A stretch of DNA of 64,000 nt from Sistotremastrum niveocremeum HHB9708 (Eukaryota; Basidiomycota; Agaricomycetes; Sistotremastrales; Sistotremastraceae), in the NCBI GenBank assembly GCA_001630475.1, contig KV419430.1, positions 213,031 to 277,030 of the forward strand. Direction: 5' to 3'. The position numbers and the translations under genes were made by a program. This document shows, one piece after another, positions 1 to 64,000 of the stretch; position 1 is the first letter of the stretch; each line of letters starts with the position of its first letter. Below the pieces are notes generated by a model. That model searched no databases, was not told the origin of the DNA, and saw only the letters and a program-made list of their open reading frames with translations.

Positions 1-280
1 GGTTCTGTGGGCGGGATGCGGTTTCGCGCTCGAGCATCGATGAATGTGTTGGAAGTACCTGATGGACCCAGCTCAAGCTCTCCTGGGTTCCTCGTTCACG
101 TCGAGACAGGGTCGCCTTTGCTCATCGAGAAACGGAAACCTCTGCATACTAGATGAAAATAATTATGTGGCTCTTTGCCGCAGCCCGTGATACTTGTGTA
201 TAAGAAAAAGTCTGACCATCAATTGCGAGTATAAGAAAAGAAATACGTATGGAGGAAAAAGAGAACAGGAAGTATTATAG
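1..280. other. No gene seen; flank of inverted repeat
   Basis: No convincing coding region or RNA gene is visible here. The sequence becomes purine-rich towards 230-300. The inverted-repeat arm starts at 281. Confidence 0.4.
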
Positions 281-691
281 TAAGAAGGAGGAAAATAAAT
301 ATTGAGAGCCGAAGCTCTTCCACTCTGATTAAGCGTGTCATCCTTGTGCAGGGGCCATGCTAATCTTCTCTGTATCGTTCCAAGTATTATGTAAGCAACC
401 CCGAAGGGTGCACAATACTAAGCCGGATCCCCTCCCCGTGCGAACTGCAAATTCGATTGTGAAAGAGCGCGTGTGGGCTAGCATAGCTAGCATTTCATGT
501 TCCTCCTCCTTGACCAACGACCACAACTCTCATTTCTTCCTGCTTGGACGCTGCTTCGCTTCTACTCTGACATATCTCGATATCGAGGCATTCGGCTCTG
601 GGTTCGCCTTCTGGCTTAGTGTGAGGACTCGGGGTGACTGGCTCAACGAGGGTCGTCCTCAACATGACTTGCATCACTTGAACGTCATATT
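281..691. repeat. Left arm of 411-bp inverted repeat containing U6
   Basis: Bases 281-691 are the reverse complement of 3350-3760 (position x pairs with 4041-x). Agreement stops abruptly at both ends: 280 against 3761, and 692 against 3349. The arm holds a U6 snRNA copy at its outer end plus about 280 bp of its 5' flank. Long shadow reading frames are identical in the two arms, so the duplication is recent or under gene conversion. The spacer between arms is about 2.66 kb and contains the 3-hydroxyanthranilate dioxygenase gene. Confidence 0.9.
292..413 (-). ncRNA. U6: U6 spliceosomal snRNA, copy 1
   Basis: Mirror image of the copy at 3628-3749. On the minus strand it begins with GUGC, forms a short 5' stem-loop capped by UUCG, and carries the ACAGAGA box, the AUUAGCAUGGCCCCUGC core with its AGC triad, and GAUGACACGC. 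The 5' GUGC to GGAAC distance is 37 nt, the same as I recall for vertebrate U6. A second UUCG-capped hairpin and a T-rich stretch follow, consistent with Pol III termination. No intron interrupts the catalytic core, unlike some fungal U6 genes. The 3' end is approximate. Confidence 0.88.
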
Positions 692-2046
692 GATACTTCT
701 CGCAACAGCTCTCCTCTCGTTGGCATCGGCGTCCTTGCTAGCTCCTAGTATCCTGTGATTGTTAGTGGACTGCTGATGAGTTTTCCCCTTTCTCACCCAT
801 CAGACGATAGAGCATGTTCTTCACTCGACTCATGGCGTTCGCTTTGTTTTCTTCCCGAGTCTCTTGCTCCTGCAGAACGGATGCGTCTTTGTCATTATCA
901 AGAAGTGTACAAGGTCTATGTCTCTTACCCCAGGGCCATATGGATTCCCATCGTTGTCGAGCTTTTGAGTCTCGCCCAGTCGAGCTGGTGCATCTGTGTC
1001 GGACATGTTGGTCGGTATTCAAGAAACAAGACGTCTAAGGTTGCGATCGAGTGATCGTTCAGTTCTCTGAACCCCCTGTTGATCTGGCTCTGTACATAGG
1101 GAAAGTGAGGTCATAGACCTGGGACGCGGATCTTTGATGGAGCAAGTCTCAGGAGTGGTGCATTCCGATGCGGACGCGGGTTCGATTGCAAGGCTCCAGT
1201 GATATGGTGCGATAGGCTAATCGTGACAGACAGTCCCACGTCTGAAGATCTTTGGTCATCGTCCACAGTAGCGAATATCCAAATGAGGGCGTGCTGACAC
1301 CAGGGACTGAGAAAGCGCCTCCATTTTTGTTGTGCGTCTGTGCCTCCATCGCAAGGCGTTCATATCCTGCTGAATGTGGTTCCTTAAACGATAAGTCTAA
1401 GTGTGTGCGACAGCTCTCGCACGTATACTGTTCTTACGCCCTTCGAGGACAGCAATCCCTCGTCTGCGACGCTTTCATTCTGGGCCTTGGCTGATAGGAT
1501 CACTTGCTTTCGTTCCGATTTTCCTCCTTAAGTTTCCTCAACTGCTTCAGGCTCTAACACTGCGCATCTGACGTTGGTTTCATGAAAAGGGCACATTGAC
1601 TCTCTAGCAAGATGGCCAAAGCTGGGAACCTAGATTGACACTCGACCATGTCGGTGGGTCAGAAAACTTATTATTTTGTTGGATGTGACTCAAAGACTGG
1701 TATCGTTGGCATTCGTTGTCCAGTGAAGTCTTCGCATATCAGACGGGCGCATTCGTAGCAGGGAAGTAAATTCTGTCAAGTTTCGTGTCATAATTTCTCG
1801 ACCATTTCTCCACGTGTACTTGTCACTGCAACGATATTGTCAGCCATCTCTTGCCCTGACGAAGTAAATCCAAGATATAATGCTCGAGCCCGGCTACCTT
1901 CGGCTAGCTCCGTAAGCGATCGGCACGATAAGATTGAAGTTGTTTCCCCGACTCGTCATCGGCCTAAAAATCTAGTATAACTGAGTACTCTCACATCGGC
2001 CCTATTAACGAACCTTCATTCATACTCTTGCTCTAATTTCCCTACA
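692..2046. other. Spacer within inverted-repeat loop; no gene supported
   Basis: Short open frames exist on both strands (such as 755-1054 + and 1149-1349 -), but none shows a recognisable domain, a signal peptide or a coherent intron set. The last 100-150 bases, ending in the C/T-rich stretch just before the ATG at 2047, probably form the promoter of the dioxygenase gene. Confidence 0.35.
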
Positions 2047-2729
2047 ATGCCTTTAGGCCCACCGATTAATCTTCCCAAATGGCTCGCAGAGAACTCGGAG
2101 AAGCTACGACCTCCAGTCAACAACTTTTGTCTATATTCGGGTGGGGACTACGTCGTGATGGTTGTGGGAGGACCAAACGAAAGGAAAGACTATCACGTCA
2201 ATGAGACCGAGGTTGTTCAGCTTTTTGAGTTATCTCGACTGGTTCATGACTTCTGGTCAACAGGAATGGTTTTATCAATACAAGGGAGCTATGCTACTTC
2301 GAGTCGTCGATGGCGAAGAATTCCGCGATATTGAGATAGGGGAAGGGGAAATGTTCTTGCTTCCAGGTAAGATCAAACTGTGCTAAGTCTGCTGAAGTCT
2401 CTTACAGCTATGGCCAGCCAACACTCCTCACAACCCCGTTCGATTTGCGGACACTGTCGGCATAGTAGTTGAGAGAGTTCGCCCGGACGATGCCACAGGT
2501 TAGGATTTTATTGCATCGTGCATAATCCTACGTTTCCCATGATTCCCTCTCAGATCGCCTTCGATGGTATTGTCGAGAGCCAGTGCACTCTTCCCCGACC
2601 ATCATCAGAGAAGACTCGTTCCATGTAACCGATCTCGGATCACAACTCAAACCCCTGATCGACCGATGGATTAACAATGCAGATACGAGGAGGTGTGGTC
2701 ATTGCGGGGTCGTAGCTGCAGCGAGATGA
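2047..2729 (+). CDS. BNA1: 3-hydroxyanthranilate 3,4-dioxygenase
   Basis: Cupin-fold Fe(II) dioxygenase of the kynurenine pathway. It opens the ring of 3-hydroxyanthranilate on the way to quinolinate and NAD. Spliced model: exons 2047-2211, 2264-2366, 2418-2498 and 2554-2729, giving 174 aa, the normal length for fungal members. The N-terminus [11 protein letters not shown] and the segment [13 protein letters not shown] are characteristic. The metal ligands are all present: H50, E56 and H94 (in [10 protein letters not shown]). A C-terminal RCGHCG matches the rubredoxin-like Cys pair of the microbial enzymes. The first intron has a weak donor (GTTGTT). Metal ligands and length indicate a functional gene. 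It sits alone between two inverted U6 copies. Confidence 0.93.
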
Positions 2730-2794
2730 AATTAGAGGAGATAATCTTAGTGAGCAATGCGTAGTTCTTCCCGCTTTGTTCTTATTTTGCAGGC

Positions 2795-3349
2795 TACGGA
2801 ATGACATATGTCTTGCTCGTTTCAGCTTGGTCCCAGAGGATGTCCAAGGACTTGCATATGGGTTCTGGAGATGACATCGATGAATCGTATACCCAGGAAT
2901 GGCTCTCAAGTCAAGAAAGGCTCACCGGAAAGCAATTGAACTCCTCACGGGACCATCTCAAAGCTCACAAAGGGCCACTCACATCGATGCTTGTTCAACC
3001 TCACCGTCTCATCCTACCAATCACATTCCTTCGTTACTGGCAATGATCGTCGCGTGGAGCGCCTGCGAGTCTATGACACAATGTACTTCGGCATCAAGTC
3101 GAGCATCCAAATCACAACGACCGGAGGTGATCCAGAGCAGCTCGAATATCCCTTTTGCTGCATTGAGCGAGTGTTGCACATATTTGTGGGCGATGATGGG
3201 CTTGTCACAGAAGTCCTTCGCAGCAAGAAAGGCTCGACTATTTCAAGTTCCATGAATATGTCTAAAAGGCTCCGCAAGAGGGCCGAAGGAGAACTCCTCG
3301 AGGCAGCTGCCAGGCCTTCCTCGATTCGTTCCTGTTGGCCTAGGGTATT
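2795..3349 (+). pseudogene. Possible coding remnant cut by the inverted repeat
   Basis: Downstream of the dioxygenase, plus-strand frames between about 2795 and 3349 look protein-like (stretches such as FSLVPEDVQGLAYGFW and RVLHIFVGDDGLVTEVLRSK), but they need frame changes I could not explain with clean introns. The last frame runs into the right inverted-repeat arm at 3350 and loses its natural end there. I do not recognise a family. It may be a gene truncated when the U6 arm was inserted, or chance open frame. Confidence 0.25.
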
Positions 3350-3760
3350 AATATGACGTTCAAGTGATGCAAGTCATGTTGAGGACGACCCTCGTTGAGC
3401 CAGTCACCCCGAGTCCTCACACTAAGCCAGAAGGCGAACCCAGAGCCGAATGCCTCGATATCGAGATATGTCAGAGTAGAAGCGAAGCAGCGTCCAAGCA
3501 GGAAGAAATGAGAGTTGTGGTCGTTGGTCAAGGAGGAGGAACATGAAATGCTAGCTATGCTAGCCCACACGCGCTCTTTCACAATCGAATTTGCAGTTCG
3601 CACGGGGAGGGGATCCGGCTTAGTATTGTGCACCCTTCGGGGTTGCTTACATAATACTTGGAACGATACAGAGAAGATTAGCATGGCCCCTGCACAAGGA
3701 TGACACGCTTAATCAGAGTGGAAGAGCTTCGGCTCTCAATATTTATTTTCCTCCTTCTTA
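3350..3760. repeat. Right arm of 411-bp inverted repeat containing U6
   Basis: Reverse complement of 281-691. The outer edge lies about 10 bases past the T-run that ends U6. The duplicated unit is therefore one U6 gene with its 5' flank, which argues for duplication of a functional Pol III gene unit, not a random segment. No target-site duplication is obvious at either edge. Confidence 0.9.
3628..3749 (+). ncRNA. U6: U6 spliceosomal snRNA, copy 2
   Basis: Starts with GUGC, followed by a UUCG-capped 5' hairpin, GGAACGAUACAGAGAAG, the AUUAGCAUGGCCCCUGC core and GAUGACACGC. These are the most conserved U6 elements (5' splice-site-pairing ACAGAGA box, AGC catalytic triad, internal stem-loop). 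A terminal UUCG-capped hairpin (AGAGC/GCUCU) and TTTATTTT follow, consistent with Pol III termination at about 3746-3749. I saw no obvious TATA box at the usual -30 position. Orientation is opposite to copy 1. The 3' end is approximate. Confidence 0.9.
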
Positions 3761-4656
3761 TCAGCATTCCGTCCTCCCTGCTTTCTCACACTGACGGGGA
3801 AGATCTTTTACTTGCTATCATCTATCACGGTGAGTTAGCTTTGCGATATCTCATTATTATTTTGGATTGATATTTCGAAGGTGAGGACGGCTCCGTGGTC
3901 TTCGATCATCGATCGTGCTTGGGGATGATCAATGCCTCCCCATACACAGACGATACAGTACAATGAAGGAAGAATTTCTCCTGAGGCAAATCGCTCAAAT
4001 GGATCATTCACGATAGCATGTTTACTCGAAGAAAGCAGCAGAAATCCGATGTCCAGCGCGGGCTAAGATGATGAGCCATCAGTCCTACTTCCTCGACTTA
4101 AATCTGATCATTCCTGAGGTATACCCTAAGCATCGCGTATCGGTGCTGTCGATCAGACCGCTGAATTTGGAAGAGTGTCCCGTCGACAGACTTACACCGC
4201 AGCTTCCTTTCGGGGTGCCACGTCAAACGGTTCGAGAGTCGAGAAAATCGCCTTCGTTCACGGGTTTCCATACTTAATCTACATGAAACCTCTCGCTCCC
4301 ACTCGACGTTGCACTCAAATGATAAGAGCAGAGAAACATGGATCCCTCTCGCGTCATTCTTGGATCTAGAAACTTGGTTGGAGTATATCTATGAATTTGG
4401 ACGCTCTACCGCGCAACAAAACTAGAGAGTCATGCTTTCTATACTGATACATCATCCCAGCTCTTCCGAGGAGAAGAGACGGTAAAAGCTGATACAATAC
4501 ACAATTAGTTGAAATCGAGGAAACTATCGTCTGCCCCGACTTTGGTTCCCGGCGCTGCCCTGAAGTACCCCACAAACTTTCTCAACAGAGTTTGGACGAC
4601 ACTCGCTGTCACGTCTGTAGACTTGGCTAAGGATGATCGCGGCGGCGGCCTAACAA
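3761..4656. other. Intergenic; no gene supported
   Basis: Only short open frames (4068-4277 +, 4175-4369 +, 4366-4575 -) without domains or consistent splicing. Part of the right side is presumably the 3' flank of the minus-strand gene ending at 4657. Confidence 0.35.
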
Positions 4657-5573
4657 CTATCGCCAACTGTTTGGCGTTCTTCGACTTGGTGGACGGATTA
4701 AGGCGCCTGGATGGGACGAGGGCGCTGATCGACTGATCTGCAGGTACTTATCAGTTGTCGCTCTTTCCATCCAATTGCCATGCTTACCGCTCTGACTACT
4801 ATCGGACGAATCGGTGCTCAACGTCTCGATGGATGCATCGTCGGAATATTGTGAGAAACACTCCACGAATCGGCTTCGAGGAGCATAGTGAGCCTGTGGT
4901 ACAGGCTTGGAGGTTTTGCGGTTCAGGTTCTCTGCGATCTGTTGTTGCCGCGGACCGTTCTTAGACTGCTGTGGTGTCAGAACACGAGAGATGTCAAGCT
5001 TCAACGTTCTTACTGAGGTGGCGTTTGAATATCCCTCCAGATGAAGATTCTTCAAATCAGATCTGTTAGGTTTTTGGCTGGAGGCTGACTTTCGCCTCTG
5101 ACTTTCGTGTTTGCTGGATGGAATATTTGATTCGCCGAGACATGCACTCATAGGATTTCGACACTCACGTTTCAGAATGAGGCGTAGAAGGTAAAGGTCG
5201 ACTTTTATAGATTGAGACGTTCGTTGGGGCCCTGCGTCGTTGTGGGCCGTTGCGAGGATGTCCCGCCGGGGGCACCCGAGGACGCTGTAGTGCAAGATGG
5301 TGAGCGAGATTGAATGAAAAGGCGTTTGGTAAACTATCTGACCGTTTGAACACTCCCGTGAGGAGACTTTGGCAGTGGCATGCCGTTGTTGCGAGCAGGT
5401 TGGCTCGACGATTTCGTCCGAATATCATCGAAAGCGAAGGAAGCCACAGTGGGAGGCTGGGGAAACATTGAATCGGCGTGAGCGATCAGGACCGATGTGG
5501 TATTGGAAATATTGGAGTATGGCCTGGAGCTGCCTTCGTGTACGGGTCGGAGTGTTGAGACAGTTGAAGCCAT
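4657..5573 (-). CDS. Ser/Pro/Arg-rich hypothetical protein
   Basis: Three-exon model on the minus strand: 5573-5343, 5284-5170 (through 5169) and 5113-4657, joined by introns of 58 and 55 nt whose phases keep one open frame of roughly 265 aa. The first donor (GTCAGA) is weak; the second (GTGAGT) is good. The protein starts MASTVSTLRPVHEGSS and is low-complexity, with many S, P, R and Q, two small basic patches (RRRAP, SQRRKS) and a Ser/Asp-rich stretch near the C-terminus (SSDSSQSGK). No domain, signal peptide or membrane segment is visible, so it is probably disordered. I do not recognise the family. Confidence 0.5.
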
Positions 5574-6243
5574 GGTGGTATAAAGGAGAGTGATGATTGT
5601 GAAGGAAAAGAGCGAGAGGAAGGTCTGTGATTTTGGAGGTTGAAGAGCGAAGACGATGGAGGTAGGGGGAACGGGAAGTAGGGGAATCTCCGTGGCAGGC
5701 TTGTTTATATTATATTCCTAGGTGTGGCTTGTATCGAAGCGAGAGTGGCACAAACTGAATTTTTTGAAACTCCGAGATAAACGGAGTTTGAAGAGCTGTT
5801 TGAGGAACGTGTGACGCATACGCGAACAACAAAGAGGTTGTTGTTGCTCTCGTTACTGTCTCAAGATCAAAAATATCTGAAGAGCCCGTTCGCGCTGCTC
5901 TCAGGCTGCCATTCGATTAGAATGCGAGCCATTTTGAGCATTATACAAGTATGCCACCGTTGATCTGATTCGTATGTACAACACCACTGGCAAACGGTGA
6001 AGAGAGTCTTTAATCGCAAATGAAAGGTGGCATGTTGTTGCCAAGTCATGCTGGCGTCACCGGCGCATTGATTATGATTATCTGCTGTTACAACGCGAAT
6101 ACCGCATCTCGTTCCGTGGAGACCGTCGATCGGCGGACACGCCCTATCACGTAGCAAAGGAGTCACTCAGCTCATTATCCCCGCTTCTTTCTCCCAGATT
6201 TACTAGGAAACTCCGTAGTGAGATGCGAGTCATCGAAGGGATA
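5574..6243. other. Intergenic; upstream region and repeat flank
   Basis: The first 100-200 bases are the likely promoter of the minus-strand gene starting at 5573. The rest holds no supported gene. The 794-bp repeat begins at 6244. Confidence 0.35.
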
Positions 6244-7037
6244 CACAGCGTGCCCTGGACAAAAATCCCAAAAGTTTAGGAGGGGAATATGCTGGGTTAT
6301 AGTAACTTTAGGGCAGGCTTGTCGCACTTGGAATAGAGGAGAGAATAGATGACTAAATCTCAGATATTCTGGTTGTGATAAAGACGAGATAATGTATGAG
6401 AATCCCAGATGAAGCGCCGTGAATTCCAAGTGCGATATTCACATAATTCTACCGGAGGCGCAGGGGGAATCACCCGAGATATGCAGGTGGATTCTCGGTA
6501 AGACGATCCAGGCACACAATGAATATTCGAGCCGCGAAAGGGACCGGGATCAGGACGCGTCATCTCTGGCGTCTATCGCGGGGATCATCGGGCGAACTTG
6601 AGCGCGAAGCCCGGCGAATTCCCTCCAGGAGCAACTCGAGAGGTGCGATTATATTCTTTGCCACGTTCCCGTGGAAAATACTGACACCAATCCCCGCGAG
6701 TAAAGGATGAAGAAACGCTTGGGCTTTTCGGTGATATGATCAGCTCACTCCCGAGGCGTCTCAACGGTACTAGTGGACTAAATCCCCCCATATTCCCAGC
6801 CAAATTCCCTCAAAATTCCCCCCGTCTTTAAGATGAGATTGTCGGAGCAATTCCCAAGCTAAGCTAACCAGTAGAATCTAGGGACTTTTTGGATTTTTCA
6901 CGGCGCTGTTCTCAAAGCAATCTACCAAGGACTAGTCGTGTTTTTCCTGGCGGGAATATTGTCCGGAATGAAGATTCCGGATTGCGGGAGCCGTATTTCA
7001 GATTCCACACTACGGAAACTGGAGTGAACATTCCATG
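6244..7037. repeat. 794-bp inverted repeat, left copy (mobile-element-like)
   Basis: Bases 6244-7037 are the reverse complement of 30970-31763 (x pairs with 38007-x). Several long shadow frames are identical between copies, so identity is close to 100%. The outer end starts CACAGCGTGCCCTGGACAAA, which resembles Tc1/mariner-type termini, and is preceded by TA. The inner end (CCATG) is followed by TA, so this copy looks flanked by a TA dinucleotide; the right copy does not show that. The two ends are not inverted repeats of each other and there is no transposase frame. It could be a non-autonomous or truncated DNA element. Confidence 0.85.
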
Positions 7038-8807
7038 TACCGGTGCGCGGTCCGATCATGGTCACAAATGTGTTGGCCGTTGGACTCAGCCTCGGTCCAT
7101 TGACAAGGTGGCAAGCAGGTAAATCCCAAGAATAATATTTGCCATGAGTTACAATACAGCCGTGAAATCGGTTGAAGCAAGATCACGACAAACGTTCTAC
7201 ACACCATCCGCTTTAAACGACTCCGGCAAACATCTGATCTCGTCATCAGCTTGGATGAGTTCGCGGAGATATCCATGCTTGTAGATACCACGATCGGATC
7301 TAAGATGAGTAAATACAAGATTAGAATGGACCATATGGAGAGTGAGTAAACCCTGTACACTCTCTAGAATGGCGTACCAACGGCCTTCTTCGCGTTTTGC
7401 TCAACCCTATCGCGACGTCATCATCATTACAATATTGGCGGCGCGAGAGATTCAAGGGATAACGTACTGTGTGACGATCACGAGATTGACTTCATCTCTT
7501 TTCCTGGAACCCTTGGACAATCTATCCGTCTTGCCTCTTTTCCTTTTCTGTGAGCCAGAAGAGACCATGGAGTTGAGCCAACGTCGAGATGTTATGGAGA
7601 GCTGATAAGTCAGAACATGAGATACCTCAAGACGCTCCGACATGTTGCCGTCGAACAAAATGATATTTGGAAGGTATGGACGAGCCTCGTCTGACGAAGG
7701 AAGAGTGGAGCCGATGTGCTGTATTCGTGGCCCAGTTGTATTCTGGTGCCGTGCATTTGTGACAATCGTTAAGCCTGCGTTTCCGACGAGAATCGACAGA
7801 CATTAAGGGCAGTTCTTCTGAACTCGAAAGTCAGTATTCCATTGGGAGGAAAATCGACTTGGGACATGATGAAGATCCCAGAAGACGAACCGTATTATAA
7901 ATCAGTCTTGCGAGGCTCTGACATGTCCAAGCCCCGTCAAATCAGATGCGGAAGAAGATAGAGATATGGCTAAGCAGTGTACCAGATCTGAGAGATCATA
8001 CTAGTTTCTGAGACGTCTACGACGCGTTGCTGGACATGAGATAGGTGGGGTGTCATGCGGATTCAATCTTAGGAGGTCGTCATCCGGGAGGTGAGATTTG
8101 GGGGACACGGTGTTTTTGGTTTCTGCTGAGGCAGTATCAATGAAGGTCTGTTAAGTAGTTGAGATTAGAATCGTGATAGATCGGCTATGCTTGCGGAACG
8201 AGGGTGCAGGTATATCGTCAGCGCCGAAGCATCTGAGTCTTGGGGCACAAGGTTGACAGGAGCTGGAAGACTGAGTTGATAGAGAGCCAAGCCGAATCTG
8301 AAGTCAGATATCGGGCAGGCTTAGGCTCACTGGCACTCTCGAAAGGAATTGCCTGTAAAGTTTACTAGACTAAGGGTAAGGCGCTTGCGCACGTGATGGA
8401 CGCGGCTTAAGCGCTTAGGCGCTTGGACAGGGCTCGAAGTAAAGCTTCTCTTCATGCAAAACGTCGATAGGCGATTTATCATGTGAAATAGAATGCTATG
8501 TATACGTACTACCATCTTCAGTATACATGGCTCATTACAATGGAAAAGAATGTGAAGGGGTGCGTAAGGTAATAACGGGGATTTGGGAAAAAAAGGATTG
8601 AAAGTGAAAATCTAGTGAAGATTGATGTAGATGTAATGATATCGGAGGGACGATTGTATGGGTGACAAGGGGTAAAATGAAGGGTGCAAGATTGGTGAAA
8701 CCGGGTGGACCAACGCAATCAAAGGGGTGTAAGTCGGGGCGAGGAATATGGCGATGGATATTATATGAAGGAGTCAAGGAGTGCATAAAGGTGGGAGGAC
8801 TGATTAT
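7038..8807. other. Intergenic, about 1.8 kb without a supported gene
   Basis: Only short unrelated open frames. Around 8390-8430 there is a cluster of CGCTTA/GCGCTT-type short motifs in both orientations. Nothing resembling an RNA gene or mobile-element open frame was found. Confidence 0.35.
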
Positions 8808-9488
8808 TCATGAAACTTCATTCGGGTTAAGGGAGTGGAAGTGTATGGTGTGCCGTTCGACGGCAAATATCGGCTGCCAGCGATCTTTGGCCCCGTTTTC
8901 TAGACCGAGAAGGCGAAGAGTGCGGAAGTCGACGACGTAGCCCTTCACGAAAGGATTCGGTTGAAAGAGGCGAATGTGGGGTGAAGATGGGTCAACAAGA
9001 TGGGCAGTCTGGTATGCAATAGAACCACCGGTCAGTGATATCCAGGGGGAGGGAACTATGAGCACATACCTTGAACACGCTCTTGACTGTCCGCCACACA
9101 TACTCAAACAATAGATGGGAATTGGAAACATGTGGAGGTATCGCTTGGTCAGGCTCATCAGTGCCGGGTAACTAAAGAATGCGTGAGGTCGAGTACGATT
9201 CCTTTGTGTCGAAACACCTACACCGAAATAGATGAGTTGGTGATGCAGACGGGTCGGGCTATCCGATGAGGGGGCAAGGAGCCGTAAAGCGAAGTCTGGG
9301 GAGCTCCAGTCAGCGAGAGGAGCACCGATGTTGCCGTCCTTTGTCGTGAAGACAAAGGAGGGATGGCGTCGAGCAATGAATTTGGGGACGGTGTGAGCGC
9401 TGTCCCTCAACAGGTGCCGCAGGTTGCCGTCGAAATCGAGGACAGGAAGATCAGTGATTCCTGCCAGAGGAATCAGAGTGCCGTCCAT
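8808..9488 (-). CDS. Hypothetical protein, three exons
   Basis: Minus-strand model: exon 9488-9222, 50-nt intron, exon 9171-9070, 61-nt intron (GTATGT...TACCAG), exon 9008-8808. Phases agree and give 189 aa starting MDGTLIPLAG. The middle exon reads LLFEYVWRTVKSVFK and joins cleanly to TAHLVDPSS. The unspliced frame is also open through both introns, so a retained-intron isoform (226 aa) is possible, but the splice signals are good. No domain, signal peptide or membrane helix is evident. The upstream minus-strand frames at 9589-9963 could be part of the same transcription unit. Family not recognised. Confidence 0.5.
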   Translation of the reverse strand: MDGTLIPLAGITDLPVLDFDGNLRHLLRDSAHTVPKFIARRHPSFVFTTKDGNIGAPLADWSSPDFALRLLAPSSDSPTRLHHQLIYFGVGVSTQRNRTRPHAFFSYPALMSLTKRYLHMFPIPIYCLSMCGGQSRACSRYVLIVPSPWISLTGGSIAYQTAHLVDPSSPHIRLFQPNPFVKGYVVDFRTLRLLGLENGAKDRWQPIFAVERHTIHFHSLNPNEVS

Positions 9489-9588
9489 GGTGAAAGGTGA
9501 GGAAAGAAAGGTTGACGCACTGACAAGCCCTTATACTTTTGCGCGGGCGCTTCTTTCCTTTGTACGGCCGAGTTGACGAATTCGTCGA

Positions 9589-9963
9589 CTAAACAGGAAA
9601 CCGAGAGCTGAGAGGTTGGAGTTTAATTATGACAAGGCACATACCGACAGGATGGATGAGAAGTAAAGGTCTTGTCTGGAAGAAGAAATAAGACACACCG
9701 ATGTCAGTAAGCGGTGTCCAAGCGAAAAAGTTCGCCTGAATATGATTTCTGCGGACGATGTCACAGACACACAGCCAGAGGTGACCAGAGCAATCAGCCA
9801 GCAGAGGGTGCCTACCAGTGAAGTGAGTACGTTCCACGGCTGAGCACTGCTTAAGAGGGCATGGCAGTCGCGAAGTCGAGGATCTTGGAATCCGAACTCC
9901 GCCAGGCTCCCACGGAAGCAAATCGAGATCCAGCAATATTGTCCGAATGAGTCGGGGGTGCAC
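9589..9963 (-). CDS. Uncertain coding exons, hypothetical
   Basis: Two overlapping minus-strand frames cover this stretch. Segments such as LLDLDLLPWEPGG and RRNHIQANFFAWTPLTDIG look coding, and plausible splice sites (GTGTGT, TTCCAG, GTATGT) are present. I could not assemble one convincing model. It may be an upstream gene or 5' exons of the gene starting at 9488. No domain seen. Confidence 0.25.
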   Translation of the reverse strand: MHPRLIRTILLDLDLLPWEPGGVRIPRSSTSRLPCPLKQCSAVERTHFTGRHPLLADCSGHLWLCVCDIVRRNHIQANFFAWTPLTDIGVSYFFFQTRPLLLIHPVGMCLVIIKLQPLSSRFPV

Positions 9964-10053
9964 ATATAATATTCATAGGACGTATTTAGATGGTTACATT
10001 CGACAGTATTTACATGTTGATGGATGGAGTTGCATAGAACGCTTACTGATAAC

Positions 10054-12081
10054 TCAAACGCTTCCTGAGGCTAGTTGTGGAATATAACTGTATAATTATT
10101 AGTCAGCGAAGAGATGTCTAGTTAGCAGAAAGGCACGCACGTAAGGTACTGAGGAGGGTGATGATATTCATCAGGTGCTTTGATGATGAGTTCATAGCGT
10201 TGCTCCGGAGAAAGTCCTTGAAGCCAGATTGGATCGTAATAATTCTCAGGCAGACCGGACACTGGGATAGCTTGGGAAAGACGATCGCCCTGGACCCTGA
10301 GGCGGTATTCGCTCCCTTGCCCAGTACCTCCATTATGAGAACTAGTTTGGTGACGCTCATAATGAAGGGAGTCGAGCATGCGAAGAACATTTGTGATCCA
10401 GGTCGGGCGATCGATGCGGAGCCGGATGCGATACGTTCGATGATGAGTCGCGGTGGAGTATCGTTTGGGAGGACCGTCAGACTCGTCGCTGCTCATTCCA
10501 TGGGTCCCGAGCCGACCAAGGACTTTGATTACGGGAGCGAGCCCGTTAGAAGTCTTCGCGACGTGCATACGCTTCCAGTAGAGCTAGATGAGATCATTAA
10601 GAAGATGCGGACTCCGGGAGAGAAGGAAGAGTTACCGAGATCCTGCGGGTATTAGCGCGCGCTTTGGATTGAAGCTCTGCCTTCTGAGCGTCGCTCAGTC
10701 CTTTCTTCCATTGCCGGTATGCTTTGCGACGACCTTTAAAGTGCTCCTTGACGCGTTTGCGCACCATACGCAGGTCGTAGTTATTTGCCGGAAATTGGTC
10801 CACCAAGGCTTGAGCGCAAATATTAATGGCAAGTTCATTCCAACGATCCCGGGGGACGCGGGAGTAAGCGAAGAAGAACTCTTCTCTCGTGGGTCCTCGG
10901 TGCTTGTGTTCGTCGAATTGAGTAAGGGTGGAGTCGGAGGGCATGGGATAATAGTAGGAGTTGCCGCCGTTCTCCGTCTCATCGGGGCGATGCTCTAAGG
11001 CGGCTACGAAAGTCCGAATGCGTTTCTATGAGTCGGTGAGTGATGGATATCGGAATAGTCATAAGTCGTACCAGTAACTCTAAGGTCTGACCACTTTTGT
11101 GGTTCGGACCAAGCTTAATGGGTCGTTCTGGCCCATCGTCGTCTTCGTCGTGTATGTAATTGGACCGGCGCTTAATCTCATCCTGGAGTTTGTTGCCTAG
11201 ACTCACGAGCTTCACGTTGGTGTCGCTGAGGGTTTTCGTGTTGCGTTTGATCGTATGATTGGTTCGTCGAGAAGACTTGACCAGTTCCAAAAGAAGAGTC
11301 TTAGTGTCAGCATGTGCCTGAGATAGTTCAGACATCTGAAAGGCTATTGAAGGGATGGAACATACGAGATTCTCGAGATCGCTTTCGGATTCAGACCCGG
11401 AGTCATCATCAGAATTTTCCGGAATCCCAGCGCCCTCACGAGCCTTGCCCTTCTGGGTTCTGGCTCCTGGGTTCTCTTCGCCGTCATCCATACGATCGGC
11501 ATCAGCAGGATCCCTGACATCGGGATTTCTGGCGTTGGAAGTGCTTTGGCCATCGCGAGAAGGGGCGATAGCAGGGTCAGGATGATTCGCTGATGGTGGA
11601 GGGACCCAATTTGGCGAGACGAGGTTCATCGGCTCTTTGGGATGATTGAGATCCTCCTGCAATCCTGGCATGTCCTGTAGTATCTTCGGTGACTGAAGCG
11701 TGTGTACATCGCAATTCAAACTCACAACATCACGCTCTGAAATCTGTGGATGGAAATAATGAATATGTGTCGTACCGATATAACACGGAATCACTAACCG
11801 GGATATTGGTAGCATGGCCGGAACGTAAGGCAGGTTGGGGTACGCTGATGGTGGGATTCAAGACTATGACACGGTAAGTAATAGATAGCATGATGGAGTC
11901 GCAGAGATCGCTCACCCGCTGGAGCTTCGGCCGCAGGTTGATGCTGTAGTGCTACCAAGGGAGGTGACGGCGCATCCGCTATCGGCTGAGTATATCCATA
12001 TGGATGGAATTGTCGTTCTGTACGCCGAGCTCTACGGTCGGCGAGAAAGTGAGAACGCGGGGGCTGTCGTGGGGCAGCCAT
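10054..12081 (-). CDS. 578-aa hypothetical protein, seven exons
   Basis: Exons on the minus strand: 12081-11916, 11863-11799, 11743-11726, 11692-11072, 11025-10636, 10583-10141 and 10087-10054. All introns are GT-AG, 33-64 nt, and all phases agree. The N-terminal 200 residues are disordered (Pro-rich, then an acidic Ser/Asp/Glu tract after GAGIPENSDDD). A helical, probably coiled-coil stretch follows (RRTNHTIKRNTKTLSDTN), then a basic helical block (VRKRVKEHFKGRRKAYRQWK), and a C-terminal region containing SGLPENYYDPIWL. From memory, similar architectures occur as multi-copy families in Agaricomycetes, but I know no function. The basic block suggests nucleic-acid binding; that is inference. 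A 30-nt in-frame stretch at about 11369-11340 could be a mini-intron. Confidence 0.7.
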
Positions 12082-12464
12082 TGGATTCCTGGTATGACCG
12101 TCGCTATGCTGCCCATCTTATTGGGCTTTATAAGACAAAATTCTGGGACTATTTGGGTGGATGTTCCGTGCGTGGGCAGTGGACGCCGAAATCGTGAAAG
12201 GTCCTGCCAAAAGGTGGCCTAATTCGGTGGGTGCTGTCAGGAGTGACTGAGGACAGCGAGAAAGGTAATGCACGAGGTCGTGGGGAGGGGTCGGAGATCG
12301 GATGTGATATCTGCTTTCGTCCAAACCAGCCACGCGAGCCTGCGACATCGAAAAAAGCTGAGGGTTCGATCCTTGACTGAGTGACCATCATGGACTTCGG
12401 ATAGGCAAGCTTTGGCTTTATAGCGTGTTGGAAGACTAAGTTGACCGAAGAATTCGAGTTGTCG

Positions 12465-13474
12465 ATGGACGCTATCGGGTACCCTCATGTTTTACGCTTA
12501 CGTCGTCTCATCCATTCTGCGACGTCTCCTGCGCTCCCACACGACATCCAAAGGCTTATAGCCGAGCTCGCCGCAAGAAATGGCAAGAAGAGGCGTATAA
12601 TCACCCTCATGAGCGTATCTTCGAGCTTCGCTGCCTGGTGCGTCCTTGTTAGCATAGTACTCGGTGATTCGGGTCACTCATTTTACTGAGCATTAGGCTG
12701 CGGCCGATCCTGTACGAATCGGTGCAGATCACGAAATATCTGCATGTTGGCTCTTTCGTTGGAGAGCCCTCTGACGAACCATCTCGATTCTCGATGGTGA
12801 AACACCTCTTCATATCCACCGAATACGATCGCGAGTTCGATTGGCATGTCATGAATTCGTGCTATCGCCTTCAAAGCCTCGCCATCCAAGGCTTCAGTCT
12901 TCCAAGATACTCCCCTCAGACTCGTCGCGGATTTTGGTCCACCGCAGAGGCCCCTTGCGAGCCGTCATTTGTGATGCTCTTCCAGACGGATTGCAACCTC
13001 TTCGAGGTGTACCGCCTGTCCACCCCGGTCATACTGAGAAGCTGCACCCATCTAGCCATCGAGCATACTTCAGTCGACATACGCTCCATATCCTACCTCC
13101 TCACCATTGTGCCAACTGTCACCCATCTCGCTCTTTTCTATCGATATCCTCGCCTCTTCGCTGTTCAACATTTGGGAAGATTTTGTGAGAAGAATCCCCA
13201 GTTGTCGGTCATTGTTCTGTGTCAGTTCTTGAGGCGGACACGCGCAGCATTTGATGAGTTGTGGAACAACACAACTTTCGGACGTCACAATTTTGAGCTG
13301 GTGGATCCCCGGGTGGCGTTTGTCGAAATTCTAGGTCGGAAGCGGGGACCTGTCGACTATTGGAGAGAGTTGACCACGGGGGAGATAGATGTATGGGCCC
13401 TAGCTAAAGAGCGAATGAAGGCGAGGGACATCGAACTGTCAAAAGGCATAGAAAGACTTTATCAGTACGAATGA
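12465..13474 (+). CDS. F-box-like hypothetical protein, paralogue 1
   Basis: Exon 12465-12637, 59-nt intron, exon 12697-13474. The ATG at 12465 is the first in frame (MDAIGYPHVLR). Near residue 25 is LPHDIQRLIAELAA, resembling the opening LP.E....I of an F-box-like motif; the phase-2 intron falls just after a conserved Trp, as in the paralogue at 15353. The remainder has the layout of basidiomycete F-box-like proteins, with a mid-protein THLALFYRYPRL element. Such proteins usually act as SCF ubiquitin-ligase adaptors, but the F-box match is weak and leucine-rich repeats are not clear. About 316 aa. Confidence 0.65.
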
Positions 13475-15352
13475 CTTTTGATGCATTAGTAGGGTTCGCG
13501 CGAATATCTTCTCAATGAATAGACTCGTCGGCAATATGAAATGTTTTGAACAAGATCGTGATGGATGGATATGAATGAATGCCATTTCAAAGATGTATGT
13601 TAAAAGCAATGTGAACATAGAGATATTACACTCCGAGGAGGATTGATGATTCTGGATGACCGACCAGACGCTATCATAACCATTAAATTGAATGCCAGCA
13701 TGACTGGCACCATCGGTTTCTCATTCTCCTTCTATTCCGGTGCCGACTCACTCAGAACTCTCGTGCCCCGTTTATCCGGACTATTCGCATCCACAGGGCT
13801 CACTCGACTGCCGGACAAAGATATGTGCACTATTCCAATTTCCCGCGAAGTGCCAAGGCTAGCGAAGCTCTTCGTGAAAGAGATGGCGAAAGTGCGCGAG
13901 GTCCGCCGCGAGTGAGTTGTTGGGGATTTTCCAGCGAGCGATGTGTTGAGATGGGGACGGCGGGCTATACATGATGGATCAATGGACTTGAGTGACCGGA
14001 GGACGGATTGGGTGTCTTTGGTCCGCTACATTGAGACCTTGCGTTGAGAGATGGAGGAGGACGGGTATGCTAGTAGTGCTACGAACACACACCGTCATTG
14101 ATTATCCTTCAGGGCTCCAATCAGCACCCTCGATCGTGAGTTGAATGCTCTAGTCTCCAATTTTGGCATTTTGATGTACGGACGTGGCTCTGGCGAGAAC
14201 CTAGGAATTTTGTGAGTCTAGAAGCAAGGCATCAGCCATATGATTGAGCTGAGCGACGAAGTCCTGTGCAGTCATCTGGCTATCGCGGGCGCTTCGGGCC
14301 TCGAAGAGACTGAAGAAGGAGAGGGTAAGTCGCTTATATCATTGACCTAATCGCAAGGACACTGACTTTGTGATGCGACGTCCTGCCTCTGTCTTTCGGT
14401 ATGGCCGACAACACGAGCTAGTGGTCAGAGCGTGTGTCAGGTGTAGCATGATTGAACGAAGGAGAAAATTCGGGGCTCAACATAGAGACCAGGAGAGGTA
14501 TATCGAATCGCCAGAGTTCTGCATGAGGTCGACAATGCCGGTCCGACGTCGAGGGATTGGACGTGTATTAGGAGGCCTGGCGCCTGTTTTGGGCGGTTGT
14601 GAGCTACGGCGGTACCGGCGATAAGCACGACGCGGCTAGCTGTAAAGGCATCCCGACGTCCAGACCAAGCTAGATTACACCTCTGTCTAGCTGACGAGGA
14701 TCTTTGATGGTTCAGAGGTCAGTTTTGTCAATTATATACAGGCTATACAACATTTTGAAGATGTCGTCGGACAGACTGAGACCCCAGGAACAAAGCACAT
14801 TCATATTAGGTGGGACCCGTATTCGCATATGTCCTCTCCAAACACATTTTCCGCCTCAGAGTGACTTGGTTTCTGCATTAGTCAGAATCTGCAACATCGC
14901 CGGGAACCGGTTTGGTTGTACAAGCGCAGCCGGCATCATCGATGAGGGGTTGATTCGGAGATACTAGTACAGGTTAGCATTTATTTCAGTCCGTAGTTCA
15001 TACTCGCAAGTGATCTTTTTCTACGCTAAGTCGTCAGGATCCCTGTATCAGTAAACCTCACCATCCACTGTTCAGTCTACTACCACGCTATCCAAGCTAT
15101 ATCTGAACGAGACTGTCCACGCGATATCAACCACATCCGATTACCCGATTGGGTGGACGTCGTCAGTCGAGTGTGCTCACACCCAGAAAGGAAAGACGCC
15201 CGCTGAACCCTAACCCTCTTTCGGCGCAACGAGCCACGCGCTGTCAGGTCTCCCAAACGGTCGATGGCATCGCTGAGAGATGCTATACTGCCTAAAACTG
15301 CTCGATTGACGGTCCTATAAGATGATGCGAGGAATGGCTCAGTATCTTTGCC
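13475..15352. other. Intergenic between F-box-like paralogues
   Basis: An open frame at 13646-13915 (+) codes for about 90 residues with a plausible C-terminal helix (LAKLFVKEMAKVREVRRE) but has no supporting homologue or introns; it may be a remnant. Two CCCTAA-like units occur at about 15208-15217, too short to be called telomeric. No other gene is supported. Confidence 0.35.
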
Positions 15353-16380
15353 ATGCAGCTGATCACCAGCGCATCTGCAGGAAATGGTCCTCCAAACCGT
15401 GGACATCGCGTCCAGATCGGTTCAAGACTGCCAGTCGAACTTCAATTGATCATCGTGAAACTGGCTGCTCGTGGGAGCCGGAAGAGATGTTTGAGACTCA
15501 TGAAGGTCTCTAGTAATTTCTTCCATTGGTGCGTCTGCGTCGGAGCCTCACATCGGTTCTCTGAATTAACTTCTCCTCTCAAAGGGTCATGCCGGTCTTC
15601 TACCAGACGTACCGCATATCCAGATACGTCCACCTTTTCCTAATATCCATCGAGTCGGAGACGCATCTCGACCGATTCAAACGCGTCCGGCACCTTTTCA
15701 TCAACACATTCTTCGACTCGAAATACGACCGCGCGCTCCTCAATGCATGCCATGCTATCGAAAGCCTGGCTATTCACGGGTCCAGTCTGCGGAATTTCAA
15801 CCTTCATCCTGCCAGGAGCAGCGGGTACTGGTCGATTGAGAGGTTCAATTGTAAACCCAGTTACGTCATCCTGTTTGAGATAGATTGCGATCGATTTCAA
15901 CACTACGGCCTCTCCGCGCCTGCCTTTATGACTCATTGTACCCATCTCGCCCTTGAACATAGGCCGGCGGATGTGATGTCGGTGTCCTACCTGCTTCGCC
16001 TCGTTCCCACGGTCACTCATTTGGCGTTCTTCTATCCTTACACTCGGATCCTCCCACCCCTTCACGTGAAGGAGTTCTGCGAGGAGAACGAACAATTGGC
16101 GATCCTCGTCTTTTGCCGCTTCATCGAGAAGAGAAGCATACCGCCGGTTGACCCAATGTGGCGAACGACGAGGTTTGCACGTCATGAGTTGGAGGTTCTC
16201 GATCCACGTGTGGCGGTCATCGATATTCGACGAAGGAGCAGGGCAGCCACCCTTAGCTGGAAGGCATTAACAACAGGCAGCTTGGATATATGGCGCCTAG
16301 GGAGAGAGAGACTGGAGCTCACCAAAGAATTCCGAGACGTTGAGGACGCCATGAGTGAATACATTAGCTTTGAGAGGTAG
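15353..16380 (+). CDS. F-box-like hypothetical protein, paralogue 2
   Basis: Exon 15353-15528, 56-nt intron, exon 15585-16380, about 323 aa. It is a diverged tandem copy of the gene at 12465. The two share LPVELQLIIVKLAA near the start, the Trp codon split by the intron, a CTHLALEH block, SYLL..VPTVTHLAFFY, the ...RH.LE..DPRVA block and the C-terminal LTTGSLDIWRLGRER. Gene order, intron position and phase are conserved, so the pair arose by tandem duplication. The likely role is substrate recognition for ubiquitination, inferred from family only. Confidence 0.65.
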
Positions 16381-16589
16381 TTATGTTTTTCTATTTTAGA
16401 CCATGACCGGACTACAGTAGAATGTAGAATGCAAAATAAGATCTTCGTAAAGGCGTCATATCTTCCACTACTGACCTAAGGACGAAATGTCAATGCATCT
16501 AATTCGCTGCAATCTTTCGAGCAAATCAGACCTGGGCACTTCCGGTTCCCGATTTGACTCCCCGACTCGCTGCTTCTCGTTGTCTACCG

Positions 16590-18245
16590 ATGCCTTTGCA
16601 ATCGTGCGCTTCCTTTCGCAGAACCTATTCCAAACGCATCAACTGCATCGCTTTGTCTTCTTGTCTGCGCTACGTTGCCACAGGGGCCAACGAATTAGCT
16701 GTCTGGGAAGTTGGGGATGCAACAAAGGAGGCATGCATCATCCCAACTGGAGAGCCTATACTCTGTCTTTCGTGGATCGAATCCAGCTCAGTTGGATGGA
16801 CACTGGCATGTGGCCTACAAAATGGAGTGCTGCTAACACTCTCGTTTAATCGCGTAAGTACACTTTCCATTTCTACGCGATGACTCCAGATTGCTATGAG
16901 GATCCAGAATACTGCGAATATCACGGCCTTTCAGCAGCCGGCGCAAGCGTCTCCTATCTCAGCGCTCTCTCAGTATCTGTCAGGAGGTCATTTAGTTACT
17001 GGTGGAAGATCGGACGGGTGTGTTCTGTGGCTGCGTGAGGGCGAAGGTGCGAGTCAGTTCGCTTGCCCCGAGATCTCGAGACTGATGCCATCGCTATCCA
17101 GAATGGGCAAAGAAAGCGTCTTTTCTGGACGGACAGAACTGTCCTCCTGTTGTCCATATCCAACCCCTCGGTTCTCAAACTTTTCTCGCGATCTTGTTCA
17201 AGGACGGAGGACTGGTGTGCGCTCGAGCTGATTCCCAGCGATATAGCTATTGACGCGGCGGGATTTCAGGTGCCTGTCGATGGAGACAGAGGAGTTCTTG
17301 TGGGATGCCAACGTGGATACACACATGTGAGTTATACTGCGCTTGGTCGTATATCATCGCTTATGCACAGATGATGCAGCTTCGCCGCCGGATTGCCTAT
17401 CACTCCCCAGGGCCTCGCCTTAGTGACCATGAAACATCGCGGGGAGATACGATTTCACTATTCCGATGACGTAGCCAACAGTGAATCAGATATGATTCAG
17501 GTGTCCGCCAGAGTAATCCATCATGCACGGTTGGGGGGCCCAATCGCATGGCTTTCCCCTGATTTCGTTCTGGTGGGAGGGAACAATGGTGCAAATGCCG
17601 ATGTGTGGGATGTCAAGAGTGGTCGAATTGTTGAGCATCTGAATCATGATGGTAAAATCTTCTGTACTTGCATTCTCAAATGTCACTAATTAGATTGTGG
17701 GACAGGCGGAGTAATCCAAGCGGTGGCTGTGAGATCTCGTTGCTTGCGAAATCATTGCCTCCTTATCAGTCTGCACAGAGTTCATTCCATCCCCAGAGCG
17801 GATTGAGCTGCGTTGCAACTATAGTCCAGGAGAATGGTCACAGCATTGTGCGGGTTTGGGAGAGCGTCCGAGACGGGAGTGCATGTAAGTCTGCCGTGAT
17901 TTCTATGTCTCCTCGAGGATCTCGACTAATACCTCGATTCCAGGGGAATATATGGCCACGAGTACGGATACACATATCCCGGTGAGAGCAGTCCTTTCGC
18001 CTGGGATCCAACTCTCATGTTCTCAGCGTCCTTCCGGCCCTGTGACCCCCGAATCATCTCGAAGCTCGAGCCTCTGCCATCGAGTAATGGTGCGTGGACC
18101 GCTGTTTCCGACTGGCCTGCAAAATGACGTCATCCAGTTCACATTTGCCCTTGTTGCTGTGGCGTTTGCTGTTTTCAGCGGTGGTCATTCATATGGCCCT
18201 CTGCAAGAGGCACAAAGACGATTCTTTGGCTTAAGAAATGCCTGA
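16590..18245 (+). CDS. WD40-repeat-like protein with C-terminal membrane segment
   Basis: Nine-exon model: 16590-16853, 16890-17046, 17102-17214, 17270-17326, 17411-17651, 17706-17728, 17770-17884, 17944-17981 and 18027-18245 (about 408 aa). Phases agree throughout; the acceptor at 17410 is the least certain. WD40-like blades are visible: INCIALSSCLRYVATGANE followed by LAVWEV; GHLVTGGRSDGCVLWLRE; FVLVGGNNGANADVWDVKSG; HSIVRVWESV. These usually form a beta-propeller scaffold. A hydrophobic helix near the end (VIQFTFALVAVAFAVF) predicts a tail anchor, unusual for such proteins. No catalytic domain seen. It follows the F-box-like pair on the same strand. Confidence 0.65.
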
Positions 18246-18362
18246 GATATAATCCGAACATCTTCTTTTTTAAAACTACGATTCTGTACATGGCGCCGTA
18301 AATACCTATTTATTCTAAAGAGATAACTTTCCTTCGTTTACGACTGAGCAAATGGTACACAA

Positions 18363-19554
18363 TCAGGTGGATCTAGCCTTCTCAAGCTCACGGTCATACT
18401 TCTTCTTGGTCTCCGCCTTGATCCAGGATGGATCTGAGGTTTCTTCTCTGAGATGTAGAATATATTCTGCCAAAAGTGGATGACGAATGCCTGGGAGTGT
18501 TGGAAGCCAATGCGGAGTTTCCTGTCTCACCCAATAAGTCCTGTCTTGGACGGTGAAGCGGAGCTCGTAGACATCTCCTGGGGATGCACTGTCAGCGGAA
18601 ACCAGCGGCATGATCGACGCTGAACTGTTGCGTTCGAGGAGTGACGCCGCTGTTTCCCGCCATAACACCCAGGCAGGCCCCTGTCGTGTAGTGCGAGTGA
18701 TTCGAATAGGTGAGAGCCGATACGGCCTTTCTGTATCTTGAACAATAGAGGAGGGGTTGAACGGACTCATGGCGCGATTGTTTTGGAGAGGTGACATAGG
18801 TGCCGAAGGGTCATCGTGCGATTGGAGGAACGCAGTGTTGATCGATTGAAGACTAGAACCGATATTCAGAGATCATGGCATGACGGATAAGGGATGGCCA
18901 ACGCACAGGGACCTTGCGCCAATGCGATCCAACCTCAGAATCACTTGATGTCCGTTTCGAAAGATCGCGCTACGGAATATCGGTGTGTATTGATCGAAGG
19001 ATACGAAGACATGCAAGACACGTACCATTCTATGGATCTCGCATCCTGAGTCCAAGTCGGCGCACTGTTCGTATCCACGACTTGAAGGGAAATCTTTTCG
19101 CCGATCGCGTAGGCATGCTGACCTGAGCGCTAGGAGTTGCATTGGATTGTGAGCCCCTCCAGAATAGAAAGTCACTAACCGTTTCGCTTAAAGGTGATGA
19201 TCTAGCGTGTGTGTCATTGCTGCCTATCGGGGGTGCACTACCCTGCCGAGGGAATGAAGCTAAGTGAGTACCAGCGCTTACTCCGCTAGCCTCTCCCTCC
19301 CTCGGATTATCTGAGTTACGAGTGTGAACTGCTGTCGCGGGGGATCCGCTGCGATGGTGGTCATGGTTGGCCAGATCACTGTAAAACAGAAACGTGAAGC
19401 AGAAAGATCTGAACGATATGGCAGAATACAATACTCACGATTGAGAGGCGGGTGCCGTATCTTGTGGAGATTTGAGTCCTATACCGGAAGTGTCGAGTGT
19501 GAATACTCGCAGACCGTTTGAGGCTGGCTGAGAGAAGACACGAACTGGAGGCAT
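18363..19554 (-). CDS. Hypothetical protein, five exons
   Basis: Minus-strand exons 19554-19439, 19378-19180, 19129-19026, 18969-18907 and 18852-18363, all with GT-AG introns of 50-60 nt and matching phases; about 323 aa. The N-terminal third is Ser/Asn/Gly-rich and disordered (MPPVRVFSQPASNG...). The middle contains a compact-looking part (HAYAIGEKISLQVVDT, IFRNGHQVILRLDRIG) and the C-terminal part has YELRFTVQDRTYWVRQETP followed by a charged helix (KAETKKKYDRELEKARST). No domain recognised. It is convergent with the WD40-like gene ending at 18245. Confidence 0.6.
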
Positions 19555-19701
19555 GGAGGTTGGACCACATTCTCCGAAATCCTAGGCTTTATATGACGCG
19601 CGCCGAGACCTAGGGCCCTTCATAGTATCTTCAATACGGAAGAGGTGTGCGATGAATATCCATTTCCGGTCGAATGTGCTAGCGTGGCCATAGGCTATCG
19701 A

Positions 19702-20433
19702 ATGCGGTCGCTGGATTTTCCGGAATCCGACCGGCTATCTCCACTTCGGCTTCCGACGAGCAATATCAATCGTCTCTTTCTCTCGACCAGAAATGATGTT
19801 CTTCCCCGAACTCTCTCAGTCAATCAACACGACCGAATGAACTCTGGCTCCTCTCATTGGTCCTCTCTCGAGGGAAGATTCAGAAAAGGCGATCGTCTTT
19901 GGCGACGTTCTCCTTCTGAAACTACGGCATCCTCTCCGGCCAGTAAGCCTATTGCTCTGAGCCCCAGAATTGATCAGTGCTCATCGTTGCTTTGTTGGGA
20001 TGACAGAGAGTTCCCATCGCCCATCGTCTGAAGAACCGTTGGAGGGGACACGTACCACGCCCCCGAGTCTCAGGGATTGTATATCCAAGGTGCGCCGTTC
20101 AATATTCCTGTGTCCTCCGACCGTTCTGCTGACGACCTCGGAGGCTTTCTGGGGCGAATCAGGAGAAGAATCTCATTCCTCACTTCAGCCAATGGAATCC
20201 TTGGTCATCCAGATCTCGCCGTCAACTCAAATGACGTGGCTCCTGCTTGGTTGCACGATGCTACTGATCTGCACTGCGATCGCGCTCTCACTTGTAATCG
20301 TCTGCTATGGACATCTCAGCATTCCTGCCCCCGAATTCTCTCCCTTCGATTGGTTCGATGTAAGTCAATATTTCTTCATCGACTTCGAAACCGCTGATCG
20401 GTGCACGCGCAGGCAGATATAGATGACCTTTGA
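19702..20433 (+). CDS. Single-pass membrane protein, hypothetical
   Basis: Exons 19702-19942, 20007-20359 and 20413-20433, joined by GTAAGC and GTAAGT donors; 204 aa. The first 150 residues are Ser/Arg/Pro-rich and disordered. A strong transmembrane helix follows (MTWLLLGCTMLLICTAIALS), then a short outer tail ending DWFDADIDDL. It may be divergent from the gene starting at 19554 (148 bp apart), sharing a promoter region. Family not recognised. The model overlaps an antisense frame at 20288-20614. Confidence 0.5.
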
Positions 20434-20614
20434 ACGACAGAGTCAAGCTCTTCAGCATTCTGAATAGCTCGTCACCCATTAAATCCTTAGATTGTCTATT
20501 GCCTCGTACTAGCCTGTAGTCTCGCCCACCATCTTTGTAATGTGACAATACATCAGATTCTGACAAGACGCGTCCGAGTTCATCATTGAAATCACCAGTC
20601 AATAATACTGCCAT
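20288..20614 (-). CDS. Uncertain antisense open frame
   Basis: A 108-codon frame starting ATG with a natural-looking sequence (MAVLLTGDFNDELGRVLSES, ...LMGDELFRMLKSLTLSFKG). Its 3' half is antisense to the last exons of the membrane-protein gene ending at 20433. It could be a real convergent gene or a chance frame. No domain recognised. Confidence 0.25.
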   Translation of the reverse strand: MAVLLTGDFNDELGRVLSESDVLSHYKDGGRDYRLVRGNRQSKDLMGDELFRMLKSLTLSFKGHLYLPARAPISGFEVDEEILTYIEPIEGREFGGRNAEMSIADDYK

Positions 20615-21041
20615 GGAAATTTAGACTATTCTCTTGTGGACAAGAGTACGGCTACAAGTACTAGACAAAGGATTGATCTGTTAGTTGCAACCGATCTGCG
20701 CGGCTAGCGTATACGGTTTCCAAACCAAGAGCATTCTAAAAATGACGTCATCACCGGACGGTCCGGCTTTTGCCCCAATGCGGAACCGGAGGCCACGAGC
20801 GACATGCTCGAAACTCTCAAAGACAGACGGAAAGAGCGTACCTGCTCGATGAACGTTGCGTATACCGATCTAGGAAACTCATCACACGAGGGTCAGTCTT
20901 GGAATTCGTCGAACATACACCGAAAGAGCGCGGATTGTCCATGAACGCTGCACACACTGATTTAGGAAGCCAAGGAACAGAACGGATCACTTATTATAAA
21001 GGACCAGTTTTACCATCTAATGGACCGCACTGTCAATAGTC
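20434..21041. other. 5' flank of the tnp2 element; terminus not found
   Basis: A short, imperfect direct repeat is visible: AACGTTGCGTATACCGATCT then AGGAAAC (around 20853) and a related AACGCTGCACACACTGATTT then AGGAAGC (around 20944), 91 bp apart, as expected of subterminal repeats in CACTA-type elements. No clear CACTA-like terminal inverted repeat was located by eye. Confidence 0.35.
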
Positions 21042-24000
21042 ATGGGCACCTCTCTCTGCACCTGTAGTATCTGCGCTACTGGGACAGTCATTGACCCAGC
21101 GACGGGTTTACTCGTCTCCGGAGCCTTGGTCTCAGCGAATATCAAGAAGGCTCATCGTGAAGCCGATTCTACAACATCTCCGAGCCCCCCGCTGCTTGAG
21201 AAAAATAAAGCTGAGCTTCGGCATCTCTCCACCCCGCCACCACGCATTCGGAACCCTGTCGGAACTCCGGAACCACCTCTAAGCCCTGCTACAGGTGACC
21301 CGTCTTTCATCTAACGAATCAGTTCGTCCACTGAACCATTGATAGATCTCAAATCCCCGACCAGATTGAAGCGCGATGCAAATGCCAGGGTTGATCCTCC
21401 CTCGGTAATCTTGGCTCGCGAGATTGAAAGCCTTATCACCTCTTTCCAATCACCGGCGCATCTCATATTCTCGAAAACACCCCAGAGCGACGTTGAATAC
21501 TCTCCTTCGAGCCTACACGGCCGAGTCAATCATGGACCCTGTTGTCTCAATCCAACAGCACCGGAGAACGCAGCTCTCCTCAATCTGGAATCCGCACTCT
21601 TCCGGATTCGTGGACAAGCAGAAAGTCTGGGTGTCAGAGCTTCGGCAACGAAGAAAACTCCCTATAGCGCAATCAAAAGTTGCGTAGACGGCCACCTTAA
21701 GCAAATCGATAAGCTCAAACGTCGGGAATGGAAACGGCAGCGGCGGTCCTTGCCAGACCCTGCCATTACTGATAATGCCAACTCTTTGCGTAAGCGATTT
21801 CGTTCAGACCTCTCTCAGTTGTTGATTATGTTGCAGGACGATATCTTGACAATGTCAATAGTGACTATGGTCTCCCTCTCCTTCCACTGGTGTGCGTTGT
21901 ATTTCTGGCAGCGCTACACATACTTTGTAGCCTTTCGCTCAGAGATATGGGTTTTATCCAATCTTTGTTCGAATGGATCATTGCGATACTCCTCCCTCAC
22001 CTCAGTACAACCCCCACCTCCTGGATCCATTGGCTACGAAGTCCTGCCCCCAATCCTCGCAAGATATACCGTCTACTCGATTTGCTCCCGGAAACCCGTA
22101 CATACATCTGTTGCCCAAAATGTTTTGCCTGCTACCCAGAAGATACGTCTGAGCGATGCTGTACCTTCAGAACGGCTCGCCATTCACCCTCCTGCGGTAC
22201 CCCCCTATTCAAGACGAAGCATCCTGACCGTCCTATTCGCAAATATGTGCATCAAGACCTGTCTCATTGGCTGGCACGGCTGCTCGCACGTCCAGATATG
22301 GAAGCGATCATGGACGCACGAACCCGTCGTGTCATGGAGGATCGTCCGACCGAGATGCAGGATATTTGGGATGGAGACGTCTTTCGTAACTTCAAGGACG
22401 ATGATGGCTCTCTCTTCTTCGTCGAGGGCAACGAGGGACGATATGCGTTCAGTTTGAACGTGGACGGGTTCAATCCAGAGGGCAATCGTCACGGAGGCCG
22501 CTCTGCCTCCGTCGAAGCCATATATATGGTCTGCCCCAATCTTCCCCCCTCCCTCCGCTACAAAGTGGAAAACGTATATGTCGCTGGTTTAGTTCCCGGT
22601 CCAAACAAACCGTCCAAGGCTCAGATAAATCGCATTCTCAAGCATCTGGTAGACGATCTCGAAGTCCTCTGGAAAGAGGGAGTTACCATTCCTACACCGA
22701 AATCACCTCATGGCAGAAAAATTCGAGCAGCACTCGTCCCTCTCGTGTGCGATCTCCCCGCTTCCAATGATGTGGCCGGCTTTCGGAATCATAATGCGAC
22801 TATGGCATGCCCCTATTGCTGGGTCACGAAACACGAACTCGGAGAACCGGATCTCACCTTTCCCCCGAGGCTCTCATCTGTTCATCGAGAATGCGCAGAA
22901 GAATGGAAGAATGCCGAAACAGAATCTGAAATGGATAGGCTCGAGCAGGAGAAGGGTGCGCGATGGTCCGAGCTACTTCGGCTCCGATACTGGAATCCTA
23001 TCCAGTTCAAAGTCATAGACTCCATGCATATGATCAGTGCTTTGTACGAGAGACACTGTCGTCATGTTCTTGGAATGAGCGCAACAGCAGCCGATGGCGA
23101 TGGGAACACCGAGAAACCGCCAAAGGTTCGGGATCCTAAAAAGCGACAAGAATATGCCGAACTCATCGCGAAGAAGAAATCCTCTGTTCTCATTCGGCTA
23201 CCCCTCAGCGTTCTACGGAGTCTCTGTGCGGAACGAGGTTTGCCGTGGGGCGGAAGAGCAAGAGCTCCCTTTGTGACATCGTTATTGGTCTGGGTTAGTT
23301 TAGCCGTTATTCAGATTCTGTCTAGTCACTAATAATATTCCTTTCTTTCTCAGTCCGATGCCAATAATGGCACAGACTTGCGCCTAAGTAAAGCTGACAA
23401 CGCTTTCTCAAGAAAAGTGCTCCGAGCACGCTGGGGTTTGGATTGGCCACTTGACGAGGGTTTCGACCGACAGAAATACTTGATGACGTTCCACCGCGAT
23501 GTTCTGAAGGCTCTCTGTGAAGAAGTTAAAGTGAAGGTGCCGGCCAAGGCCACTAAGACAGTCCTGACTGCAGCCTTGGTGGATTATGTAAGCACTCCAA
23601 GTAGCCTATGAACGATGTTAGAATGCTGATCAGCCGCGACTGACCTTTAGCATGCCAGGCAGCCGCCTCAGAATACAGAATGGTCCGAAGAGCAAGTTGC
23701 CATGCATCATCCATCTCCGTATCGTCTGCTAAAAAAGCTTGGTTTGGAGCGATGTCGGGCAATCTGCCTGGCCAACAACCTCTCGTCTGAAGGCACGCTC
23801 GACCAGGTTATTAAGAGAATCGAAGAGGAGGTCCGTGTGCTGCTTCTACAATTGACTGCTCCTCGCTCACATTAGCCTAGCGTTACCGACCAACCGAACG
23901 ATCACTCGGCATTGCGGACGATGTCGAGAATACCACGAATGCTCCAAATCCACCATTATCTCCTGAAGATATACTGTGGGAAGATGAACAGCTCCTTTCG

Positions 24001-25711
24001 GCTCCTGGAACATCACAAAAGGAATTGAAAGCCCTCGGAGTAGACCGTCTACAAGCTCTGTGCAAGTGTAAGAAGCTGGTCAGTCCCGACGATGAAGCCA
24101 GTCTCCTGAAGGTACTCATGAATTGGGTGTGTGCATTTTACTCCATCTTTGTGTCAATCCTTACCCCTGCCCACAGAGACGTGAAGTAGTACATTCAGTC
24201 GTCCTCGGCCGGAAAACTCTCAGTGCCATCTGGTCCGATAACGAAACGATTACTACACCATCTTGGATCGGTCGGGCGCCACATCAAGCTGGTACGGCCG
24301 CCGCTGGAACTTTGAAAGCTGACGAATGGAGGAATTTCGTCACCATTACGCTGGTTTTCTCACTTATCAAGGGATGGCGGAACCACGGCGGTCGTTATCC
24401 CGCTATTCTGACCAATCTCATGCACTTGGTCTCCGTTGGAGAATATGCGACTTTACGACAGATCAATTCAGCGACCATCGCGGCATATGAGGGACACATC
24501 AAAGAATATCTCGCCAGTCATGGGGAGCTTTTCCTAGATAAAGTCTTTTCCATCTATCAACACCTCGCGCTCCATTTTGGAACCCTCCTACGAGCTTTTG
24601 GACCCGTTCATGCGTGGCGCGCATATCCATTCGAACGATATAACGGCATAATGCACACGATCAATACAAACTCGAAAATCGGTATTGTTCCCTCGATCTC
24701 GTTTCTCAATCGCCTTTTAACTCAAATATGATCCACAGAAGAAATAGGGGCGACGTATTTGCGGTACTTCTGCATGCGCAGTAATCTCACCGCGATATTC
24801 GATCGCCTGGGCAAGACCGTGCCGGATACACTGAAGAAGGTACAAGAGGGTATTGAGCGTTTCTTCAGACCGACAACCCGTGGGACGCTTCTCAGCGACC
24901 TATATGATGACTTCATTAGCCCTGAACTAGCCGAAGCGAACGCCGAAAAGCTCTCGCACCCGAAACGACGACCCCAACATCTATCTCCCGAACACTTCCA
25001 ATCATTACTGAACCATCTCAACAAAGCACACCAGACTGAAAAACCATTTGTAGCAACTTACTCGGCCAATCCACCATCGATACTGGTCGAGAACGAGGTC
25101 CAAAAATTCGATTCTCTCGAATTTCATGGCGTCAAGCTCCACACTCACTCTAGTTCCGTTCGCGATTGTACCGTTTTATTCCGGAAATCAGATTCTTACG
25201 TTGCGGGGCGCATTCAAATGCTATTCACGCATACTGTCCCTCTTCCCAAAACCTCTGTGGCGGCCATGAATCTGACTGAGCAGTATGCTGTCATTTCCCC
25301 TTTCCAGTGCCTCTCGAGCGAAGACATCTGCTATGATCGTTATCGCTCCTATGGACCCTTTGCCGGATCGATTTATCACGACAGATTTGAGGAGTCTGAG
25401 ATTGTGATTCCAATCACGGACGTGGTATGTCACTGTGCCCATGCACCAGTTAGCCTGGATTGCCTTTGCTCGCAACACGAAAGCGGCAGTGACACACCAG
25501 CTGAAGCATCGGGAACTTCAATCCCAAACCCGAGGCATCTCCAACTACTCCCAGAGCAAACCAAGCCTGTCGGAATTTCCCGGGACTTGCGATGGATCTT
25601 GCCTCTCGATAGAGTGAGTCATACATTCAGTTCGCCGTTAGCCAGGGAATAACAATTTCACAGAATGGCATCACACACAGGAATCCACCCATCCCTTCGG
25701 CTGACGCTTAG
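21042..25711 (+). mobile_element. CACTA/Plavaka-type DNA transposon (tnp2 class), core
   Basis: Defined only by its transposase gene; the terminal inverted repeats and target-site duplication were not found, so the true element is larger. The coding region is uninterrupted in the spliced model, so the copy may be recent. It lies in the 24-kb accessory segment between the 794-bp inverted repeats. Confidence 0.75.
21042..25711 (+). CDS. tnp2-family transposase with SAP-like repeats
   Basis: Nine exons: 21042-21294, 21346-21889, 21931-23293, 23354-23587, 23651-23830, 23881-24126, 24177-24681, 24739-25613 and 25664-25711, about 1415 aa with all phases matching. The N-terminus has a CTCSICATG Cys motif typical of these transposases. 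The tnp2 catalytic region follows: YICCPKCFACYP, CGTPLFKTKHP, SLNVDGFNP, PLVCDLPASNDVAGF, CPYCWVTKHE, IDSMHMISALYERH. The region after it holds four short helix pairs resembling SAP DNA-binding motifs, spread over exons 3-6. The C-terminal part includes AFGPVHAWRAYPFERYNG, a hallmark block, and an acidic tail. Presumed role: cut-and-paste of its own element. No stop or frameshift seen. The last exon is an alternative to reading on to a stop at 25652. Confidence 0.82.
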
Positions 25712-26868
25712 CATCGCTCGCGTTCCAACTTGCAGACCACCCCCATTCTCTCCCAGCCCATGTATTATTCCTGAGAATCCGCTATAAGGACAATGCAATT
25801 TCCGATTCAGGGCATGCATTCACATTTCTACCGATATAGTAACAGTCCGTGTAGCGTCACATATGAGTTTGGATGTCAATGATCAGTCTTTTTGGAATAT
25901 CATGTTTTTGCTGGCATATCTAAAGTGTGCCAGTGATTGAGTGAATCTACGAACGCACCTCGGCACTTCTCAGTTAAATTTAAAGCAAGGCTACGGGAGC
26001 CTCACGATTACGTCACCACGCGCGCCTATCTTCAACGCGATCACGTTCATCTCGCCTTCATCTGCTATACGATGCTGACTGGATCCTGCCTTATCTCATC
26101 CACCAATTCCAGCTCTTTTACTCAGTCACGCTCGATGACAATCCTCTAGAACGTCGCGATAGCCTCGTGTCACCTGGAATCGCAGCGTATCGACGGTGCC
26201 GAAGGGGCTCCGGCGGAAACATGCCTGTACAACGAGGCTGGTGGTCGTTAAGAATTAGGAGAGAAGCTGAGGACAAGGTTAGAGTTGTCAGGGAATTGAA
26301 GGAATTGGATAGGCATGAGACATGAGGCCCAGAAGTATGGCACGACACATCGTACGCTCGATTGTGTCTCCAAATCGGCTCTATTTCGTATATAAAGCAA
26401 GCTATCGAGGTACCTAACATATCATATCATTGTATCCCCCATTCCACGCTAACCATACGATTCCCCAATCCAACTCTCTTCACGTTCTACCACGTCCCTT
26501 CGTCCGATTCTTCCGCTTCACCTTCCTCGACTCAATCGGTCTTGTCCCTCTCCACTCCGACTCTAGTCTCAATACTGTCGACTTAGGGTCCCTACAGTCC
26601 GAGTCTACTATACGAGGGTATACCAAGAAGGCGAAATCGTACATGTACAACGAGCACTTACGGGATATATCTAATCATGTGCTTGAACATGCGGGATGTA
26701 CCTCATCTGACTGATGTCCCTTAACACCGCCACGCTGAGCTATGGTCGCCTCCTTGCGATGCCTTCGCGCATCGACAGTCTCTTGAAGTATGAGAACCAT
26801 GGTCCGGGCAACAGCACCTCAAAACCCTCATTGCACTACCTAGGCGACGTAGTACCTAACAGAAGTTT
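25712..26868. other. 3' flank of transposon; no gene supported
   Basis: An open frame at 26430-26714 (+) contains SLQSESTIRGYTKKAKSYMY, which looks coding, but I could not place it in a gene model. The right terminus of the transposon should lie in this stretch but no terminal repeat was recognised. Confidence 0.3.
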
Positions 26869-28560
26869 TTACGTGAATTCTCCTCCCACGTTTCTCAACG
26901 CTTCCCACATCAACTGCGAAAGAGAGTCTTCCGTCCCAACCGACTGGTCAATCAAGACAAAATCGTTATCAAGAACTGTCGAATGCAGGGATCCAGGCTC
27001 GACGCCCGATCCGGGAGCTGGAGTGGGTGCAGGAAATTCCCGGGGAAGCCCTTGGGCATGAAGACGCTCGTAGAGTGTCAGAGGCATCTCTAATCGCACA
27101 CATCCCAGCTCTGATCCCCACGATAACCGAATATCATGCCCGCCTGCGGTGGAACCCACACTCAGGCTATCTCGACCGCTCGATTGAGCAGATCCCGCAT
27201 GCGTAAGACCAGAAAACTCTGACTCCGAGGGATCGCAAGCTTCAGAAGCGACATTCTGGGGGGCCCATTCGAATGGTGGCAAAAGGTGAGTCGTGAGGTG
27301 GGCACTATGATGCCGATCTACACTATCCGCGACCGCAGGACTTTGGAGAGGATCAGAGATCCAAGAATCTTCAGTCGGTATATCTTCAAGATTATATTTC
27401 GACGAGCTCGGTTCCCCTTGGATCTCGCTCATGTCTGATGCGCTGAGCGAATCCTGTAGGTTCCTATTCTCCACTTCTGGTCGATTTCCGACAAGCGTCA
27501 ACCAATTTGAAAGACCCAAGCTGCTGTCGGGACTGGTCGCTGCCGGTGAAAATTCCAGTTCAGAACCGGAGGAGGTGTCGAATTCAGTGGGAAGGGGTGT
27601 GAAAGTCCGACTAGCGCTTGCATCTTCAGTTTGAGACGCCGGAGACATAGCTCGGATTAATCCAAAGCCAGTCAACTCGTTCAAGGGCATAACGGTGAGC
27701 GTCTCAGAATGTCGTCGTGGGGTATGAGAGCGTGGTAGATTTCGAGGCGAAGCCTGAAGCGAGGAATGACGAGAATGACGGCGACCAATGTTTGTTGGTT
27801 CCTCTAGCATGAACACCGGCTGCCAAGCATTGACGTCGACTTGTTTTAATCGACATAGTATCAGAGTATCCATGCTCAGTGATTCATTCAGCGTCCTTCC
27901 TTTTGCGCGTTGCACTGACTCGCTCTAAAAAGACTCAGCGTCTCGAAGCGCATGTATGGATGAATTGACTCTCTCACCTCAAGGAGCTGCTCAGTGATGC
28001 CATACATCTGCCAGAACACATAATCGACGTGACAATCTTTCAGATTGATCATGAACTTCTCGTGAACGACACCTGGCCACTGTGTGGATAAGTCAGTGAG
28101 TTATCACTCGTTTCCATGCTGAATGCCTACCCCAAACCGGATCTCCGTGGCGCAATCCGACCAATGCGCTCCTTTCAAAGACACTGGATGTCGAGACCGA
28201 TCCAATATGTCGTTATCCCTATCCCATGCTCCGAAACAGACTCCCTCCTCTCGACGGGACAGTCGCTCATTCCGTTTTCTTCGAAAGATCACCGCAACCC
28301 TCCAGGTGTCTGGCTGTTTGCCAAGGAACAGAGCCTCCAGGTCCACCACCGAATATCCAGGACAAGCGATTGATTTTGATACCGCTTTTGTGGCCCAACG
28401 TGCTTTCTTCATATTCCACGTACGGCAGATCTCTGGTGATGTTCAAACTAGAGAAAATCTCAGAGGCACTGAGTAGCGTTGACTGGTGGTCTGATCGTCG
28501 ACAATCGATAACCTGGACCCACACCTTGCTTATCTTTTCGCTCTCCGCCGGCCGATAGTG
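26869..28560 (-). CDS. Ser-rich hypothetical protein, 5' end unresolved
   Basis: The large 3' exon (about 27918-26869) codes for some 350 disordered residues, rich in Ser, Pro, Glu and Asp, with a moderately hydrophobic C-terminus (NDFVLIDQSVGTEDSLSQLM). Upstream exons, joined through GTGAGA, GTAGGC and GTACGT donors, encode a more folded-looking part: HYRPAESEKISKVWVQVIDC, CPGYSVVDLEALFLGKQPD, EGVCFGAWDRDND, VHEKFMINLKDCHVDYVFWQ. The start codon lies upstream of about 28560 and was not fixed; the region to 28730 contains competing frames. Domain not recognised. It is divergent from the NPL-domain gene at 28875. Confidence 0.5.
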
Positions 28561-28874
28561 TCCCAAAGAAGATGATGCTGCTAGCGTGCGTGATTTCCAC
28601 CCAAAAAGGATTCCGCCTATTCGGAAAGCTGACTCACCCATCAGAAATACCGCCTCATTCGGTCAAACCTTGTCGCGTGCGACCCACCCCAAGCCGGCTC
28701 CCCTTTCTCAATCAGAGCATGCATTCCTCCATGGCTCGCAGCAACCCAATGTGTCGTCTTTCAGCACCCTGCAAACACCTCGTGCCTCCTATGAGATCTA
28801 TGAGACCACCGGTATAAAACCAGAGTGCGGCTACTCGATCTTTCCACACCAGCTTAGTCTGCTCTAAGTTCACG

Positions 28875-29961
28875 ATGTTGCCCAGTCTCGCTCCATGGTG
28901 TCTCGAAGTCTCTGTCGGCGAACCCATTGAAGTCGTTCCGGAGGGTGATCTATGCATCACAAATGCATGTATCAAGGATCTAACCTCCGAAGCTTACGCA
29001 ACACTCTATATGAAGATCGAAACTCCAATGGCAGCCAGACCTAGCCAAACGCAGGCCGATGAGACAGCTCAGATCGTTCCTCTGTGCTGGCTTCGCCCGT
29101 CCTCGGTAAGCTCAAAAGTTTTCGCCTCGCATTCGCTCATTCCCCTTCGTACAGTTGATGAGCGTCACCTTGAACGTTGTTCTGTCTCAAGATGATTCTG
29201 TTCAATTCTTCGTGAAGACAAACTCCGAAGATCAAATATCCAAGTCCGTCTTTCTGAACCGAGTCTCACAGTGTTCCTACCACAGTTATTTACAGCACGA
29301 TTTCGTTATTTGGATATTACTTCGATGCTCCTATGTAGGTCTTGCTACGTCTCGACCTGGGTGCATATTCGTCTAACTTCAATTTGTCCAGGACTCCTCC
29401 TTATGAAGGCCCACGAACCCCAGTTCAGGGCGGCTTCCTGCTCAAAAATGCGAACAATTCCGCTCCTGCGCCAGGTACGTCACAGCCAGGCTCGAGGATT
29501 TTTTATTGAAGCATACTCCCAGTTAAATCTCCGCGGACGCGCCGACGAAGTCCTTCTTCTTCCTCATCCCCTTCGCCTAAGCGCCGTCTCATAGGCGAGA
29601 AGGTCTGTGGACTGGGTATTAGTCGTCTATCACTCATTGATGTCTCATTCGTTAGATTGATCCTTCTCGCAAGCCCAGGGATGGGATGACCTCCCAAAAG
29701 CGGGAGCGGTCTGCGTCAATTGTTGAGATCAAAAATCCTGGCAATTCGACCGATCAGCACAGCCTCGGTAGCCCTCTCGTGATCGTAAAGAAAGAGCCTG
29801 GGGACATTGAAGTGAGCTCCACCACAGATGAATCGTAGGTTTCATTCCTATCTTTGATATTGGTGCTCTAATTCCCTTCCAGTACAGACGGTACGGATTC
29901 CACTGAAGAAGTCGAGGGGAACTATATAAACGCTGATACCTCGACTAGCGAATCTGATTGA
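28875..29961 (+). CDS. Nucleoplasmin-like (NPL) domain protein, likely nuclear
   Basis: Exons 28875-29105, 29155-29243, 29272-29334, 29392-29474, 29523-29602, 29656-29834 and 29883-29961; 267 aa. Residues 5-110 match the NPL fold found at the N-terminus of fungal FKBP39-type proteins: WCLEVSVGEP at the start, DLCITNACIKD, a TLYMKIE strand, a strand with LNVVLSQDDSVQFFVK, and a closing ISLFGYYFDAP. The rest is disordered: an RTRRRSPSSSSSPSPKRR segment, a VKKEPGD sumoylation-type motif and an acidic Ser/Thr tail (TSTSESD). No FKBP isomerase domain follows. NPL proteins are histone-binding chaperones; that role is inferred. One intron would be only 28 nt (29244-29271), so this junction needs transcript support. 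Confidence 0.72.
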
Positions 29962-30969
29962 AGGGGAGCTTTAAGAGATCTCATTCTCTCTGTCTGTGCT
30001 CTGGGATTGATCTTGTGTGATCGCAAGCGGAATTATGCATTCTATGCCTTTCAGATGCCCCCCTACTATCCCACATCGGGTTACATACGAGTTGTAATCA
30101 CAGTATCTCGAATGTCATTCGTATTGGGCATATAAATATACATACATACATGAAGTCCAAGTGAATTAGATAGTGTCCTGTCCACCGTACTTCTTCTCTT
30201 CCACCTAGCACGCGCAGGTACGACAGAACATCTGGAATCTTCATTCTCCGGTGTGGGCATCACTGCTTACTCCCTTGTATTTCTGAAGCGCGCGCATTGA
30301 AGCTTGAAGCGCCATATTTTGCCATAATCTCATCCAATTTCATCTCGTCCGGAAGCCAGAGAAGAAGCCGGAGAAGTGAGCTTAAGGGTCCAGAAGAGTG
30401 GGACGAAGACGAACTGCGTTAAGCAATGAGAGCTGACAGCGATAAAACGATATTGTGTAGCGTATAAAAGACAAGACAATGATGCATCCTGGAGCTCAAT
30501 GTCTCGACAATGAAAACCGATATCAAGATTATCCCGTTCTGAGAAACCATGATATGACGCACCATGGAGTAATGTCACCTCCTATGCCTCTGCATCGTAT
30601 CCCCGTATTGCATCGTATTCCATCACTGCTAACCCTTGCCCATCATGAGGAACACTCTTCAACACTTTTGTTCAATACCAGCCTCCTCCCTCGTGACACG
30701 CCTCGCCGAATTGGATGGATGAAGATGGATTTTGTTGTCAGCGTTGGTTCACGTGAGCCTTAAGGGTGTCTTGCACGTTATTCGGTGGTCGAGAATGGCC
30801 ACATATGGTAGACCAGGTTCACCGGGACGACGGTTGAAATAGGCGCTCACAGCTCGACGTATCGTGTGGTTTCCGTACCCTAGGCCACTAAGAATCATAG
30901 AGCTGAGCACTTCACGTCGTGACTGCATACAAAGAACTGACCGCAGAAATGAAGACGCCGATCCTGCTC
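29962..30969. other. Intergenic; no gene supported
   Basis: Contains the 3' flank of the NPL gene and AT-rich sequence around 30080-30160. Short frames on both strands show no domains. The right 794-bp repeat begins at 30970. Confidence 0.35.
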
Positions 30970-31763
30970 CATGGAATGTTCACTCCAGTTTCCGTAGTGT
31001 GGAATCTGAAATACGGCTCCCGCAATCCGGAATCTTCATTCCGGACAATATTCCCGCCAGGAAAAACACGACTAGTCCTTGGTAGATTGCTTTGAGAACA
31101 GCGCCGTGAAAAATCCAAAAAGTCCCTAGATTCTACTGGTTAGCTTAGCTTGGGAATTGCTCCGACAATCTCATCTTAAAGACGGGGGGAATTTTGAGGG
31201 AATTTGGCTGGGAATATGGGGGGATTTAGTCCACTAGTACCGTTGAGACGCCTCGGGAGTGAGCTGATCATATCACCGAAAAGCCCAAGCGTTTCTTCAT
31301 CCTTTACTCGCGGGGATTGGTGTCAGTATTTTCCACGGGAACGTGGCAAAGAATATAATCGCACCTCTCGAGTTGCTCCTGGAGGGAATTCGCCGGGCTT
31401 CGCGCTCAAGTTCGCCCGATGATCCCCGCGATAGACGCCAGAGATGACGCGTCCTGATCCCGGTCCCTTTCGCGGCTCGAATATTCATTGTGTGCCTGGA
31501 TCGTCTTACCGAGAATCCACCTGCATATCTCGGGTGATTCCCCCTGCGCCTCCGGTAGAATTATGTGAATATCGCACTTGGAATTCACGGCGCTTCATCT
31601 GGGATTCTCATACATTATCTCGTCTTTATCACAACCAGAATATCTGAGATTTAGTCATCTATTCTCTCCTCTATTCCAAGTGCGACAAGCCTGCCCTAAA
31701 GTTACTATAACCCAGCATATTCCCCTCCTAAACTTTTGGGATTTTTGTCCAGGGCACGCTGTG
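30970..31763. repeat. 794-bp inverted repeat, right copy
   Basis: Reverse complement of 6244-7037. Its boundaries are sharp: 30969 and 31764 no longer match. The flanks do not show the TA dinucleotides seen at the left copy, so one copy may have arisen by rearrangement, not by a clean insertion. Confidence 0.85.
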
Positions 31764-34700
31764 ATAGGTTACCGTTAGCCCCTGATGTAGTGCCGACATC
31801 GATTAGGGTCAAAGGAAGCTTAGGAGCAGCTGGAGTTGGAACTAAGAGGCTGCGGGCCGAGATCTGCGGTAAATTTGAAGCATTTTGTGTCCTCGCTATA
31901 GAGTTTCGGCATGTAAAGAAGAGGCCGCGTTTGTGTCGGCTTAAGAGTCGGCTGCTAATATGGAGGCTTGTCATACACGATTATCGTCGTCAATTACTCG
32001 ATCCGGCTAGTCCTTAGATGGTAGACAGTTACTGGCCGTAGTAGATGCCTACAGGAGGTGACAATTGGAGGGGATAAAACTCTTCGCGCCGTTTTTGCTG
32101 GTCTGCGTGTCCTGTCGTTGGAGTCAGCTCAGGACAATAGTGTCATACCATCTGATGAGCTTATGCATTGAACGCGCGCTCAGGATTAAGCTTCTAGAAT
32201 TTAAGTAACCACAGAATGCCGAAAATTACCATTGGTAGCGCTACTGGACAGCGAGCCCGATCATAGACGGGCTTGCCGCAAGCTGGACAGTGGATTTACG
32301 GACATTTGCCGTATGCGACTCCTTCAGAAGCCGTCAAGCTTCCGCGTGCTTGGGCATATAAGCAAGTGCACGGATAGGCTTTTGAGATGTAGCGCAATGG
32401 GAGCGTAAGTCTAGACCCTGGGTAGGGCCGACCCCTTCATATGCGACGATCGGCGATTTTAATCGGTGACACGAGGCAAGTAGCACGACTGCCCAAAATG
32501 GCGAATGCACCCGCGACCTAGATCTGAGCTGCCGTGTAAATCCGCAGACGTCTTCGGGACTCTTCTCGAGAGACTTTGCTAGTATCGAAATAACATTTTC
32601 TTCCGGATAGTTGAAGGAATACTTCATGGTAATGATGCGGTCTGTCGATAAGCGTTGGAAGTAGGTAGCCATACTGGCAGATACTCCAAGAGTGAACGCG
32701 AGCTCCAGTTACCGTGAGTAAGCAATTCAATGGAGCTAATGGACAGTGGATACCCGGCGGAAAAAGAATCACAAGTAGAAATGTAAACCCTGTGTGAACT
32801 GATCTGATAGCTTTGAATCGGAGGCGTCATGGCACAAACGGGAGAGCTAGGTTGTCTCCAGAACCAAGAATGCGCGGTGCCGAGAGGAATGAAGACAGGA
32901 GCGTCCCGAGAAGCATGTTATTTTCGGCCCGATATAAAAGAGGCTGGACGGTAGGCTTTGGTTTAAAATATCTATGTTATGGATGCTGCTCCGGAAAAGC
33001 AAGACTTACCAAGAATTAGCAAACCTGTAAACCTTGCAGATGATCCGGATGGAGACATCCCAAGGGTTGTTGGGGCGCTTCTGGTCTGATTGATTGAGTG
33101 TCTTTTGTTTATCCACTTAGAGAGGAAGCTGACTCCGTGGAAACCAGCATGACTAGATCGAAAAAGCAGCGGGTGCATAACGGATCAAATCTGATCCACT
33201 GATGAAATAATGGCGGATAAGAAATTCCCGTTCTGATAGCATTACTGGCACTCCTTGTAGCGTTAGAAGGTATAATGGGGGCAGTGACTCCCTCAATCTG
33301 TTGACTCGGTCTGACAGCGACTCGGTGACGAGACGTGAGTGTCGCAGATGCCGGGGGAATGAAACGTGCTCAGTTTCGAGAATCAGGCGTGCAAAGCGCA
33401 ATGTGCGTCGTACACCATAGCCAGATAATGAATGATATTGTGATGCCGAGGTAAATGTAGGAAGCATTCCGCTGTAGGCATGCGCAGGAGGAGCCACTCG
33501 CTCCGTAGGGAGCAATAGTGACGACATGGAATCGCTATTGTAACGGCGGCGCAGCCGAAGAGCCCCTAAAAAGATGGCGGCTCCTTAGTACAAGGTCACT
33601 CTGAGGGGCTTGTATTTCTCAGTCGTGAGAGGAGAGTCGCCTTATCTCGGTAATATGAAAGAAGCCGGTAGAGCAAGCTGCTGTATAAAAGCTGCTGTGC
33701 TTGGACGACAGCGAGTTTCCAAGCACAAGTATCCTGCAGCTTGAACGAACCAACCTTAACTGCTTTCACAATCGATAAATCAACATGGTCCATAATATGT
33801 GAGGCAGCATACCTGGTATGATTTGATACTCTCCGACGATAATAATCAAGGTATGCCAGACGACATGATGTTCACCCACCACATACAAGGGCATATAATT
33901 CTGAAAGTACTGTGAGGTATGCTTTGGATCGTTCCTGACACAGTGGAGGCGCTCACTGAATTGCCTGCACAGAGAGGTGTATCCGACATGGAGTCCAGCT
34001 TCCAATTGCTATGGTCCGACGAATCCCACGGCAACTGGACCAAAGGGGCCTCCAAAACCTAAACCTAAACCCAAGAGGTCAATATTCCATAGCGGATCGC
34101 CACGACATGATAGTGAGTGCTATAGCTGCATTGCGCCGTTCTAGTGCTTTTCGAAATTGGCTGAGCATGTGAATATTCTAGGCTTGAGTGTGTTACCTCA
34201 TAGTCCTTTTAGTTCACTTGGCTAGTATGCATGAGACATGAGCGACGCAAGAAACGGAGGCACCAGGAGTACACTGAGGTCGCCATTGAGCGAGTTGTAG
34301 GTTGAGAGTTTGTTGTAGTCTATTATTTACCGCGGCATAACACGGCATCTTCTCCGTCGGCAAAGTCCGAAAGTTTCATTGTGAAGTTTTTTGTTCGACA
34401 AGCGAGGTCTCAAAGTCATGCTATCTGACCGCATTGAGATTGATGAGGTGCCGTTGAAACAAGATCTCCATCCACCAAAACGCATTCAAGGTGAGTCACC
34501 GAATGTACACCGTTTGGGGCAGATTCAAGTTTCAAGTTTGAATGTTGGGGCGATGTTGCATCAGTGGAGATTCGCAATATGGCATACGATGAGTGCCAAG
34601 TGTCGTGGCAGATCGACGCATCATTTCGACGAGTCTCTATGCAAATCATGATCGCCTTCGTCCGTGGCCCAACCCAGCTTGAAAGATTTGAACACAGTCA

Positions 34701-35113
34701 TGTCGGGCAGCTCCGTTTGTTTGGGTGGAGATGTTTTCGGCATTGCTAGAGCTCTTCGGTCTGTAAGATAGTAGTTAGCTGTTCTTCTTTCCATCATCAT
34801 CATAGTCACTCCGTCAAAAGCTCGACCCCACACAGCGTCCCTCCTAATTGTTTCTCTAAGTTTTTTCTCGTCTGGGTCGCCCCGCAGCGATAAAATTTTG
34901 CCACTACGGATTTTGTACACCGATTTTCAGCGTACGCTCTTACAAACAAACACAGATCGGAGTCTTTCGGAACTTTACACTTTTGGCTGGCCCCGGACAG
35001 GAATGCCGCTGTTTACTACTATTTTTCTTATCTTATCTCGATCTAAATCTCCTTTTGGCTCGAACCCTTGATTTCTTCGATAAAAAAATTGCAGGAACCA
35101 ATCGCAAAAGGAA
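31764..35113. other. Gene-poor stretch, about 3.3 kb
   Basis: Open frames of 60-125 codons occur on both strands (33153-33527 - is the longest, 124 aa), none with domains or clean splicing. The frame at 34621-34920 (-), containing LRETIRRDAVWGRAFDGVTM, is the most protein-like but stands alone. At about 34056-34071 there are two and a half CCTAAA units (CCTAAACCTAAACCC), telomere-like but too short to interpret. Confidence 0.35.
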
Positions 35114-35212
35114 TGATTGAGCGCGGAATCGAACCGCGAGCCTTCTGTGTGCAATGGCGGTTCGACTCCGCGCACTGTTAGACAGAAATCATAACCGCTA
35201 GACCACTCAACC
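35114..35212 (-). tRNA. tRNA-Val(AAC) with 26-nt intron
   Basis: On the minus strand the acceptor stem GGTTGAG pairs with CTCAATC (one G-T pair), discriminator A. The D arm is GTCTAGCGGTTATGAT, the anticodon stem TCTGT pairs with ACAGA, and the loop is CT-AAC-A...C. The T arm CGCGG-TTCGATT-CCGCG has the conserved TTCGA. A 26-nt intron (plus-strand 35150-35175) sits right after position 37, the standard site for nuclear tRNA introns. The mature length is 73 nt. The CTAACAC loop is typical of eukaryotic tRNA-Val(AAC). T-rich runs downstream (about 35027-35018 on the minus strand) are distant, so the terminator is unclear. Confidence 0.88.
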
Positions 35213-36151
35213 GATGGGAAAGGTGATCAAAACAAAAATTATAGGTAGAAACCACTCTACATGACCCCTTGATGTCCCTGACTGACCTATAGATGAGCCT
35301 TCACAGGCGCTACAGGAATCGATGTGTCCCCCTCGTCCTCAACGCAGATTTTAACCGATTTCTTTGACGAGGAAGGGTGTTTCGGACGTTGCCGAAGTCG
35401 GACTGCCGAGACCCGACGCTACTTCCGAGTTTTGAGTCTCCGAACTGATTGATTGATCGTCAGATCTCAAGTTCAGACCGCTGCACACCTGAAAATAGTC
35501 GTCATCGACTCGTAGAAACCCTGGATCAATCTACGACTTTGCATCCATTTCTTCTGATATATATTTCTCTGGCCAAGCGCAGCACATCTATCAAAAATTT
35601 TCAAACTCGTGGTGCCGACACCTCATCCAGGCTCATTAAATTGTGTTCAAGGCTTCCAGCGGACAATTATGTTTTCATCCTAGACCCAATGCTACACGTT
35701 GGGAAAGACCGAGGTCGTGCAAGTGGCTTCTCGGCAATAATACTATTTAATTTAAGCAACTACTCGTGTACTCGAAGAGTTCAGTCTCGCTGGGTTTTGC
35801 TCAGCCCGTTGATTCAGTGATCAATGAATTCAACAAAATGCAGCTAAGAGAGTAGACGATGCATGCAAGGCCCACCGAGACCTCAATTGAGGTCGGTTAT
35901 TATCGGGAAGAGAGGCGCCGGCGCTCAGATAATTGAAGATAGCCTCAAATGAATATTGCTATAGGAGCTGTTCGTCAAGCAAAGTCTATCGTCAGGTCGT
36001 TTCAGAATGACATTGGAACAATGCACCGAAAATTCATAGAAATCGTTGAGTCCGAGAAAGAATGAATTTTCTTGTGCAATTAAAATACTGACAAAAAATC
36101 CGATACCAACTCTTGCGATGCACCCACAGACTGAGAGAACACACCAGAACC
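35213..36151. other. Intergenic; upstream of tRNA and downstream of UstYa-like gene
   Basis: One plus-strand frame (35449-35820, 123 codons) is open but has no recognised feature and no splice-supported extension. No RNA gene other than the tRNA was seen. Confidence 0.35.
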
Positions 36152-37134
36152 CTAATGCCCATGCTCATGCCCAACATGAATACTCGCATTCCAGACACGA
36201 TCGATTTTACGCGCCATCGCCCAGTCTCGGATGGCATCGAAATTTCGGCACGTGTGGATGCTATCAAAATGCGGAAAGCTGACTCCCCGGCTCTCATCCC
36301 ATTGCCACACATTAGGCGTGATATCGGCGTTGCACAAGATGTTTTCTCGCAGGATGTTCACGCAATGATCGGTATGATCAAAGGGCTCTGTGTCGCTGCC
36401 AATCACTATGCCGGGTGGACCCATTTCTGGGGGACCATATCGCTCCGGCCAGAGGGCTCTACGGACGTAATTCTAAGGAAGAGGGTAAGTCAAAGGCAAA
36501 GGCTGGGGAGACGGGAACGTACGAGACAATGTATTTGGTGGAATACGTCGAGAGAGATTGCATAACGCCCTTCTTTATCGTTCGGAAGCGGTTCTGTACG
36601 GTTGGGAAGGAGCGCAGCTTCCTCTGCCGATATGTATGACAGCCCCACTGGAGGATAAGGGTTTCATGAGCGGGAGAGATGGAAGAGGTAGACGGAGCTC
36701 ACTGTAATAAAGATCATCCCAAGCCTTGTCCGTCTCGTCGGTTGGGGGTCCATGATATATCGTTTTAGTACCGAGCTCGTCAAATACTCGTCGTTCATAT
36801 CGCACCGCGCTTTGAGCCGGAGCTATAGCACTTGATCAGTATAGACTCATGCAGAGCTGACTTGTTATAACTCACAATATAATGGTCCTGAAACGCCCCA
36901 TATCGGATCCATCTGACTGGCAGAGCAGTCGGGAGTGGGCTTGGAGAAGTTGAAATATAGACCGATGACATTCATCACAAACAGGACAGCAAGGATTCCG
37001 AACTCGACGGGTCGTCGTAGAGTGAATTTTGATTGAGACACTTCATCTTCTAGGTCATCCTTCTCCTTCAAGAGATCGTCGCTGCTCCCAGAAGCATGGG
37101 CTTGGGGGAGGAGAGGGCGATAGTCTTTCGACAT
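36152..37134 (-). CDS. UstYa-family (DUF3328) oxidase-like protein
   Basis: Exons 37134-36876, 36822-36703, 36647-36523 and 36472-36152, introns of 50-55 nt, 274 aa. A transmembrane helix at about residues 47-65 (FGILAVLFVMNVIGLYF) follows an acidic N-terminal cytoplasmic part. Both family-defining HxxHC motifs are intact: HQIHC at 163-167 and HTDHC at 201-205. LRENILCNAD, a W block and HTCRNFDAIRDWA follow, the usual C-terminal pattern. UstYa proteins act in fungal secondary metabolism, best known in ribosomal-peptide (dikaritin) cyclisation, and also in other pathways. The gene is complete. No polyketide or peptide synthetase is nearby; two small secreted peptide genes lie 1.8 and 4.7 kb away on the other strand. 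Confidence 0.88.
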
Positions 37135-37861
37135 TGAGAGTCAAGGTCGAGTGATTCCAGAGATTAGAACAGCGAGCGTAGCGTCAAGACCAGATTGATG
37201 CCACTTTGAGATAGGCCGACTGGATCAGAGGGAAACATGGGCCAAGAATGGATGATTTTCCCACTAGTACCGCTCAGTTTCTTGATAGCCCCGCGCTGGA
37301 TCCATCCTATTCCCATTGCATGTGCAGATGATAGTCTACCGCATGGCTCGCCTTGAGAAAAGAAGATTGTCGTCGACTCAGGGGAAGTTTCTCCGCTCTG
37401 GGGAAATTCACGGGCCAGTTCAATCTATGGCCATGAAGTCTCAAGATCGACGGTCTTGGATAGCAAGGGTGAGTTCTGCAATCCAGTTCGAAGAGAGTCA
37501 GCCGATCGCGAAGGTGGTCAAATAATCGCATCAGGAAAAGCAGAGAGCAACTCGATTTCACGTGAATAGCTGCCGCTGTCGTGACACCTGCCACCATGAT
37601 CTTGACTCAATGACTTCATCGCTGCTTTCCTACAAGGGCGGAGACGATCTAGACCATCGAAGCAAAGCAAAGCACAGCATACTCTCTCTCAATGGTAGCC
37701 TTAGACTTGGCTTGCTCCCGTTGTCGCTCCAGATCGTCTCGCCCTCATTCACGAAAATCCGGAGGCGAATTCGTCATTGACGCAGTCCTTCACAATATTC
37801 GAGCGTCACCGAACGTCTTAAGAAACTAGACGAAGGAATCCAGAAGCTACTTATCGATTCA
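37135..37861. other. Promoter side of the UstYa-like gene
   Basis: The sequence next to 37134 is the presumed promoter of the minus-strand UstYa gene. Beyond it only short frames are seen. The duplicated block begins at 37862. Confidence 0.35.
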
Positions 37862-38391
37862 AAGCCGATCTTCTCACCTCACAGACGATCTTCCGCATTA
37901 GACCGAACTGGGCGGATACTTATTCCTATACTCTGGTTCCGCCTCTTCACCGTTTTTACGATCCAGTATGTGAAGCCAGATCCATTTTCGTTTCAACCAT
38001 ATGCTTGACCATCACCTGCAAACGAGGGTTGTCCTGAGTCCTATCTTGACCGAGGTCTGATTCACTCGGGTCGGTCTCGTAACGCTCAACTCTGTGATCG
38101 ATGGATTGGATCACCCTGCTCCAGGATCAAAGACACGCGTTCTATGATCTCTGTGGCAGCTATTGTGTACAGGCTCGAGCGAACGTGCGTCACTGTCAAT
38201 GGACTCGGACTCACCACCATGAGATTGCTTCTCCCAGCAAACGCCTTCTGATGGATCCGTGTCCCCGTATATCCTGATCTGCTCACAGAAACTGCACTGG
38301 AGAATCAGAGAGAGGTACTGGAAACTCCGCCGTCTTTGCGATATCACAAGATGAGCGAAAGCACCATTATTCACTTGACTGTCTACCAAAA

Positions 38392-38595
38392 TTAGGCGAA
38401 AAATGGACTCTGATGACCTTCTCTTGTTATGCAAATACTTCGCCGTCTAAAATCTGTCAAGAGGGAACCTCTGTAATATTTCCCTTGATTATCGCTTCTT
38501 AAACTGATCCAGACACTGCTTTGCAGGCAAGTGCATTGCGAGTCGCCGATCTGGTTCCTGAGTCTAAGATGTCCATTCCACGCCCATGAGAACAC
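38392..38595 (-). pseudogene. Decayed copy of the minus-strand gene at 41576
   Basis: The frame aligns with the start of the copy-B gene (FSWAW against FTWTW, SVWIS against KVWIS), but the ATG of copy B corresponds to GTG here. A stop appears earlier (38392), and the downstream half carries indels. Both faults suggest the copy is no longer translated as in copy B. Function unknown. Confidence 0.5.
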
Positions 38596-38930
38596 CCCAC
38601 GGACTACAATACAATCTCACCAAGAAGCGAGTCAACCATACGAAATGGCGTTAAAGAGGTAGCTTTGCGATGCAGATCGATATCCTACCGAACCAAATGT
38701 ATGCTATCTCGCCCTAAGACCACTGGGATGGGGGTCTCGAGCGTGAAATTGACTGTATGGGGCACCGATGGTACACGACTGGCCCTAGCTGCGACGAGAG
38801 TCCAATGATACCTTCACGCGCTGCCACGGACAGGTTACAGTATGGCTCAAAATCATCCCGAAGCATGGGTTATAAGAACAGACGCGAAGGTCGGAAGACA
38901 GCACGATAGTCACCCACTATTTGCAACATC

Positions 38931-39275
38931 ATGTACTCTGTTAAATCCATCGCTCTTATGCTGATCGCTTGCGTTGCAGTGGCCAGTGCTAACCCCGTAC
39001 GTTATTCAATTCTGTTTACAAGTTTCGTCTACTATGTGACGTCAATGTTAATGTCCATTCCTTTTTCCTCAGATGCCTACAAATGGTGTCGATGCGGAAG
39101 CCAATGCTTGCTACAAACCGCGTATCGGGGTAGGAAAAGTCTAGAATTTCAATTCACGATACTGAAGATCTTCAAACCCAGGTCCGCGATCCCAGCGCCA
39201 ACCCCGAGCCCTGCGTGAGTCCTCACATTTAACTCCTTGATCTTAGCCATAGTAATTGATTTGGTCGCGCAGTAA
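38931..39275 (+). CDS. Small secreted peptide precursor, copy A
   Basis: Exons 38931-38996, 39073-39129 and 39182-39214, plus a stop codon alone in the last exon (39273-39275); 52 aa. A signal peptide is clear: MYSVKSIALMLIACVAVASA. The predicted mature part contains NACYKPRIG and ends ANPEPC. Compared with copy B, the second donor has moved 6 nt downstream because the original GTAAGC changed, adding two residues, and the dibasic KR has become VR. If Kex2 cleavage matters, this copy would not be processed. Intron positions otherwise match copy B, including the one directly before the stop. Confidence 0.62.
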
Positions 39276-39799
39276 ACTACAATCTTCTGAATCATCGTCT
39301 TCTGGGTCTAAGAGATTATCATTGTCAGTTTGATAGACTTTCCACGCTTGTCAGACTACGCGTGGCTTTGAGCCTCGAATTCGAAGTAAATATAAGGAAT
39401 TTTCATGAACTATGATGCGGTCATGGCGACCCAGAGCTTCACACTGCGGGCAAGGTGCACTTTTCTGTGTAGGTAAAACTTGCTCGGAGGCCCCTAATGG
39501 AGGAATTCCGACGATTTATAGGTCGTATAAACCGGTTAAGAAGCGGTTTATACGGCGAGTAAAGTGCCATGGGTCCGCAGTGTCAGCATTCATAATGAGC
39601 CACCTTGCAGGCTTGCAAGTCGCGACCCAAATATGGTACGCGGGATGGAAATCAGCGTCCCTATGACACAAGCTCTAACACAACCTCAAGACAGCTTGAT
39701 CACTTCCTTTTCAGATGGTCCTGATGTGGGAGTATATACTAACACAGCGGGGGAAAAAAATTCGAGAAATCGGATAGAAATGAGTACTAGACCTCGGAC
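39276..39799. other. Intergenic; contains a 29-bp perfect hairpin
   Basis: At 39525-39553 GTATAAACCG and CGGTTTATAC form a perfect 10-bp stem with a 9-nt loop. No Pol III or protein-coding context is visible. The remaining short frames are unsupported. Confidence 0.4.
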
Positions 39800-40345
39800 A
39801 TTTACTCAAGGGTAATTTACTCTCGAGTAAATGACCGGTTATTTACTGGTAAATAACATGTAAATTACTGGGATGGGTTTGGGATGGTGTAAATATCTGT
39901 CAATATCTTCAATTCTCTCGCGATGACGCAGAAGGATGGGCAGAATATCCACCAGAGTCAGCCAGGAAGCCACAAGTCGACGATGGGAGGGTGGTCGGGG
40001 ATAATGTTCTTACCTCCGTCATGACCCTATTTGGCTTCACGGCGGCTCCGAAATCAAAGCCGAAGTGCCCGAAACTCCGCCAACAACGTTTGAAATCGGA
40101 CGATAGCAGACGTTTCACCTTCACCTGAAGACAGTGAAAAATGGAGGAGCTCTACATACGCGTATGACACTCATTAGAGACCAGTAATCGGGTACCTGGG
40201 TTATATATCCGGTTGTAGGTAATTGACCTAGTTATTTACCGGTAAATTACACAGTTATTTACTCAAAAATCGTCTGGAGCGCCGGGGCTACGCCCCGGAC
40301 CCCTTACAGTAAATTACTGGTAAATTACCATGTAAATATCCCTCT
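39800..40345. repeat. Palindrome-rich repeat cluster (TTTACTGGTAAA family)
   Basis: Two clusters about 400 bp apart (39805-39875 and 40219-40345) are built from variants of GTAATTTACTGGTAAATTAC, in both orientations, with TTACTCGAGTAA-like palindromes. A GC-rich inverted repeat (CCGGGGCTACGCCCCGG, about 40282-40298) lies in the right cluster. This looks like the ends of a small non-autonomous element or a nested hairpin element. It separates the two duplicated blocks. No coding capacity. Confidence 0.6.
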
Positions 40346-40920
40346 CCCAGCGCACCTGTAATTAACTTATGGTCAATATCTCGTCGGAGGTAAATGTCCG
40401 AACTCTAATGAGTACGACGAGCTTCTCTACAATAAATTCAGGTTTTCCTGGAAACTTGGACATGGTCTCAGCATAATGAGCATATCCCCGGAATGGTCGT
40501 TGTTCTGAGCATTTTTCCCCCTCAATGAGTACTACTGTATCTCATTTCGAGAACTGGGGGCGAAGCAACACGTTCTAGATCTCAAGACCTTCCCACGATT
40601 CGCTTTTGGGAATTTTGCACTGAGTCCGCTGACTAAGCGTGTCGACTCAGTCGTCGACGATGCTAACACAAATGCCTTTTTGCGAGGGACGCAATCACTC
40701 GAATGTTCGACCTTCGCTGAATGATTCGGATAACTGGAGCAAACGGAAATACTATACTAGTAGGTGATCTGCAGATTCTGCACGTACAGTATCTATTTTA
40801 AGCCGATCTTCTCACCTCACCGCACGTCGCGCATGCTCAACTGAATTTGACGGGAGCTTACTCTTAATCTCTGGTTCCACCTGCTATTTCCATCGTCTAT
40901 ACTGCTCGGTACTACGTGGG

Positions 40921-41576
40921 CTAAACCCTCTTGCTCCTGCCATAGGCTATCATATGATATGACCTGCATGCGAGGCTTACTCGGGTCTTATCTTCAATTT
41001 GTACGGACACTTGATCTCTTTTTAAATGGCTTTGAATTGCATCAACGCTGTTCATGATCAAATCCATGTGTATAAACACTGGGCAGATGCCTTCCTCCGT
41101 CTGGAAACCTGAGGATCCTTGCCCCACCACCAACATGTCCTGGGCATTACGTCCTGCTAAAGAGAAAACGCTGTCATATGCATTTCTGTCCCCATGCGGC
41201 CTAATCCGTTGAAAGGACATGCATCGGATGGTCAGGAGACAAGGCGGCTGGAAACTTCATTTTTTTCTCGGAATTAGTGGATGGGCACCGCTACATTCGT
41301 GGATACGGCGAGCTGGGGACCCTGGAACACCTTCTCGGAAAATCTTGATTACCTGTCATCGCGGATGCTATCCTCGCAGCGGTATATAACGTGGTGGATA
41401 ATCTCCTCCAGTTGAGGCACACTTGGCCGCTCAGGATTACGGGCAGATTCTGTCTCATTATCGTCTTTTGGACTGATCCAAACCTTGCTTCTTCCACGAA
41501 TGCGGAAACATAGCGTTTGAGAGCTGCCGATAAACCCCTGGATATGAAGATCTTCTTTCCACGTCCATGTGAACAT
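40921..41576 (-). CDS. Hypothetical protein divergent from peptide gene, copy B
   Basis: The first exon runs from ATG at 41576 to a donor (AG|GTAATC) at about 41350 and encodes MFTWTWKEDLHIQGF..., with KVWISPKDDNE and LEEIIHHVIYRCED. Further minus-strand coding appears at 41220-40921 (QRIRPHGDRNAYDS, EDMLVV-like stretches and a helical NSVDAIQSHLKRDQVS), but I could not fix the acceptor. An overlapping frame begins at 41584. No signal peptide, membrane helix or domain is recognised. Its divergent position next to the peptide gene, and the duplication of the pair as a unit, suggest a shared role; that is inference. Confidence 0.4.
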
Positions 41577-41873
41577 GCTACCATCTTCTATTTTATCTCA
41601 CTACAAGCGAGATAACAATACGAATGGGCGTTAAAGAGCTGATACTTGTGCGCAAACTGGGATACTATTGGACTTTATCTCGCCTTATAACCTCTGCTAT
41701 GCGGGTCTCGAGCTGGAAACCAACCGCATGGGGCACCGATCGGTACACGAGCAGCATATCTTGTGAAAAGATTCCGTCTGTTAGGGCCCAAGCTCAATCC
41801 AACTCGCGGACTATAAGTAGAGGTGCAAAGATCACAAGACATCACGATAGTAATCCGCCAATTACATCCTACC

Positions 41874-42197
41874 ATGTTCTCCGTCAAATCCATCGCTCTT
41901 CTCCTGCTCGCCTGCGTCGCAGTGGCCAGTGCTACACCTGTGAGCAGTCCCATTCCTATTGTAAATTCCCTTATGTTAACGCTTGCGCCTTTCCCTTAGG
42001 TCGCTACCAACGTTGTCGATGAGGAAGTCGGTGCTTGCTATGTGCCCCATGTAAGCATGGGTAGAACGCTCGGGTCGATTTTTAACGCTGAACACCTTTG
42101 TATTCAGAAACGCGACGCTAACGCCAACCCCGTGCCCTGCGTGAGTTCCCTTGCTCCGATATCATTCACGTTCCCAACTGATATGCTTCTGCAGTGA
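41874..42197 (+). CDS. Small secreted peptide precursor with KR site, copy B
   Basis: Exons 41874-41939, 42000-42050, 42108-42140 and the stop alone at 42195-42197; 50 aa. The signal peptide MFSVKSIALLLLACVAVASA is followed by a 19-residue stretch with an acidic part (VVDEEVG) and ACYVPH, then a dibasic KR at 40-41, then a 9-residue C-terminus DANANPVPC. KR is a classical Kex2 cleavage site. There are only two Cys in the secreted part, at ACY and the very last residue, so one disulfide or a modified peptide is possible. There is no CaaX box, so it is not a lipopeptide mating pheromone. Each exon maps to a precursor segment: signal, first segment, KR plus tail, stop. All four introns-to-exon phases are 0. 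Family not recognised. Confidence 0.7.
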
Positions 42198-43193
42198 GCC
42201 ACTCCTCTTCGGGTTGGTGCCTTCTGGGTTTGAAGAGGATATCATTGCTTGTATGATAGACTTTGCGCGCATGTCGAGCTATATGTAGCCTCAAATCCGG
42301 AAGTATATATAGATAAGAAACTTTGATATCAAGATCATGGAACATTGGGACCTTCAGTACCGTCAGAGCCTGAGGATGCTCAGCCTATTAGTCTCGGTGG
42401 TAATCTGGCCTCAAAGGGCTTTCTTATGTCGTCTTCAGCTTCGGAAACAATCAAATGCTGATGTGATGCCAGTGGGCCCAGCTACCACGTCAACCTCTCT
42501 GTCATCCAGCCATATGGCAATCCAGACTCATATTTGTGGGACTGGCGGTGTCGACCAGTTATGACGAGACGCAGCCAGATGCGCATCTTGATTGAAGATT
42601 GAAGAGGATCCGAGAGGGCAGCGCGCGTCCAATCGTTATCGTTCCCAGAAATCGATAGGCTGAGAATAGACCTGGCCCTTTGTTGACCGCCGACAAGTCT
42701 GAACGAGCTCCAGATATCTGAATCGTTGCCTTCGACGCTGAGTCCGGAGCGCCGAGTCTTCCGTCAGGTAAACTCTCATAGACCCTTCATGCAGTTTTGA
42801 TGATCGATGCGTGCCTAGGAATGTTGCTTCTTGATCGACTAGCAAGACGACGCCGGGAGATATTCTGTATTGAAGATGACGGTCACAATTTAGGTCCGTT
42901 GAGATGATAAGCTGATATCCATGAACAGTCGTCGGACGGTGTTTTGAAATATCTGGACGATCTCTATAGTCTCGACGAGTCCCGCCCAAGAGATGCGAAA
43001 GAGGGACAAAAAGGGTTAGGGTCAGGCACCGATTGCAAGAGACTCGCGGCTGTGTTCCAAAAATCCAACGTGACCCACGGAATCTTCCCCAGACCGAGAC
43101 TCTCTGCAGCCATGGCCAGATTATCGACGTCGACATCGCTTCAACATAAAAGCTCAATGGCTATCGCAAGCCAATTCTCATTAGGCTTCCAGC
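42198..43193. other. Intergenic; no gene supported
   Basis: A minus-strand frame at 42636-43157 (173 codons) is long but lacks domains, crosses the promoter of the gene at 43194 and has no splice support. The block duplication ends near 42200-42300. Confidence 0.35.
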
Positions 43194-46182
43194 ATGTCAG
43201 ATCCTACACCCCCACCAGCACTCGAACCTCTGCCCTCTTTTACGAGCCCCGCCGCCCAAGAGGCTGCGCGGTTCATGCAAGATACGCTTAGCAATACTGC
43301 TCTGAATACTGCTTTTCAAAATGCTATCAATATCGCCGACGCAGACGCTCGGGATGCCGCAGTGAGCGCGATCCTCACTCAGAATGGATACAAATGTTCT
43401 GCTACCGACTTGGCCGCCGGATTTGCATATTTCCAAAATACATCCTTTCTCCCGTGGACCGGGACCTACTCTGTCTATGACACTCTCAATCCGGACTATT
43501 ATCCTCATGTGATCTCGCTGAGAGGAGCTGCGGACGGGAGCGTGCTGTTGATGATCGACGGGGTCTTGATATTCGACGTGCAGGATTCCTCAAGCAAACT
43601 TCCTCGCTCCTTGTTTTTTAATGGACAGAGGAATGCGATCAACGGTCTCATCCAGTTCGGAATATCTACACCTGTAGGTCTCCTTTGCATCGTCAAGTGT
43701 GCTTGCGTTTATTGACGTCTAAACAGGACGATCCAGAGCTCGAGTTAGGAAGCAAATACTGCACGCTTCGCCTCTTCGATATCGGAGCTATTTGCCCCGA
43801 TCAGCCCACTCACGCCGGCTTCGATATCGACCACGATTTTTCTCAATACCAGTCTGTCATTTACCTGCGCGATGGAGATATGTTACTGACCTCTTGCACA
43901 GCGGCGTATACACGACCACTCTTACGGATTCCTATGGCGATGTTTCAACGGGCCCGAAGCTCGCTTTCCAAATCACCGCCTATCCAGAGTGAGTCGTTCC
44001 CTACATGAAGGCTCCCAGCTGAGACACCTCGACTCCAGAATTGGCAAGCCTATCTTGGTTGATTTCCTCGTGAACGACGGGACGAACACACCCTTCTATC
44101 TTGCCAAATCACTCGTAGCCCTGCGAAACTCCATCAACTGGACATCGTCCGACCTCCTCATCGACGTAACGGATCCAGCGTACACTGATTACGCCCAGTT
44201 CGCAAACGGATATATTGATTTCACGTACTCATACGTTCCTTCAGCATCCACCTCTCCCGAAAGTGGTGATACATCTAATACATCGATGCCAAGCTTGCAA
44301 GTCGGTATTCATCTTAACGGAGCGATCTGGGCTACGGATACTGATGCGGCTAATCCGACGGCTTTGAGTGGAGATTATCTACTTCCTGAATACGTCACTG
44401 ACGCCGATGCTACCGCCGCCTACAACGCCAGTATTGGCAATACTACCGCTGCTCCTGCGTCTGGCACGCCGGCTAATCCGCCGAGCGTTGCTACTGCAGC
44501 AACGAATGTAGTCACGGATGCCATCGCTAAAGTCGGAGCGGTTGTAGGCGCAACTTTTACGGAGACGACTATTAAACCTGCCGGCGATGAGTTCGGAGTT
44601 GGGAAGCATAGTACCGGTATATTCAAGAACCTCGGACATCATACCGGTACCTCGAACTCGAAGGTCGAGACTGGCGGCCCCTCTCCTTTCGTCACTTTAC
44701 CCGTCACGGGAGGAGGCGGTGGTGGTGGTGGTACTGGAGGAGGAGGAGGTACTGGGGGCGGGGGCGAAGGCTTTTACGCGTTCGTCACAGATCTCGGAAG
44801 CAATCTTCCATTTTCGGGCGGCATAGGGACTGCCTGGGGAGGTGAGACTTTCCTGTTCCTGCCTGCAGCCTTACTGATTATCTGTCTATTTGATAATCAG
44901 CATTGGGTTCTGGGGTTGATACTTTAGTGGCTAAGCTCCCTGTTGTCATGGATTGGAATTGGAAAGGTATTCAATATGTCGCATCGATTTTGGTCAGATT
45001 ATTAAAAATCGCCTTCAAGGGTTTTCGTTCTTCAAAGTCAGCGACAAATTTGAACTTCTCAACTTCGGTGAGGTCCGCCTCATGACGGGCGTTCGTCCGT
45101 CTATCGAGAATGCCGTCAGTACCTCTGTTGGCCCTGGAAGTGAGTCTTTCTCGTGACGCACATAGTTTAACACTGATTAAAACCCTCTTTAGTGTCTCTG
45201 GGTTGGTTTGGTAGTAAGTCTATGTGACTTCTCCGAGAGCGTTTACTAAAGCTTCAGTTCAGACTCCTTTGAAAGCTTCTTCTCTGGTCCAGGAAATGGC
45301 CGCAAGATTTTGTTCGCCGCTGGCCTCATTTCTGGAGTCTCATATGTGGCTTACAAGTACTACGGAGACGACATCAAAGCCTACGTCACCGATATATCCT
45401 CTCGCATATTCCCTGGACGAGCTGTTGCCGGTGCAGCCGCCAATGATGCAGCTGGAGCCGCTGCGGCGAATGCGACCGGAAATCCCAATCGAGCCCGATT
45501 CGCTTTCGATCCTAATAATGGACCGTTCGATTTCTATGCTAGGAGTGGAGGCGCTGGAAGAGGTCGACCTATGACTGTTGTTGAAGCTGCCATCTTGAGC
45601 GCCAGGAATGCGCGAGCTCAGTCAGGACGTGACGTTATGGCCCCATCTTCTAGTCGACTCGTCATCGAACCCAGTGTGCCTATTCCTGATCCTTCCAGTG
45701 AGATATTCATTCTCCGTTCTTTTCTTCTGCGTACTGAAATACATCAAGGTGGTGGAGATTGGAGTCTGATGAAGAACGGACAAGGAAAGGTGGTCGTCAA
45801 TCCTGATCCCAGTCTGGGAACATCTCGTCTTCTCTACACGGTCCGTATGCCTTTATCCTCGACTGGCCCCTACTCACGACGTGAACCGTAGAATGACAAG
45901 TACCCCGGAAAAACTTTCGCAATGCAGTTCTTCACAGACGCCAACGATCCTCTTGCCGTCCGTCCTGAGGTCCGTGAAACAGGTACCGGCAGTCGATTGG
46001 ACGGCAAGACTCTGATTCCTGAGCTGACGCCGACGACGATTGGGAATGTCGTTGCCTTTGATTATGAGGACATGAAGGTCATATTTATTGCCTTCGAGGG
46101 GTCCTTGAGGCCCATCATCGTTGGAGATGATGGCGAACCACTCGAGGTCCCAAAGTCGATCGAAACCTTGTCTGTTATTTAA
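43194..46182 (+). CDS. 839-aa hypothetical protein with Nif11-like N-terminus and one membrane helix
   Basis: Ten exons: 43194-43673, 43727-43851, 43902-43988, 44039-44841, 44901-44966, 45020-45139, 45193-45213, 45263-45697, 45749-45840 and 45892-46182, phases all consistent. Residues 20-75 (AARFMQDTLSNTALNTAFQN, then AILTQNGYKCSATDLAAGFA) resemble the Nif11/nitrile-hydratase-leader helix pattern. Beta-rich repeats with GVYTTTLTDSYGD and YDTLNPDYYPHVISLRG-like segments follow, then Ala/Thr-rich and Gly-rich linkers (a long GGGG tract near 44710-44760). After these come a KFELLNFGEVRLM block and a hydrophobic helix (ILFAAGLISGVSYVAY). The acidic C-terminal domain ends KSIETLSVI. No enzymatic motif or N-terminal signal peptide is seen. 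Function unknown. Confidence 0.62.
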
Positions 46183-47246
46183 TTTATTTGATATCGTCTT
46201 CCTGTGATGCTGCGTCATTCTCATACAAGTCTCTTGAGCAATGGTCTTGTAAGATCTAGCCAGTCAGTGGTTTCAGTCTTTGTTGTAAATACATGTATAG
46301 ACTACAAACTGGCGACGATCCCTGCTTGCAATTGGCTCTTATTGTCTGTCGAGAGTCGAGACCTCCGAGGTCGAAGTCATTCGAACGCCAGTCTATGATT
46401 TTGCAAGAACAAATCGTACGACCTCGGGAATCTTGTCGTCGAGCTCGAATATTTTTGATGGTTTGGGGACGGATACGGCGACGATCGGCACGAAGGCTGT
46501 GGGTCGCAGAGAAGCGAGGGGCCGAGAATGGCATGCCGGGACTGCCGGGTGCCAAGCGGGAGGAGATGATTGGCAGTAAATCCGGTCGGCTGTCGTTGTC
46601 GCCTGTTTTAGCTCAAAGTCGGCTGAAATAAAGGTGCCACGGTGTTGGCTAGACTTGCCAGCGAGTGAAATAGTTACGAGCTCAGGATCACCGCGATGCC
46701 AGGGGTAAAACGATGGGTCAGGCACTCAATTTCGGTGCCTCTTATGCAGATTTTCGCAAGATTTTGACTTTGATTTTGAAGTCCTGAAAGAGAGCAGCAA
46801 GGGTGCAGAGAAGCAGCCCCACCTAAATTGCCCTCGAACTTGAAGTTGAAGTCAACGATGATAACATGCCGTCGGTGCTTGCCGAGAAACACGCCGCTGG
46901 CCCTTATGGAGCACAAAAATAGGAGAGGGCAACAGCAAACATCTGCTAGCTTTGCACTGCGGTTGTCGTGCACGGACGTGTCGTCGACTTGGCTGCTTAT
47001 TCCCTGAATATTTCCCCATTTTCTTGTTCTGTGCCTTGTTCGGATTTTGAGGAGAAAAAGCCGAGATATAGTGGCTGTCCTTAGATACAACAAGGACAAA
47101 TAATATTCCCGCACAGCTCTCCTCTCGCCAAACTTCCCTTCTCTCCTCATCTCCGTCCCAGTCTTTTCTTTCCTGCCTGCTCCTGCTCTTCAACTCCGTT
47201 TTGACGCACACATTCCTTTCTGACTCTCAGTATCTTCTCGAATTTA
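46183..47246. other. Intergenic and promoter of copper radical oxidase
   Basis: Short frames only. The last 100 bases before 47247 are C/T-rich, typical of fungal core promoters. An antisense frame at 46674-47150 has no support. Confidence 0.35.
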
Positions 47247-49805
47247 ATGATCATCAGAATATTCTCGTCATGGCTACCCCTTCTCCCCATCCTCTTCTCT
47301 CCTATTCTTGCCCAAGCTCCTGGATCAATAACGGTCGTTGGAGACACTAAAGTCAGCGCGATGATGGTGAGTCGCTGTTCCAATTTTTACACCACTCAAG
47401 TGCTAATGGAGAACGAATGGCACAGATGTTATTAGGGAACGACGAAAAAGTCTACATTCTTGATAAAGTGGAAGGAAACGCTGCTCAGATAAATGGACAT
47501 TCAGCATATGCGGCCGAATGGTGCGTCCTCGATTTTCTCTCTATCATCGCGTTCGCTACTTATTATCGTGTTCAATAGGGATATCGCGAGCTCACAAGCG
47601 ACGTTGATGGATATCGTTACGAACCCCTTCTGTGCATCTGGCATGCATCTTCCCAATGGATCCTTTGCAACCTTTGGTGGAAATGGAGCCATCGGACGAG
47701 GTGGCAACATCGGCAACGTCGTAAACCAGACGGCAGGAAACGGCGAATATGATACGTTCTACCAGGACTACGACGGTTCACGAGCTATCCGTATCCTCAA
47801 CCCATGCACGACAACTGGTGGATGTCAGTGGTTCGACAATACGTCACAGTTACAGATGGCTAGACAGCGATGGTATTCCGGAGCAGAGGCATTGGCGGAT
47901 GGAAGTGTTGTACTCGTCGGTGGATTCGTGAACGGTGGATACATCAACAGAAACAGTGACAATTCGGATCCTACATTTGAAGGCGGCGCTGCGGAACCTA
48001 CGTTCGAATTCTATCCGAGTAGAGGTGGTAATCCCGAGTTGATGGCTTTCATGACCCTAACAAGCGGTCTCAACGCCTATTCCCATACGTATCTCATGCC
48101 CTCGGGCAAGATGTTCGTTCAAGCGAATTGGTCAACCAGTACGTCCCCTTTTATCTGAAATCTTCCAGAGCACAACTGAGCGATTGTGCTAGTTATGTGG
48201 GACTACAACGCCAACATCGAGACCCCTCTTCCTGACATGCCCGGCCACGTCGTACGAGTCTACCCTGCCTCAGGCGCAGTAGCCATGCTCCCTTTAACAC
48301 CTGCGAACAACTACACCCCGACAATTCTCTTCTGCGGCGGTTCCGATATGTCGCCTGACGATTTCGGTAACTACTCTAACCCCTTCATCAACACTTGGGA
48401 TTATCCTGCCTCGCAAGATTGTCAACGTATCACTCCAGAGCCTACAGATGGATCAGCGCCCGCTTATGTCCAAGACGACGACATGCTCGAAGGTCGAACC
48501 ATGGGTCAATTCATCACCCTTCCCGACGGCACCCTTCTTATCATCAACGGAGGCCTGAATGGCACTGCTGGTTATGCTACTAACACGGGTGAAACTCTTA
48601 CTTATGGCGAAATGCCATTTGGAATGAGTTTGGCGTCGGGACCTGTTTTGACGCCTGCGATCTACAACCCCAATGCGGCAGCTGGATCGAGATGGAGTCG
48701 TAGTGGTCTTCAATCTTCTCAAATTCCTCGACTCTATCATTCCTCCGCCATCCTCCTCCCAGATGCTAGCGTCCTCGTCGCAGGCTCGAATCCCAATGTA
48801 GACGTCAACCTGACCACGACGTTCAGTACGGAATATCGTGCGGAACGATTCTATCCTTCATATTTCGCTGCGTCGACGAGACCTAGTTTCTCCGGTGCTC
48901 CTACGTCGTTGACATACGGTGGAAACCCTTTCGACCTCACCATCCAACCTTCATCATATAGCGGCCTCGCGAACGACGCTGCTGGAAACACGACAGTAGT
49001 GCTCATCCGACCCGGCTTCACGACACACGCCATGAACATGGGTCAACGCTACCTCCAACTCAACAACACATTCACAGTCGCAGATAACGGCACCATCACA
49101 CTCCACGTCTCACAAGTCCCTCCGAATGCCAACCTGTTGACGCCAGGCCCGGTGTTGATGTTCGTTGTGATTGCTGGGATCCCCAGTAACGGTACTATGG
49201 TCATTGTCGGCAGTGGGAACATCGAGACCCAGCCTACTAGTGCCGTCGTTCCTCTTCCTACTTCACAACTTTCGTCTGTCAATACCGCGGGTGGAAACGC
49301 TACTGGTGGCGCAGGTTCATCATCAGATAACAGCACACCTGCTTCTTCGAAATCCGGCCTCAACACTGGTGTACTCATCGGCGGCGTCGTCGGTGCAATT
49401 GCCGTACTCGCAATCATTGGCGCGATCGTTGGAATCTGCATCTCACGAAGACGGAATGCCAATGGTCGTCGAAGCATGGCACCCGATGCGTCGTTCGCTA
49501 CGAAAGTCGCAAATATGGCTCCGACGAGTACGTATGCGCGTGGACGGGCGAGTGGAGGTAGCGATAGTAGCGCGTTTATTCCCCTGAGTCAGTATAATCA
49601 TTCGAGTACTTGGGAGCCGAACGCTGGCGCTATGGAGAGCAGTGCGTCGTTTGCTGGAGGTGCGGGTGGGGAGGCGGAGCCTCGGTACAGTGATTATGAT
49701 CCCTATAGGAGTCCGATGAATGCAGATGGAGGCGGTGGTGGAAGAGGCGACAGTTATTATGCCAGTCCTGGAGGTGGTGGTGGTGGACAAGGGAGGAGAT
49801 ACTAG
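47247..49805 (+). CDS. Copper radical oxidase (glyoxal-oxidase family) with membrane anchor
   Basis: Exons 47247-47366, 47426-47520, 47579-48138 and 48193-49805; 795 aa. The signal peptide ends near ILAQA. Kelch-like beta-propeller sequence of the AA5 family follows, with all five copper/radical residues: Cys90 (FCASGM) and Tyr171 (RWYSGAEAL) for the thioether-linked cofactor, Tyr440-His441 (RLYHSSAILLP) and His537 (TTHAMNMGQRY). The last 250 residues hold a Ser/Thr-rich linker, a transmembrane helix (GVLIGGVVGAIAVLAIIGAI), a basic stop-transfer (SRRRNANGRR) and a Gly/Ser-rich cytoplasmic tail. These enzymes oxidise aldehydes such as glyoxal and supply H2O2 to peroxidases or cell-wall processes. 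The anchored form is likely active at the cell surface. No WSC domain. Confidence 0.94.
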
Positions 49806-50004
49806 ATTGAAATGATGTCGACGGTGATGTCGAGACTGTAACAGACAGACTTTTGGACTTGGCTCTATTTCCCGATTTTCTCTTTCATAGTTTCATTTTT
49901 TTTTTCCTGCTCTTTTGATATGGTATACGTACGTTAGTTTACTATACTATATTATAGCTGTCTAGCTTGCTAGATACATTCTTGCATATGCATACTTCCA
50001 CTCC
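49806..50004. other. Convergent 3' flanks of the oxidase and NUBPL genes
   Basis: AT-rich tail with TTTTTTTTT at about 49898-49906, consistent with 3' UTR signals on either strand. Confidence 0.4.
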
Positions 50005-51120
50005 TTATCTCGTCCTCGGTTTAGTGAGGGAGTTCCATACGCTCTCTGCTGCACCCTTCATCACGTTTGCGAACTCGCTCGTAGGGTTTAGGAGGACTTC
50101 AGGTACACCTTTGTCGCCTGATGAACTGACAGAGGGAACGAGAGGTAATTGGCCTAGCATCGGAATATTCTGCTCTTCGGCAATTTTGGTGAATGAAGTT
50201 GGGGGGCCAAAGAGGTAGTGCGGTGTCGAGCAGGATGAGCAAGTGAAATATGCTTGATTCAACAAGATTCCCAATATCTGCCGAGGTGAATAGAGTATCA
50301 GTTGTCTGGTGTCGGAAATAGGAGAATGGAGATGGATACGTACAGGGACGTCAAGCTTTTGGAAAGTGGATATGCCTTTCGATGTATCGAGAAGAGCGAC
50401 GTCTTGAGGAGTCGATACGACGACTGCTCCATCGACGTTCAGCAATTGACCCATCGTCAATTGCACGTCTCCCGTCCCAGGTGGCATATCAATAACCAGC
50501 ACATCAAGCCCTCCATCTCCATCTCGACCGCTCCCTTGCGATCCGGTCTGAGGTCGAGGCTGATCAGGATCCGAGCGCCAGTCCACGTCAAACAGTAATT
50601 GTTGGACTGCTTTTTGGACCATTAGACCGCGCCATATTATAGCTTTATTCTGAGGCACGAGGAATGCGATCGACATGCATTGAACACCGTGATTTTTCAA
50701 TGGTATTAGTGCGCCTTCTTTGGATAATCTTGGTTCGGGAGCGGATGAGAGGCCTATTAGAGTGGGTATTGAGGGTCCGTGGATGTCGAGATCTAATATC
50801 CCTATACGTAATTTCTTTCCGATCTTTGACGTTGATGGGGATGAATGCTGGGATTCGGATTGGGATTGGGATTGGGATTGGGAGTGAAGGGTAGAGAGAG
50901 CGAATGCGAGATTGAGAGCTATCGTTGATTTTCCGACGCCGCCTTTTCCAGACGAGACTGCGATGATTTTTTTGACATTTGGAATCGAGCGCTTGGTCGG
51001 TCTGGCTGGCGTAAGACGCGGTAAGCCCTGATATTCCTTGAGTATATAGTTAGGGAGAGCATGAGGAAGCTGACGAGCGGATTTGAGTGGTTTAGTAGAC
51101 GAGTTCCTTTCATCGTTGGG
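50005..51120 (-). CDS. IND1: Ind1/NUBPL-type mitochondrial Fe-S P-loop NTPase
   Basis: Minus strand. One frame is open from about 51120 to 50344, then a 66-nt intron (50343-50278), then 50277-50005. The deviant Walker A of the Mrp/Nbp35 family is present (KIIAVSSGKGGVGKST), as are LDLDIHGPSIP, VIDMPPGTGDVQLTMGQL, VVVSTPQDVALLD and the Cys pair TCSSC that binds the bridging cluster. The short C-terminus without extra Cys points to Ind1/NUBPL, which supplies Fe-S clusters to complex I. The frame has no ATG upstream of the P-loop, so a 5' exon with the mitochondrial presequence must lie beyond 51120; I could not place it. Inserts made of repeated Ser-Gln and a Gly/Asp loop (DGDGG) are lineage-specific. 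Confidence 0.88.
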   Translation of the reverse strand, partial: PNDERNSSTKPLKSARQLPHALPNYILKEYQGLPRLTPARPTKRSIPNVKKIIAVSSGKGGVGKSTIALNLAFALSTLHSQSQSQSQSESQHSSPSTSKIGKKLRIGILDLDIHGPSIPTLIGLSSAPEPRLSKEGALIPLKNHGVQCMSIAFLVPQNKAIIWRGLMVQKAVQQLLFDVDWRSDPDQPRPQTGSQGSGRDGDGGLDVLVIDMPPGTGDVQLTMGQLLNVDGAVVVSTPQDVALLDTSKGISTFQKLDVPVRIHLHSPISDTRQLILYSPRQILGILLNQAYFTCSSCSTPHYLFGPPTSFTKIAEEQNIPMLGQLPLVPSVSSSGDKGVPEVLLNPTSEFANVMKGAAESVWNSLTKPRTR

Positions 51121-51480
51121 CGCTCATGGGCATTCTTTCGATAATACAGTGATAACGTAATCACCATTGCTCACTCTGTCATCTCCTCTATGTACGGTAG
51201 CTATCTGCACCGTTCTTCGGTTTCGTCACGAATCTATGAAGCACTCTGAATCTGTCATCATTGGCGATATCAGGCCGAGCTTGGGACCACCCAGACCACT
51301 TCCTTTTATACGGATTGATGTATCGGACTTTGCCGGTGTTCCTTCTGCCCAGCAACCATGTTGTCGAATAGCCTTGGCCCACTGAAACAGAAGCAAACCA
51401 AGACGTTTAACATCGGAGGCTTAACACGACACATGTAATCGATTAGACAATAATTTCTGGAGACAGCTAGATCGTAAACT

Positions 51481-51862
51481 CTACGATATTTGAACGCGTC
51501 CCTTTCTAACATCTTTCTTCTTATGGTGAGGATTTGCACCAAACTGCCCACCGTCACCCGCAACCCCAAATCCTCGAACCTCGCCGCCCTCACCGAGATC
51601 TGCGTCAGGCAATCTCAATGACATGTATACGGCCCCTGAATCAGAAGATATTTACCTATCAATGGTCCAGCACCAGGTGCAACTCCGTTGTTTCCTACCA
51701 AAGCCTTGATTTGCTCTGGGGTAAGGTTGAAGGCACCACCGTCGCCAGCAGCACCAGAACCAGCGGATCCTCCTTTACCTGCCTCTGAAAGTAGTGGTCA
51801 GCGAGACGACGACGATGAGATCAAAGCGCAAGTAGTGCAAAGTACTCACTGAATGGTGGCAT
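51481..51862 (-). CDS. Small Gly-rich protein, hypothetical
   Basis: Exons 51862-51850, 51784-51656 and 51599-51481, introns of 65 and 56 nt, 86 aa. It starts MPPFKAGKGG, contains FNLTPEQIKALVG, and has two related Gly-rich blocks (AAGDGGAF and VAGDGGQFG), then a basic end (HHKKKDVRKGRV). The stop TAG overlaps a possible donor (TC|GTAGAG). If used with the acceptor at 51382, a further exon to 51306 would add about 24 residues (GPRLFDNMVAGQKEHRQSP...). No signal peptide or known domain. Confidence 0.5.
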
Positions 51863-54044
51863 TGCTATCGATGAGTATGTGAGAGTGGTTGTAGTTGTGG
51901 TTGTATGATAGTACACTGAAAGTTTCGGTGGTCGCCTTCTCCCTGATATAAGTAATCTGTCTCTGTATAACAAAACTGATGGAGCTTTAGATTTCCTTGA
52001 TTGAACCTCCTTGACTCAGAACGTCGATATCATGGCTATGATGGCTTGATTTGGAAACATTTTAGATTGAATAACGGTGATCTCCGAAGCTCACGAAGTT
52101 CGGTCGAGCGGTGTCGTTTCCTTCTTGCTTGTAACGCCATCTCATTAATTTCCAAAAGCAAGTGAACCTCCAAAATTCTGACGAGCATTTCCCTATAGCA
52201 TGCAGAAGATTCAAGGTCCGGACAATGGCCAGAAGTCAGGTCGATGCCGAGTTCATGAATATGAAAGTCAATGTGTTGATGTTAGCACATGTAGTTGGCC
52301 AGTCAAGGCACAGATGCGGCGCAATGGAGATGGACCCCTTCGCCCTTCGAACCGCAACATTCATTACGCTTCTTACGATTCTCAATTGCTTCAAGGTTAG
52401 ATTTTTGTGATCTAGCCCGAGATCCTTAGATGCGTGATAACAGCTGGTCGAAGTCCATGCGCAGGTGGCTCGAATAGTACTAACAACATCAGGACTACCC
52501 AGAAGTTTACATTCGTCCGTCTCAGAGACATACCCCAGGCCTAATGGAACAAAAGAGATCCGATATCGACCGCAAACTCTTGGAATAGACAGACAGATCG
52601 TGCCCGTTATCAGGATATGAGGCGATTCAGAGTTTTTCTTGGATTCATTCAATTGGTTGTGTAAAAATTTTAGATACAAGGTTCTGTAGTTTTCCGTGCT
52701 CAACTGAGGCATAAATCATCTGGCCGGACGAAAAGTTGCAGAAGCCATCCTAACGAACAAGGGTGATCTCAAACAACACAATTCAACAAGGTTTCACGAT
52801 TCTGTGGATGAATGTATCTGTTGGATTGACCGGATCTTATTCACTCAAAATCCGCAACGCCCTGAGCCTCAGCTCGAGCTGGAGAGCAGGTCGATTCCTC
52901 CAGCCCTAAAAAAGTTCATATCGAGACCGTGAAGCTCATCCATATGGTATTGACTTGGCGCCTGTGCTTCCTGACGCTTCCAAGACGCTTCTATGGCGCC
53001 ACTGGGGCCATTACCTCAAGTAATACCGGATCGACACCAACGAACTAGCGCTCTGACTCTATAAACTTCTATCAACTTCATAGTGATCGATTGCCAAAGA
53101 TCCGGTCAATCTGCCGAGGTTGGACCAGCCAAGGGACCAGAGCTGGGACCAGGTTCGAAGTTGTAACAGGCCGGAGGCGGCAAACTCCGACTGTCATCCC
53201 GAGCTCGGACTCAGCGCAGCGGAATACATCAACACCACCGCCTGGACCCGCCGTTTACTCTTTCACTCCGTCCGATTAGTGGAATCTAAAGCATCCAAAC
53301 TCAGGCTGTATCAGGCGTACCTCTTACGCTGGAGAACCTCGCCTGTGAACTGCCACCACGCTGCCTATCATCCAACATGCAATCATGGTGCCATTGCAAT
53401 GAATGAGCTGTGTGGTAATGTATATATGATCCGCGATTGCTTCATTTGCTGTGAGGTTGCAGCTTTGTATCCAGATTGCTCGGATGGGTAGGTGATTACT
53501 GTATAGAGGAAACATCGGCCAGACTTGTGCAGCTTCTGAGTTCCTAAAGTTAAGTCGACATGAACGCGATAGCGTGTCGATGGCACCACCGCAGGGCCGA
53601 CATCTTGGTTCTGGAGTTTAGATGTCAACGAGGCCCATTTGCGAGCCATTATCGAGTGAACGCAATGGGACTTTCCGGGGCCAACTTTCGTCATTCTCGA
53701 AGGTCCCCCACCTTCGCTCTGCTCTGAGATGTCCTGGACTGGCACGGAGACGAGTATGGGCCGTCTGAATCTGAAACTTCGCTGATTTCGAAGCTCCATG
53801 GCAAGCAAGAAGTGGGCCCAAGAATTTCACAAACGTATTGGCAGCTCTTGATCGGAAGTGCAGGTTTTCTAGTAACTGAGCGAACACTATCCACTGTCAC
53901 GTCCGCGCGCTAGGGTGACTGGCATCATTCCGTACGGGGAACTACCTACCTCAGGTTTTCGACTGGCAGTGACTCATGGCCAGCCCATCAGGACGAAGGA
54001 GATAATTCTAGCAGTATTGGTACAAGTTCACAAGGAAGTTCGAA
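51863..54044. other. Intergenic, about 2.2 kb without a supported gene
   Basis: Frames of 60-158 codons occur on both strands (52236-52712 - is the longest) with no domain, no signal peptide and no consistent splicing. A minus-strand gene promoter lies just right of 51862. Confidence 0.35.
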
Positions 54045-55167
54045 ATGACTATAAAGACACTAAACCCTGTCCTCATCTGCGTCTTCGTTAACATGCCTTT
54101 CGCTGCTGCCAGGATGCGAGACGTCAACGCTTCTGGGACAAACTACGGGACAAATCACTTCGGTGACAGACTCCTCTCACCTAACAACAATGTCGACTCA
54201 CACAACGCCGCCGACATTGTGAACGCCTTCAACCAATATTTGAGTTCCTCCCGTCAGGGCGTGAACCCAAAGATTAACGGGCTGTTGGCCGAACATGTAA
54301 ACTTTACAACGAACATACACGTTCATACTGCAAGTGAGTCTTGTAACTCTGATCATTAGGCCGAAGTGACTAAGTAAATCCTCAATGGCCTTGAAAGAAG
54401 GACTATCACGAGCGTCTTCTGTGTCTCAAATCGATCTACATGCTGATCTACGGAAGAAAGCTGTGTGGGATTCTCCCCAATCCAGCACTTTGGGAGATCT
54501 CCCGAATTCCAGTACCTTCGAAGATACGTCGGACGGCAACTCCGAGGCCAGCGACGGGGAAGACGCGGATGAGGACGTACACTTCGAGCCTTATCAGCCC
54601 GATGACGATGACGATGAAGCATCCAATCCCGACAACGACTCGGTCACCTCCGCCTACAACGAGAGAGACGATGGCTCCGAATCTGATGCCGAAACACCCG
54701 GAGATATTGTCACCGATGCCACGACCAGCACATCAGTCATGTCCGAGGACACTGATGATGTCGTAACAGTCGCCACCACCAACATAACTGTGATTATGAC
54801 GGCGAAGTCAAATGCCAAAAATACCACAGCTGTTGCAGCCGTTACTATCACCATGGTCATCGTCAGCGGGACCACTGTGATCACCATCACCGTCACGACC
54901 ACTACCACAGCTACCATTGAAGCTAAATCCAATCGTACTGTCATGGTCCTGATGAGTGCTATGTCGGGCACTTTGACGATCACTGACGGTGCTACAACCA
55001 AGACGAATGTCAGCGAAATCGACAGTCAGGCTCTCAAAGTCTCCATCAAAGACGGCGCCACGGCCAACATAGACTCTATCAACGCCACTCTTGCCGTGAA
55101 TGGTGGCTCTCACATCGTCATTACAACAAACCCACCTCTTTCGAAAAGCATGGACTTGCCGTTGTAG
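54045..55167 (+). CDS. Secreted Asp/Thr-rich protein, possible beta-solenoid tail
   Basis: Exon 54045-54333, 64-nt intron, exon 54398-55167; about 352 aa. The N-terminus is a signal peptide (MTIKTLNPVLICVFVNMPFA). A Ser/Asp/Glu-rich acidic middle (DGEDADEDVHFEPYQPDDDD) follows, then some 130 residues of short alternating Thr/Val/Ile strands (VTITMVIVSGTTVITITV, GTLTITDGATTKTNV, SIKDGATANIDSINATL), suggesting a small beta-helix or fibre-like fold. An ATG at 54385 lies inside the proposed intron, so the second part could be a separate gene. I do not recognise a family. Confidence 0.5.
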
Positions 55168-55914
55168 TTGATTTGGGAAGCGGATGACGCGACCTTCTTG
55201 TGAATTAACACTTGTACATTAGAACTCGTGTTTCGGGATTGAAAGCAAGAGACGCCCTCAATATCTTCACGTACTATCATGAGGAATGATCCCTTTTGCT
55301 TGTTATCCTTCATGTTGATAACTCAGCCGGCATTAGAAGAGCCCAGGATGATCTGTTGCCGTGGCGAATTTCAATAGGATGTTGTCCAACCATGCGGATT
55401 TGAGTCGCTTATCGACTTGTCTCGGCTCCATCTTCTCCCTCTAATGAAACACTCCCAAGTTCAAGGACCATGGCGGCACGTTCTGGAAAGCACCAAATGA
55501 TGATATGGCGTGGGAGACCCAATATAAGTATTAGTTGAAGGCACGCTTGCGCGTCGGACGCGGAGAAGACATGAGGTCAAAACAATAGAGGAAGATCTTC
55601 AGCGAATGTTTCACAAATTATTCTGTTGCAACGAGAATATCTAGAGTATATTGAGAAAGGCATGCCTTTTGTGAGCGAAACCGATGAAGTTTCATCTGAG
55701 GCTACTTGGCAAGTTGGGGATTGATGTCACGGTGGATATGGTAGATCGTTCTGGTTTTATGCGGGGTAGTCCCTGCTATCTGTTCAGCATTCAATTATGA
55801 GTACTGGGAATACTCTGAAGAAACTGACGACTGGGTTTGAGTGCTTGAGAACACGAGAACTAAGACTAGTCGGAATCATCGTTTGGCGCTCGTGCTTCCG
55901 ATAATTTTTCTGCG
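55168..55914. other. Intergenic; promoter of Utp22 gene
   Basis: No gene supported. The stretch ends at the ATG at 55915. Confidence 0.4.
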
Positions 55915-58900
55915 ATGGGGACCAAACGGAAGAGAGCAGTCGACGACGAACAAAAGGTGCAGTCTTAACAAATTTCAATATTTAATGCTCATAGTTCTCC
56001 AGCGTGCCCCTCCTGCCGAGAAAACTGAAGAAGGCGAGCAGACAGTCTCGCACAACTCGCACAAGACACCGTCTGCTCCTGAGATCACTCAAATCAAACA
56101 GTCGACAGCCTTATTCCGCTCTACGACATTCCATGCTCTGTTAACGTCACTAGTGCCCACCGTACTACCCAAAGCATCAACCATACCCACCCTCGAAAAA
56201 TTCCTGTTCGACTTGTATGCTCACCTGACCGGTTTGAAGGCTGTGGAGGGCGACCATCCCTTGCGAGCTGCGGAGAGACTCTCTAGCACTCCAAGTGACG
56301 CAGGAGTGAAGAAGAAGAAAAAGAAAGAGGACAAGAATGCTGTTACTGGCATCTCTGTGCCGTGGACGAAACCAATACCGACGGAAGATGTGAACTGGAA
56401 AGTCTCTTTCGAGCCTCCTTCACAAGAGGGAATACGGCTCGTCGGAAGTTGGGCTGGAAATGCGAAGAGTATGTGTGTCAAAAATAGAAGTGGGGAATGG
56501 GGTGTCGACTTGGCTGCCGAAATGCCATCGGTTCGTTTTCCGCGTCCTACTAACTAAAGAATGTCGCTGACCTCAATATAGGAAATGTTTCAAGAAAAGG
56601 ACTTTTCGAATGGGAGAGTGTTCAACAAGAGAGCTTTCTTTCTCGCAACATTGGCATCTTCGTTCACCTCGGGAGACTTATTCAAAAATATCGAGGCTTT
56701 GTATGAATCGCCTTCACATGACCCCAGAAGGACATGCATACGCCTACGCTCGCGTGATCCTGATCATGGTGTGTACTTAATTCTCAGCTCAATAATGGCA
56801 CTAACACTGTCAAAGGCCCTCTTCCGAAGCATTTTTACATACGCATCATTCCTGTGCTCCCTCCGAATTCACCTATCTCACTCACCCGCCTCGCACCTAC
56901 CCAATCGAACCTCCGCATCCAATCATTCTCTGACCCATCAACATCTTCCACACCACAAGTTACTCACCCCCCGAGTCCCGCATATAACTCCTCCTTGTCA
57001 CTTACCACCCTTCCTCCAACCCTCCTCCTCACCATCCACACCTACTCGACCCAGATCCCTTCTTTCAACGAATGCCTTGTTCTTTTGAGAATATGGGCGA
57101 ATCAACGAGGGTACTGTCCCTCATTCTCGAAGGAGAAAGGAACATGGAACGTTCATGGATTTGAAGATATTGGAGGATCATTGTGGGCCCTGCTTATCGG
57201 CGTGGTGATATTCGGCGAACGAAGCGTGGTTTCAAAGAATGGGGTCAGCGGGAAGGAAAAGGCCCGACCGAGGATGAAAGTTGGAAAGGGGTTGAGTTCG
57301 TATCAGCTCTTCAGAGCTGTATTGGATTTACTGGGTACGTCGCAGACTTCCTTTCACGATTCCTAGGCTGACTGAATTGTCCCAGCAAGCAGAGATTTCG
57401 TTAGGAGTCCGTGCTTCATGGAAGGCGAAGCTACCACGCCTGTCAGTGGCGCGACTATCTTCCCTTATGAATGCTAACTGTAGTGACCAGTATGCGCTCG
57501 AAACTTGGCTTGAATACGAAGGTCCCGTGCTGGTCGAGCCCAGTGGGAGATGCAACGTTCTCTCTACCATCCCGCCGGGATCACTGGACCTGGTATGCAC
57601 ATTCGATAATTTGCGTCTTTCCTGATCTCACTAGGCAACAGTTGAGAACCGACGCCCAAAGTACATTATTTATCCTGAATAGGCCGTCGAACTCTTCCGT
57701 TGATGAAGACGTGTTCGGCGAAGTTTTCGCCAGGGACGAACGGGAACCTCTCGGAAGATTCGACGCTTACCTTGAGTACGTTTCTTTTCTCGGGTTTCAA
57801 TTGTAGAAAAATAAGCTGAGACGTGTCTAGGTTTGACCTCTCTCAAATCCCAGCGTCCAAATTGACGTTTGCCGAGCTAGACGCTGGATCAAGACGGACA
57901 TATCTACTTGCGAAGATCGAACGGCGGATACGAGATGCGTTAGGCAGCCGAGCAATAGCTGTCGTCTTACTTACCCCCCATAATCCGCCTCAACCTATCT
58001 CCACCCCCACTTCATCTCCCTCGACTGCCAGCGAAATCAATCGCATCGGAGTCGGTATACTCTTCGATACGAAAGAAGCTTACCGATTAGTCGACCACGG
58101 TCCTCCTGCATCCGAGACCTCTGCAGCCACTTCCGCCTCCGAGACGCAAGAAGATGACGACCCTGCGACGAAAGCTTTTAAGGACCTCTGGGGACCGAAA
58201 GCAGAACTACGCAGATTCAAAGACGGGCGAATAACCATAAGTGTGGTCTGGGAGATCCCAGCGAGTACGGTCGGCGGGATGATGGTCCATAATGCTCGCG
58301 AGCGCATTCCGGCCCGTATCGTGACCTACATCCTGAACCACCACTTCTCCATTCCATCTTCGGAGATCCTTGAGCGAAGTTCATTTGATGACGTGCTCGT
58401 GCCGACGAAAGGGGTTGAGAGGGCTTTGGGTCCTATTGCACCCCTCTATGGATTGGGATGGCGGGGCAAGATCAAGGCCTTTGATGAGGTTGTGAAAAGA
58501 CTGAAATCTATTGCGGATGGCGAGGCGGAAGGTAGCGTTCCCCTTGGACTTGTGAATGTCCAACCTGCCTCTTCAGATCTCCGCTACACCTCCGTATTCC
58601 CATCTACGCCTCTCATTCCTTCGACCTCCTCCGACGGAAAATTCGCGAAATGGTCTCCTGCGGTTCATCGCAATGCGCGATATATACCTGCAAGCGACAT
58701 AATCCTTCAATTCGAGAAATCGAATAAATGGCCAGACGATTTGCCCATGGTTCAGAAGGCAAAAATGGCGCTCTTGGAGGGGATGGCTCGAGGGTTGTTC
58801 TCTTCATCTGAGTGGACTGGTCGTGCCGAGGTTGTTGTCGATGAGAGTCTTTTGGAATTGAGAGGAGGGTGGGGAGGCATGGATCACGTTTATTTGGATA

Positions 58901-60185
58901 TTGTGAGCCCTGAAGGATATGCGTTCCGCGCATGGGTGTATCATGATCGCGAAGCCACTCTCCTTTCTCGAATAATCTCTCCTTCCCCTCTTCCTTCCCT
59001 TCTTACTGGCGAGAAACCACCAATCTGGGTGGTCGCTGCTGCCAAAGAGGCTCTGGAGATTCACGAGAAGCGGTATATCCATGCTCCACGACATCATGCT
59101 GCGATGAGCGCGTTACATCATCGAATACCTGCGTTCTCACATACTGTGAGGCTCGTGAAGAGGTTCTTTGGCTCTTGGCAGCTTTTGAGCTCGATAGAGG
59201 AGGAAGCCGTTGAGCTACTTGTTGCGGGGTGGTTCATCAATCACGCTTCTTCTGCGGTTTCTTCCACAGGCACGGGAGGAACTGAGGGGGGAGGAGAAGT
59301 GGGCAGCGGTAGTAGGGGGTTTGTTGGAGTTATGAGGTGGCTTGCTTCATGGGACTGGAGAACGGGCATTCAAGTGCCACTCTACACCACTACTTCGTCC
59401 GATAATCAAGCTTCTTTACCCGAAACCGACACTCCTGATTCACCATCCAACACTATCAATCCGGGTGCTATCAACGCGTCGTGGATTCTCAGAACGGAGT
59501 TGGATATCAAGGGCGGAATGTGGACTACCAGTGGACCGCATGTGGGTGTTGCGGATCACGTGAAGGTCATCGCACAAGCCTTTGTCGATGCTGTTGTTGA
59601 AGGAAGGGCCGATGATCCAAAGGTAGCATCATTCTTTCAAAAGATAATGTCTCACACTGATCATGAGAATAGTCGGTGTTCCTTCCGTCGGATACCTATG
59701 ATTTTACGCTGAAGCTGAAAGTGGAGGCGTTACCGAGATATCTGCAAGGTTTGGATGTGAAGGAGGAATTATTAAGGAAGGCGGGGAACTACGTTAACTT
59801 GCTTCAGGAACCTGTGCAAGATGAGCCTGTGCGAGTTGATTTTGATCCTGCCATTATGTACCTCCGTGATCTTCAGGTTCGTTATCATCCTCCTCTTCTA
59901 TCTGTTATTGATTGAGATCTCTTTCCGCAGCGCGTATATGGAGATACGATCCAGTTCTTCCACGATCCGTACGGAGGCTCCATCATCGGTGGGATTTTCA
60001 ATCCAGCATTGAATGTCGCGAGGCCTTGGAAAGTGTTGAATGGATATTCGACGAGAACGGCAGATGAAGGCGAAGAGAGGAAAAAGGGGAAGAAAGGCGA
60101 GATCGTCCTGAATGTTGATGGGGTGTTGGATGAGATTGTCCGGATGGGAGAAGGTTTGATTGAGGGAGCTATCAAGAATATTTAG
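55915..60185 (+). CDS. UTP22: Utp22/NRAP, U3 processome ribosome-biogenesis factor
   Basis: Ten exons: 55915-55956, 56003-56530, 56582-56768, 56816-57334, 57386-57441, 57491-57592, 57642-57775, 57831-59622, 59673-59876 and 59931-60185; 1272 aa, near the roughly 1240 aa of yeast Utp22. It starts with a basic MGTKRKRAVDD. Family landmarks: FLFDLYAHL, KHFYIRIIPVLPP, GFEDIGGSLWALLIG, EPSGRCNVLSTIPPGSLDL, KDLWGPKAELRRFKDGRI, WPDDLPMVQKAKMALLEGMA, HDPYGGSIIGGIFNPA. These are the inactive nucleotidyltransferase and helical repeats of NRAP. Utp22 works in the nucleolus with Rrp7 in the SSU processome for 18S rRNA maturation. A Lys-rich run (VKKKKKKEDK) and several Ser/Pro inserts are lineage-specific. 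Confidence 0.93.
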
Positions 60186-60806
60186 GTGGCTCGAGTTCGA
60201 TATGCTTCATATTGCTCTACATATATTTGCTCTATATAATAGCAGGCGCGTTGATATAATGTGTATAGACAACGCTATCCCGAGAACTGGTGTCAGTTTT
60301 TTTACAGTGTGCATGGATCCATGGAGAGGAACGAGGTGGCAGATCATCGTGACTCAGGGCCGTTGCAGAATATGTCTACCCTCAAAGCTTTCCCTCAAAC
60401 GAATCATTCTCAATCCATCACTCCAATGAACACACAAGAATGAACACACAAGAATGAATACACATATAATGTTGCCACTGCGAGAAAATTTCTAGCGGTC
60501 AAGCCCAAACGGTTGAGACGTCGGATGTTATGAAAGGGCAGCCTTCTTACTTTCTGTTCATTCCAGGGTTTGGGAGTTACGAAACCATGTACTAGGATTA
60601 TACAATCATTTAATCGGCTTCTCCAGAAGCGTAGACTCCGGTGAAAGGTCGACATCTAGCTCTCGATCGTTGGAAGCATTTTATCTTGGATCATGAGCAA
60701 GCTTAGCCACGGAACTGCTTTGAGTGCTCGAATGCCCACGGGAAGGCATAGCCTGAACAATGAGAGAACAATGAGAGTGGTGCCCGGAGGTTCGTCGCAA
60801 GAAGGC
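60186..60806. other. Intergenic, convergent gene ends
   Basis: Contains the 3' flank of UTP22 and of the minus-strand gene ending at 60807. A short ACACAAGAATGA direct repeat occurs near 60430-60455. No gene supported. Confidence 0.4.
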
Positions 60807-63107
60807 TTACAAGTGTGTTACCAGATATAGAATGCGATCGACTCTCTTCTTCAGAGCACCAGTATCAATACACGGCGGTAGGGTCTTCAAGGCATCCAAA
60901 ATGGCCTCAATGAACTCGACCAAATACTGTCTATGATCGCGAATCCACATAAATGAGGTGTTGTCGAGGCGGTCGTCAGATCCCTGTTGCTTCAAAGGGA
61001 GTCAAACTAACGCGGCGATTACGGATATGAAGAATGACATACCGCGTGTGGATCACACATACTGAGCGACATTGCAGCCCTAATGAGACTCGCTTCCGTG
61101 GCATTTGGGTATTCGAAATCCGTGCTAGAAGCAACACAGTCATCCCCGATGAGATGACACTCTGAAGGTGGGTCCTTGCTAATGACAAGGACCGAAGATG
61201 GCTCAAAAGTTCGCTGACATGGTGCGTTAAAATTGTCTAGTAACACTAGTCCAAAGGCTATGCGGCGACGAATCTTTGAAACGGCTTGGTCAGTTAACCA
61301 GTAATTTGCGGGGTAACGGATGTCAATTAGGTAGTCTCACCTCCTCGCCGGCATTTTCCCGAATTTTTCGGGCTGCAAGAAGTGAATCCCATTTGAGGAT
61401 AGCAGTCTTCAAAGCAGGTTGAAACGACTCCCAGGCTGCACGACTTTGCTGTACATAAGCCGCGCCATAGAGGACTCTACGAACAGGGCAAGTCTGCATG
61501 AATGAAGTGCGGATCAGAGTATTTGAAAGTACTGACGCAGCTTGCCATGCCATCAAGTCTCTCGATCTATCGTACTCTATGCACGAGAAAGCAGTCTTGA
61601 ACGCGTCAAAGAGGCGGTCACAGTATCGCGAGTGGTCCTCAGGAACATCGCTGTTGCTCTGGAAGCAAAGACGATTGAGAACACGTGGATGCCCTCCGAT
61701 AAATTTGGCTCACCTCCGTCTTGGTTTCCAAACAATGCAGGGCTCGATATCCCAGATATAGAACCCCAAGTAGTAAAGCCATCCGGCGAGCATATCGACA
61801 ATCTCCATCACATTTGCTGGTGTCTTTACCATACGGATTCCCCAACGAAGAGTGAGAGAAAATTTCACGGACAGATTTCTCATCCGCGACACACGCCAGA
61901 GCATCTTGATAGACTACCTTCCGGAAAAAGTATACCAGTGCTGCCGCTAACGCTCTGCGAGGCGGAAGAGACGCCAAGTGAGATTTGATTCTGCAATTGG
62001 CTTCTCGTGGCCCGAGGTTTGTTGGTTGACTACTAGTAGGGGTACTTGCGATGACTTCAGTTGGACGCCTGGAATGTCGCTGGCTGGTCTCTATAGAAGA
62101 GCCTTTGGAAGGGCCTACAGAGGAGGCGGCATCTGGCTGGGTCGTTGAATATGGTTCGAATCGACTATCTCCCTTCGATGTGCGAACCGGCCCGATCTGA
62201 CCAGTCTTTAGGGAGAGACCGTCATAATTAAGCACGGATTGATCAGAAGGTGGCGATGGTGCTGGTGATAGTGAAGGAGGAGCCGAAGGTTGGTGCTCAA
62301 GCCGGATCTAACAACCGTAAATGACAGCAAAGTGAAAATTTAGGCGGACTCTCACAATTTGATCGACGACGCTACCTCGGGGAGAAGCAGGTCTGCATTC
62401 CGAGATCTCTCCTGTGATACCATCATGATCATCTACAAAGGTAGGCTGACTGGCATCACATAACATAACATAACATAAGGTCGCCCGAATGGAGGATTCA
62501 GGGTGCGCTGGACCTGCAGCTGGTTCTTTCTCTCGACTGACATGATAGGCCGGCCGACAACTCTGACCCGGGTCGCTCATAACATCTGCTGGATGAGCAG
62601 TGTATAATGTCTTGTACATTGTTTTTTTCAGTTGAACGAGTTTGTGGCTTATCGGTGCCTCCAAGCGGACAGGTGGCGGAAAGCCTGAGGATACCGAATG
62701 CCTGTGAGGCAGCGCTGAGCTTTCTGGATGCCTCGAAGTTGGAAGGTTCAGTATGGTGGCACCAAACGGTTCATTGGTGAGATAGGGCGTTTCTTTCGAG
62801 CCTGTGGAGAAATCCTCAGGTGGGGTCTGTAGACTAGGCCGAGGGCGTGCTCACCGCGACGAGCGCTGGCAGTTTCACTGACCAGCGGCCATGGAATCTG
62901 TTGTATTGATACATCCGGCCCTTTTGGGACACGGAAGGGTATGAGATGAGATTGCGACCATAAAGGACGTCCAGGTATCCAGGGCATCGGTCCTGGACGT
63001 CCAGCACCGATAGCATCAAAATGAGGTATTGCCTCGCGAATGCCTGGAAGTCTTATCAGGCTCGAGCTTTTGAGCGCTCTCTCGTCTAAGATGCCATCGA
63101 TATTCAT
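60807..63107 (-). CDS. Hypothetical regulator-like protein, multi-exon, paralogue 1
   Basis: Starts at 63107 (MNIDGILDERALKSS). Clear joins: about 62857-62809 is an intron (GTGAGC...CCACAG), giving ETASARRG then SKETPYLTNEPFG. Coding continues through 62664-62360, then 62310-61820, and further exons containing AGWLYYLGFYIWDIEPC, CPVRRVLYGAAYVQQSRA, RTFEPSSVLVISKDPPSE and the last exon (RDHRQYLVEFIEAILDALKT). The first half is Ser/Pro-rich and disordered; the second half is helical and Trp/Tyr-rich. Several inner splice sites are not fixed. A TATGT pentanucleotide microsatellite lies inside the coding part at about 62457-62478. No zinc-binding motif was seen; family not recognised. A diverged paralogue starts at the right edge. 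Confidence 0.5.
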
Positions 63108-63669
63108 GATGGTAAGAGGAAGAATGAGCAGTGGTTAGATGGACGAGAGGCCAGCACACAGTGGTGAGTGGAGCCACTGTGGAGGTGACAAGACAGGTTC
63201 TTTTATGTAACTCGCTTATTTACAAAAGAGACCGAGCTACTCCTGATAGCTAGCGTCCAGTCAGGCAAGTCTATTCGAGTGGTAGTAAGCCCAGTGAACC
63301 TTGAATCATTCGATTGTCTCCGCCCCCGACGACTCGGACGACAGTACCGCGTTGCATAGTGTCTGGTGTGTAATTTCTTTGTGTATAGTAGTACTAGTCA
63401 TCCGTTACCAGTGTACCAGGCAGCATCCTTGCTAGTCTCTGCATGATGGCCATAGGATGACGGCTGGCAGACAACGATCCTGAAGCTTGATATGAGGTAC
63501 GCCGCCGTACGCGTACGCAGGAGTGCCACGGTGAGTCAAGAATCTGAGCCTGCTCTTACAACGCAGCTTCGGGCGAGAAGGGTTTGCTTTCTGACATCTC
63601 TCCTATCACGCAGAAGATCAGCCCCAAAAAGAATCAGACTGACATTTATAAGGACGTACTGCCGAACGA
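63108..63669. other. Intergenic between paralogues
   Basis: Promoter of the gene starting at 63107 plus unassigned sequence. An open frame at 63492-63713 (+) is Arg/Thr-rich and unsupported. Confidence 0.35.
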
Positions 63670-64000
63670 TTATGCGCGCGCTGAGCCTACAACAGGTTCT
63701 TCCTCTCGACTAGAATGATGGATCGGCCCACCACTCTTAGTCGAGTACCCTGCGACATCTGCTGGATGCGCGTTGTAGAATGTCTTGTACAATGTTGCTC
63801 TGGTGGATCCCCAGTTCTCTCCTCGGTGGTCGCTGCTGTCAATCGCACCGGCGTGTCGATGGATCTCAGCCTGACTTGGAGCCTGGGTTGTGATCTCCAG
63901 GTGCCTCGACGTGGGACGGATTGGTGGTTGTGCGATACAAAGTTCAGCGAGGAGATTCAACGAGTCTTTTGCGTCCGTGGAGAAACCTTCAGTTCGGCTT
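63670..64000 (-). CDS. Partial paralogue 2 of the 63107 gene, runs off the window
   Basis: The minus-strand frame entering from the right edge matches the first gene over a long stretch: FSTDAKDSLN against FSTGSKETPY, PTSRHLE against PTSRHPE, TLYKTFYNAHPADV against TMYKTLYTAHPADV, and SSREEEPVVGSAR against VSREKEPAAGPAH. The frame stops at 63670 soon after the shared region, whereas paralogue 1 continues, so this copy may be truncated or have an intron there. The 5' part is outside the window. Confidence 0.5.
   Translation of the reverse strand, partial: SRTEGFSTDAKDSLNLLAELCIAQPPIRPTSRHLEITTQAPSQAEIHRHAGAIDSSDHRGENWGSTRATLYKTFYNAHPADVAGYSTKSGGPIHHSSREEEPVVGSARA

Follow-up and report, generated by a model that had tools for sequence, protein, structure and literature searches.

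The short genes A and B of Sistotremastrum niveocremeum probably encode single-core secreted precursors that are modified by the UstYa (DUF3328) protein of a neighboring gene and work like dikaritins without core repeats, a reading to which we give a probability of roughly 0.6. The anatomy of the precursors, the constraint on their coding sequences, the presence of a second locus that pairs UstYa with such peptides, and the likeness of the B core to that of a multi-core precursor beside another UstYa gene all point in this direction.

The UstYa gene and the precursors A and B

The genes lie in a stretch of 64,000 nucleotides on contig C37, hereafter the window, with the following features.

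36152..37134, minus strand: intact UstYa (DUF3328) gene, 274 aa, 4 exons (37134-36876, 36822-36703, 36647-36523, 36472-36152)
38931..39275, plus strand: precursor A, 52 aa, exons 38931-38996, 39073-39129, 39182-39214, and 39273-39275
41874..42197, plus strand: precursor B, 50 aa, exons 41874-41939, 42000-42050, 42108-42140, and 42195-42197
37852..39352, plus strand: unit whose tandem duplication gave A and B; its counterpart at 40790-42275 is matched in five pieces with 68-78% identity
39793..40410, no strand assigned: insert between A and B, a transposable-element-like repeat of ~615 bases

The UstYa gene is intact, as the initial annotation had proposed, and encodes both HxxHC motifs expected of a dikaritin UstYa (HQIHC at residue 163 and HTDHC at residue 201). 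The protein matches Pfam family PF11807 (E 9.2e-52), the introns run from GT to AG and are 50-55 bases each, and one hydrophobic, membrane-like stretch, GILAVLFVMNVIGLYF, was read off the sequence by eye. In the genome search the gene is represented by exon matches at C37:249242-249874, and no solved structure related to UstYa was found by sequence search.

Precursor A reads MYSVKSIALMLIACVAVASANP in exon 1, MPTNGVDAEANACYKPRIG in exon 2, and VRDPSANPEPC in exon 3, and precursor B reads MFSVKSIALLLLACVAVASATP, VATNVVDEEVGACYVPH (the core exon), and KRDANANPVPC, respectively, the signal peptides being judged by hydrophobicity alone. The mature part of A contains two cysteines, one tyrosine, and the motif D-x6-Y and is free of dibasic sites. 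The lengths of the two genes and their distances from the UstYa gene, 1.8 kb for A and 4.7 kb for B, agree with the pair of paralogous precursors in the initial annotation. Every intron of both genes is in phase 0, and exon 4 consists of the stop codon only, two features that were absent from that annotation.

A purpose-written spliced-gene scanner recovers A and B unaided, with reading frames and splice sites intact. It called nine genes in 329,582 bases, compared with 0.2 per dinucleotide-shuffled copy (10 shuffles; some stretches overlap), and a stop-only last exon occurred in three of its calls (A, B, and gene E of contig C64) compared with none in the shuffled copies. Judged by eye, other calls of the scanner, at window position 11520 (minus strand), on C36 (L031 7883), and on C7 (L035 1166 and 8914), are chance or unrelated. 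The dN/dS ratio of A and B, over 50 codons with two A codons omitted, is 0.41 (0.215/0.521) by NG86 and 0.70 (0.259/0.370) by YN00. For C and D of C64 it is 0.10 (0.110/1.069) by NG86 in exons 1-2 only, where the 41 codons show 6, 3, and 17 differences at the first, second, and third codon positions. Both pairs look like constrained coding genes, C and D more clearly than A and B.

Some pieces of the duplicated unit lie upstream of the gene, as far as 1.1 kb away. The insert between A and B, of which two further copies were found (C26 and C22; 81-82% identity), is outside the pathway.

A second locus with the same pairing

The pairing recurs on C64, where three related peptide genes lie 4.1-7.4 kb from a single UstYa gene, arranged as in the window.

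C64 7757-8590, minus strand: UstYa gene
C64 12713, plus strand: peptide gene C
C64 13605, plus strand: peptide gene E
C64 16030, plus strand: peptide gene D

The orientation of the peptide genes relative to UstYa is the same at both loci, and the nearest member lies 1.8 kb from UstYa in the window and 4.1 kb from it on C64. An explanation of C64 as a haplotype or assembly duplicate was rejected: blastn of the window against C64:1-40000 gives one match, in UstYa (69% over 206 bases), so the C64 set is non-allelic. The same comparison by tblastx returns UstYa, the peptides, and short scattered matches, and beyond UstYa and the peptides the stretches of 40-64 kb have only such short matches in common. 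Genome-wide, the UstYa family accounts for 21 loci, with 53 exon matches in total. Regions up to 4.5 kb from a UstYa make up 0.65% of the genome, so that the one independent locus would fall there by chance with a p of about 0.007.

All five family members found in the genome (tblastn with B, D, E, and A as queries, E values up to 10) sit at these two loci, each locus with a UstYa 1.8 or 4.1 kb away, which favors the original proposal that the peptides belong with UstYa. A wide occurrence of the family away from UstYa, named there as the finding that would speak against it, did not appear in this genome by tblastn, a search that is weak on exons of 20 residues. Query E recovered itself alone and queries B and D missed E, so further members may exist elsewhere, and the member counts are lower bounds. 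E was assigned to the family from its layout, a motif scan, and short matches in tblastx; no tblastn query joined it to A-D.

Exactly one tyrosine and the D-x6-Y motif are present in all five mature parts. Two mature cysteines are likewise found in each, given exon models chosen by hand for C, D, and E, for which the scanner chose other third exons (C and D) or skipped the core (E); the tail cysteine of C and D depends on an AAG acceptor. As for dibasic sites, B and E have KR, D has KK, and A and C have none.

In two trees, the window UstYa falls together with the pair of UstYa genes found next to a multi-core precursor at C33:325 kb (support 83/85 and 86/73), a grouping that is not decisive. 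The tree separates the window and C64 UstYa, and a clade of these two, a group named after the first tree was seen, is marginally rejected (AU p 0.042). Raw identity to the window UstYa is 67.5% over 117 columns for C64 and 66.9% over 139 columns for C33. A single ancestral co-duplication of UstYa and peptides is not supported; by raw identity, window and C64 are as close as any pair that includes the window UstYa.

Multi-core precursors at other UstYa loci

Classical multi-core precursors with KR-spaced cores were found at 4 of the 18 UstYa loci read.

C33:325122-327333: multi-core precursor with 12 exact KNLLD[SA]EVGNSYPGE cores and one terminal variant, each core being its own mini-exon
C6:847.8-849.3 kb: KR-spaced precursor
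C33:238 kb: KR-spaced precursor
C52:128 kb: KR-spaced precursor

A precursor was not seen at 12 of the 18 loci, at seven of which 18-20 kb of sequence was covered. The initial annotation had objected that dikaritin precursors usually carry several core repeats. This holds for A and B, which have one core each, and loses weight because, elsewhere in this genome, some UstYa loci do have repeat precursors.

Exon 2 of B (TNVVDEEVGACYVPH, followed by KR) aligns without gaps to the C33:325 kb core, with a score reached by 1 of 20,000 shuffles, eight cores having been tested. The scores of the A, C, D, and E cores were reached in 1481, 796, 344, and 8287 of 20,000 shuffles, respectively, and the strong similarity is confined to B. 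B and the C33 precursor also have a layout in common, with a signal exon, a core exon of 15-19 aa, a KR exon, and phase-0 introns.

By reading, D-x6-Y is present in A-E, in a further precursor F (to which C13 has a weak match, E 0.005), and in the cores at C33:325 kb and C33:238 kb. As a genome-wide precursor rule it is not general: in the C6:848 kb cores the D lies at Y-8, and those of C52 carry Trp instead.

Proposed mechanism and alternatives

For the enzyme action, disulfide, cleavage, and product of the A/B pathway, we infer the following course. The signal peptide of exon 1 would direct the precursor into the ER. In the lumen of the secretory pathway, membrane-bound UstYa would oxidize or cross-link the single tyrosine that exon 2 encodes within the D-x6-Y core. 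UstY enzymes are described as relying on a dicopper site to form cross-links; in asperipin-2a, for example, the cross-link is an ether between Tyr-O and Phe (PMC12186524). The cysteine beside the core tyrosine would pair with that of the C-terminal tail, and the modified peptide would then be secreted. Kex2 cleavage at KR is a possible additional step for B and for the C64 gene E, after which the disulfide would keep core and tail joined. More tentatively, and with the odds somewhat against it, these genes could represent a distinct UstYa RiPP subclass, in which single-core two-Cys precursors have the exon order signal, core, tail, and stop, a secreted peptide of ~30 residues is constrained both by a disulfide and by a modification that UstYa installs on Tyr, and the multi-core precursors of this genome are linked to them by duplication, or loss, of core and KR exons.

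A and B might instead be ordinary two-Cys secreted peptides of a signal, defense, or effector-like kind, with one disulfide and no role as UstYa substrates, the neighborhood being a shared locus for secreted products or a coincidence. Two mature cysteines in all five members (hand-aided models) and KR in just two would suit this explanation, as would the size of the UstYa family, since with 53 exon matches at 21 loci some chance neighbors are expected. It would also fit the gene content: a scan of 10 open frames from the window and 10 from C64 showed no cluster enzyme, the former being 10 of 55 window frames listed (at least 130 aa) and containing no methyltransferase, transporter, or peptidase, and none of the 24 tyrosinase exon matches in the genome is on C37, C64, or C33. 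However, pairing and orientation are repeated on C64, the B core resembles a repeat-precursor core beside another UstYa, and the single tyrosine is kept in five of five members, which makes this explanation unlikely, while still deserving weight.

The model of the initial annotation, in which Kex2 releases a 19-mer and DANANPVPC from B as separate products, is improbable. Its KR site before DANANPVPC is present, and since KR also precedes DANAEPVPKPC in E, a KR-tail is common to both loci in those two genes. The 9-residue tail is not supported as the product of the family, however: A and C are free of dibasic sites, D has KK, and all five members (hand-aided models) have a tail cysteine, which points to a tail that remains attached. 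That A and B are decaying relics of a multi-core precursor, having lost repeats and function, is hardly credible. Decay is favored by the sequence G on C64, which has lost KR and looks degenerate, by the C64 UstYa, which is without a conserved C-terminal stretch, and by the A/B ratios of 0.41 and 0.70; against it stand the scanner's unaided recovery of A and B with intact frames and splice sites, the tyrosine kept throughout, and the C/D ratio of 0.10.

Implications and comparison with known systems

The recurrence of the UstYa/peptide pairing in this genome suggests a pathway missed by repeat-based precursor searches, with two paralogous enzyme/substrate sets within one organism. Mushroom-forming fungi can have many UstYa genes; 16 are described in Pleurotus ostreatus (PMC8893723). 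Surveys of KEX2-processed repeat proteins (KEPs) are described as selecting by tandem repeats (PMC7329392) or by dibasic cleavage into four or more fragments (PMC6339444), and 103 of 1680 Basidiomycota KEPs (6.1%) are reported to have DUF3328 among the 15 closest genes (PMC7329392). A possible reason for so few KEPs near UstYa is that many substrates are single-core and missed by such mining. If this is true, single-core precursors, invisible to repeat searches, could provide orphan UstYa genes with their missing substrates, and candidates could be recognized by mini-exons, D-x6-Y, a stop-only last exon, and a Cys pair.

Dikaritins (ustiloxin, phomopsin, and asperipin-2a; ust-RiPS) are likewise described with a signal-peptide precursor next to a UstYa/DUF3328 gene that encodes a pair of HxxHC motifs, and asperipin-2a, as here, with a single DUF3328 gene at the locus (PMC7329392, PMC9233826, PMC12048977). 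A core tyrosine is similarly available for oxidation in all five members. Dikaritins have many cores per precursor, whereas A and B have one each and fall outside the precursor-based definition; A-E further differ by a Kex2 site in some members only, a Cys pair, and a core that is not YxIx-like. Ustiloxins and phomopsins are described as needing tyrosinase (PMC7329392); none was found near the window UstYa. PMC12048977 cites a five-gene definition by Ding et al. that includes a methyltransferase and a transporter or peptidase. In the enzyme-based definition, DUF3328 is the class-defining enzyme (PMC12048977), and the window UstYa, with its two HxxHC motifs, belongs to the class so defined. KEPs with DUF3328 neighbors have counterparts at four UstYa loci here, the C33 KEP core being the match of B, whereas A-E, without tandem repeats separated by Kex2 sites, fall outside the selection rules of both KEP surveys. 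For DUF3328 clusters of lichens, the account in PMC12048977 describes no repeat precursor as detected and no precursor as identified, and its authors list a single core peptide as a possibility; here, single-core candidates are named, at two loci.

UstYa gene and peptide genes in the window

The window corresponds to C37:213031-277030 of a genome that comprises 34.7 Mb in 111 contigs, and its gene content is fungal. The following genes are considered here:

36152-37134, minus strand: UstYa gene (PF11807 family), four exons, short GT-AG introns, 274 aa
38931-39275: secreted-peptide precursor gene A, four exons, phase-0 introns, final exon consisting of the stop codon only
41874-42197: secreted-peptide precursor gene B, four exons, phase-0 introns, final exon consisting of the stop codon only

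The UstYa gene is intact, as the initial annotation had proposed, with two HxxHC motifs (HQIHC and HTDHC) in a four-exon model whose protein matches PF11807 with an E value of 9.2e-52. Genes A and B, likewise proposed there, can be regarded as real, since both were recovered as four-exon models by a purpose-written spliced-gene scanner. Over 329,582 bases (window and UstYa loci), the scanner called 9 genes versus 0.2 per shuffled copy, and a last exon holding the stop codon alone occurred in 3 calls versus 0 in shuffled copies. The signal peptides and the UstYa membrane helix were called from visual inspection and a hydrophobicity rule. The A/B pair is the product of a tandem duplication, and matching pieces reach up to 1.1 kb upstream; a repeat of about 615 bases, with two more copies found, now parts A from B, and the dN/dS values for the pair are 0.215/0.521 (NG86) and 0.259/0.370 (YN00).

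The window also carries an open frame for a Tnp2-family transposase (PF02992; 21794-23329, plus strand), for which a Plavaka match is weak and under its cut-off, and a glyoxal oxidase gene (PF07250, PF09118; 47493-49802, plus strand), close to the UstYa and peptide genes and probably unrelated to them.

A second UstYa/peptide locus

A tblastn search of this genome with queries B, D, E, and A, at E values up to 10, returned one other place, contig C64:

7757-8590, minus strand: UstYa gene, 4.1, 5.0, and 7.4 kb from C, E, and D
12713, plus strand: peptide gene C, found by tblastn
13605, plus strand: peptide gene E, found by a motif scan of the DNA and short tblastx matches
16030, plus strand: peptide gene D, found by tblastn
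14365 (4365-4765 of C64:10001-20000), plus strand: precursor F, three D-x6-Y units, one per exon
16836 (6836-7104 of C64:10001-20000), plus strand: precursor G, a degenerate-looking paralogue of F that has lost KR, the Kex2 dibasic site

The layout of A and B is also a possible reading of genes C, D, and E: a signal exon, a VD..(x)ACY exon, a tail, and a last intron followed at once by the stop codon, with core and tail in one exon in E. These exon models are hand-chosen, and the scanner's own best models differ, having another third exon in C and D and skipping the core of E. The terminus of E, KRDANAEPVPKPC, resembles KRDANANPVPC of B. Gene E was missed by the B and D queries, and its own query matched itself alone, which makes it the least certain family member. 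Over exons 1 and 2, C and D show a dN of 0.110 and a dS of 1.069. Together with the A/B values, this shows, at the level of sequence, secreted-type precursors under constraint, less clearly for A and B than for C and D.

Nothing else convincing is common to the window and C64 loci over 40 kb, so C64 is not an allele of the window locus. The genome holds 21 UstYa loci, and the zone within 4.5 kb of one makes up 0.65% of it; the C64 pairing, which is independent of the window case, would be expected by chance at p ~0.007. The suggested association of UstYa with this peptide family is supported, in that the members found by tblastn in this genome sit solely at these two loci, both with UstYa.

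The C64 UstYa gene is without a conserved C-terminal stretch of the type C[RK]xW/FxxIxxW (C64:1-10000, about 7640-7800, minus strand), which is kept in the other 14 group copies compared. Elsewhere on the contig, a 126-base repeat array (27-1272 of C64:30001-40000) lies in a 764-aa open frame that by eye is TPR-repeat-like, and nearby frames resemble an NB-ARC gene, also named by eye.

Multi-core precursors at other UstYa loci

Eighteen of the 21 UstYa loci were read; the stretch covered was about 18-64 kb at 11 of them, 10 kb at the one on contig C52, and 3.4 kb at the remaining six. Classical KR-spaced multi-core precursors are found at four of them:

C33:325122-327333 (about 1120-3333 of C33:324001-334000), minus strand: 12 exact KNLLD[SA]EVGNSYPGE exons and a terminal variant (thirteen cores), with SxKR[SE]A exons between
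C6:847.8-849.3 kb (2610-4053 of C6:845201-855200), plus strand: long array of units like KRAISPDTEESLGVYSGYGGQA
C33:238 kb (about 800-1080 of C33:237348-240782), plus strand: KR repeats KRAAPTPDVDDSDAYHY / APTPDVDDSDAYHYPNE
C52:128 kb (about 5900-6800 of C52:122001-132000), minus strand: Trp type, KR repeats KKRDEESGPDARWTPFIWGS / DEESGPDARWTPFIWGSKKR

The C6 precursor contains 66-base tandem arrays and adjoins the UstYa gene at C6:844883-845511, the repeats at C33:238 kb adjoin a UstYa gene with more UstYa matches 2-5 kb off, and the C52 repeats are placed among three UstYa genes. In the C33:325122-327333 gene, cores and KR linkers each form their own phase-0 mini-exon, and the repeats look to have grown by exon duplication. 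The 400-kb contig C33 has UstYa matches at five separate places (91, 109, 170, 234-239, and 331-337 kb), two of which carry repeat precursors. Precursor scans gave none at the other 12 of the 18 loci, five of these read over 3.4 kb alone. These scans have gaps: intron-split repeats, including the C33:325122-327333 gene, escape the KR scan. Single-core precursors occur at two of the 18 loci, in the window and on C64.

Between the B core exon VATNVVDEEVGACYVPH and the C33 core KNLLDSEVGNSYPGE there is a gapless alignment, and of 20,000 shuffled versions of B just one scores as high; eight cores were tested in all, B among them. The corresponding counts for the A, C, D, and E cores are 1481, 796, 344, and 8287, and those for the three units of F are 3759, 14693, and 1408. 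With such high counts elsewhere, the putative link between single-core and multi-core precursors rests on B, to which A, C, and D are tied through their own sequence similarity. A tree built from 15 UstYa proteins groups the window protein with those of the two UstYa genes adjoining the KNLLD[SA]EVGNSYPGE precursor (support 83/85) and places the C64 protein elsewhere; the window grouping also appears in a last-exon tree of 23 rows (86/73). These values suggest the relationship at a level below what we would call shown; in raw identity to the window protein, the C64 protein (67.5%, 117 columns) is no more distant than C33_331 (66.9%, 139 columns).

Proposed function

The mature parts of A to E have one Tyr in every case and two Cys each under the exon models used, the tail Cys of C and D depending on an AAG acceptor. 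The UstYa family is described in PMC12186524 as having a dicopper active site. We consider it probable (about 0.6) that A and B are secreted single-core precursors modified by the neighbouring UstYa in a dikaritin-like pathway. UstYa, as a predicted membrane enzyme, would act in the secretory lumen, where it would oxidise or cross-link the Tyr of the core; the mature Cys residues would form a pair. The same two cysteines would also suit ordinary secreted peptides that are not UstYa substrates, an explanation of A and B that we regard as unlikely beside the pairing with UstYa at both loci. No cluster enzyme turned up among 10 open frames scanned in the window and 10 on C64, and a genome-wide tyrosinase search placed none of its matches on C37, the contig of the window, or on C64. 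A separate 9-mer released by Kex2, as put forward in the initial annotation, is unlikely as the family product, since KR is present in two of the five members and is not conserved.

Comparison with known systems

Going further, the modified single-core precursors may form a distinct UstYa RiPP subclass, defined by two-cysteine precursors with Tyr modification and a disulfide, a proposal that we hold only tentatively. In the enzyme-based sense of dikaritins, cited in PMC12048977, the window locus would be a candidate, whereas in the precursor-based sense it lacks the repeats. The repeat-based surveys PMC7329392 and PMC6339444 select for repeats, and precursors of the A-E type would go unlisted in them. 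No description of a single-core UstYa precursor was found in the literature searched, a scope that most subscription journals lie outside and that does not prove absence. One possibility named in PMC12048977 for lichen clusters is a single core peptide.
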